Shown here: one piece after another, positions 1-37,643 of the stretch
How positions within the stretch are numbered: the stretch's first letter is position 1
How the letters are laid out: the number at the start of each line of letters is the position of its first letter
Assembly (NCBI GenBank): GCA_017938215.1
Contig: JAGBBZ010000024.1
Span: 1-37,643, forward strand
Length of the DNA: 37,643 bases
Reading direction: 5' to 3'
Origin: Eubacterium sp.
GTDB lineage: Bacteria; Bacillota; Clostridia; Lachnospirales; Lachnospiraceae
The notes under the pieces: generated by a model
Database searches by the model: none
The model's input: the letters and a program-made list of their open reading frames with translations, nothing else
What the model was told of the DNA's origin: nothing
Made by a program: the position numbers and the translations under genes

Positions 1-1
1 T

Positions 2-154
2 GTCGAGATGATAAGGAACACTTTGTATGATAAATATAGAATCCCCAAGAATCAGATGGTAGTGCATTGTGTTTGGGAAATACCTCATTTGGTGTCAGGG
101 AAGGTGGACTACGGGATTCTTCAGATGAAGTTATATGAATTGATTTATGAATAA
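2..154 (+). CDS. C-terminal end of a probable AMP-dependent synthetase/acyl-CoA ligase family protein (partial)
   Basis: The frame is open from base 2 and gives 50 residues before TAA. The segment IPHLVSGKVDYGILQ resembles the C-terminal lid of AMP-binding enzymes, where a P-x-T/L-x-SGK-V/I-D motif carries the catalytic lysine and precedes the end of the protein. The protein start lies outside the window, so the substrate cannot be told. A terminator-like hairpin follows about 65 bases downstream, so this is probably the last gene of its transcript. The call rests on one short motif and is tentative. Confidence 0.5.
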   Translation, partial: VEMIRNTLYDKYRIPKNQMVVHCVWEIPHLVSGKVDYGILQMKLYELIYE

Positions 155-219
155 GGAACTTGATGCAAAGACGATTCGGGTATATCGTGACAACCAAGAT
201 ATATGCACAAGACCCAATA

Positions 220-253
220 AGGACTCTGCCCATGAGGGGAGGGTCCTGTTTTA
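220..253 (+). terminator. Terminator-like hairpin after the partial synthetase gene
   Basis: AGGACTCTGCCC pairs with GGGGAGGGTCCT around the loop ATGA, with a short GTTTTA tail. An outer pair, ATATGCA (201-207) with TGCATAT (254-260), could extend the stem. Confidence 0.55.
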
Positions 254-301
254 TGCATATCCGAAGATGCCCCAAGTTGGTAACTACGAAAATGCCATAC
301 T

Positions 302-326
302 TGTGACGTAGCTATGTCACATTTTT
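302..326 (+). terminator. Small hairpin with U-tract
   Basis: TGTGAC and GTCACA form a 6-bp stem around an 8-base loop, followed by five T. It lies just upstream of the LRR protein gene and is either a weak second terminator or a leader attenuator. Confidence 0.3.
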
Positions 327-386
327 ATGAAATAATGAGATAAATAGTTGCAGGAAAAATCTTACACTGAGAGGAGAATGATTTCG

Positions 387-1508
387 ATGAAAAAAATACT
401 ATTGGTATTAACTTTTATTATGCTAGCTACGCTAAATGTCCATGAGGCACAAGCGTCCACAGACTCAGTTATTCGAGGAAATTACGAGTTTGAGTATGAA
501 CCAACAAAAGGCGGTGTCTGGATTACAAAAGTGACGCCACTTTCAGATAAGGGCATTGCTACGTTGATAATTCCAGCCAAAATAGAAGGAAAGAAAGTTG
601 TAAAACTTGGTGGACCGAAGGATACTATGGACACATCGTGGGAAGATGATGATTCTAACCTTTTTGGAATGAAATGGTCAGAGGATTATGCAGATTTAAT
701 TGTTCCAGAGAAAGTTCATGATCGTGTGGCAAAAATAAAAACAATTCAGATTCCTTCTACCGTGACGAAAATAACAATGAATTGTTTTAATTTGATTCCA
801 GATGGAAAAACCATTAACATACCCAAAGGTGTTACAAGAAATGTGGAATGGCTAATTGATACAAAGTGGAAGAAAATGACCATTTCTCCTAAGAATAGAA
901 CCTACAAAATCGTTCGTGGATGTCTTTTGACGAAAGATGGAACAAAGATGTATGGGTTTGTACAAAAGCGAAAAAAGGTAGTCATTCCGAATACAGTAAA
1001 AGAGATGTTAACGGTTGGCGGGGACTATAATGGAGTGTTTGAAATTGTAATTCCAAAGAGCGTGAAGAAAATTGAGAATGAGGAAATGTGTATCAGTGTT
1101 GACACGAAAATAAAAGTTGCTAAGGGAAATAAAAACTACGCATCAAAGAAGGGGTGTTTATATAATAAAAAGAAAAAGTGTGTAGTAGCGGTAGCTGTGC
1201 TGAATGGAGTGTTTCGGATTCCGCAAGGTGTTGTGTATTTCTCGGCGCATCCTAGATTTATTGGACCTCAGGCAGAGAAATTAATTGTTCCATCGAGCGT
1301 GGAAAAAATGGAGTTTTTGATGAATTTGTCAGTGGGAAGTGAGTTCACGTGCGTAATGGAAGGAATAACTCCGCCTAAACTTGATTATACTGGTGTTTAT
1401 AACGTAAAAAATCTTACTGTTTACGTTCCGAAAGGATGTACATCTATTTACGAACAAGCATGGAAATTTGACAGTTCCATAACCGTCACCTACATCGAGC
1501 AAGAATAG
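387..1508 (+). CDS. Secreted BspA-like leucine-rich-repeat protein
   Basis: A 373-residue protein with an N-terminal signal peptide (MKKILLVLTF core, cleavage near EAQA-S). The body has several BspA/LRR_5-type repeats, visible as recurring IPSTV, IPKGV, IPNTV, IPKSV, IPQGV and VPSSV turns at intervals, and a typical ending with YVPKGCTSIYEQAW. Such proteins are usually exported and bind surfaces or host ligands; the ligand here is unknown. The ATG at 387 is chosen because GAGGAG (371-376) sits 10 bases upstream; the longer frame to 348 would place the signal peptide inside the protein. No sortase motif or anchor is visible at the C-terminus, so it is probably released or held non-covalently. 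Confidence 0.8.
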   Translation: MKKILLVLTFIMLATLNVHEAQASTDSVIRGNYEFEYEPTKGGVWITKVTPLSDKGIATLIIPAKIEGKKVVKLGGPKDTMDTSWEDDDSNLFGMKWSEDYADLIVPEKVHDRVAKIKTIQIPSTVTKITMNCFNLIPDGKTINIPKGVTRNVEWLIDTKWKKMTISPKNRTYKIVRGCLLTKDGTKMYGFVQKRKKVVIPNTVKEMLTVGGDYNGVFEIVIPKSVKKIENEEMCISVDTKIKVAKGNKNYASKKGCLYNKKKKCVVAVAVLNGVFRIPQGVVYFSAHPRFIGPQAEKLIVPSSVEKMEFLMNLSVGSEFTCVMEGITPPKLDYTGVYNVKNLTVYVPKGCTSIYEQAWKFDSSITVTYIEQE

Positions 1509-1558
1509 TAAAATATGTTTCAAAGAACAATCGGAAGAATCGTCAATCCTTTCGCCTC

Positions 1559-1587
1559 TTGTGTTCTCCCGATGAATGGTATATAAT
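1559..1587 (+). promoter_or_regulatory. Probable sigma-A promoter of pyrE
   Basis: TTGTGT, a 17-base spacer and a perfect TATAAT. A small GGCT-GAAA-AGCC hairpin sits between the start site and the pyrE ribosome site. Confidence 0.55.
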
Positions 1588-1643
1588 AATAGACAGCATT
1601 CAAAACGGCTGAAAAGCCTTTAAAATAAGGAGGATTTACAAAG

Positions 1644-2318
1644 ATGGAACAGTACAAACAGGAATTTATCGAGTTTATGGTGGAGTCAGATGTATTGAAA
1701 TTTGGTGATTTTACATTGAAAAGTGGCAGAAAATCTCCATTCTTTATGAATGCGGGAGCATACGTGACAGGTTCCCAGCTGGCTCGTCTCGGTGAGTATT
1801 ACGCAAAAGCCATTTATGAAAAATATGGTGCAGATTTTGATGTGCTTTTCGGACCAGCATATAAAGGTATTCCATTGAGCGTAGCAACGACTATTGCTTT
1901 TAGCAAGTTGTATGGTAAAGAGATTCGTTATTGCTCCAATCGCAAAGAAGTAAAAGACCACGGTGATACTGGTATTTTGCTTGGTAGCAAGATTAAAGAT
2001 GGTGATAAAGTTGTGATCATCGAGGATGTAACTACTTCCGGTAAGTCCATTGAGGAGACATTCCCGATCGTAAAAGCGCAGGGTGATGTGGAAATCATCG
2101 GTCTGATGGTTTCTTTGAATCGTATGGAGAAAGGAAAATCTGACAAGTGCGCGCTGGATGAAATCAAAGAGCTTTATGGAATGGAAGCGAATGCCATCGT
2201 AACCATGGAAGAAGTGATCGAGCATCTTTACAATAAACCATGTCAGGGAAAAGTTGTGATTGATGATGATATGAAGAAGAAAATTGATGCATATTATGAG
2301 GAGTATGGTGCGAAGTAA
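1644..2318 (+). CDS. pyrE: Orotate phosphoribosyltransferase
   Basis: A 224-residue cytoplasmic enzyme that joins orotate to PRPP to make OMP in de novo UMP synthesis. The N-terminal part has FGDFTLKSGRKSPFF, typical of PyrE. The PRPP-binding loop is the acidic-acidic segment followed by TTSGKS (VVIIEDVTTSGKSIEE), near residues 125-140. Length fits the long bacterial PyrE type. AAGGAGG lies 7-13 bases upstream of the ATG. It has its own promoter and a strong terminator, so it appears monocistronic here, not inside a pyr operon. Confidence 0.95.
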   Translation: MEQYKQEFIEFMVESDVLKFGDFTLKSGRKSPFFMNAGAYVTGSQLARLGEYYAKAIYEKYGADFDVLFGPAYKGIPLSVATTIAFSKLYGKEIRYCSNRKEVKDHGDTGILLGSKIKDGDKVVIIEDVTTSGKSIEETFPIVKAQGDVEIIGLMVSLNRMEKGKSDKCALDEIKELYGMEANAIVTMEEVIEHLYNKPCQGKVVIDDDMKKKIDAYYEEYGAK

Positions 2319-2354
2319 TGTGCCACAAAAGGATACCAATCACATAAAGAGTGG

Positions 2355-2389
2355 AAAGCAACATTTTCGAAAGAAATGTTGCTTTTTTT
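2355..2389 (+). terminator. Rho-independent terminator of pyrE
   Basis: GCAACATTT pairs with AAATGTTGC around a 7-base loop, flanked by A on the left and seven T on the right. Confidence 0.9.
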
Positions 2390-2390
2390 C

Positions 2391-2419
2391 TGTACAATTT
2401 TTACCAAAAGAGATATAAT
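2391..2419 (+). promoter_or_regulatory. Probable promoter of cca
   Basis: TGTACA, a 17-base spacer and a perfect TATAAT, placed directly after the pyrE terminator. The -35 is only a 4/6 match. Confidence 0.45.
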
Positions 2420-2453
2420 GAAAAGAGATTATGAATGAAGAATGGGGAGCATT

Positions 2454-3866
2454 ATGCAGATACCGGAAAAAGTGGATTATATTATTCGGAAACTGAAAAA
2501 AAATGGATATGAAGGGTATGCCGTAGGTGGTTGTGTAAGAGATCGTATTTTGGGACGCGAGCCGGGGGATTGGGATATTACAACATCAGCAAAGCCGGAA
2601 GAAGTAAAGCGGATATTTACCCGTACGATTGATACGGGGATACAGCATGGAACGGTTACCGTGATGGTAGATGGGGAAGGGTTTGAAGTTACAACTTATC
2701 GAGTGGATGGAGAATATGAGGATCACAGACATCCTACAAGAGTAGAATTCACCCCGAACTTAGAAGAGGACTTGAAGCGAAGGGACTTTACCATTAATGC
2801 CATGGCATATAATCCCCATGTGGGTATTGTGGATCTTTTTGACGGTATGGGGGACATTGAGCGTCGATGCATTCGGTGTGTGGGGGAACCCCAAGAACGT
2901 TTTTCGGAAGATGCTCTTCGGATGCTTCGGGGCGTTCGATTTGCTGGGCAACTTGGATTTGAAGTAGAGGACAAGACGTTGTGTGCGATGAAGGAATTGG
3001 CACCTACGATTAAAAAGGTCAGTGCAGAGCGAATTCGTGTGGAACTTACGAAACTACTGCTGTCGAATACGCCGGAAAGGCTTTTGTTGGCGGAGCAGAC
3101 AGGATTGTGCAACGTATTTTTGCCGGAGTTCTCTGAAATGCTACAGACGGAGCAGAACAATCCACACCATTGTTACAATGTTGGAGAACATTCCATGTGG
3201 GCGGTACGACATATACAAGAGTTATATGGAGCAGTGGATGAGAATACCCCGAGGGACTTGAACCCTTATGGTAAGGAAGAATCCATGGATAAGGTTAATA
3301 CGATCCTGATTTATGCGGCACTTTTGCATGATGTGGGAAAGCCTTCACGAAAAACACAGGACGAGAATGGAATTGACCATTTTTATGGTCACGATGTGGT
3401 TGGCAGTGAGATGGCGTGTGACATTTTGCGACGACTACGGTTTGACAATGATACCGTTCAGATGGTTTCGAAACTAGTGCGTTTTCACGAACGACGCTAT
3501 GATGGAAGACGGAAGACGTTGCGACGCTTGGTAAGCCAAGTGGGGAAAGAGGCCATGTCGTATTTGTTTTTGCTACAGGAAGCAGATATTCGCTCCCAAA
3601 GTGATTACGAAAGAGAAGATAAACTGACTCGAATGAAAGAAGCGAAGGAGATGTATCTGGAGCTTTTGGAGAAGGAAGAGCCCGTCTCCATCAAGGAACT
3701 TGCTGTGACAGGAAATGATCTGATTGGTATTGGTGTAAAACCAGGACCGCGGATTGGGGAGATACTACGACAATTATTAGAAATTGTGATAGAAAATCCT
3801 ACAAAAAATAATAAGAAAACCCTTTTGACAGAGGCGCAAAAACATATTACAATAGAAACTAGATAA
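2454..3866 (+). CDS. cca: CCA tRNA nucleotidyltransferase with HD domain
   Basis: A 470-residue class II nucleotidyltransferase that builds or repairs the CCA end of tRNA. The N-terminal head has AVGGCVRD and the catalytic DWDITTSA segment. The neck has RRDFTINAMAYNP and EDALRMLRGVRFAGQLGF, which read nucleotides and hold tRNA. The second half has an HD phosphohydrolase domain with LLHDVGKP and a downstream HERR motif. GGGGAG (2444-2449) lies just before the ATG at 2454, so this start is preferred over the in-frame ATG at 2442. The GGDEF gene follows after 38 bases and may be cotranscribed. Confidence 0.93.
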   Translation: MQIPEKVDYIIRKLKKNGYEGYAVGGCVRDRILGREPGDWDITTSAKPEEVKRIFTRTIDTGIQHGTVTVMVDGEGFEVTTYRVDGEYEDHRHPTRVEFTPNLEEDLKRRDFTINAMAYNPHVGIVDLFDGMGDIERRCIRCVGEPQERFSEDALRMLRGVRFAGQLGFEVEDKTLCAMKELAPTIKKVSAERIRVELTKLLLSNTPERLLLAEQTGLCNVFLPEFSEMLQTEQNNPHHCYNVGEHSMWAVRHIQELYGAVDENTPRDLNPYGKEESMDKVNTILIYAALLHDVGKPSRKTQDENGIDHFYGHDVVGSEMACDILRRLRFDNDTVQMVSKLVRFHERRYDGRRKTLRRLVSQVGKEAMSYLFLLQEADIRSQSDYEREDKLTRMKEAKEMYLELLEKEEPVSIKELAVTGNDLIGIGVKPGPRIGEILRQLLEIVIENPTKNNKKTLLTEAQKHITIETR

Positions 3867-3904
3867 TTTGTACGAAAAGGATTAAAAGGAAAGGTTGAGG
3901 GGCT

Positions 3905-5803
3905 ATGTTTTCAAACGGTAGAAAAACAATAGGATTATTCATTTTTAACCCGCAGTTAGAGTTTCAGAGTCAGGTGTGTGAAGCGATGGCTGAGGCTACG
4001 AAGAAGTTGGGGTATAATCTGGCAGTGTTTTCCAGTTATGGTTGTTATGGACAAAATCCGCTCTATCATGAAGGCGAGATGCAGATTTTGACATTGCCTG
4101 ACTATAGCGACTTCGCGGGGATTATTCTTGCCTTGGATACCATTGATAAGGATGAGGCGCGACAGATTATTCTGGATCAGATTACACGGAAGGCGACTTG
4201 CCCAGTGGTGAGTCTTCGAGTTCCTGTGGAGGGAGCCAGCAATATTCTTTTTGATGAAACGAATGTTATGGAAGGTGTGATACGACATATCATTGAGGAA
4301 CATGGAAAAAAAGATATTGCATTTATGACAGGAACAAAAGGCAGACATGACGCAGAAGCGCGATTGGAATGTTTTCGACGAATTATGGATGAATATGGTT
4401 ATCCGGTGGGAGAAAATCGCGTGTATTATGGAAACTTTTGGAAGGGACATGAAAAAGCGGCGTGTGATTTGTTTTTGCAAGATGGGAACAAACCAGAAGC
4501 GATTCTGTGTGCCAATGATAAAATGGCATTAATGGTAATTGATGAATTGTATTCAAGAAATCTATCTGTGCCAGAGGATATTCTTGTAACGGGATATGAT
4601 GGAGTCGATGAAGGTGCGTTTAATAGTCCAGCATTGACGACAATGAAAGCGGATTTTCCGGATATGGCATACCGAGCAGTGGAGTTGATTGATAAGCACC
4701 AGGAAGACAACGAGATTGAGGATGTCTATGTGACGCCACAGATTGTTGTTCGTGAATCCTGTGGATGTGAGATTTATGGAAAGGACAAGGCAAAGCAGCA
4801 ACGTTGTTTGAACCATAAAGAGATAGCCGAACAGGAAAATATCGAGATGCAGTTTAGTTTCATGACCATCGACTTCAGTGAACTAGATGACATGGATCAA
4901 TTGCATCTGGCGATAAAAAAATACATATATAATATCGAAGGATTCCAGCATTATTACATTGCGTTCCGCGATGATATTGAAAGTGGAAAAGATATTTTAA
5001 AAGGGTATACGGAGAGGATGCATGTACGTGTCGCTTTTCGTTATCGTGCAGATCAGGAGATTATTGACTATTCTTGTATGAAGAGAGAACTTTTACCGAA
5101 GGAATTGACGGGAGATGAGCCACAGTGTTTTTTCTTCTTCCCACTTCATTTCTTGGATCGTACCTTTGGGTATGAAGTGTATGGTTTTGGTGAAAGACCA
5201 GTATGGAAACAGCCATACGTGAGATGGAATATCGCTATTTCAAATGCGATACAAGGGATTCTCGAACAGAGGAAGATGAATAACTTGCTGAACGAGTTGG
5301 AACATATGTATATCCAAGATGTATTGACGGGATTGTACAATCGTCGTGGTTTTGAGAAATATGCGAGAATGCAGTTTTCGAAAGCACGAGCAAAAGACTC
5401 TATGATTTGTGTGATAGGTATCGACATGGATGGTTTGAAACCGATTAATGATATTTATGGACATCACGAAGGAGATTCGGCATTACGTGCGGTGGGATAT
5501 GCGATTCAAGAAGCAGGACAACCGGGACAGATTGCAGCTCGAACGGGAGGCGATGAATTCGAGGTTATTTTTCCATGCGAAGATGAAGAAGAAGTTGTGA
5601 AATGGTGTGAAACATTTGAGCAGAGCTTGGAGAATTTTAATAAAAAGTCGGTGAAGCCATATGATGTGTATGCCAGTTGGGGATACAAGGTGGGTGTACC
5701 GACGGCCAATGACACCATTGAGACCTACATGAATGAAAGTGATGACATCATGTATCGAAATAAAGTGGCGAATAAGCTGCGAAGAAATCAAGAATTACGA
5801 TAA
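3905..5803 (+). CDS. Diguanylate cyclase with LacI-type periplasmic-binding-protein-like sensor
   Basis: A 632-residue soluble protein. Residues 1 to about 290 look like the ligand-binding part of LacI/GalR regulators (TIGLFIFN start; AILCANDKMALMVIDEL; ILVTGYDGVDEG; VRESCGC end) but have no DNA-binding helix-turn-helix. A middle region of about 150 residues follows. The C-terminal GGDEF domain starts near LTGLYNRRGF and has DMDGLKPINDIYGHHEGD and an intact GGDEF at residues 548-552, so c-di-GMP synthesis from GTP is expected. The usual inhibitory RxxD site is QPGQ here, suggesting no product feedback. There is no signal peptide or membrane segment, so it probably senses a small, perhaps sugar-like, ligand in the cytoplasm. 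The tex gene follows after 29 bases. Confidence 0.85.
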   Translation: MFSNGRKTIGLFIFNPQLEFQSQVCEAMAEATKKLGYNLAVFSSYGCYGQNPLYHEGEMQILTLPDYSDFAGIILALDTIDKDEARQIILDQITRKATCPVVSLRVPVEGASNILFDETNVMEGVIRHIIEEHGKKDIAFMTGTKGRHDAEARLECFRRIMDEYGYPVGENRVYYGNFWKGHEKAACDLFLQDGNKPEAILCANDKMALMVIDELYSRNLSVPEDILVTGYDGVDEGAFNSPALTTMKADFPDMAYRAVELIDKHQEDNEIEDVYVTPQIVVRESCGCEIYGKDKAKQQRCLNHKEIAEQENIEMQFSFMTIDFSELDDMDQLHLAIKKYIYNIEGFQHYYIAFRDDIESGKDILKGYTERMHVRVAFRYRADQEIIDYSCMKRELLPKELTGDEPQCFFFFPLHFLDRTFGYEVYGFGERPVWKQPYVRWNIAISNAIQGILEQRKMNNLLNELEHMYIQDVLTGLYNRRGFEKYARMQFSKARAKDSMICVIGIDMDGLKPINDIYGHHEGDSALRAVGYAIQEAGQPGQIAARTGGDEFEVIFPCEDEEEVVKWCETFEQSLENFNKKSVKPYDVYASWGYKVGVPTANDTIETYMNESDDIMYRNKVANKLRRNQELR

Positions 5804-5832
5804 AATAATAGAAGTGAGGAAGTAAATTAGTT

Positions 5833-7974
5833 ATGGACATCAATAAGAAAATTGCAGAAGAACTTGAAATTAAAGTGTGGCAGGTGGAAGCGGTAGTTAA
5901 GCTTATCGATGAGGGAAATACGATCCCATTTATCGCGCGTTACCGTAAGGAGCAGCACGGAGCTTTGGATGATGAGCAACTTCGTAATCTGAATGAGAGA
6001 CTTACCTATCTCCGTAATTTGGAAGAAAAGAAGGAACAAGTTCTTGCAAGCATTGAGGAACAGGGAAAGTTGACAGATGAATTGAGAGAGCAGATTTTGG
6101 CAGCACAGACCCAGGTTCTGGTGGAGGATTTGTATCGTCCATATCGTCCAAAACGTCGTACACGAGCAACGATTGCGAAAGAAAAGGGGCTGGAAGGTTT
6201 AGCGAATATTATTCTTTTGCAGATGACAGAGCAACCTTTGGAAGAAGAGGCGAAGGCATACCTCTCGGAAGAAAAAGAAGTAACTACAGTGGAAGATGCC
6301 ATTCAAGGTGCGATGGATATTATAGCAGAGTCTGTTGCGGATGAGGCTGATTATCGTACCTACATTCGTAAAGCTACCATGGATGAAGGTGTCTTGGTTT
6401 CGACGGCAAAGGATGTGGAAGAGAAATCCGTATACGAGAATTATTATGAATTTGATGAGGCAGTAAAGAAGATTGCTGGTTATCGAATTCTCGCCATCAA
6501 CCGTGGCGAAAAGGAGAAATTCCTCACAGTTAAGATTGAAGCACCAGAGGAGCGAATTTTGCGCTATCTGGAGAAAAAGGTGATCACAAAGGAAAATCCT
6601 CATACCACAGAGTGCTTGAAAGAAGTATTGGCGGATAGTTATAAGAGATTGATTGCTCCATCCATTGAGCGTGAAATCCGTAATGAATTGACGGAGAAGG
6701 CAGAAGATGGCGCCATTAAGGTCTTTGGAAAAAACTTGACACAACTTCTTATGGCACCACCGATTACAGGACAGGTTGTGCTTGGTTGGGACCCGGCATT
6801 CCGTACTGGTTGCAAGTTGGCTGTAGTGGATGAGACGGGAAAAGTGTTAGATACCATTGTAGTGTATCCAACAGAGCCACAGAACAAAGTGGCTGAGACA
6901 AAGAAGATTGTCAAAGGATTTATTGATAAATATAATATTTCGTTGATTTCGGTTGGAAATGGTACTGCATCGCGAGAATCTGAGATGGTTATTGTTGATA
7001 TGTTGAAAGAAATCAATAAGCCGGTTCAGTATGTAATTGTAAATGAGGCAGGTGCTTCTGTGTACTCAGCGAGTAAGCTGGCGACGGAGGAGTTTCCGAA
7101 TTTTGATGTAGGACAGAGAAGTGCGGTGTCCATTGCGAGACGTCTTCAGGATCCATTGGCTGAGTTGGTTAAGATTGATCCGAAGTCGATCGGTGTGGGA
7201 CAGTATCAGCATGATATGAACCAGAAAAAGCTGGGAGAAGCTCTTTCTGCTGTTGTAGAAGACTGTGTAAATAACGTTGGTGTGGATTTGAATACAGCGT
7301 CTGCATCTTTGCTGGAGTATATCTCCGGTATTTCAAAGCCGATTGCGAAAAATATCGTTGCATATCGAGAGGAAAATGGAAGATTCACCAATCGTAAACA
7401 GCTTTTGAAGGTGGCGAAATTAGGACCAAAGGCTTACGAGCAATGTGCTGGATTTATGAGAATCAGTGAAGGAGATAATCCATTGGATGGCACAAGCGTG
7501 CACCCTGAGTCGTATCAGGCAGCAGAAGAATTGTTGGAAATGCTTGGTTTTGCAGCTGGGGATATTAAAGGTGGTGTTATGGGGCTCGGCCTTTTGGCAA
7601 AAGACCGTAAGAGCATCGCTGAGAAGCTGGGAATCGGTGAGATGACGTTGACGGATATTATTAAGGAGTTGGAGAAGCCGGGACGTGACCCACGTGACGA
7701 GATGCCGAAACCAGTACTTCGTACTGATGTTTTGGAGATGAAAGACCTTTCTGAAGGAATGATTCTGAAAGGAACTGTACGTAATGTCATTGACTTTGGT
7801 GCATTTGTAGATATTGGTGTGCATCAGGATGGTTTGGTACATATTTCTAAATTAACAGATAAGAAATATGTGAAGCATCCATTGGAAGTTGTAAGTGTTG
7901 GAGATGTAGTTGAAGTAAAAGTTCTTTCCGTGGATTTGCAGAAAAAACGTATTCAATTATCTATGATATTATAA
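5833..7974 (+). CDS. tex: Tex-family RNA-binding transcription accessory protein
   Basis: A 713-residue cytoplasmic protein of full family length. The N-terminal helical region has IPFIARYRKE, typical of Tex. A YqgF/RNase H-like fold begins near VVLGWDPAFRTGCKLAVVDE. Next come helix-hairpin-helix motifs (NTASASLLEYISGISKPIAKNI in two parts) and a C-terminal S1 domain of about 70 residues (GTVRNVIDFGAFVDIGVHQ; DGLVHISKLTDK). Tex proteins bind nucleic acid and influence transcription; the exact role in this group is unsettled. It follows the GGDEF gene closely and is followed by a lipoprotein gene after 27 bases. Confidence 0.93.
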   Translation: MDINKKIAEELEIKVWQVEAVVKLIDEGNTIPFIARYRKEQHGALDDEQLRNLNERLTYLRNLEEKKEQVLASIEEQGKLTDELREQILAAQTQVLVEDLYRPYRPKRRTRATIAKEKGLEGLANIILLQMTEQPLEEEAKAYLSEEKEVTTVEDAIQGAMDIIAESVADEADYRTYIRKATMDEGVLVSTAKDVEEKSVYENYYEFDEAVKKIAGYRILAINRGEKEKFLTVKIEAPEERILRYLEKKVITKENPHTTECLKEVLADSYKRLIAPSIEREIRNELTEKAEDGAIKVFGKNLTQLLMAPPITGQVVLGWDPAFRTGCKLAVVDETGKVLDTIVVYPTEPQNKVAETKKIVKGFIDKYNISLISVGNGTASRESEMVIVDMLKEINKPVQYVIVNEAGASVYSASKLATEEFPNFDVGQRSAVSIARRLQDPLAELVKIDPKSIGVGQYQHDMNQKKLGEALSAVVEDCVNNVGVDLNTASASLLEYISGISKPIAKNIVAYREENGRFTNRKQLLKVAKLGPKAYEQCAGFMRISEGDNPLDGTSVHPESYQAAEELLEMLGFAAGDIKGGVMGLGLLAKDRKSIAEKLGIGEMTLTDIIKELEKPGRDPRDEMPKPVLRTDVLEMKDLSEGMILKGTVRNVIDFGAFVDIGVHQDGLVHISKLTDKKYVKHPLEVVSVGDVVEVKVLSVDLQKKRIQLSMIL

Positions 7975-8001
7975 AAGTTAGGCTAGAGGAGGCGCGCAGT
8001 C

Positions 8002-9183
8002 ATGAAAAAGAAAATGCTGTGCTTAGCACTTGCGTGTGCTATGTGTCTTGTGGGGTGTGGTGAGACAGAGAAGAAAGTAGTTGAAGAGATTAATGTTACA
8101 GAGACGGAACAACAGCCGTATGAGAAGATAGAGTTACCGTTGCCGGATTCACTTCTGGTGGAAAATGCTCAGGGAAGCGACTATATCGGGGATGACTTTG
8201 AAGGATATGTTGCAGATCCGATGGGAAAGCCAGCAGTATATTATTCGACATATACGCGAGAATATGAGGAATATTATGGTACGGTTACTCGATGGCAGAT
8301 TAGTGAGGAGAATGACTGGGTATCTGAGGAATTATGCGAAGAATCCTTGAGCCGTTATTTGAATACTAAGTTCGAACAAAATGAATGGACAAAATGTTCG
8401 TTATCGTCCTTTCGGCGAGGTGACAACGGAAGCTTATATGGCGTCTTTACCTACTATATGAAAGAAACCATCGTTGAAGATGAGAAAGAGAAAGAACAAA
8501 TTGTACCGAAGTATTCGTTGTTGGAAATTGATGAGGAAAACGACAGTGTATTCGAGATTCCATTGCTGGATGTAGTTGGTAAACCAGTGGAAGCTCGTGG
8601 CAGAAATGCATGGGAAAATGAACTTCCGTTGATTTCCGATTATCACGTGTTTGAAGATGGCAACATTCTTCTTGTGCTTAGTGATAATGGTGGTGGAATG
8701 GCCAGCCTGGTGGATGGCGAAAGCGGAAAGCAGATTCAGAATCTGGGGAATATCGTTTCCGGTAAGACTCGATTTGCATTTGGCGAAAGTGAAGTAGTTA
8801 TGTATTCAAAGACAGATAATCTGTTCCAAGTGCTCAGTATTCCGGATATGGAAGAACAGAATCAGTTTGGCACGGAATTGACAGAGGAGGAGCGTTCGAA
8901 GGATTGGTATTTCCATATGAATCCAAATACATGGGAGATGTTTCTTTTTAATAAAGAAGGCGTGTATCAAGCATCCAATTATCAAAGCGGAGATGAGATG
9001 GAACTTCTGACGAAAGGAACGGATCTGAGTGATGTTGCCGAAGGAATGGCTACCATATTGGATTTCTATGTAGATGATGAAGGCGATTTCTATGTATGTA
9101 TGATGGAAACGGTAGAGGAATATGGAATCAAGTCCAATATGTATCGTATGATACGATATACAAAACAAAATGAATCCAAGTAA
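8002..9183 (+). CDS. Hypothetical lipoprotein, possibly beta-propeller-like
   Basis: A 393-residue protein with a type II signal peptide; lipobox LVGC puts the lipid-bearing cysteine at residue 19. The mature part is acidic and has several repeated strand patterns with aromatic-aspartate turns (for example DFYVDDEGDFYVCMMET), which suggests a propeller-like fold facing outside the membrane. I recall such domains at the front of larger solute-binding lipoproteins in this bacterial group; this copy stops where such a second domain would begin. GGAGG lies upstream of ATG. It is the last gene before a two-way terminator. No specific function can be assigned. Confidence 0.7.
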   Translation: MKKKMLCLALACAMCLVGCGETEKKVVEEINVTETEQQPYEKIELPLPDSLLVENAQGSDYIGDDFEGYVADPMGKPAVYYSTYTREYEEYYGTVTRWQISEENDWVSEELCEESLSRYLNTKFEQNEWTKCSLSSFRRGDNGSLYGVFTYYMKETIVEDEKEKEQIVPKYSLLEIDEENDSVFEIPLLDVVGKPVEARGRNAWENELPLISDYHVFEDGNILLVLSDNGGGMASLVDGESGKQIQNLGNIVSGKTRFAFGESEVVMYSKTDNLFQVLSIPDMEEQNQFGTELTEEERSKDWYFHMNPNTWEMFLFNKEGVYQASNYQSGDEMELLTKGTDLSDVAEGMATILDFYVDDEGDFYVCMMETVEEYGIKSNMYRMIRYTKQNESK

Positions 9184-9187
9184 ATAG

Positions 9188-9234
9188 AAAGGATGTCATC
9201 CGAGATTTAGTAAGGTCACGGAGGACATCCTTTT
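9188..9234. terminator. Two-way terminator between convergent genes
   Basis: AAGGATGTC pairs with GACATCCTT with an inner CCG/CGG pair; A-rich on the left and T-rich on the right, so it can stop transcription from both the lipoprotein gene and the minus-strand SleC-like gene. Confidence 0.8.
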
Positions 9235-9250
9235 ATGATTGTGATGGTGA

Positions 9251-10540
9251 TTAGCGGGCAACGCCTTCTGCGATTCGGCTTACGCCGACGTAAATTTCGG
9301 AGATTTTGTACCAGGTTTTAAAGCCCACGATTCCATCTGGCGTTAATCCGAAAACACGCTGAAATGTTTTGACTGCTTCTTCTGTTCGGGGACCAAAGAT
9401 TCCATCTACGGCAATCTTTGGGATGAGTGGGTAGGCGTTAGAGATGGCATTAAGTTGCTGTTGCATTTGGCGAACTTTTTCGCCAGAGCTACCAACCTCT
9501 AAGTTGTATTGTGGCCAAGAGGAAGGGATACCGGAAACGATGTCGGTGGAATTGATAAACATGGAATCACCGTAATAATTTCGCAGGATTTCGATGGCAG
9601 TATAGCCGCGATCTCCCAGAGCCTTGCTTCCCCATTGGCTCATCCAGTTTGGACAGGAGACACGCTGACCATCACAGTATTGGGTTAAGATAGGCTGCAA
9701 TACATTGGGACGGGAAAGATAATTGGTGAAAATTTCGTCCACGATGCTGGAAATGCTTTCGAAAATATTGCGGTTTGGAACCCATTTGTGATCGAAGGCG
9801 GTGGAACTGGTAATGGTAAAGTCATATCCCTTGTTGCGGTACCATTCGGTAAATACGCGGTTTAATGTAAAGGATTGGATGGCAAGTATGTTTGCTTGAA
9901 TCGTAGATTCCGGCCAGGTGGAATATATTTCGCAGCTGGCAACGTTTTTAATATAATCCTTATATTTTACATAATAATTCTGAGCGGATGTATCGGAGGG
10001 AGGGCCGTCGTGGACAACGACGTATTCGGGGATGACAACTCGACTCAGGACGATTTCCCCGGATTCATCAACGGGTTTGATTTCATCCTCGGCGATTTTT
10101 GGAGGAAAGGTTCCCCAAAGAGTATGATCCGGGATGACAAATAGTTCCGTGCCACTTGGATTGGTAGGTGTCAGAGGAAGGAGAGCAGCATTTTGGATGG
10201 CGAGCTCGCCAGAGAAAATCTCCGCCCCACTTACTTCAAAAGTTTCGTAGCCTGGCGCTGAGATGTAAATGGTGTATTCGGCGTATGGTTTATTGGCACC
10301 GGGTGCCATGCTGTATTCCAGTGGAGGTGCGTTCAGTTCTATGTCTGGAATCTGCCCTTCTGCGTTGGTGGTCGTCTCTTCCACGATATTGTCGGGTTGC
10401 CCTGTGTATGTGATTTGTACAGAAGCTCCCTCAATGGGGCGATTGTCTCGTTCGGAAGTTACATTTACGGCAAGTTTGCCGGTGTTTTCCCCTGTGGTGG
10501 CGGAAGCAAATAATTCTGGTCGCATATTAGGATTTAGCAA
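9251..10540 (-). CDS. sleC: SleC-like spore cortex-lytic enzyme with peptidoglycan-binding domain
   Basis: A 429-residue protein. Residues 20-125 form a carboxypeptidase-regulatory/Ig-like domain (APPLEYS and ISAPGYETF). Residues about 170-345 form a SpoIID-like lytic domain with KDYIKNVASCEIYSTWPE; Glu204 matches the catalytic Glu position of SpoIID/SleC lytic transglycosylases. Residues 349-412 are a PG_binding_1 domain (LEVGSSGEKVRQMQQQLN; VDGIFGPRTEEAVKTFQ). SleC degrades cortex peptidoglycan during spore germination. No signal peptide is visible, as expected for a protein made in the mother cell. The frame opens at a TTG preceded by GGTGA; an ATG five codons in has no good ribosome site. 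The gene symbol is by similarity and is tentative. Confidence 0.75.
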   Translation of the reverse strand: MLNPNMRPELFASATTGENTGKLAVNVTSERDNRPIEGASVQITYTGQPDNIVEETTTNAEGQIPDIELNAPPLEYSMAPGANKPYAEYTIYISAPGYETFEVSGAEIFSGELAIQNAALLPLTPTNPSGTELFVIPDHTLWGTFPPKIAEDEIKPVDESGEIVLSRVVIPEYVVVHDGPPSDTSAQNYYVKYKDYIKNVASCEIYSTWPESTIQANILAIQSFTLNRVFTEWYRNKGYDFTITSSTAFDHKWVPNRNIFESISSIVDEIFTNYLSRPNVLQPILTQYCDGQRVSCPNWMSQWGSKALGDRGYTAIEILRNYYGDSMFINSTDIVSGIPSSWPQYNLEVGSSGEKVRQMQQQLNAISNAYPLIPKIAVDGIFGPRTEEAVKTFQRVFGLTPDGIVGFKTWYKISEIYVGVSRIAEGVAR

Positions 10541-10596
10541 GATGATTCACCATTCGTTTAGAATTGATATTAATATATGCAAGGAGTAAGAAGAAT

Positions 10597-10625
10597 TTGA
10601 CAACAACATAGTAGAATTGTAAAAT
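10597..10625 (+). promoter_or_regulatory. Strong sigma-A promoter upstream of a gene remnant
   Basis: TTGACA (10597-10602), exactly 17 bases, then TAAAAT (10620-10625). It points toward the 10630-10767 remnant and serS. Confidence 0.6.
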
Positions 10626-10629
10626 GTAG

Positions 10630-10767
10630 GTATCTAAGGAAAAAGTTGTGTTTAAGAAGTTAAAGAAGAGAACGTATTACGTTCGGGTGCGTGCCTACAA
10701 GATGGTAAATAGTAAAAAGGTGTACGGTACATGGAGCAAATCTGCGAAAGTAAAGGTGAAAAAGTAG
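10630..10767 (+). pseudogene. 3' remnant of a cell-surface protein (Fn3-like C-terminal repeat)
   Basis: Starting after an in-frame TAG at 10627, 45 codons read into a typical extreme C-terminus of lysine-rich clostridial surface proteins: KKRTYYVRVRAYK, then KKVYGTWSKS and a KVKVKK ending before TAG. In intact proteins this is the last strand pair of a fibronectin-III-like repeat. There is no start with ribosome site and no upstream coding part; a promoter lies where the rest of the gene should be. It looks like a gene decapitated by deletion. Confidence 0.6.
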
Positions 10768-10776
10768 AGAAATGAT

Positions 10777-10805
10777 TTGCAAGACACTGGAAAAAGGTGT
10801 ATAAT
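10777..10805 (+). promoter_or_regulatory. Promoter of serS
   Basis: TTGCAA, a 17-base spacer and a perfect TATAAT at 10800-10805, 32 bases before the serS start codon. Confidence 0.7.
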
Positions 10806-10837
10806 AAGAACCGATTATATTTTTGGAGGAGACAGGA

Positions 10838-12121
10838 ATGTTAGATATTAAATTTTTACGTGAGAATCCAGACATTGTAAAGGAAAACATTAAAAATAAA
10901 TTCCAGGACAGAAAGCTTCCATTGGTAGATGAAGTGATTGAACTGGACAAAGAAAGTCGTGCGACTCAGCAGGAGGCGGATAATCTTCGTGCGGAGCGTA
11001 AGAAGATTTCTAAAAACATCGGTGGCTTGATGGCTCAGGGCAAAAAAGAAGAGGCAGAGGCGTTAAAAGCAGAAGTTGCTAAGTTTGCAGAGCGCTTGGC
11101 TGAGCTGGAGAAAAAAGAAGGCGAGTTGGCTGAGAAGATCAAGGAAATCATGATGGTGATTCCAAACATTATTGACCCAAGTGTACCGATTGGAAAAGAT
11201 GACAGCGAGAACGTAGAGATTCAGAAATATGGTGATCCAGTGGTACCGGATTTCGAAGTTCCATATCATACAGACATCATGGAAAAATTCGATGGAATCG
11301 ATTTGGATGCAGCGAGAGATGTGGCAGGAAATGGTTTCTATTATCTCATGGGTGACATCGCTCGATTGCACTCAGCCGTTATTTCCTATGCTAGAGATTT
11401 TATGATTGACCGTGGCTTTACTTATTGTGTGCCACCTTATATGATTCGTAGCAACGTTGTTACAGGTGTAATGAGCTTTGACGAGATGGATGCCATGATG
11501 TATAAGATTGAGGGTGAAGATTTGTACCTCATCGGAACCAGTGAGCATTCCATGATTGGTAAGTTTATCGATAAGATTTTGCCAGAGGAAAACCTTCCTC
11601 AGACATTGACTAGCTATTCTCCATGTTTCCGTAAGGAGAAAGGCGCACACGGCATCGAGGAGCGTGGTGTATATCGTATCCACCAGTTCGAGAAGCAGGA
11701 AATGATCGTGGTATGTAAGCCGGAAGAGAGCCCAATGTGGTTTGATAAATTGTGGCAGAATACCGTAGATTTGTTCCGTACGTTGGATATCCCGGTTCGT
11801 ACATTGGAGTGTTGTTCCGGTGATTTGGCGGACTTGAAGGTGAAATCCATCGACGTAGAGGCTTGGTCTCCAAGACAGCAGAAGTACTTTGAGGTAGGAA
11901 GTTGTTCCAACCTTGGGGACGCTCAGGCGCGACGTTTGAAAATCCGTGTTGTAGGAGAGGGTGGCAAATATTTTGCACACACATTGAACAACACAGTAGT
12001 TGCACCACCACGTATGTTGATTGCGTTCCTTGAGAATAACTTGAACGAAGATGGTTCGGTTAACATTCCGAAGGCACTTCAGCCATACATGGGCGGAAAA
12101 GAGAAAATTGAAGTGAAATAA
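10838..12121 (+). CDS. serS: Serine--tRNA ligase
   Basis: A 427-residue class II aminoacyl-tRNA synthetase charging tRNA-Ser. The N-terminal coiled-coil arm that holds the long variable arm of tRNA covers about residues 30-105. Motif 2 is in CFRKEKGAHGIEERGVYRIH and motif 3 lies near NTVVAPPRMLIAFLEN. The core differs from the common bacterial form: TSEHSMIGKF replaces the usual TAEVPLTN-like segment and VGSCSNLGDAQARRL replaces ISSCSNxxDFQARR. GGAGG at 10826-10830 and the conserved MLDIKFLRENP start support ATG at 10838. It has its own promoter and terminator. Confidence 0.93.
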   Translation: MLDIKFLRENPDIVKENIKNKFQDRKLPLVDEVIELDKESRATQQEADNLRAERKKISKNIGGLMAQGKKEEAEALKAEVAKFAERLAELEKKEGELAEKIKEIMMVIPNIIDPSVPIGKDDSENVEIQKYGDPVVPDFEVPYHTDIMEKFDGIDLDAARDVAGNGFYYLMGDIARLHSAVISYARDFMIDRGFTYCVPPYMIRSNVVTGVMSFDEMDAMMYKIEGEDLYLIGTSEHSMIGKFIDKILPEENLPQTLTSYSPCFRKEKGAHGIEERGVYRIHQFEKQEMIVVCKPEESPMWFDKLWQNTVDLFRTLDIPVRTLECCSGDLADLKVKSIDVEAWSPRQQKYFEVGSCSNLGDAQARRLKIRVVGEGGKYFAHTLNNTVVAPPRMLIAFLENNLNEDGSVNIPKALQPYMGGKEKIEVK

Positions 12122-12140
12122 GATACATCGATATAAGGAA

Positions 12141-12170
12141 GAGACCTGCGAGATTGCAGGTCTCTTTTTT
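12141..12170 (+). terminator. Rho-independent terminator of serS
   Basis: GAGACCTGC and GCAGGTCTC form a perfect 9-bp stem around GAGATT, followed by six T. It may also serve the minus-strand small ORF. Confidence 0.92.
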
Positions 12171-12189
12171 GGTGTGCAAAGGCGTGGTT

Positions 12190-12366
12190 CTAATTCCCTT
12201 TGCTACTAAGCGGATTGGATGCGTGCTCCCAGAACTGGTTATTGTCAGGGGCTGGGGAATCGGTTTCATTGTACTTTGATTTCTGGCGAATTTCCGCTGC
12301 GCTTGTGCGTTCGTCGGTGTTTAAAGAAGTGCTATTTTTAGCTGGTTTTGAGCTCTTATTATCCAT
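12190..12366 (-). CDS. Small hydrophilic hypothetical protein
   Basis: A 58-residue ORF rich in Asn, Ser and Lys with no hydrophobic segment (starts MDNKSSKPAKNSTS, ends WEHASNPLSSKGN). AAAGGA lies 7 bases before this ATG on the minus strand, which favours it over the upstream in-frame ATG at 12399. It is convergent with serS and ends near the serS terminator. I do not recognise the family. The composition suggests an intrinsically disordered protein. Confidence 0.45.
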   Translation of the reverse strand: MDNKSSKPAKNSTSLNTDERTSAAEIRQKSKYNETDSPAPDNNQFWEHASNPLSSKGN

Positions 12367-12498
12367 GGATTTGTCCTTTCTATTTCTTTTTATTTGCAAT
12401 GTTTAGTATTGGCGAAAATAAAGCAATTATGCGAAAAGCAGTTTGTGCATACCAAAGTAAAAAACCGGCAACACTACATTACATACATTTTTCGTAAA

Positions 12499-12543
12499 TT
12501 TTACAAAACTATGGTTTTGGATTTTACATTTGGAATTTATAGT
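12499..12543 (+). promoter_or_regulatory. Possible Pho-regulated promoter of the pst operon
   Basis: Two TTTTACA words (12499-12505, 12522-12528) 23 bases apart resemble the TTTACA-type half-sites of Gram-positive PhoP boxes. They surround a weak TTTTGG, and TATAGT lies at 12538-12543 with 17-base spacing. Inference from position and word similarity only. Confidence 0.3.
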
Positions 12544-12578
12544 GAAATTGTAAACAAGAAAATGAATGGAGGAAATGA

Positions 12579-13478
12579 ATGATGAAGTTGAAGAAAGTAG
12601 TAGCAACCATGTTGAGTGTTATGCTGGTTGCAGGTTGTATGACAGGATGTGGAAGTGATAGTACAAGCAATGAGACTGCCGATGGTGGCTTTGATACATC
12701 TCAGTATATCTCGGTGACGTCTCGAGAGGATGGTTCTGGTACAAGAGGTGCTTTTATCGAGCTTTTCGGAATCGAGGAAAAGGATGCAGAAGGAAATAAA
12801 ATAGACAACACAACAGAAGAGGCAAGCATCACAAACAATACGTCGGTAATGATGAACACAGTGGCAGGTGATGAGTATGCCATCGGATATGTGTCTCTTG
12901 GTTCTTTGAATGATTCGGTAAAGGCAGTTAAGATTGATGGAGCAGCACCAAGTGTGGAAACGATCAAGGATGGTTCTTACAAAATTTCTCGTCCCTTTAA
13001 CATTGTGACAAAGACAGAGGTAAGTCATCTAGCAAAGGATTTTATTGAGTTCATCCTAAGCGCGGATGGACAGAAAGTGGTTGAGGAAAATGGATATATC
13101 ATGAACTCAGAGAATGGTGCTTATGAGGGAAATAAGCCGGCAGGAAAAATCGTGGTGGCAGGTTCTTCTTCCGTATCTCCAGTGATGGAAAAACTGAAAG
13201 AGGCATATCTTGCCATCAACACAGACGCCGAGATTGAGATTCAGACCAGTGACTCGACGACAGGAGTAGAATCTACAATTAGTGGGATTTGTGATATCGG
13301 TATGGCATCTCGTGAATTGAAGGATACGGAGTCTGCTGAGGGAGTCGTGTCAACTGCTATCGCGCTGGATGGTATCGCAGTTATCGTCAATAAAACAAAT
13401 CCCACAGAGGATATGACAAGCGAAAACGTGAGAGGAATCTTCACGGGCGAATTGGTAACCTGGAACGAAGTGGAGTAA
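12579..13478 (+). CDS. pstS: Phosphate-binding lipoprotein PstS with permuted halves
   Basis: A 299-residue substrate-binding lipoprotein of the Pst phosphate ABC importer. The lipobox cysteine is in VAGC or MTGC. The order of segments is unusual. The part that is normally second, with SREDGSGTRGAF, the IGYVSLGSLND segment and the AKDFIEFILSADGQ segment, comes first (about residues 45-185). The part that is normally first, with VVAGSSSVSPVMEKL, SDSTTGVESTISG and IFTGELVTWNEV, comes last (about 190-299). Phosphate-binding Ser/Gly-rich loops of both halves are present, so a working two-lobe protein by circular permutation is likely. GGAGG lies 6-9 bases upstream of the tandem ATGs. First gene of pstSCAB-phoU. 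Confidence 0.9.
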   Translation: MMKLKKVVATMLSVMLVAGCMTGCGSDSTSNETADGGFDTSQYISVTSREDGSGTRGAFIELFGIEEKDAEGNKIDNTTEEASITNNTSVMMNTVAGDEYAIGYVSLGSLNDSVKAVKIDGAAPSVETIKDGSYKISRPFNIVTKTEVSHLAKDFIEFILSADGQKVVEENGYIMNSENGAYEGNKPAGKIVVAGSSSVSPVMEKLKEAYLAINTDAEIEIQTSDSTTGVESTISGICDIGMASRELKDTESAEGVVSTAIALDGIAVIVNKTNPTEDMTSENVRGIFTGELVTWNEVE

Positions 13479-13496
13479 GCGCATAGTAGCGCAGAA

Positions 13497-14381
13497 ATGA
13501 GTGCGATTATGAGAAAAAAGCAATGGATAGAGAAGGGAATGGAGCTACTGTTTTTGGTTTCGGCATGTGTCTCCATTCTCGCGGTGGGACTGATCTGTGT
13601 ATTCCTATTTGCGAATGGTGTACCGGCGATGTCAGAGATTGGATTTTTCCAATTTCTTTCCGGGGAGAAATGGAAACCGGGAAATGATATTTTCGGCATT
13701 CTGCCCATGATACTGGGAAGCATCTATGTGACAGTTGGCGCCATTATCATCGGTGTGCCAATTGGTGTATTTACCGCTGTGTTTATGGCGAAGTTTTGCC
13801 CAAGTAGGATTTACCGATATTTGAAAATGGCAATCGATCTTTTAGCAGGAATCCCATCGGTGGTATATGGTTTTTTTGGTCTGGTGGTGTTGGTTCCTAT
13901 GGTTCGGGAATTTACAAATATGGTTGGTGCCAGAGGAAATGGGACCGGTATTTTGACGGCATCCCTCCTTCTGGGAATGATGATTCTTCCGACGATCATT
14001 GGACTTTCTGAGGTTGCCATCCGTGCTGTGCCGGCAAGCTATTATGAAGGTGCTTTGGCACTTGGTTCGGATTCCATCCGAAGTATGTTTCTGGTAACGG
14101 TTCCTGCCGCAAAGTCGGGAATTATCGCTGGAATTATCTTGGGAATTGGACGTGCCATCGGAGAAACCATGGCAGTTATAATGATTGCAGGAAATCAGGC
14201 ACGTATGCCGAAAGGAATCTTTGAAGGTGTGAGAACACTGACAGCAAACATCGTTATCGAAATGGGGTATGCCCAAGATCTTCACAGGGAGGCGCTGATA
14301 GCTACAGGAGTGGTACTGTTTGTGTTTGTATTTGTAATTAACCTTTTATTTTCACTATTGAAACGGAGGGACCGCAGATGA
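13497..14381 (+). CDS. pstC: Phosphate ABC transporter permease PstC
   Basis: A 294-residue inner-membrane protein with six predicted hydrophobic segments; forms the phosphate channel with PstA. The segment LLAGIPSVVYGFFGLVVLVP and the ALGSDSIRSMFLVTVPAAKSG coupling loop (shortened here) mark the family. The gene starts 18 bases after pstS and its TGA overlaps the pstA ATG by four bases, so the two are translationally coupled. No clear ribosome site precedes 13497; an in-frame ATG at 13509 is the alternative. Confidence 0.93.
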   Translation: MSAIMRKKQWIEKGMELLFLVSACVSILAVGLICVFLFANGVPAMSEIGFFQFLSGEKWKPGNDIFGILPMILGSIYVTVGAIIIGVPIGVFTAVFMAKFCPSRIYRYLKMAIDLLAGIPSVVYGFFGLVVLVPMVREFTNMVGARGNGTGILTASLLLGMMILPTIIGLSEVAIRAVPASYYEGALALGSDSIRSMFLVTVPAAKSGIIAGIILGIGRAIGETMAVIMIAGNQARMPKGIFEGVRTLTANIVIEMGYAQDLHREALIATGVVLFVFVFVINLLFSLLKRRDRR

Positions 14382-15223
14382 AATTGAAAAGCCCACTATC
14401 GGTGGCGTTTTTTATCGGTATCGTGATATCGGTAATCGTTACGGTGGCGTCGTTGGGATTTTTGATCAGTTACATATTGATCAATGGCATTCCCCATTTG
14501 TCACTTCGATTATTTGAATGGAAATATACTACGGAAAATGCATCTATGATGCCGGCTATTATGAATACCTTTATCATGGCGTTGATTGCTCTTGGAATCG
14601 CTCTTCCTATTGGTGTGTTTTCTGCTATTTATCTTGTGGAATATGCGAAAAAAGGCAATAAGCTGGTTGGGATTATTCGTATTACAGCAGAGACACTAAC
14701 CGGGATTCCATCCATCGTATATGGATTATTTGGTATGTTATTTTTCGTGACAACATTGAAAATGGGGTTTTCACTTTTGGCAGGAGCATTGACCTTGTCC
14801 ATCATGATTCTTCCCGTGGTGATGCGTTCCACGGAGGAAGCACTTTTGGCGGTGCCGGATTCCTATCGAGAGGGAAGCTTTGGGCTAGGGGCCGGGCGGC
14901 TTCGGACGGTGTTCCGAATCGTACTCCCTCCGGCGATGCCGGGAATTTTGTCTGGTGTTATCCTAGCGACAGGGCGTATTGTCGGGGAGACGGCGGCTCT
15001 TATATATACAGCAGGAACGGTAGCAGATATTTCTAAGAGTGTATTTTCGTCAGGACGTACGTTGGCGGTTCATATGTATGCGCTGTCCAGCGAAGGTTTA
15101 TATATGAATGAAGCGTATGCAACAGCAGTTGTGCTTCTTGTGGTAGTGATGGTACTGAATTTGGGGTCCTCCTACATCGCAGGAAAGCTTTCACGTGCAC
15201 AAAATGGAGGTAAGGATGAGTAA
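14378..15223 (+). CDS. pstA: Phosphate ABC transporter permease PstA
   Basis: A 281-residue partner of PstC with six hydrophobic segments. [19 protein letters not shown] and [20 protein letters not shown] (EAA loop that contacts PstB) are typical. CGGAGGG precedes the ATG within the end of pstC. Its last eight bases overlap the pstB start, showing tight coupling. It matches the usual pstS-C-A-B-phoU order. Confidence 0.93.
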
Positions 15224-15965
15224 GTTTTGTATTAAAGATTTGGATTTGCATTATGGGAATTTCCATGCATTGAAAGGTATTAATCTGGAAATTCCCCAAA
15301 ATGAGATTACGGCATTTATCGGACCGTCAGGATGTGGAAAGTCCACTTTTTTGAAATGCCTGAATCGGATGAATGATCTGGTGGAGGGGTGTCGCATCAC
15401 AGGAGATGTGAAACTGGACGGCGAAGATATTTATGGAAATATGGATGTTAACAAATTGAGAAAGCGGGTTGGTATGGTGTTTCAGAAGCCGAATCCATTT
15501 CCCATGAGTATATATGATAATATTGCGTATGGACCAAGAACCCACGGGATTCATTCCAAAGTAAAGTTGGATGAGATTGTGGAGACTTCCTTAAAGCAGG
15601 CGGCGATCTGGGATGAATTGAAGGATCGTTTGAAGAAAAGCGCTCTTGGTCTGTCTGGTGGACAGCAACAACGTCTGTGCATCGCCAGAGCCCTTGCGGT
15701 GGAGCCAGAGGTTGTCCTGATGGATGAGCCAACGTCGGCACTGGATCCGATTTCTACATCAAAGATTGAGGATCTGGCAATTGAATTAAAGGAAAAATAT
15801 ACCATTGTAATGGTGACTCACAACATGCAGCAGGCAACACGTATTTCTGACAATACAGTATTTTTCTTGCTGGGTGAGATTGTTGAAACAGGAAAAACAG
15901 AGGAATTGTTCTCCATGCCAAAGGATAAGAGAACAGAGGATTATATTACGGGACGATTTGGTTGA
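15216..15965 (+). CDS. pstB: Phosphate ABC transporter ATP-binding protein PstB
   Basis: A 249-residue cytoplasmic ATPase that powers phosphate uptake. Walker [11 protein letters not shown]-loop [12 protein letters not shown] (family-specific), signature LSGGQQQR, Walker [14 protein letters not shown] and H-loop VTHNMQQA are all present. GGAGG at 15206-15210 supports ATG 15216 rather than the in-frame ATG at 15195. It overlaps the end of pstA by eight bases. Confidence 0.96.
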
Positions 15966-15994
15966 GTCGTTACACAAAAAGAAAGGAAATGGAT

Positions 15995-16639
15995 ATGACA
16001 CGAAATCGATTTGACAGACAATTATTGTTGCTGAACAATGAATTGGTGGAGATGGGGAGCCTGATTTGTAAAGCAATTGACATGGCGGTGGATTCCTTAA
16101 TGAATCATGATGTGGCAGAAGCGAAAAGCACCATCGAGTTTGATCTGGAGATTGATCACAAGGAGAGGGATATCGAGAGCATCTGTATGAAACTTTTGCT
16201 TCAGCAACAGCCGGTGGCGAGGGATCTTCGTTTGATTTCTTCAGCGCTAAAAATGATTACGGATATGGAGCGTATCGGAGATCAGGCAGCAGATATTTCG
16301 GAGATAAATATTTCCATGGCAAAGATTCCATACGAGATTCGCTTTGATGTAATCCCTGAGTTGGCAGAGATTACCACGGATATGGTAGAAAAAAGCATTG
16401 AAGCCTTTGTAAATAAGGATGAAGAGCTGGCGATACAGGTCATCGGCATGGACGATGAGGTGGATCGACGATTTGAGACATTAAAGGCGGAGGTGATCAA
16501 GGCAATTAACGAAAATGCAGACTATGGCGAAATGGCAACAGACATTTTTATGATTGGAAAATATTTTGAGCGAATCGGTGATCACGCCACCAATATTGCA
16601 GAGTGGGTGGTGTATTCCATCCGTGGCGAACATGTCTAG
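15995..16639 (+). CDS. phoU: Phosphate-signalling complex protein PhoU
   Basis: A 214-residue all-helical protein with two PhoU repeats. The metal-binding motifs are seen as ALKMITDMERIGDQAADI and FMIGKYFERIGDHATNIAE. PhoU links the Pst transporter to the PhoR/PhoP sensor system and limits phosphate uptake. GAAAGGA (15981-15987) lies 7 bases before ATG 15995, so the longer frame into pstB is not used. Last gene of the pst operon; no phoR/phoP pair is seen next to it. Confidence 0.93.
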   Translation: MTRNRFDRQLLLLNNELVEMGSLICKAIDMAVDSLMNHDVAEAKSTIEFDLEIDHKERDIESICMKLLLQQQPVARDLRLISSALKMITDMERIGDQAADISEINISMAKIPYEIRFDVIPELAEITTDMVEKSIEAFVNKDEELAIQVIGMDDEVDRRFETLKAEVIKAINENADYGEMATDIFMIGKYFERIGDHATNIAEWVVYSIRGEHV

Positions 16640-16747
16640 AACGGTTGAAAAATAGGGGGAATTGACTTTACTTTGACAAGCTTCCGTGCTAAAATAAAGG
16701 CAAATATGCGTTCAAGTTTGCAGTATAACTTGAGAAAGGAGATTAGA

Positions 16748-18325
16748 ATGAAAAAATGGATGATTCCGGGTCTCGTATTGACCGTTGCCTTGAGCATGGG
16801 AAATGTGGCAATGACAAATGCGATGACTACGGCAGAAAAGCTTCAGAAGGAGGCCACTGAGAAAGCCGCTTATGAAGCAGCAACAGAAACAAAAATGTCA
16901 TTGATGGCGGATGATACAGTACTTCCTGCTAGTGGAAGTCTTATGTGTGAGAATGGAAGTACTCTTGACTTTACGTTTGTAAATGGAGTTCTTACGATTT
17001 CGGGAGCAGGAGATAAGTTGTCTCAAGAAGTGGTAGCGGGAACGACCAAAAAGAGTTGTTACTATTTTAACGACAATGATTCCATTACTAGTGTTGTATT
17101 TACCGATGATTGTAAGCTGACATCTTTGGACGATATGTTCCAATATTGTAAGGGACTTACGTCAGTAACTAATATTCCGGATACGGTAGTGGAGATGAAT
17201 CATGCTTTCAGTAATACAGCGTTGACAGCGATTCCAGAGCTTCCGCCGAATTTGACATCCATGCAGTATGCATTTTCTTGGTGTGATGGAATTACTTCTG
17301 TGGATTTTGCAACCTTGCCGAAAACGGTAGTCGAGTTTTCTGGTGCATTTAAAGCAACTGGAATTACAAGTGCCAATATTGTAATCAATAACCCGGAAGT
17401 AACAGGCACATTTACATATTCTTACATGCTGTCTAGTTGTGAGAAGTTGCAGACAGTTACCTTTGATGCCACAGGTCTTCATGATGATGCCAGACTTTGG
17501 TTGCAGGGAATCTGTTCCGAGTGTCCAGAGTTGGTAAGCTTTGAACTGAAAAATATTCCGGCAACGAATAAAGAGCCAGGTTCCACAAGTTCTACTGGTA
17601 TGTTCCGTAAGTGTGAGAACTTGCAGACAGTAAAGAACGAAGGTTACTTCTATTTTAGCTTGGATGAGACATTTGAAGAGTGTAAAAAGTTGACAACCAT
17701 TGAGACAAAAGGATTTTCCGGACTTTATAGCGACGATACATTGGAAAACACATTTAAAGATTGTAGTGCGCTGAAAGGAACGTATTATATCGGTTTCTCA
17801 TCAAATGCTGAGTACTATGATTATAATGGCGATTTTACAAAGATTGCGGACAAATTGGCGTATAGCTTTGCGGGATGTACTGCAGATACGACGTTCTATC
17901 TTGGTTACGAGCCATTGGTGAACTACTTCAATCAGATTAAAGTAGCAGCTGGCGATACACATTCGGATGCCAATATTCTTTACTGGAAAGAGGGAGATAC
18001 GTATGTGGCACCAGTGGTGACACCAGCACCTACAGTAACACCGGCACCGACAGACACTGTGTCAGAGCCAAAAACAACCAAGAAAGCAATTTCCACTTTG
18101 AAATTGAAGAAGTACAAGAAGGGTACGAAGAAAATCACCGGTAAGACGATTAAAAAAGCAAAAGTTGTGATTAAGATTGGAAAGAAAACATATAAAGTAA
18201 CTGCGGATAAAAAGGGTAACTTTAAAGTATCTTTGAAGAAGAAATTGAAGAAAAAAGATAAGATTAAAGTGACTGTTTCCAAGAGCGGATACAAGGCGAA
18301 GACAAAGACGTTTAAAGTGAAATAA
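16748..18325 (+). CDS. Secreted BspA-like repeat protein with C-terminal bacterial Ig-like domain
   Basis: A 525-residue exported protein. A signal peptide (MKKWMIPGLVLTVALSM) is followed by a charged stretch. Repeats of a BspA/LRR-like type occur over about residues 60-400, spaced by short Cys-containing turns (CKLTSLDDMFQYCKGL; ELPPNLTSMQYAFSWCDG; CEKLQTVTFD). A Thr-Pro-Ala linker follows (VTPAPTVTPAPTDT). The end is a lysine-rich Ig-like domain with TGKTIKKAKVVIKIG and a closing KTKTFKVK. The start is chosen by GAAAGGAG 7 bases upstream. It probably sits at the cell surface, held by charge to the wall; no sortase motif is visible. Binding partner unknown. Confidence 0.8.
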   Translation: MKKWMIPGLVLTVALSMGNVAMTNAMTTAEKLQKEATEKAAYEAATETKMSLMADDTVLPASGSLMCENGSTLDFTFVNGVLTISGAGDKLSQEVVAGTTKKSCYYFNDNDSITSVVFTDDCKLTSLDDMFQYCKGLTSVTNIPDTVVEMNHAFSNTALTAIPELPPNLTSMQYAFSWCDGITSVDFATLPKTVVEFSGAFKATGITSANIVINNPEVTGTFTYSYMLSSCEKLQTVTFDATGLHDDARLWLQGICSECPELVSFELKNIPATNKEPGSTSSTGMFRKCENLQTVKNEGYFYFSLDETFEECKKLTTIETKGFSGLYSDDTLENTFKDCSALKGTYYIGFSSNAEYYDYNGDFTKIADKLAYSFAGCTADTTFYLGYEPLVNYFNQIKVAAGDTHSDANILYWKEGDTYVAPVVTPAPTVTPAPTDTVSEPKTTKKAISTLKLKKYKKGTKKITGKTIKKAKVVIKIGKKTYKVTADKKGNFKVSLKKKLKKKDKIKVTVSKSGYKAKTKTFKVK

Positions 18326-18332
18326 AGAATTA

Positions 18333-18364
18333 CTGGATGCTATTTTAGCATCCAGTATTTTTTT
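18333..18364 (+). terminator. Rho-independent terminator of the BspA-like gene
   Basis: CTGGATGCTA and TAGCATCCAG form a perfect 10-bp stem around TTT, followed by TATTTTTTTAT. Confidence 0.92.
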
Positions 18365-18445
18365 ATTTGAGCAAGATATTTGCTATTTAACAATTGAAAT
18401 ATCTTTTATGATATTGTAAAAATTAATATCTGGTATACACCTTAA

Positions 18446-18480
18446 AACCGTCATTTGCCAAGGCAGAGGCGGTTATTTTT
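18446..18480. terminator. Terminator-like hairpin next to a minus-strand gene remnant
   Basis: AACCG/CGGTT outer and TGCC/GGCA inner pairs; T-rich tail on the plus strand and CGGTTTTAAGG on the minus strand. It may be the original terminator of the decayed minus-strand gene at 18486-18680. Confidence 0.5.
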
Positions 18481-18485
18481 CTGTC

Positions 18486-18680
18486 TCAGTTGACACTGGA
18501 ATTGTAATTTCCCTCTATTACAGTGATGTAGTTACTTGACTTCGTAAGGACGATGACGGAGTGGTAATTTCCGATACGAATGTTATCGCCGACTTTGATT
18601 TTGCTAAAAGCAGAGTGGGTCGGATAGACTTGCGATTCCGTAGTTCCTGTGGTATGATGAGAGACGGGAGTTTGGGACAA
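18486..18680 (-). pseudogene. Fragment of a secreted CHAP/amidase-like protein
   Basis: The minus frame reads AFSKIKVGDNIRIGNYHSVI, then VLTKSSNYITVIEGNYNSSV followed at once by N-stop. The pattern of a VGD-x-IR turn, a histidine in a HSVIV strand, and EGNYNSS is typical of the C-terminal half of CHAP or papain-like cell-wall peptidase domains in clostridia. The catalytic Cys half is missing on one side, and the usual continuation after NSS is missing on the other. The first 15-20 residues of the frame do not look homologous. Read as a decayed remnant, partly taken over by the promoter of the next gene. Confidence 0.5.
18630..18658 (+). promoter_or_regulatory. Promoter of the MBL-fold hydrolase gene run
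   Basis: TTGCGA, a 17-base spacer and TATGAT, 37 bases before the TTG start codon of the next gene. Confidence 0.55.
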
Positions 18681-18694
18681 AGGGGAGAGAATCG

Positions 18695-19387
18695 TTGAAG
18701 GTTACGTATATATACCATAGTGGTTTTTTAGTAGACACAAAGAGTTGTTATTATTTGTTTGATTATTATCGGGGCGAGATTCCAATGTTGGATACGGAAA
18801 AGCCGATCATTGTGTTTGCCAGCCATGCGCATAGGGATCATTACAATCCTCAAGTTTTTCCTTTGTTACGGGAAATGGGAATGAAGGAAATCCTGGCAGT
18901 GTTGGCAAAAGACATTTCGAAGCGCAAGTATCCGGTTTCGGAGATTCCGGTAGTGCGGGCGCGGATGGATGAGGAATATGAACTTCTGGCAGGGACGAAA
19001 GTTCGAACCTTACATTCCACAGACGCGGGAGTGGCGTACGTGGTAAGCTGTCAGGAAGGCACCTTGTACCATGCAGGAGATCTCAATGATTGGGTGTGGG
19101 AAGGCGAACCGGAGCAGGATAATCGGCAAATGACAGGAAGTTATCGATATGAGATTCAGAAATTGAAAGATAGTTCCATCGATGTTGCCTTTGTACCGTT
19201 GGATCCGAGACAAGAGAAGTATTATGCTCAGGGAATGTTATATTTTTTGAAAAATGTACAAGTAAAAGAAGTATATCCTATGCATTATTGGGACAAGGCG
19301 GAGATCATCGAGGAATTTGTAAAAGAATACCCCGAGTATGGTGATGTGATAAAAGCGACAGAGAAATGTAAAGGTGAGGTTATATGA
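18695..19387 (+). CDS. MBL-fold metallo-hydrolase, UlaG/ComA-like
   Basis: A 230-residue cytoplasmic protein with a beta-lactamase-like fold. SHAHRDHYN matches the HxHxDH zinc motif, with HSTDAGVAYVV, LYHAGDLNDW and PMHYWDKAE supplying later metal ligands. The start is a TTG: AAGGGGAG (18680-18687) lies 7 bases upstream and the KVTYIYHSGFLV strand that begins the fold follows directly; the next ATG would cut it off. The substrate is unknown. Its TGA overlaps the ATG of the S4-domain gene by four bases, so it heads the packed run that follows. Confidence 0.85.
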   Translation: MKVTYIYHSGFLVDTKSCYYLFDYYRGEIPMLDTEKPIIVFASHAHRDHYNPQVFPLLREMGMKEILAVLAKDISKRKYPVSEIPVVRARMDEEYELLAGTKVRTLHSTDAGVAYVVSCQEGTLYHAGDLNDWVWEGEPEQDNRQMTGSYRYEIQKLKDSSIDVAFVPLDPRQEKYYAQGMLYFLKNVQVKEVYPMHYWDKAEIIEEFVKEYPEYGDVIKATEKCKGEVI

Positions 19388-20121
19388 AACAGAGATTTTT
19401 AGATTTGGCAAATACTTGCTACCAACATGGTCATTACACCTTTTCGCACTTTTTGTCCCCTGCGGAAATCGATGAGTTTTTTCAGATAAAGAATGAAGTT
19501 TCTTTCGTGGGACATACGTTATATGGAGGAAGTGAAATGGCGGAGCGTCAGATGCTTCGGTTTGGAGATGAGGATATGTTTGGGTATGTGGAAGACTTTC
19601 CGATTTGTTGCATCCATTGCCGTCCAATGACGCCAAAGTTTGCAGAGAAGCTGGGGCATCGAGATGTACTGGGAGCCTTGATGAATCTTGGCATTGAACG
19701 GGATGTCATCGGCGATATTTGGTTAAAAGAAAAAGAATGCTATTTTTTCTGCATGGAAAATATGAAGGAATACATTTGCGACAATCTTATCAAGATTCGT
19801 CATACCAATGTGAGTTGCACGGAAATTGGTGAGTTACCGGAGGAATTTAAGCCAGAGCGAAAGAGGGAAGAGTATATCATTGCATCGGAGCGATGTGATG
19901 CGCTGGTGTCGAAGGTATATAATCTTTCCAGGAGCAAATGCATTCCTTTGTTTCAGGAAAAGAAAGTATTTGTGAACAGTCGTGTGTATGAAAATAACAG
20001 TGGCAGTTTGAAGGAAGGCGATGTGGTCAGTGTCCGAGGGTATGGAAAATTTCAGTACGAGGGTGTGATCCGGGAGACGAAGAAAGGCCGACTGACAGTA
20101 GCCATTGAAAAATACGTGTAA
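19384..20121 (+). CDS. ylmH: YlmH-type RNA-binding protein with S4 domain
   Basis: A 245-residue protein. The N-terminal part matches the YlmH family (FSHFLSPAEIDEF; LGALMNLGIERDVIGDI). The C-terminal S4 domain spans about 170-245 (ASERCDALVSKVYNLSRSK; KVFVNSR; LKEGDVVSVRGYGKF). In Firmicutes, YlmH acts on stalled ribosomes holding peptidyl-tRNA and is usually near the division gene cluster; here it sits apart, coupled to an MBL-fold hydrolase. ATGA overlap with the gene before. Confidence 0.88.
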   Translation: MKQRFLDLANTCYQHGHYTFSHFLSPAEIDEFFQIKNEVSFVGHTLYGGSEMAERQMLRFGDEDMFGYVEDFPICCIHCRPMTPKFAEKLGHRDVLGALMNLGIERDVIGDIWLKEKECYFFCMENMKEYICDNLIKIRHTNVSCTEIGELPEEFKPERKREEYIIASERCDALVSKVYNLSRSKCIPLFQEKKVFVNSRVYENNSGSLKEGDVVSVRGYGKFQYEGVIRETKKGRLTVAIEKYV

Positions 20122-20149
20122 ATTTACAAAATCATGTGAGGTAAATGGA

Positions 20150-20992
20150 ATGCTAAGAGAAGATAAACGAAGAATGAGAATTATGCTTGGGCTGGCGGTG
20201 ATCATGGCATTGGTTCTTGTGTTTGGAAAAAACGAGCCGGAAAGTAAAGAGACTACAGTAGTAGAAGTGGAAATGAAGGATCCAAATGCCAGCAGTGGGA
20301 CAGCGATTATGGCAGCGCCTGCCCCGACGGCGACACCGAATCCGGAAGACGGGATTTACTCTTTTTTTCAAGGTCCGAAATGTTGGGAGGAACAGCGGGA
20401 ATGGGCAGGAAAATGGGGGGGAGAGTACCATGATGGGGCGAATTTTGGAGCCTTCGGATGTGGCTTTTGTTGCATGGCAAATATTTATTCTACAATGACA
20501 GAATATGAGTGTACGCCGATTGAACTATACAAACGTTCTAAGAAAGTGACGTTGTATGGTGGTGGCGGTGCCATATCCTGGGGATTGATGCGACAGACGA
20601 TGACGGATCTTGGTTTCCAAGTGGAGTTAGGAGATAAGCCGGCTACCTACAAGGAGTTTAAGGAGTTGGTGGCAGCCAATCCGGCGACGTTGATTTTGGT
20701 GTCAAGCTATAACGATGATTCATATTGGCAAAACACACCGGGACATTATGTGACGTTGTTTTTGTATGATGAGGGGACGGAGACGGCATTTTTGACAGAC
20801 TCCGGGGATCCGAACCACAATCGACAGCGCGTAAAATTGAAGACCATGTATAAAGCGCTGAAAACAAGCAGTGATTTTCAGTATATGACAGTGGTTTCCT
20901 ATGATGAATCAAAGGACAATTGGAAACATAAAAAAGCGGGCGGAACCTGGGTTAGACCAGAGGATATCGCCACAGGACAGGAGGAAGAATAA
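20150..20992 (+). CDS. Membrane-anchored C39-like cysteine peptidase
   Basis: A 280-residue protein with one N-terminal hydrophobic anchor ([16 protein letters not shown], residues 11-26), a Pro/Ala/Thr linker and an outward-facing papain-like C39-family domain. The candidate triad is Cys104 in [12 protein letters not shown], His199 in PGHYVTLF and Asp217 in LTDSGDP. Related domains cut cell-wall peptides or leader peptides; there is no ABC transporter fusion, so leader processing is not implied. ATG 20150 has GAGG 8 bases upstream; the longer frame starts inside ylmH. Its TAA overlaps the dtd ATG by one base. Confidence 0.75.
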
Positions 20993-21441
20993 TGCGTTTT
21001 GTGATACAGAGAGTGACGAAAGCGTCCGTAACGATTGAAGGCGAGGTTCGCGGAAAGATTGGCAAAGGATTTTTGGTGTTCATTGGAGTTGGGCAGGGAG
21101 ACGATGAAACCATTGCCGATAAAATGGTAAAGAAGCTGGTGAATATGCGTATTTTCGAGGATGAAAATGGAAAGACCAATCTGGGACTGAAGGATGTGGA
21201 TGGTGGGCTCTTATTGATTTCACAGTTTACGCTGTATGCGGACTGCAAGAAGGGGAATCGTCCGTCCTTTACAAAGGCAGGAGGTCCGGAAGAGGCAAAT
21301 CGCCTGTATGAATATATGATTGAAAAATGTAGCGCCGAGATCCCCGTGGTGGAGCGAGGGGAGTTTGGCGCAGATATGAAAGTGGAGCTGTTGAACGACG
21401 GACCATTTACTGTGATTTTAGATAGCGATGACTTAGCGTGA
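20992..21441 (+). CDS. dtd: D-aminoacyl-tRNA deacylase
   Basis: A 149-residue proofreading enzyme that removes D-amino acids (and Gly) from tRNA. Starts [18 protein letters not shown]; has the two family motifs [17 protein letters not shown] and [11 protein letters not shown] (variant of NxGPxT). Full length. GGAGGAAG lies just before the ATG. Confidence 0.95.
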
Positions 21442-21455
21442 AAGGGAGAATTTGA

Positions 21456-23150
21456 ATGAAACAATCATCAGAGTTAAATACCATGTTACGCCAGATTGAC
21501 CATAAGGGCTATCCGGCATATAAGCAATTAAAGGGGGCATATCAGTTTCTGGGATATGTGCTGAGTATTGATCACGTGCAGGGAGATCCCTTTGCGGCTC
21601 CTTCCAAAGTTAGTGTTCATGTAAGCGGAAAGCAGGCAGGATTTCCAGAGAATTTGTATCGCCACCCTTGTCAGAAAACAGCATTGGAGGATGCCCTCCT
21701 GCGTGAGATGGGGCGTCAGCTTCGAGGTGTGTCCTTTCAGGCGAAGGGATCTGGAAAGTCAGGTCTGATGTCAGTGAGTATGCCGGGGCAGGAAGTTCTT
21801 GCGCGGAGTGGCTGTCAGTTGGACGGGGCGACAGGAAATATTATTCTTCGCATGGAAATTGGATTTCCAGCCAATGGGCGAAGCATCAATGCCAGAGAGT
21901 TAGAGAAGATTTTGTTTGATTTCTTACCGAAATGCGTCAGCAAGAGTTTGTATTACCGAGCGTATGAGGCGGCACGGTTGCAAAAAGTGGCGGAGTTGGC
22001 GGAGGACCAGCAGGCGATCCGGCAGCAGTTGAAGGAAAAGAAGTTGGTGGCATTTGTGGCAAATGGTGCAATCTTGCCAAGAGAATCTGGTGTCAGCGCC
22101 AGACCAATGAAGGATGCGGTGGCATTTCAGTCGCCATCCACGATGGAAGTGGAAATGCAACTTCCCAATCACGGTGTGATGCGTGGGATGGGAATTCCGC
22201 AAGGAATTACGCTGATTGTCGGTGGTGGATATCATGGGAAATCGACGCTTTTGAAAGCGTTGGAATTAGGCATCTACAATCATATCGCAGGTGATGGAAG
22301 AGAGTATGTGATTACGGATGATACGGCCATGAAACTTCGGGCGGAAGATGGACGAAGCGTAAAAAATGTGGATATTTCCATGTTTATCAATAACTTGCCA
22401 AATGGCAAGGATACGGTGAAGTTTTGCACCGAGGATGCCAGTGGAAGTACGTCTCAGGCAGCCAATGTAATCGAAGCGATGGAAGCGGGGAGCAGTGCAT
22501 TTCTCATTGATGAAGATACCAGTGCTACGAATTTTATGATTCGAGATGAATTGATGCAGCGAGTGGTGCACCGGGATGTGGAGCCGATTACGCCGTACAT
22601 CGAGCGTGTGAGAGAGTTGTATGAAAGTTACGGAATCTCCACGGTGCTTGTGGCAGGAAGTTCCGGAAGCTATTTTCATAAGGCGGATCATATCCTGCAG
22701 ATGAATCGGTATGTGCCAACGGACATAACGGATTTTGCGAAGGAAGAAGCCAAGGCATTTCCCGTTTTGGAAGAGACCTCTTCGGAAATGAAGCCATCGT
22801 TTCAGCGTGTATTTTCTCAGAATCGCAAGCTGGCAGGAAGTGACCGAATCAAGATGAAGACGTTGGGGATGGACGGAATCAGCATTGACCGTGAGACCAT
22901 TGACCTTCGCTATCTGGAGCAGTTGTGTGATAGCGAACAGCTGTCGATGTTGGCGCAACTTGTGAAATATGCGGAGCTACGAGTGTTGGATGGGAAGAAA
23001 AATTTGATGCAAGTGGTGGACGTGTTGATGGAGCAAATGGAGAAGGATGGTTTTGCGGCCATCGTCGGAAAGAATCAAGTGACATCAGGATTGGCTATGC
23101 CAAGGCGTCAGGAGATTTTTGCCTGCTTGAATCGATACCGAAAGTTATAG
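21456..23150 (+). CDS. Predicted ABC-class ATPase (COG3044 type)
   Basis: A 564-residue soluble protein. The N-terminal half is family-specific (GYPAYKQLKGAYQF; DPFAAPSKV). The ATPase core has Walker A VGGGYHGKSTLLKAL near residue 255 and Walker B SSAFLIDEDTSATNFM, with a SGSTSQA signature-like stretch. No membrane segment. Members of this family are widespread but poorly characterised; an RNA- or nucleotide-linked role has been suggested from domain similarity only. It is cotranscribed with dtd (14-base gap). Confidence 0.85.
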   Translation: MKQSSELNTMLRQIDHKGYPAYKQLKGAYQFLGYVLSIDHVQGDPFAAPSKVSVHVSGKQAGFPENLYRHPCQKTALEDALLREMGRQLRGVSFQAKGSGKSGLMSVSMPGQEVLARSGCQLDGATGNIILRMEIGFPANGRSINARELEKILFDFLPKCVSKSLYYRAYEAARLQKVAELAEDQQAIRQQLKEKKLVAFVANGAILPRESGVSARPMKDAVAFQSPSTMEVEMQLPNHGVMRGMGIPQGITLIVGGGYHGKSTLLKALELGIYNHIAGDGREYVITDDTAMKLRAEDGRSVKNVDISMFINNLPNGKDTVKFCTEDASGSTSQAANVIEAMEAGSSAFLIDEDTSATNFMIRDELMQRVVHRDVEPITPYIERVRELYESYGISTVLVAGSSGSYFHKADHILQMNRYVPTDITDFAKEEAKAFPVLEETSSEMKPSFQRVFSQNRKLAGSDRIKMKTLGMDGISIDRETIDLRYLEQLCDSEQLSMLAQLVKYAELRVLDGKKNLMQVVDVLMEQMEKDGFAAIVGKNQVTSGLAMPRRQEIFACLNRYRKL

Positions 23151-23165
23151 TGAAGTGAGGGTGCT

Positions 23166-23822
23166 ATGGAACGAAATGTAGATATGAATGAAATTTCGGA
23201 TGGAAGAAGATATGGACTCAATGATATGCCCAAGGCAGATTGTCACGATTGCGAAGGCTGTTCAAAATGCTGCCGTGGCATGGGAAATTCCATCGTGTTG
23301 GATCCCTTGGATGTATTTCAGTTGACGAAGGGGCTAGGAATGAGTTTTGAAGCGCTTCTGCAGGAAAAACTGGAATTACATGTGGTGGATGGCGTGATCT
23401 TACCGAATTTGAAAATGGACTCCACGCGAGATTGCTGTGGATTCTTAGATGAGAATGGTCGATGTCAAATCCATGCGTTTCGTCCAGGGATATGTCGCAT
23501 CTTTCCGCTGGGACGCATTTACGAAAATGGAAGTTTTGAATATTTTTTGCAGACAGGGGAATGTACGAATAAGAAAAGAACGAAAATAAAAGTAAAAAAA
23601 TGGATTGATGTGCCGGATTTGAAAACCAATCAGAAATTCATTGCAGACTGGCATTATCTTTTGAAAGATCTTGGAAAAGTGCTGGCAACCTATGACGGGG
23701 AGACGGCAAAGAAGGTCAGTATGTATTTATTAAATACCTTTTTTATCTTGCCCTATGATGTGGAAAAAGATTTTTACGAACAGTTCTATGAGAGATATGA
23801 AAAGATACGGGCGACGATATAA
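23166..23822 (+). CDS. YkgJ-family cysteine-cluster protein
   Basis: A 218-residue soluble protein. The first part has the dense cluster CHDCEGCSKCCRGMG, with further cysteines in STRDCCGFLDENGRCQIH and FRPGICRIFPLG. This is the pattern of the YkgJ/CxxCxxCC family, thought to bind zinc or an iron-sulfur centre. No enzyme activity can be named. Sits between the ABC-class ATPase (15-base gap) and the MATE transporter (18-base gap). Confidence 0.88.
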   Translation: MERNVDMNEISDGRRYGLNDMPKADCHDCEGCSKCCRGMGNSIVLDPLDVFQLTKGLGMSFEALLQEKLELHVVDGVILPNLKMDSTRDCCGFLDENGRCQIHAFRPGICRIFPLGRIYENGSFEYFLQTGECTNKKRTKIKVKKWIDVPDLKTNQKFIADWHYLLKDLGKVLATYDGETAKKVSMYLLNTFFILPYDVEKDFYEQFYERYEKIRATI

Positions 23823-23840
23823 GAGTTAGAGGAGAAAGAT

Positions 23841-25193
23841 ATGGCGCGTAGTACGATGAAAGATATGACGGTGGGCTCTCCCATTCGTCTCATTCTTGGA
23901 TTTGCAATTCCGTTGTTTTTCGGAATGTTGTTCCAGCAATTTTACAATGTGATGGATACGATCATCGTGGGTAAATTTTTGGGGGCTCGGGCGTTGGCTG
24001 CCGTGGGTGCCACCGGCTCCATCAATTTTATGATATTGGGATTTTGCATGGGTGTGTGCAACGGATTCGCCATACCGATGGCGCAAAAGTTTGGAGCAAA
24101 AGATGAGAAGATGCTTCGTTGCTTTGTGGCAAATAGTGTCTGGGTGGCATCGGTGTTTGCCTTGGTTATGACGGTGGTGGTAACGTTGCTGTGTCGGAAA
24201 ATCCTCGTCTGGATGAACACGCCAGCGGATATCATAGAACAGTCCTACGATTATATTTGGGTGATATTTTTGGGAATTCCGGTAACGTATCTGTACAATT
24301 TGCTTTCGGGAATCATCCGCTCTTTGGGAGATTCCAAAAGTCCGTTGTTTTTTCTGGTAATTTCTTCGGTGTTAAATATCAGTTTGGATCTTTTTGCGAT
24401 TCTTGTCTTGGAGATGGGCGTGTCAGGAGCTGCGTGGGCCACTGTACTTTCACAGTTGGTTGCCGGTGTACTGTGCTTATTTTACATTTGGAAGAGATTT
24501 CCCATCTTGCACATTCAGAAAGACGAATGGAAGCCAATGGCAAAGTGCATCAGGGGTCTTTGTGGGATGGGAATTCCCATGGGACTTCAGTATTCCATCA
24601 CCGCCATTGGAAGTGTGATCTTGCAAACAGCAGTCAATGGACTTGGTTCGGTGGCAGTGGCATCCATGACTACAGGTGGTAAAATTTATATGTTCTGTGC
24701 CTGTCCTTTTGATGCCTTTGGCTCCACTATGGCCACCTACGCCGGACAAAACACGGGTGCCGGAAAGCTGGATCGTGTGACCAAAGGAATGGTACAATGT
24801 AGCTTGGTGGCAGCCGCATATTCGGTTGTGGCAGCCGTTGTACTGATTTGTTTTGGGAGTCATCTCGCCCTGTTGTTTGTGAATTCTACGGAAGTAGAAA
24901 TAATTCAAAATGTGGGACAATTTTTGAAATGGAACAGCTTGTTCTTCATCCCACTTGCTTTGGTAAACATCATTCGCTTTTCCATTCAGGGACTTGGATT
25001 TGGGAAATTGGCAATGTTTGCAGGAGTAGCAGAGATGCTGGGACGAAGCTTGGTAGGATTTGGATTGGTTCCCAAGTTTGGCTTTGTCGCCGCTTGCCTC
25101 GCCAGTCCCATCGCGTGGGTATTGGCAGATGCCTTTCTCATTCCCGCATACCGATATTGCATCCACAAGTTAGAGCATAAGGGCTCTGAATAG
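23841..25193 (+). CDS. MATE-family multidrug or metabolite efflux transporter
   Basis: A 450-residue membrane protein with twelve hydrophobic segments arranged as two similar halves. The start TVGSPIRLILGFAIPLFFG and FYNVMDTIIVGKFLGARALA are typical of the clostridial MATE group; the second half repeats the pattern near GMGIPMGLQYSITAIG. Exchange of Na+ or H+ for a small molecule is expected; the substrate is unknown. GGAG lies upstream of ATG. Last gene of the run, followed by a long palindrome that may end transcription. Confidence 0.92.
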   Translation: MARSTMKDMTVGSPIRLILGFAIPLFFGMLFQQFYNVMDTIIVGKFLGARALAAVGATGSINFMILGFCMGVCNGFAIPMAQKFGAKDEKMLRCFVANSVWVASVFALVMTVVVTLLCRKILVWMNTPADIIEQSYDYIWVIFLGIPVTYLYNLLSGIIRSLGDSKSPLFFLVISSVLNISLDLFAILVLEMGVSGAAWATVLSQLVAGVLCLFYIWKRFPILHIQKDEWKPMAKCIRGLCGMGIPMGLQYSITAIGSVILQTAVNGLGSVAVASMTTGGKIYMFCACPFDAFGSTMATYAGQNTGAGKLDRVTKGMVQCSLVAAAYSVVAAVVLICFGSHLALLFVNSTEVEIIQNVGQFLKWNSLFFIPLALVNIIRFSIQGLGFGKLAMFAGVAEMLGRSLVGFGLVPKFGFVAACLASPIAWVLADAFLIPAYRYCIHKLEHKGSE

Positions 25194-25212
25194 TTATAAT
25201 TCTTGCAAAAAA

Positions 25213-25354
25213 GGCAGTTGTACAAATATGATACATTTCAGGACCGTTAAATAACGTCAGCACTTAATGAGCGGCATGCCCGCGAATTTAGTACTGTTAC
25301 GTTATTTTTCGAACGCGAGTGTGTCCGAAAATGTATCATATTTGTCAACTGCTC
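25213..25354. repeat. 142-bp nested imperfect palindrome
   Basis: Outer arms GCAGTTG(T)ACAAATATGATA (from 25214) and the reverse complement around 25329-25352 match over about 28 bases with single-base gaps. Inner arms CGTT, AAATAACGT and CAG near 25245-25260 pair with ACGTTATTT and neighbours around 25290-25313, and the centre is GCGG-CATG-CCCGC-like. The whole can fold into one long cruciform. No coding frame fits. It could be a MITE-like interspersed unit, a structured RNA or an end-of-operon hairpin. The stretch 25355-25467 holds nothing else recognisable. Confidence 0.75.
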
Positions 25355-25467
25355 TAATTTATTTCTGTATTACTTACTCATCTTCCCTAAAAACTCCCGC
25401 ATTCTTTCCTTGAATATCTTACCATAGTACGGTGGTTTTGCAAGTATAGGGGATAGGATTTTATTAC

Positions 25468-25496
25468 TTGACACGAACGAGTGTTCGGTGTAAAAT
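25468..25496 (+). promoter_or_regulatory. SOS promoter with LexA box in the spacer
   Basis: Perfect TTGACA (25468-25473), 17-base spacer and TAAAAT (25491-25496). The spacer starts with CGAACGAGTGTTCG (25474-25487), a full match to the Gram-positive LexA/DinR consensus CGAACRNRYGTTCG. Bound LexA would cover the space between -35 and -10. Confidence 0.9.
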
Positions 25497-25529
25497 AGGG
25501 GTAATATTTCGAAAGGGGGCAGCAAGTTT

Positions 25530-26990
25530 ATGAAAGAAGAACGAACGTACATTGCCATTGATTTGAAATCTTTTTATGCATCGGTGGAATGTATGGAGCG
25601 TGGATTGGATCCCTTGACGACGAATCTTGTGGTGGCAGATCAAAGTCGGACGGAAAAGACCATTTGCCTGGCTGTGTCTCCTTCCTTAAAGGCGTATGGG
25701 ATTGGTGGGCGTGCTCGGTTGTTTGAAGTGGTGCAGAAAGTACGAGAAGTGAATGCGATGAATCCTTCTTTAAATCTGGATTACATTGTGGCACCACCAA
25801 GGATGGCGCTTTATATTGAATATAGTACGCGGATTTATGATGTGTATCTGAAGTATGCAGCACCAGAGGATATTCATGTATATTCCATTGACGAAGTGTT
25901 TATCGATGTGACGCCGTATCTGGGGGCCAGTGGAAAGACGCCGAGAGAATTTGCGAAGCAGATGGTAAAGGATGTGTATGATACGACTGGGATTACAGCT
26001 ACTGCGGGAATCGGGACGAATTTGTATCTGGCAAAGATTGCCATGGATATTGTGGCAAAGCATATCGAAGCAGATGCGGATGGAGTGCGGATTGCAAAGT
26101 TGGATGAGATGTCTTATCGGAGATTGCTTTGGAATCATCGTCCGTTGACGGATTTTTGGCGAGTGGGTCGTGGGTATGCCAAGAAGTTAGAAGCTTGTGG
26201 CTTGTATACCATGGGAGATGTGGCACGGTGCTCCGTCGGAAAGCCAGAGGAATACTATAATGAAGATTTGTTATATAAGATGTTTGGGATTAATGCGGAG
26301 CTTTTGATCGATCATGCCTGGGGATGGGAGCCGTGTACCATGCAAGATATCAAGGCGTATAAGCCAAGTGTAAACAGTCTTGGTTCCGGGCAGGTGTTGC
26401 AGTGTCCGTATTCATATGAAAAAGCACGGTTGGTGGTGCGGGAGATGATGGATCTGTTGGCACTTGATCTGGTGGATAAGGGACTGGTGACAGATCAGAT
26501 TGTATTGACAGTGGGATATGACATATCGAATTTAACTGAGCTGGAGCGCGCACGAAAGTATCACGGTCCGATTACGACCGATCATTATGGAAGACAGGTT
26601 CCGAAGCATGCTCATGGTACGATAAATTTGGAAGAACCAACCTCCTCTTCCCGGCAAATGATTCAGAAAGTGACGGAGTTGTACGAACGAATTGTTGATC
26701 GAAATTTGCTGGTTCGTCGGATTAATCTTTCATTGAATCGTGTGGTGGGAGAGGACACGGTGAAAGAAGGGCAGCAGTATGAGCAGTTGCAGTTGTTTGT
26801 GGATTATGAGGAGAAGGATAGGCAGGATGCTGAGAAGAAGCATGCTAGAGAGCAGGAACGAAAGATTCAGCAAGCGATGCTGGATATCAAGAAGCGATAT
26901 GGAAAGAATGCGGTTTTGAAGGGAATGAATCTGGAAGAAGGCGCCACTGCTCGGGAGAGAAATCGGCAGATAGGCGGACACAAAGCATAA
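25530..26990 (+). CDS. Y-family translesion DNA polymerase (UmuC/UvrX-like)
   Basis: A 486-residue damage-tolerant polymerase. Catalytic residues are Asp11 ([13 protein letters not shown]) and Asp121/Glu122 ([11 protein letters not shown]). Thumb/HhH region [14 protein letters not shown], little finger after residue 240. QLQLF at about 419-423 is a good sliding-clamp binding motif, followed by a charged tail. The LexA box in the promoter and the YolD-like gene 13 bases downstream are the usual setting for SOS-induced UvrX-type polymerases in Firmicutes. Confidence 0.93.
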
Positions 26991-27003
26991 GGAGGTTTGC
27001 GTT

Positions 27004-27210
27004 ATGTGGAAGGGAAGTACAGAATCAGTAAGGAAATATGCGGATATCATTGACTTGCCACATCATCAGTCGAAGACCAGGCCACCTATGGCACGTGGGG
27101 ATCGGGCGGCACAGTTTGCGCCATTTGCGGCCTTGACGGGGCATGAGGACGCCATCGAAGAGACGGCGAAGAAGAATTGCGAGTTTTGGGAGAATGAGTA
27201 TAAGAAATAA
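27004..27210 (+). CDS. YolD-like protein, partner of the Y-family polymerase
   Basis: A 68-residue protein. [18 protein letters not shown] and [18 protein letters not shown] are the hallmark of the short YolD-like family found next to UvrX/UmuC genes. Its role in polymerase function is inferred from gene neighbourhood. AAGGAGG lies 8 bases before ATG and it shares the SOS promoter. Confidence 0.88.
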
Positions 27211-27212
27211 AA

Positions 27213-27252
27213 GACGAGTGGTAACGATTTATTACCGCTCGTCCTTTTCTTT
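27213..27252. terminator. Two-way terminator
   Basis: GACGAGTGGTAA pairs with TTACCGCTCGTC (one T-G pair), with CTTTTCTTT after it on plus and TTTTATTT after it on minus. It separates the SOS operon from the convergent padR operon. Confidence 0.88.
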
Positions 27253-27568
27253 ACAAATGAATCGTTGGTGCATTCCAAGAATTAGAAACAAAAAAGATAA
27301 ACAATCCTATTAGCACAACAATGCAAAGAAGGATTAAAACCAATTTTACACCCCCTGCTAGATTTTTCTCGGATGGTAAAATGTTAATGCTTTCTTCGTC
27401 ACAATATGTGCGAATTACGTCATCCACAGAATATTCAGGATGGCTATTCCAAAAAGAAGTCATTTCTTCATAAAGATTCTTTTGATGAATTTTTCGCTCT
27501 TTCCAAGAATATTGAGTGGCAGGAAAAATCTGTTTGGTTATTTTTTTGAGTTTCGTTTTCTTGTTCAT
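27251..27568 (-). CDS. Small HAAS-like membrane protein
   Basis: A 105-residue protein. A basic N-terminal region precedes a helical stretch (NLYEEMTSFWNSHPEYSVDDV) resembling the HAAS domain often paired with PadR regulators, then one hydrophobic segment (VLILLCIVVLIGLFIFFV) and a short tail. GGGGAG 8 bases upstream of the ATG at 27568 decides the start over a GTG three codons earlier. Last gene of the padR operon. The N-terminal domain is shorter than in the 28062-28493 protein; the two may be distant paralogues. Confidence 0.6.
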   Translation of the reverse strand: MNKKTKLKKITKQIFPATQYSWKERKIHQKNLYEEMTSFWNSHPEYSVDDVIRTYCDEESINILPSEKNLAGGVKLVLILLCIVVLIGLFIFFVSNSWNAPTIHL

Positions 27569-27587
27569 GCGTCCCACTCCCCTGTAA

Positions 27588-28043
27588 TTAGCTTATTGTT
27601 CCGTTTTTCGTACAAGTTAAGGAGATGGTTTTTGCTTTGACCACTCCATTGTGTTTGATTTTTATTGTGCCAGTTGCTTTGTTTCCAGAATGTGAATGCT
27701 TCTCGTTGTATAACGAATAGCCAGACTTGTAAATGGAAAGCTTGGCAGATGAATCTGTACAAGTTGCGCTCACACCAGTATTTACGCTGAATGTGGCAGT
27801 AAGAGAGTATTTCCAGCACAATTCATCATTGGCATTGTAATATTTTGTAGTTTTGGTTGAAGTTTTTTGGGTTTTGGTACCGTATATGCTCTGAGGCGTA
27901 GTAATTGTTTCCACCCAATATCCGCCATTGGAATCCATTCTAGTAATGATTTGTGTATTTGTTGTAGCATAAGAAATATTGCTTGTAAAACATGTAGTAA
28001 GTAAAAATCCTAAAAGTAATAAGTATGTTAATTTTATCTTCAT
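27588..28043 (-). CDS. Small secreted protein of unknown function
   Basis: A 151-residue protein with a clear signal peptide (LTYLLLLGFLLTTCFTS; cleavage near SYA-T). The mature part is Thr/Ser/Lys-rich, predicted beta, with three cysteines (ELCWKYSL, SATCTDSS, SLTCTKNG), two of which could form a disulfide. No catalytic motif is seen. It has the general look of a small exported beta-sandwich protein. AAAGGAG lies 13 bases upstream, longer than ideal. It sits 18 bases after the HAAS-like gene in the padR operon, opposite to two other secreted-protein genes, so a related export or toxin role is possible but unproven. Confidence 0.65.
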   Translation of the reverse strand: MKIKLTYLLLLGFLLTTCFTSNISYATTNTQIITRMDSNGGYWVETITTPQSIYGTKTQKTSTKTTKYYNANDELCWKYSLTATFSVNTGVSATCTDSSAKLSIYKSGYSLYNEKHSHSGNKATGTIKIKHNGVVKAKTISLTCTKNGTIS

Positions 28044-28061
28044 CGTATATGTTATTCTCCT

Positions 28062-28493
28062 TTAATCAAATGTGTGCTCCATAATCGGAGTAGGCTCGCT
28101 GGTACTTGGAACGGCGGTGGTTTGTGGTTGCGTTTTCTTTTCTTGATACTCTAAGTAATAGCCCTTTGTGTGATTGTGGGATTCTCTTACGTAGAAAATA
28201 GAAAAGAGTACCACGGCTATCATCATGAGGACAGCAACCAGGATAATAAGCGAAGATACAAACATATTTCGCTTTTTTAGCGAAGAAGGTAAAAGGGTGG
28301 AGAAAGAATCGCGAAATTCCTTTGGTGCTCCAAATTTTTCGGTCAAGTCTGTATATGAACAGTCAGGATGAGATTCATAATAGCACAAAAGTGCATCTTG
28401 CAAATCTGAGATAAACTGCTGTTTTACTTTACGATCTCCACGATATGTCACTTTTACCTGTCGAATGTACTTTTGAATTGCCCGATTACCCAA
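28062..28493 (-). CDS. HAAS-like signalling protein with one membrane segment
   Basis: A 143-residue protein. The N-terminal region (IQKYIRQVKVTYRGDRKVKQ; YYESHPDCSYTDLTEKFGAP) matches the helical HAAS/DUF1700-type pattern known beside PadR regulators, where it is thought to pass signals between a membrane part and the regulator. One membrane segment follows (MFVSSLIILVAVLMMIAVVLF in part), then an outside Thr/Pro-rich tail. GGAGG (28502-28506) lies 8 bases before an in-frame TTG at 28493, better than the ATG at 28508, which has no ribosome site. Directly downstream of padR. Confidence 0.65.
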   Translation of the reverse strand: MGNRAIQKYIRQVKVTYRGDRKVKQQFISDLQDALLCYYESHPDCSYTDLTEKFGAPKEFRDSFSTLLPSSLKKRNMFVSSLIILVAVLMMIAVVLFSIFYVRESHNHTKGYYLEYQEKKTQPQTTAVPSTSEPTPIMEHTFD

Positions 28494-28515
28494 AGTGATG
28501 TCCTCCATAATGATA

Positions 28516-28860
28516 CTAATCCGTACGTTCCATAATCTTGTTGATGGCACTTGTGATGGAATCGTATTCTTCTTTCAACTTAGTCAGATATACGCGTCCT
28601 TCTTCTGTGATTTCGTAATATACGCGTGTTCTACGAACGCCAACTTTTACCTGCTCGCATTTTAAATGTCCGTTTTGCGTCAAACGATATAGCGTGGGGT
28701 ACATAGTTGCTTCTTTCAATTCGTAATCTCCATCGCTGAACTCTGTGAGTTCTTGAGATAACTGATATCCGTATTTTTGACCGGATTGTAGTAAAAGTAG
28801 AAGTACGAGTTCAATCGTACCATGCTTAATGTTATTTTGTTTTCGAGTTTGTTTTGCCAT
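28516..28860 (-). CDS. PadR-family transcriptional regulator
   Basis: A 114-residue winged-helix protein. HGTIELVLLLLLQSGQKYGY is the family start, with the wing region KEATMYPTLYRLTQNGHL and YYEITEEGRVYL. PadR dimers repress operons for efflux pumps or stress and often respond to small toxic molecules. The short C-terminal helix of PadR subfamily 2 is present. ATG 28860 has AAAGGTTGG upstream. It is divergent from the two export modules, so control of both its own operon and those modules is likely. Confidence 0.9.
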   Translation of the reverse strand: MAKQTRKQNNIKHGTIELVLLLLLQSGQKYGYQLSQELTEFSDGDYELKEATMYPTLYRLTQNGHLKCEQVKVGVRRTRVYYEITEEGRVYLTKLKEEYDSITSAINKIMERTD

Positions 28861-28921
28861 ATATAACCAACCTTTTAATTGTGTCGTTGTTTCCACATAA
28901 CTCGTAAGGGAGAATACTTAC

Positions 28922-28950
28922 ATAATATAAGAAAAAAATAAATTTGTCAA
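28922..28950 (-). promoter_or_regulatory. Promoter of the padR operon
   Basis: On the minus strand: TTGACA (28950-28945), 17-base spacer, TATTAT (28927-28922). Confidence 0.75.
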
Positions 28951-28969
28951 GGTAATATTTTAAAAATTC

Positions 28970-28992
28970 AATACTTTTAAATAAATAGTATT
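28970..28992. promoter_or_regulatory. Candidate PadR operator dyad
   Basis: AATACT, 11 bases, AGTATT: a perfect dyad abutting the plus-strand -35 box and 20 bases from the minus-strand -35 box. A further AATACTTA lies at 28913-28920. Assignment to PadR is by position. Confidence 0.45.
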
Positions 28993-29020
28993 TGACAAAA
29001 TACATTTGCTATGATATGAT
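28992..29020 (+). promoter_or_regulatory. Promoter of the repeat-headed export operon
   Basis: Perfect TTGACA (28992-28997), 17-base spacer, TATGAT (29015-29020). The start site would fall near 29027, about 55 bases before repeat copy 1. Confidence 0.8.
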
Positions 29021-29081
29021 TGATGGCAACAACAGGAAAAAGTAAAGCAAGGGAGAATGTCCTGGATGTTGAAATCTTGAT

Positions 29082-29209
29082 GAAAGGAGATGAAAGAATG
29101 TATCAGAAAACCAGAATGCCCGTATTCGAATCTGTTTACAGAGAATGCATTGAAAAAAGCGTTCTTTTCATATGACAGCCATTGGCGTGGCATGTCGAAA
29201 AGAACGCTT
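29082..29209 (+). repeat. 128-bp leader element, copy 1
   Basis: Identical to 32411-32538 at 127 of 128 bases. It contains AAGGAG, a 25-codon ORF (29098-29175) and a long hairpin: AAGCGTTCTTTTC (29157-29169) pairs perfectly with GAAAAGAACGCTT (29197-29209). Inside, GACA/TGTC and GCCA/TGGC pair around a six-base loop. The only difference between the copies (A at 29192, G in copy 2) is the single bulged base, so the fold is unchanged. No U-tract follows, so it is not a standard terminator. Confidence 0.9.
29098..29175 (+). CDS. 25-residue peptide ORF in leader copy 1
   Basis: ATG with AAGGAG eight bases upstream. The peptide begins MYQKTRMPVFES and ends IEKSVLFI-stop; it has one Cys and no signal sequence. 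Its codons for S-V-L-F lie in the left arm of the hairpin and the TGA falls in the fold, so ribosomes on this ORF would open the structure. That fits a leader peptide or translation-coupled switch; a signalling peptide is another option. The frame is open upstream to an ATG at 29023, but that lies at or before the transcript start. Family unknown. Confidence 0.45.
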   Translation: MYQKTRMPVFESVYRECIEKSVLFI

Positions 29210-29269
29210 ATCACAGTGCACTAATAGAATATCATAAAATTAAAATAGATTCAAGAAAGGAATAAAATC

Positions 29270-29623
29270 ATGAAAAAAATTGTAAGTACAGCATTAGCAT
29301 TAGCTTTAGTAGCAACAACTGCAGTGACAGCAAGCGCTGCATCCATCAATGGAGGAGCATTGGATTATACAGGAGGTCAAACTTCTGATGTAGTATATTC
29401 TAGCATTTCAGATGCGAAAACGAATTATGTGGGAACAACGGATGATGGTCAGTATTATAATGTGAAAGCAATTGTAAAAGTTGGCGGTAACACGTACACA
29501 ACTGGTTTCAAACAGGGGAAAGCGTATATTCAAAAATCCAGAAAATGGTATGCCAATGAGAAATCTCGTTATGATTACCAGTTGCGTTATACCGGGTATT
29601 CAAACTGGGGTGGAAATGCCTAA
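29270..29623 (+). CDS. Lactococcin 972-like secreted bacteriocin candidate
   Basis: A 117-residue protein with a signal peptide (IVSTALALALVATTAVTASA, cleavage near ASA-A) and a mature part of about 93 residues without cysteines. Mature start INGGALDYTGG, then VVYSSISDAKTNY, and a late WYANEKSRYDYQ segment follow the general order of the lactococcin 972 family (Gly-Gly near the N-terminus, a VYSxYxD-like strand, aromatic-rich end). The match is weak alone. The two genes downstream look like the export or immunity pair of that bacteriocin group, which makes the call stronger. GAAAGGA lies before ATG. Confidence 0.6.
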   Translation: MKKIVSTALALALVATTAVTASAASINGGALDYTGGQTSDVVYSSISDAKTNYVGTTDDGQYYNVKAIVKVGGNTYTTGFKQGKAYIQKSRKWYANEKSRYDYQLRYTGYSNWGGNA

Positions 29624-29647
29624 TATAGAATAAAATATTTTTGGTTG

Positions 29648-29670
29648 TGCTGCCACATGATGTGGCAGCA
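29648..29670 (+). other. Perfect hairpin between bacteriocin-like gene and transporter genes
   Basis: TGCTGCCACA and TGTGGCAGCA form a perfect 10-bp stem around TGA, with no U-tract. It could shield the 3' end of the upstream message or reduce read-through, giving more secreted protein than transporter. Confidence 0.7.
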
Positions 29671-29694
29671 TGTCAAAATACGGGGAGACGAGAC

Positions 29695-31716
29695 ATGAAA
29701 AAGATATATACATTTTTTTTGTTGGGACAATTGTTGCTTTATTCCATTATTTTTAGTAAGTCTTTGTATGAAGTATATGGCTTGAATCATATCGGAGATA
29801 CGTCACTGTTTGGGTACAAAATTGAGGAGATGACACCTGATGTCATGTCAGAGTTATATGACAATCTGATAAAAGAAAAAGCGGATGTGCAAATTATTAA
29901 AATGCCGATTTCAAAAGAGCGCCCAGAGATTACCAACTATGAAATCTATCATACCAATATAGCTTCCGTATTTCGGTTTGTTGGTCTTTCGGATAACCAA
30001 TATCAATATTACGATTTACAAAAAGAGGATTTTGTTGATGGAACCGGTGTATTTTACACCAGTCTTTCTGAAAAAACGGTGCAGAATATATGTAATAAGA
30101 TCGGAATTGAAGTTACAAAGTATGAGGAAGACTCCTATACTTCGATAAAGACAATATTACTTGCAAATGGTGTGGATTTGCTTATTTTACTAATTGTTAC
30201 ATTCGGTGTAATTGTTGTTTATGTAATTTCCAGAAATAAAGAAAATGCAGTAAAAATACTGTTGGGGTATTCGGGGAAAAAGATTGTAGGAGCAAGAGCG
30301 AAGGAAACTGCTTTTATTGAACTGATTTCTGGTGGATTGGTATGGTTGGGAAATATCATATATTACGGAATACAAGGAAAATGGAGCTTGTTTTTTGGGG
30401 CGTCGATGTTGATGTTTTTGGCTATTATGGCAGGTGTAAATGTACTTCTCATATTCCTGACTAGTAAGCTTTTGAATCGAACCAATGTCGTATCGGCGAT
30501 TAAAAATAAAATGTATTCACCTGTGCTAGATCATGTGATACAGGGAGTGAAAATTGTTCTATGTATAATTGTCTCCGTGTCGATTTCAGGAATGCTGAAT
30601 TATCAACAAAAAATAGCCGATGTGGAAGAGCAGATGGGACGATACAAAGAACTCAATGATTTTTATTGTTCCTATGGATATAATTCGGATGAGTATGACA
30701 AATTATCCGGTGATGATGCACGGTATTTGGAAACTGCGCAAAAGGTGAAGGAAATGTATCAACAGAACCAAGAAACCGCTTATGTGATGCAGGATTGTGT
30801 TCTTACAGCTATTTCGGAGGGGACGGGAATGTCAGAAGAAGATTTTTATGGAATGTCCCGCGAAGAGTTGTTTGCATCTTATGTTAACAATTATGTTATT
30901 GTAAACAGAAAATATTTGGAGGAATACATATCAGTAGAAATTACTTCCGGTAAAATCGATGATGCGGGTTATACGATTTTAGTTCCCGAAAGATATCGAA
31001 GTGTCGAAGAGGATGTTAGAGAACAGTATCGTCTTGTAATTGAAGAAAAAGTGCTGGCGGACAACTATTATGGAAAAAAAGAAAATATTACAATCGATAA
31101 CGAAGATATTAATCTTGTATACATAAAAGATGATTATTCCGTACGTCTGTTGAGTGACTTGCAATATGATTCCATTATGGATATGGAGATTAAAAGCCCA
31201 ATAATTATACTTGATACAGGGGAATTTGCATCAAGTATGTATATGGATATGTTATCGAACTGTCAAATGGCTTTTCGTTTAGGAGACCGAGAAGAATTTT
31301 CGGCTATGATTCATAAGATGGGACTGGAAAAAATCTTTTCGGCAAGAACGATGATGGCACCATTTATGGAAACAATCAGTGGTTACCAATTCGTGATGCA
31401 ACAGAGTAGCTTATTTGTTGTTCTGTTTACTATCACATTGCTCTTTATCATATATATATCCAACCATATTCATTTGAGTGTCAACGCTAAGCAATATGGT
31501 GTGAGATATGAAATGGGGCATAGTAACACTAAAATTCTTTGTGCGGACATTTTAGTTTCCGGCATGTTATGTCTTGTGGGAATCGTCTTTGTAATAGTAA
31601 AGATGGATATTAGGGCTTACGTGGTTTTTGTGGGAATTGATTTTGTAACTCTTTGGGTGTTGTACCGAATTCGTGTGGTGGAGCAAATATATAAAATATT
31701 AAATGGAGGATGTTAG
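29695..31716 (+). CDS. DUF1430-like bacteriocin-associated integral membrane protein
   Basis: A 673-residue membrane protein. One N-terminal segment (TFFLLGQLLLYSIIFS) is followed by SLYEVYGLNHIGD, an outside region, then membrane segments near 170-190 and 215-270, a large second outside domain (about 310-560), and three or four segments at the end. Length, topology and the N-terminal pattern fit the bacteriocin-associated, putative immunity membrane proteins found with lactococcin 972 genes. GGGGAG lies about eight bases before ATG 29695; the longer frame covers the hairpin. Its TAG is one base before the ATG of the ATPase, so they are coupled. Confidence 0.75.
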   Translation: MKKIYTFFLLGQLLLYSIIFSKSLYEVYGLNHIGDTSLFGYKIEEMTPDVMSELYDNLIKEKADVQIIKMPISKERPEITNYEIYHTNIASVFRFVGLSDNQYQYYDLQKEDFVDGTGVFYTSLSEKTVQNICNKIGIEVTKYEEDSYTSIKTILLANGVDLLILLIVTFGVIVVYVISRNKENAVKILLGYSGKKIVGARAKETAFIELISGGLVWLGNIIYYGIQGKWSLFFGASMLMFLAIMAGVNVLLIFLTSKLLNRTNVVSAIKNKMYSPVLDHVIQGVKIVLCIIVSVSISGMLNYQQKIADVEEQMGRYKELNDFYCSYGYNSDEYDKLSGDDARYLETAQKVKEMYQQNQETAYVMQDCVLTAISEGTGMSEEDFYGMSREELFASYVNNYVIVNRKYLEEYISVEITSGKIDDAGYTILVPERYRSVEEDVREQYRLVIEEKVLADNYYGKKENITIDNEDINLVYIKDDYSVRLLSDLQYDSIMDMEIKSPIIILDTGEFASSMYMDMLSNCQMAFRLGDREEFSAMIHKMGLEKIFSARTMMAPFMETISGYQFVMQQSSLFVVLFTITLLFIIYISNHIHLSVNAKQYGVRYEMGHSNTKILCADILVSGMLCLVGIVFVIVKMDIRAYVVFVGIDFVTLWVLYRIRVVEQIYKILNGGC

Positions 31717-31717
31717 G

Positions 31718-32356
31718 ATGGATTGTGTAATAAAAGTGCAGAATCTTTCGAAAAGTTTTAAGGATAAAATCGTATTGGAAAATCTCGAGTTCCAGATTGA
31801 GAAAGGAGAAATGGTTGCAATTACGGGAAAAAGTGGTAGAGGCAAATCTACACTTCTCAATATTTTGGGGCTGATTTCTGAGAAAAGTGCTGGCGATATG
31901 TGGCTCTTCGAACACAAAAATGTGAAGGCTCATTCACGGCAAGCAATGATGTTGCGGAGAGATAAAATTGGATATTTATTTCAAAACTACGGCTTGGTGG
32001 AGGAGGAAACAGTACTTTGGAATCTGAAGCTGGCATTGGAATACAAAAAGTTGAAAGCATCTGAAAAGAAAAAGAAAATTTCCAAAGCGTTGTCGTATGT
32101 GGGGTTAGGTGGATTTGAAAATCACTGCGTATACAAGTTGAGCGGAGGAGAGCAGCAGAGAGTGGCTATGGCAAGAATACTATTACAGGACTGTGAACTG
32201 ATATTGGCAGATGAGCCCACTGGTTCTCTAGATATCGAAAATCGTGATGTGGTTATGAATATCCTTTCTGAAATGAAAAAAAGGGGGAAGACAATTGTTA
32301 TTGTAACACATGATTCATATGTGGCAGAGCAATGTGATCGTATCATTGATTTATAA
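31718..32356 (+). CDS. Lactococcin 972-type bacteriocin export ABC ATPase
   Basis: A 212-residue ATPase. Walker A GKSGRGKST (the usual Ser-Gly is Arg-Gly here), Q-loop YLFQNYGLVEEETV, signature LSGGEQQRVAMARI, Walker B LILADEPTGSLD, H-loop VTHD. The segments FQNYGLVEEETVLWNLKLAL and YKKLKASEKKKKI are close to the ATPases of the lactococcin 972 export group. GGAGG eight bases before ATG 31718 decides the start. It would pair with the membrane protein just upstream for export or self-protection. Confidence 0.85.
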   Translation: MDCVIKVQNLSKSFKDKIVLENLEFQIEKGEMVAITGKSGRGKSTLLNILGLISEKSAGDMWLFEHKNVKAHSRQAMMLRRDKIGYLFQNYGLVEEETVLWNLKLALEYKKLKASEKKKKISKALSYVGLGGFENHCVYKLSGGEQQRVAMARILLQDCELILADEPTGSLDIENRDVVMNILSEMKKRGKTIVIVTHDSYVAEQCDRIIDL

Positions 32357-32410
32357 GTCCTTCATTCGATAAGGGAGAGTCCCTTGCGTGTGTAATTTCG
32401 ATAGATATAA

Positions 32411-32538
32411 GAAAGGAGATGAAAGAATGTATCAGAAAACCAGAATGCCCGTATTCGAATCTGTTTACAGAGAATGCATTGAAAAAAGCGTTCTTTTCAT
32501 ATGACAGCCATTGGCGTGGCGTGTCGAAAAGAACGCTT
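32411..32538 (+). repeat. 128-bp leader element, copy 2
   Basis: Second copy of the 29082-29209 element, differing at one base (G at 32521). It sits 54 bases after the ATPase stop and ahead of a different secreted-protein gene. A small AAGGGA-GAG-TCCCTT hairpin lies upstream at 32371-32385; the matching place before copy 1 has a diverged AAGGGAGAATGTCCT. No separate promoter is evident, so it is probably transcribed from 28992. Confidence 0.9.
32427..32504 (+). CDS. 25-residue peptide ORF in leader copy 2
   Basis: Same peptide as in copy 1, residue for residue, with the same AAGGAG spacing and the stop in the same place of the hairpin. Exact keeping of peptide, ribosome site and fold in two places argues for a shared function or a very recent duplication. 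Confidence 0.45.
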   Translation: MYQKTRMPVFESVYRECIEKSVLFI

Positions 32539-32627
32539 GAGAAAAAACTCAAGGTAAGTATAGCATTGGGTGAGAGGTAATGCAAGGATAAAAGAATGTA
32601 TATAGTACATAAAGGAGATTTTTAATT

Positions 32628-33197
32628 ATGAAAAAGAAAATATTAATGAAATTGAGTGCAACTATGGTGGCTATGGCGATTGTAGTAGGAAGCATGTCAG
32701 CTAATTCAATCACTGCATCGGCAGCAGTGGAAGACTATTATACTAGCGATAAGGAGAGCGTTTCTACACCAGATGGTAACAACCATAAGTTGTATAGTTA
32801 CACAGAAAACCAGACATATGGTAAACTGTCAGGAAAATCGCGAAAAGTAAAATTTTATGTATACGCAAAATATGTGGGAAATACAAAAGTAGAAAGTATT
32901 AAATGTAGTTGGAAAATTGGTGCTAAGATGAGAAGTAGCGCAACGGTTACGGCTACTGTTGGTGTTACTGGAAATTCGTATACTGCCTCGGCATCATCAA
33001 GTTCTACATGGCAAAATGTAACAACAGAAGAAAAATACTGGTTACATACATCAGGTACCAAAGTTTCATATGAAGATTCGAATTTTGTAATCTCTCCGGA
33101 TTGCGATTTATCTGGCTTTAACGATTGGGTAACCACAACTGCAACTGTGAAACTAAAAGGATATGCGAAGAAAGCAAGTATTTCAAGTACAACCTAA
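32628..33197 (+). CDS. Secreted protein of unknown family, module 2
   Basis: A 189-residue protein with a signal peptide (cleavage near SITASA-A) and a mature part of about 156 residues, beta-rich with many Ser/Thr (TVTATVGVTGNSYTASASSS), two cysteines (IKCSWKI, PDCDLSG) and a basic tail (LKGYAKKASISSTT). No known catalytic motif. Its place matches that of the bacteriocin-like gene in module 1: after the 128-bp element, before a hairpin, ahead of ABC transporter genes. AAAGGAG precedes ATG. A secreted toxin or bacteriocin is an inference from that parallel. Confidence 0.7.
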   Translation: MKKKILMKLSATMVAMAIVVGSMSANSITASAAVEDYYTSDKESVSTPDGNNHKLYSYTENQTYGKLSGKSRKVKFYVYAKYVGNTKVESIKCSWKIGAKMRSSATVTATVGVTGNSYTASASSSSTWQNVTTEEKYWLHTSGTKVSYEDSNFVISPDCDLSGFNDWVTTTATVKLKGYAKKASISSTT

Positions 33198-33215
33198 TGA
33201 GGATTCACTATGTTA

Positions 33216-33247
33216 TGCGGTCGCTGAAGTTTTAGTCGGCGACCGCA
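33216..33247 (+). other. Near-perfect hairpin after the module 2 secreted gene
   Basis: TGCGGTCGCTGA pairs with TCGGCGACCGCA (one T-G pair) around an 8-base loop, with no U-tract after it (ATAAAAAC follows). Same position and style as 29648-29670 in module 1, but unrelated sequence. Confidence 0.7.
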
Positions 33248-33296
33248 ATAAAAACAAAAAAATAGATTTGGTGTAAATTACAGAATGGAGAGTATT

Positions 33297-34256
33297 ATGT
33301 CAGTAAAAAAAGGTCTTATTGTTTTGGGTGTTTTTATGATGTTAGTAACTGGGTGTGGCGAAGAAAAAAAGGCTTCAGATGTAAGAGTAAAGCCCACTGA
33401 TGATGCACAAAGAGATAAAAAGGTAGAATACTGTGATGATGTGCTGGTATCTGAAGATGAAAAAATTATTTATAATATATATGCTCAAAAGCTAGGAGTA
33501 TATGATGAAAAGAAGAATAGTTGGCAATCCATTCATAAGAACGAAAATGAATTTGCATATAAAACAATAGGTGAAAATGATATGTTTACAGTGGGAAATT
33601 CTAACTACAATTATTTTGCTGTTATGCAAAGAGAAAAAGATGGGTTGCATAAAAAGATGGAGATTCCTCGAAAGGATTCAGCAATGCCGCTAGGGGAATA
33701 TGAGGGAGAATATTATTTTTTGTATAATGTAGATGACCTTAGCGAAAAGCTAGAGCGTAAAATCGTTAAATGGAATCAGGAAGACAATCAATTTGTAGAT
33801 ATCTTAAAATTAGAAGATAAATTAGTGGCAAGTGGTGTAATTGTTAAAGATAAGATTTATTATGCCGAATACCAAACTAAGTTAGATTCGTACCAGTTAT
33901 ATGAATATAATATAAAGAAGAAGAGCAACAAGATAGTGAGGGAGGATTTGCCTACAGACTATCTATATAATTTGGATGAATCTCTTATATGGAATGATGG
34001 AAAAGGGAATATCTATAGTTTTCGTGGTCAACTGTATTCTTTGGGAAAACAGGAATCGGAAGTTGATTATAATTCAGAGTATGGCTTGTTTTTTCAAACA
34101 TACGCTGATAAGTCTAAGGTTCTTGTTTGCGACGTGTGGGATGCAAAGAGTGGAGAAAAAAAGAAAACAGTAGAGCAATTCATAGGATATGACATAGAAG
34201 ACGACGAGTTGAAGTTATATTGTAATTACGGGGTTGAGAAAATTGGATTAAAATAA
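33297..34256 (+). CDS. Lipoprotein of module 2
   Basis: A 319-residue protein with a type II signal peptide (VLGVFMMLVTGC; lipid-bearing Cys at about residue 20). The mature part is acidic-basic mixed and shows repeating strand patterns (IIYNIYAQKLGVYDEKKNSW; YYFLYNVDD; NIYSFRGQLYSLGK), suggestive of a propeller-like fold. The gene is AT-rich. GGAG six bases upstream supports ATG 33297. Between a secreted protein and its ABC genes, it could be an immunity lipoprotein or an accessory binding protein. Confidence 0.7.
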   Translation: MSVKKGLIVLGVFMMLVTGCGEEKKASDVRVKPTDDAQRDKKVEYCDDVLVSEDEKIIYNIYAQKLGVYDEKKNSWQSIHKNENEFAYKTIGENDMFTVGNSNYNYFAVMQREKDGLHKKMEIPRKDSAMPLGEYEGEYYFLYNVDDLSEKLERKIVKWNQEDNQFVDILKLEDKLVASGVIVKDKIYYAEYQTKLDSYQLYEYNIKKKSNKIVREDLPTDYLYNLDESLIWNDGKGNIYSFRGQLYSLGKQESEVDYNSEYGLFFQTYADKSKVLVCDVWDAKSGEKKKTVEQFIGYDIEDDELKLYCNYGVEKIGLK

Positions 34257-34279
34257 ATTGGAAAGGAGTGGAGATAGAA

Positions 34280-34882
34280 ATGCTGAGTTTTAACAATGTA
34301 ACATATCAGATTTCTAATAAGTGTATACTAAAGGATTTTAATTATAGATTTGATACTGGCGTGTACATCTTACAAGGGGAAAGTGGAATTGGAAAAACCA
34401 CATTATTGAATCTGTCATGCGGATATCTATTGCCGGATGCAGGTACGATTGAACGAAAGAGGAACAGTCGTATTTCTTATATGTTTCAAGAAGATATGTT
34501 ATTTCATAATTTGACAGTAAGAGAAAATATGAATATAAAGTGTAATGCTGTTGATATGAATGATGATGTAAGAGAGGGGAAAATTGAGCAATACTGCAGT
34601 AATTTCAAAATAAGTGATAAAATGGATTGCTTGGTTAGTAGTCTTTCAGGCGGAGAGAAAAAAAGGGTTCAGTTAGCGATGTTAGCAATGGATGATTGTG
34701 AGATTTGGCTTTTGGACGAACCAATTGCTAATTTGGATTCAGAGAATTGCGCATTGATTATGGATTATTTATTTTCATTAAATAGTAAATTAATTTTGAT
34801 TGTAAGTCATCAATTTATCGAGAAGAATAATCAAAAGTTTACACTATTAGAAATGAAGGATGGAGGAATTAATGAAAAGTAG
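34280..34882 (+). CDS. ABC transporter ATP-binding protein, module 2
   Basis: A 200-residue ATPase of the MacB/LolD-like kind. Walker A GESGIGKTT, Q-loop YMFQEDMLFHNLTV, signature LSGGEKKRVQLA, Walker B IWLLDEPIANLD, H-loop VSHQ. It is only loosely like the module 1 ATPase, so the modules were not made by simple duplication. AAGGAG and GGAG lie before ATG 34280. It overlaps the permease gene by 11 bases. Confidence 0.9.
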   Translation: MLSFNNVTYQISNKCILKDFNYRFDTGVYILQGESGIGKTTLLNLSCGYLLPDAGTIERKRNSRISYMFQEDMLFHNLTVRENMNIKCNAVDMNDDVREGKIEQYCSNFKISDKMDCLVSSLSGGEKKRVQLAMLAMDDCEIWLLDEPIANLDSENCALIMDYLFSLNSKLILIVSHQFIEKNNQKFTLLEMKDGGINEK

Positions 34883-36095
34883 AGGGAAAGATACACGAAG
34901 ACTTATATTAAAGAAAACAGGGACATACCTAAGAAATGCAATTGTCATTTTTTTGCTAACGCTTGCCGCTTTGGTATATGGAATTATATTCTTTTGGAAT
35001 TTTCGACAGGAGAACGATAAAAATTTCACGCAAAACGATATGGTTCATTTTGTTCAAGTAACAGGAAAAATGGACGAAAATAATTATCTGAGTTTGACCA
35101 ATAAGGATTATCGTCGTATTTATGAGATAGAAAATGCTGAAACAAAGTCGTTTACTGAAATTGCATTTTATCAATTTGTGGGAGCAGTGGAACAACAAAC
35201 GGAGGAACCAATTCTATTGGTTGCAATTGATCCTGTTCATTCCTCATACATTTCAGAGGAAAAAATGCAAGATGGTATTTATTATACCAATGAACACGTT
35301 GAGAAAGAGATACTAAATCTGAAAATCCCCAATGTAGATGTGGATGAAGATGGTAATTTGCATTCTCGTGAATCTGTGATTGTGAAACGACCCTTGATGC
35401 ATTCAATTAAGTCTGAAAATGAATCTGATTTGTTGCAGATAAGGAGTGAGGATGAACCAGTACAAACTATATTTGTGACGTATAATACGTTATTGGAAAT
35501 TATGAAACAGGCAGGTTTGCTAGAAGAAAGTGTAAAGGATATTACTAGTGAATCTGTGCCAGAAGTACTTCACCCAAGTGATATTATAGTATATATTGAT
35601 GATATGTACTGCATCGATGATTGTGCACAGGCTTTACTTGATGACAATTATTTGCTGAATTATACATTTGAGGCGTTTGATTCGTTAAGCGATTCGTTAA
35701 AAAAATCTTCTGTCTTTTTTGTTGTATTAGTGATTTTATTATTGGCAACTTCTGGAATTAATGTTTATTTGTCTTTTTGTTCATATCTACAAATGCAACA
35801 AAAGGATATGGGCATCCTAAAATTTTACGGGTACTCCAAAGAACAGTTGTACAATATATATAAGCAAAATATCAATGTGGTTTTTGTTATATGTTTTGGA
35901 GCGTTACTAGTTTATTTGTTACTACTTGGATTTCTTATAAACATGGATAATATATGGAAAGTAATACCGATTATGGTAATTTTTGTAGTAGTTATCCTAA
36001 TAATATTGAGAGGTTTAATTTTGAAGTTGAGTTTAAAAAGAATGGTAGATAAAGAGATTTTGTGTTTGGTCAAAAGTTCGAAAGAATTTGAATGA
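34872..36095 (+). CDS. FtsX/MacB-like ABC permease, module 2
   Basis: A 407-residue membrane protein. One N-terminal segment (AIVIFLLTLAALVYGIIFFW), a long outside domain (about 50-275), then three segments (FVVLVILLLATSGINVYLSF; VVFVICFGALLVYLLLLGF; VIPIMVIFVVVILIILRGL). QKDMGILKFYGYSKEQL between the first two is the usual FtsX coupling loop. This topology fits mechanotransmission-type exporters of peptides or of lipoprotein-bound cargo. GGAGG five bases before ATG 34872. Last gene of module 2. Confidence 0.85.
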   Translation: MKSRGKDTRRLILKKTGTYLRNAIVIFLLTLAALVYGIIFFWNFRQENDKNFTQNDMVHFVQVTGKMDENNYLSLTNKDYRRIYEIENAETKSFTEIAFYQFVGAVEQQTEEPILLVAIDPVHSSYISEEKMQDGIYYTNEHVEKEILNLKIPNVDVDEDGNLHSRESVIVKRPLMHSIKSENESDLLQIRSEDEPVQTIFVTYNTLLEIMKQAGLLEESVKDITSESVPEVLHPSDIIVYIDDMYCIDDCAQALLDDNYLLNYTFEAFDSLSDSLKKSSVFFVVLVILLLATSGINVYLSFCSYLQMQQKDMGILKFYGYSKEQLYNIYKQNINVVFVICFGALLVYLLLLGFLINMDNIWKVIPIMVIFVVVILIILRGLILKLSLKRMVDKEILCLVKSSKEFE

Positions 36096-36121
36096 TTTAG
36101 AATAGCAGACAAGTATAAGTA

Positions 36122-36199
36122 TGGACATAATTTGGAATGTCCACTCCATTCGACGGGGCGTCAACACCAGCGTATAGGATTGCTGGTGGGGCGCCTTTC
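36122..36199 (+). terminator. Two hairpins after module 2, the second terminator-like
   Basis: TGGACAT/ATGTCCA (36122-36143) and then GGCG..CACCAGC/GCTGGTG..CGCC (36157-36195) followed by TTTCT. They mark the probable end of the export operon. The stretch 36200-36297 has no other recognisable feature. Confidence 0.55.
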
Positions 36200-36297
36200 T
36201 CTATGGAAGAATGCAGGTTGTGGAAGGGAGAGGACGTTTATGGGGGAGTGCCTGGCAGACAAAAAGTAAAAAATAAAAATATTTATGTAAAATATAG

Positions 36298-36341
36298 TTG
36301 ACAGAATGACAAAAGTATGATATTCTATGCTTGTAAACAAG
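36298..36341 (+). promoter_or_regulatory. Promoter of the membrane protein/XRE pair with a palindrome at the start site
   Basis: TTGACA (36298-36303), 17-base spacer, TATTCT (36321-36326). CTTGT-AA-ACAAG (36330-36341) lies at the expected start site and is a candidate autorepressor site for the XRE protein. Confidence 0.6.
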
Positions 36342-36410
36342 AAAAGAGCAAACAGATATGGACGTACGACATAAAGGTTTGCAACAAGAAATTACAAGGA
36401 GTGAATGATT

Positions 36411-36935
36411 ATGAATACAGCAGCATTAGTAGGAACGTTTGTAGGAGCATTTGTGGGAATTGTGATTGTAGCAATTATATTGAAACTTACCAAGACAGAT
36501 AAGTCCAATAAGTGTAAGTACGATGAGAGACAGCAGTTGGTACGTGGCAAAGGATATCAGTATGGGTTCTTTTCCATGATGGCAGTTTGTGTCGTTTCGA
36601 TTATGCTTCATATCGGAGAGGTTCCATTGAAAATTGAAGAGAGCGTGATTTATTTTGTGATTATTCTTGTGGGCGTAGGTGTATATGCCAGTTACTGTAT
36701 CTTGCAGGATAGTTACTTTGCCTTGAACGAGAATAAGAAAACCGTTTTGATTCTTTTTGGAGCAGTGGGTGTCATGAATCTTTTCATAGGGATTGAAAAG
36801 ATTATGGATGGACAGATGGTAGAGAATGGTGTCGTTGGATATGATTGTATCAATTTCCTTTGTGGAATACTATTTCTCGTGATTTTCATCATGCTATTAG
36901 TGAAAAATGCAGTGGATAAAAGGGAGGATGATTGA
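36411..36935 (+). CDS. Membrane protein paired with an XRE regulator
   Basis: A 174-residue protein with about five hydrophobic segments (TFVGAFVGIVIVAIILKL first) and a cytoplasmic KYDERQQLVRGKGYQYGF loop, a pattern seen in small clostridial membrane proteins encoded just before a short XRE regulator. Function unknown; control of the regulator at the membrane is an inference. AAGGAG (36396-36401) fits ATG 36411 better than ATG 36405. Confidence 0.75.
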   Translation: MNTAALVGTFVGAFVGIVIVAIILKLTKTDKSNKCKYDERQQLVRGKGYQYGFFSMMAVCVVSIMLHIGEVPLKIEESVIYFVIILVGVGVYASYCILQDSYFALNENKKTVLILFGAVGVMNLFIGIEKIMDGQMVENGVVGYDCINFLCGILFLVIFIMLLVKNAVDKREDD

Positions 36936-36936
36936 T

Positions 36937-37134
36937 ATGAAGAATTTAAAAATGAAATCAGCAAGAGTAGCTCTCGACATGTCTCAGCAGGATTTGGCAG
37001 AGGCAGTGGGAGTTTCCCGCCAGACGATTAGTGCCATTGAAAAGGGGGATTATAATCCAACCATTAATTTGTGCCGAGCGATATGTAAAGTGCTGGATCG
37101 GACGTTGGATGAGTTGTTCTGGGAGGAAGGATAA
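36937..37134 (+). CDS. Short XRE-family (HTH_3) transcriptional regulator
   Basis: A 65-residue protein that is almost only the DNA-binding domain: MSQQDLAEAVGVSRQTISAI then EKGDYNPTINLCRAICKVL. GGGAGG nine bases before ATG 36937 decides the start. It follows the membrane protein stop by one base. Likely binds its own promoter. Confidence 0.9.
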   Translation: MKNLKMKSARVALDMSQQDLAEAVGVSRQTISAIEKGDYNPTINLCRAICKVLDRTLDELFWEEG

Positions 37135-37187
37135 ATATTTGCTTATGGAACACGCTTGCGCTCAAGATGTCACGTAACGGTGTCGGA

Positions 37188-37244
37188 CAAGAAAAAAGAG
37201 TAGGAAGAATGAAATGAGATTTCACTTCTTGCTCTTTTTTCTTG
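37188..37244. terminator. Long A/T-stem hairpin after the XRE gene
   Basis: CAAGAAAAAAGAG (37188-37200) pairs with CTCTTTTTTCTTG (37232-37244), with inner TGAAAT/ATTTCA and an outer CGGTGT/ACACCG (37178-37183, 37250-37255). It could stop transcription both ways. Flanking ATGGAAC/GTTCCAT and TTGCGC/GCGCAA pairs also exist but cannot all nest together. Confidence 0.6.
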
Positions 37245-37337
37245 CCACTACACCGACGGCCATCAAGGTTCCATGCGCAAACATGTATCCTTCTGGGTAA
37301 ATCTACAAAGGGGAGGAAAGGGGAAGACTTGGGGCAG

Positions 37338-37471
37338 GGTAATACTGTCGAAATTTGACAAGAATGGTATTTAGTGGTAATATTACTTTTCGTGTTATCT
37401 CTTGAGGCAGTAATATTGGATTCTTGTGATAGTGCAAGATAGAATGGAGCTTCCAAGAGAGTAATACTATC
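37338..37471 (+). repeat. Four GTAATAYT words around a promoter
   Basis: GTAATACT at 37339, GTAATATTAC at 37377 (a perfect 10-base palindrome), GTAATATT at 37410 and GTAATACT at 37461, spaced 38, 33 and 51 bases. They look like binding sites for a regulator of the gene at the window end. Confidence 0.4.
37355..37383 (+). promoter_or_regulatory. Strong promoter before the last, partial gene
   Basis: Perfect TTGACA (37355-37360), 17-base spacer, TAATAT (37378-37383); the -10 lies in the GTAATATTAC palindrome. Confidence 0.6.
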
Positions 37472-37493
37472 AAACGAAAAGGAGACAAAGAAA

Positions 37494-37643
37494 GTGAAGA
37501 ACCAAGTGTCTTTTCAAAAAGAAGAATAAGAAATACACGAAGACAATGAAACCTATTTTAAGTTTTAATGGCAAGTATAAAGAAGCGTTGAAAAAGGCGT
37601 GCATTGGTTCTGTTCGCGAAAAACATAAAAATGAAACAGATAA
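37494..37643 (+). pseudogene. Start of a basic protein, partial and possibly frameshifted
   Basis: AAGGAG (37479-37484) lies nine bases before GTG 37494, which reads MKNQVSFQKEE then stops. One base further on, another frame is open to the window end: KKKNKKYTKTMKPIL then SFNGKYKEALKKACIGSV. Joining the two at the run after TTTTC would give a smooth lysine-rich N-terminus. Alternatively the real start is ATG 37546, which has no good ribosome site. Product unknown. Confidence 0.35.

Follow-up and report, generated by a model that had tools for sequence, protein, structure and literature searches.

We found that a 128-bp leader, repeated ahead of two unrelated secreted-protein modules in a Eubacterium contig (37,643 nt, analysed as a whole and called the window here), belongs to a family of chromosomal leaders in which a short upstream open reading frame (uORF) leads to a nearly constant hairpin and sigma-A-type promoter boxes lie on the opposite strand beyond it. 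The architecture of this leader, namely the uORF frame, the hairpin, the position of the antisense promoter and the association with exported-protein genes, is well supported by sequence comparison; the production of an antisense RNA, its pairing, the direction of its effect and the route by which it acts are what we infer. The minus-strand promoter, which was absent from the initial annotation, changes the most likely mechanism. Our leading but tentative reading is that the leader may follow the logic of CopA-tap and Sok-mok and tune secreted-protein operons after transcription initiation.

The repeated leader in the window

The two copies of the leader (29082-29209 and 32411-32538; 128 nt each, spacing 3329) are identical at 127 of 128 bases and form the single direct-repeat family found in the window by a repeat search with a minimum of 30 nt and a seed of 14. 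Each copy carries AAAGGAG, followed by an ATG (29098 and 32427), 25 codons MYQKTRMPVFESVYRECIEKSVLFI and TGA. The ribosome site and start codon, assigned in copy 1 from sequence reading and the family alignment, lie at 29083-29100 and 32412-32429, and the uORFs at 29098-29175 and 32427-32504, all on the plus strand. Hairpins of -27.1 kcal/mol are predicted at 29157-29209 and 32486-32538, with the last sense codons of the uORF inside the left arm and, in copy 1, the stop codon within the left side; the sole mismatch between the copies (29192 A versus 32521 G) is bulged in both predicted folds. The repeat, the ribosome site, the 25-codon ORF, the hairpin arm made from its last codons and the bulged difference had all been described initially, and sequence and fold bore them out. 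A 44-codon frame through copy 1 (MKECIRKPEC...), whose ATG touches the ribosome site, was rejected. Upstream of copy 1 lies a sense promoter (28992-29020, plus strand; TTGACA-17-TATGAT with TG before the -10) that has 11 of 12 matches in the promoter scan and a z score of 3.8 against shuffles.

The modules behind the two copies differ. Module 1 begins with a 117-aa protein that has a signal-peptide-like N-terminus (29270-29623, plus strand), for which the Pfam search gave no match and JUQZ_fam_ocin matched below its cut-off (E 0.0059). It continues with a 673-aa membrane protein (29695-31716, plus strand), which matched no family at E 0.001 in the profile searches (FtsX, E 0.29), and an ABC ATPase (31718-32356, plus strand) that scored 277.6 bits, above the cut-off of 254.85, with TIGR03608 (putative bacteriocin export). 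Module 2 begins with a 189-aa protein, also with a signal-peptide-like N-terminus (32628-33197, plus strand) and with a weak TIGR01655 YxeA-family match under the cut-off (E 0.00096), followed by a 323-aa protein with a lipoprotein-like start (by eye), an ABC ATPase and an FtsX-type permease (33285-36095, plus strand). The 117-aa and 189-aa first genes fall into different blastp clusters at E 0.01. A PadR-family regulator (28516-28860, minus strand; PF03551, E 6.6e-18) is divergent from copy 1.

A leader family before exported-protein genes

The covariance-model search that had been proposed at the outset, with a listing of the gene behind each match, was run. Relatives of the leader turned up in 16 of the 39 genomes of the same genus (E below 0.001) and in 3 of 397 family genomes, the window's own genome included in both counts, so the repeat did not arise by chance and is not limited to the window. 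One genome, G028, has the leader at eight places, an opposite-strand echo not counted. The distant matches L117-L119, in the order, look like chance or gene ends and were rejected. No blastn match to the leader was obtained in plasmid and phage collections, and viral contigs held no exact match to one 22-base word of it. Our literature search, which covered few subscription papers, found no description of such a leader among the papers listed.

A called next gene was available for 35 of the 39 copies, and in 30 of these 35 its product looked exported, with a signal-peptide-like first gene; the same was true of 17 of 19 sequence clusters of first genes. A signal-peptide-like start without a later membrane segment was present in 29/35 first genes versus 108/383 other genes at the same loci (Fisher p 2.4e-10). 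The suggestion that one leader serves unrelated secreted-protein modules thus held beyond the window. The first-gene products are exported proteins of 112-652 aa and include two subtilases, one LRR protein and unknowns. The next called gene lies on the sense strand in all copies except the weak L097, and 37-219 nt separate the hairpin from the gene start, with weak matches set aside. Copy 2 and five other copies (L022, L070, L072, L078 and L100) are located 16-88 nt after a same-strand gene and have no good sense promoter, which makes action after initiation likely. Homologous modules without the leader also exist, marking it as a separable control part.

The uORF keeps its frame while its peptide drifts

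Across the family the uORF is 11-32 codons long, identity averages 94% over 20 rows in the 15 alignment columns that span GGAG to ATG, and the distance from ATG to hairpin is 37, 40, 43, 46, 61 or 76 nt in most copies. Among the 37 of 39 copies with a recognisable ribosome site, the uORF ends at -3 to +24 of the hairpin start in 28, compared with 8 and 5 for the shifted frames. These in-frame counts point to a translated leader ORF, of which the frame, not the peptide, seems to be kept. In close groups of copies pN was 0.137 and pS 0.147. SVLFI or a relative forms the C-terminal end in many copies; in six copies the stop comes one base ahead of the hairpin, so that these last residues are missing. 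By eye, the peptide is charged and has no signal peptide.

A nearly constant hairpin

The family hairpin has a nearly constant 11-bp stem, with identities of 99% and 96% in the stem versus 53% in the uORF middle. Double-sided changes were found in 12 of 15 stem pairs, a result equalled in 0 of 500 shuffles, and compensated stem changes occur in L092 and L100. Of the G-U wobbles, counted over the first 36 of the 42 rows in the alignment, 29 favour the sense strand and 7 the opposite one. All four matches to the 11-base arm in the incomplete genome that contains the window belong to the two elements. A sense-strand intrinsic terminator or attenuator was rejected, since 38 downstream sequences, read by eye, lack a sense-strand T-run after the hairpin with L092 as the sole exception. 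When the left arm was blocked in a local fold model, the accessibility of the gene's ribosome site changed by no more than 0.15 in 29 of the 32 copies tested (out of 39) and by more in 3, so masking of that site, of the erm or toiL type, is not predicted.

An Rfam search of 28400-33400 in the window gave three matches at E 5, none of which reached its gathering score, and a search limited to 241 bases likewise gave none that did. The sole match over the hairpin, SpR14 (RF02445), was full-length and scored 29.7 bits against a gathering score of 50 (E 0.29 in 5 kb, 0.014 in 241 bases). We regard it as chance, as no leader copy was among the 19 RF02445 matches listed for the genus and 3 of 14 control genomes (E. 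coli, Lactococcus lactis and Sulfolobus acidocaldarius) also matched. In the literature the name SpR14 matched nothing but locus tags.

A promoter on the opposite strand

On the opposite strand, sigma-A-type promoter boxes are found 16-22 bp beyond the hairpin. In a distance range picked after the boxes of 38 copies had been inspected, 17 of 27 chosen copies scored at least 6, compared with a mean of 1.4 and a maximum of 5 in 300 shuffles. The mean best score of these 27 of 39 copies was 6.35 versus 1.00 ± 0.53 (maximum 2.59) in 500 shuffles, and the same test gave no comparable peak on the sense strand. The set of 27 was chosen by the analyst and drops the orthologous repeats L067, L069, L075, L084, L086 and L087, together with L088, L090, L071:483 and the weak L096-L098.

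In the window, the convergent boxes of copy 1 are TTGAAT-17-TATTCT (29226-29254, minus strand; -10 at 29226-29231, -35 at 29249-29254) and those of copy 2 TTGCAT-17-TATACT (32557-32585, minus strand; -10 at 32557-32562, -35 at 32580-32585). Taken singly they are weak, with z scores of 1.1 and 2.0 (scored against shuffles for 35 of 39 copies, L096-L098 and L090 excluded), and the case for them thus rests on the family test. Both fall below the limit of the generic promoter scan, which does not list them and found no excess in the region (20 versus 17.3 in shuffles).

Read on the minus strand, the hairpin with its T-run looks like a terminator for this promoter; in copy 1 the T-run is opposite 29153-29158. 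The terminator scan takes loops of 3-8 only, and the copy-1 hairpin is absent from its list. In a tally of 38 of 39 copies (L090 excluded), a promoter score of at least 6 was seen in 15 of 20 copies with at least five T in the six bases after the hairpin and in 6 of 18 with fewer, which leaves 5 T-rich copies without the promoter and 6 T-poor copies with it; the minus-strand T-run is not independent of the AAA codons of the uORF. Promoter and terminator would together define a short antisense transcript across the leader, which we infer to be about 70 nt long and to cover the uORF end. With ends placed from the boxes and the T-run, the predicted RNA of copy 1 spans 29150-29219 (about 70 nt, minus strand; fold -28.1 kcal/mol), and that of copy 2 would span 32479-32550 (about 72 nt, minus strand; fold -28.9 kcal/mol). 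Four copies (L082, L084, L086 and L087) keep the uORF and hairpin with neither a good minus-strand promoter nor a T-run, so the sense part can persist without the antisense signals.

Proposed mechanism and alternatives

We propose that the leader may be a cis-regulatory element with one function per strand. On the sense RNA, translation of the uORF would reach or enter the left arm, and the terminating ribosome would keep this arm open. From the opposite strand, the promoter 16-22 bp beyond the hairpin would produce an RNA of about 70 nt that is complementary to the uORF end and the hairpin and for which the same hairpin would act as intrinsic terminator. How far the two hairpins pair would depend on the sense-to-antisense RNA ratio and on ribosome occupancy of the uORF end, and this pairing would lower the output of the downstream secreted-protein operon by duplex cleavage or early transcript loss. 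Costly or toxic exported proteins would in this way remain at low levels until the sense promoter becomes strong. An extension that we hold to be fairly unlikely is an RNA-run chromosomal regulon, in which each operon has its own CopA/Sok-like unit, the constant stem lets antisense RNAs cross-pair between leaders, and the secreted arsenal is set by the sense/antisense balance and uORF ribosome traffic.

Among the alternatives, all of which we consider unlikely, the one deserving most weight is a ribosome-sensing leader with no RNA partner, in which stalling on the uORF or loss of its translation, for example under ribosome-targeting antibiotics, alters leader folding or decay as in toiL-topAI or erm. 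It would account for the uORF frame being kept in place of the peptide, for stops at or within the hairpin and for the four copies that lack antisense signals, but no alternative fold is predicted to hide the gene's ribosome site, the sense-strand T-run is missing outside L092, and the positioned minus-strand promoter is left unexplained. The narrow range of promoter-hairpin distances and the co-occurrence of promoter and T-run would also suit transcriptional interference, where the convergent polymerase collides with the sense polymerase and the hairpin merely halts it before the sense promoter; we think this rather improbable, as it explains neither the uORF frame, nor the wobble bias towards the sense-strand RNA, nor the nearly constant stem. 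That constancy, kept where the uORF middles hardly align, and the eight places in G028 would follow if the leaders were common targets of a trans-acting small RNA from the minus strand, or of one RNA-binding protein, that holds the stem constant. The compensated changes in L092 and L100 speak against such a partner, as does the restriction of the 11-base arm to two elements, which shows no further exact targets in the window's incomplete genome, and we judge it quite improbable.

The recombining or mobile cassette head suggested initially, here taken with the hairpin as a breakpoint for swapping secreted-protein modules behind one leader and regulation secondary, is very unlikely as the main explanation and possible as history. 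Homology within a genome is often lost at or near the right arm of the hairpin, as in the window and in the pairs L074/L077 (100% over 245 bp), L078/L088 (95.5% over 156 bp) and L070/L081 (91% over 93 bp), but it passes the hairpin in L072/L073 and L071/L081 and stops in the loop in L083/L094. The missing blastn matches in plasmids and phages speak against this reading, as does the fact that frame, fold, promoter and sense-strand position of the next gene (L097 apart) are kept. We give almost no credence to a uORF product that itself acts, whether pheromone-like or as an arrest peptide ending in SVLFI: the recurrent SVLFI end is in its favour, but the similar pN and pS, the six copies without that end and the absent signal peptide are against it. 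Of the overall interpretation first offered, then, the shared leader with a uORF tied to its hairpin stands and the signalling peptide falls.

If the leader works as we propose, by antisense pairing at the uORF end, plasmid- and toxin-type logic would serve as an exchangeable front-end for chromosomal exported-protein operons, among them some for subtilases and for small unknown proteins with ABC transporters. The leader also offers a search handle, as the genes behind it are a candidate arsenal, most of them without a known family.

Comparison with known systems

Leader ORFs combined with antisense RNAs are known from the control of plasmid copy number and of pheromone plasmids and from the silencing of toxins; prgQ, for instance, is a short ORF faced by a convergent promoter. 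The layout of a uORF with an antisense RNA gene on the opposite strand is more familiar from plasmids and from genes for toxins, and here it seems to stand before many unrelated secreted-protein genes of one bacterial group. In the toiL-topAI uORF of E. coli and in erm leaders, as described in excerpts of PMC12121999 and PMC11264731, respectively, the translation state of the uORF sets leader folding; the ribosome site of the gene is masked there, which is not predicted for the present leader. In prgQ/anti-Q of pCF10, from a Gram-positive host, a long operon is headed by a hairpin (IRS1) and an antisense RNA, according to the part of PMC8265641 that concerns it. The leader resembles it in having a hairpin and a predicted antisense RNA at the operon head, but the pCF10 hairpin ends the sense transcript and its peptide is a pheromone, whereas here the sense T-run is lacking and the peptide drifts.

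In hok/mok/Sok, a type I toxin-antitoxin system, the long 5' leader contains a uORF with which a short antisense RNA overlaps (PMC4147584, in extract), as is predicted here. Our first genes, in contrast, encode exported proteins, the uORF does not overlap the gene, and the hairpin-to-gene spacer is long for direct mok-hok coupling. We rejected a type I toxin-antitoxin assignment: a small hydrophobic toxin is lacking, the first genes being larger and the uORF peptide charged. In plasmid R1 copA/tap/repA, the sense RNA carries a small leader peptide gene and a small antisense RNA is transcribed from the opposite strand (PMC5883639, in the passages on this locus). The present leader shares the leader peptide gene and, as predicted, the oppositely transcribed small antisense RNA; unlike R1, it is chromosomal, stands in several copies before unrelated export genes, and has its ORF 37-219 nt from the controlled gene.

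The leader repeat and its distribution

The initial annotation described a 128-bp leader, with a ribosome site, a 25-codon ORF and a hairpin, at the head of two unrelated secreted-protein modules. All three elements were confirmed at 29082–29209 (copy 1) and 32411–32538 (copy 2). The copies are identical at 127 of 128 positions and form the sole direct-repeat family of at least 30 bp within the window; their single mismatch (A at 29192, G at 32521) is bulged in both predicted folds. The assembly of the own genome is incomplete (completeness 68.23, 40 contigs); searching it yielded two leader copies, and the 2 extra matches were opposite-strand hairpins of these same copies.

Searching genomes as the annotation had proposed recovered relatives of the leader. 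The DNA search matched 12 of 195 relatives (own genome counted), every match being in the same genus. At E 0.1, a covariance model built from 20 leader copies gave hits in 17 of the 39 genomes of the genus, 16 of them, including the own genome, with a hit below 0.001. With stricter filters, under which weak matches were lost, it matched 3 of 397 genomes sampled from the family (own genome counted) and 5 of 392 from the order, two of the five being the own genome and one same-genus genome; the three remaining order-level matches look like chance on reading. A 22-base word from the end of the uORF (short leader ORF) matched three public records, whose titles read Lachnospiraceae, uncultured bacterium and Clostridia; the model confirmed the first two (L022 and L023) and did not confirm the third (L024). 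Genome G028 carries nine leader places, including one hairpin without uORF and one echo, in which the same hairpin is matched again on the opposite strand. Removal of three echoes from 42 hits left a working set of 39 hits from 34 regions, which come from draft assemblies and whose copies are related to each other.

Genes associated with the leader

A downstream gene was called for 35 of the 39 hits, and by a simple hydrophobicity rule 30 of the 35 have a signal-peptide-like start, the rule and the gene caller both being crude. Such a start without a later membrane segment was found in 29/35 first genes versus 108/383 other genes from the same loci (Fisher p 2.4e-10). The 31 first-gene products compared (blastp, E 0.01) fell into 19 clusters, 17 of them exported-looking, which agrees with the earlier view that the leader heads unrelated secreted-protein genes; the other two are the protein after L071:483 and the first gene of L088, a membrane protein that nonetheless passes the loose rule. 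The five first genes failing the rule follow L089 (narrowly, 1.94 versus a limit of 2.0), L094 (374 aa called; a shorter preceding frame has a signal-peptide-like start), the hairpin-only copy L071:483, and the weak hits L096 and L097, the last with its next gene on the opposite strand.

Pfam named few first-gene products: subtilase in two members and, once each, BspA-type LRR, LytTR, C39-like peptidase and helveticin J. In many modules the first gene encodes an exported protein of 112–150 aa and lipoprotein-like or membrane proteins come next; ABC ATPases (6) and FtsX (2) were found among the second and third genes scanned (n = 31). The ABC ATPase of module 1, behind copy 1 (31718–32356, + strand), exceeded the cut-off for TIGR03608, which describes a putative bacteriocin exporter. 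The small proteins, which matched no accepted family, may be bacteriocin-like. The 117-aa protein ahead of the TIGR03608-type ATPase matches no accepted bacteriocin family.

Divergent from copy 1 lies a PadR-family regulator gene (28516–28860, − strand), adjoined by one for a 162-aa protein with a borderline DUF6120 match (28062–28550, − strand; E 4.4e-6, 27.1 bits against a cut-off of 27). L067, L068, L069, L075 and L099 likewise have a divergent ORF of 115–116 codons, 211–360 nt ahead of the leader; the PadR match is that of the window's ORF. In L071 (G028 contig 27), the hairpin without uORF (L071:483–590) precedes a 191-aa protein (L071:718–1293), probably the single LytTR member and possibly a self-controlled regulator, followed by a complete leader and exported-protein module.

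Architecture of the leader

We are highly confident of the overall layout of uORF, hairpin and antisense promoter. In the hairpin, 94.8% of cells are paired and 12 of 15 stem pairs show double-sided changes (0/500 shuffles as good) in a 42-row alignment, which was fitted to the covariance model and is hence biased towards its structure. Across 36 rows, sense-strand G-U pairs occupy 29 cells, and A-C or C-A pairs, which wobble on the other strand only, 7. Identity in a 20-row alignment is 99% and 96% in the stem arms versus 53% in the uORF middle, which suggests that some partner, RNA or protein, recognises the stem by its sequence. Two diverged copies (L092:379–483 and L100:6183–6297) differ in stem sequence and retain pairing. 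The copy L088:6105–6218, ahead of a membrane protein, lacks part of its hairpin's right arm, is 95.5% like L078 up to the truncation and looks like a decayed leader. Near the start of G003 contig 81 (bases 60–105), two facing 11-base stem arms in reverse order read as a different hairpin from the same arms.

Beyond the hairpin, sigma-A-type boxes are directed back towards it. Over 38 copies, the mean best antisense promoter score was 3.64 at 15–19 bp and 3.16 at 20–24 bp, versus −0.57 to 0.52 elsewhere. At 16–22 bp, a range fixed after the distance profile was seen, 27 copies hand-picked to avoid repeats averaged 6.35 (shuffles, 1.00 ± 0.53), and 17/27 scored at least 6 (1.4 expected; maximum 5 in shuffles), with a scoring matrix not trained on these data. 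A generic promoter scan gave no excess in the window's leader region (20 versus 17.3 in shuffles) and did not list its two antisense promoters, both weak; a generic terminator scan missed the window's hairpin, whose size and bulge fall outside its rules. On the minus strand a T-run follows the hairpin. Where at least 5 of 6 bases are T, 15/20 copies have the antisense promoter, versus 6/18 with fewer; both are absent from the related set L082, L084, L086 and L087. These signals predict a transcript some 70 nt long, antisense to the uORF end and hairpin.

The distance from ATG to hairpin is 37, 40, 43, 46, 61 or 76 in most copies, in multiples-of-three steps. The uORF stop lies between −3 and +24 relative to the hairpin start in 28/37 copies, versus 8/37 and 5/37 with the frame shifted by one or two bases, any ATG within 12 bases past the ribosome site being accepted (L072 and L089 rely on this); no p-value is given because related copies are not independent. 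L085 and L087 have such a stop in another frame, and nine copies lack it (L073, L075, L078, L088, L092, L095, L100, weak L096 and L098). Silent and amino-acid-changing substitutions are equally frequent (pN 0.137, pS 0.147; four close groups, pairs pooled). From the in-frame stop position and this ratio, translation as far as the hairpin seems to be kept rather than the peptide sequence, and the latter's apparent freedom to change speaks against the suggested signalling peptide.

Leader exchange and proposed mode of action

The leader is a separable element that has undergone gain, loss or exchange, because copies in the same genome are often alike in the leader only and homologous modules occur without it. 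Homology often stops at or near the right arm, which makes a recombining cassette head possible as part of the leader's history; some pairs differ, continuing past the arm (L072/L073, L071/L081) or stopping in the loop (L083/L094), and the leader had no blastn match in plasmid and phage collections. Among 15 places with L068-type permease relatives, the stretches examined held a leader hit in 4 and none in 11; three of the 11 (L102, L107 and L108) have the small exported-protein gene without a leader ahead, and in L107 a TTGACA/TATAAT pair, seen by eye, lies immediately upstream of it.

Copy 1 has a strong sense promoter of its own. Because copy 2 lies 55 nt downstream of the module 1 ATPase gene with no good sense promoter, the leader probably acts after initiation, with module 2 tunable apart from module 1. 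In the downstream sequences of 38 copies, no sense-strand T-run follows the hairpin except in L092, which might be a true sense attenuator. The gap from hairpin to gene, 37–219 nt, is long for reinitiation. Given both features, we tentatively favour, at somewhat less than even confidence, a scheme in which the predicted antisense RNA would pair with the leader, the duplex would lead to cleavage or early loss of the transcript, and ribosomes on the uORF would modulate this effect.

Comparison with known systems

R1 CopA-tap (PMC5883639) and hok/mok/Sok (PMC4147584) each have a short ORF in the leader and an antisense RNA across that leader, the same layout as predicted here from sequence. In mok-hok the antisense RNA blocks the leader ORF, whereas here the gap to the gene is long for reinitiation. 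The layout of pCF10 prgQ/anti-Q is similar (PMC8265641); there antisense RNA aids terminator formation, whereas the sense hairpin here, L092 excepted, carries no T-run.
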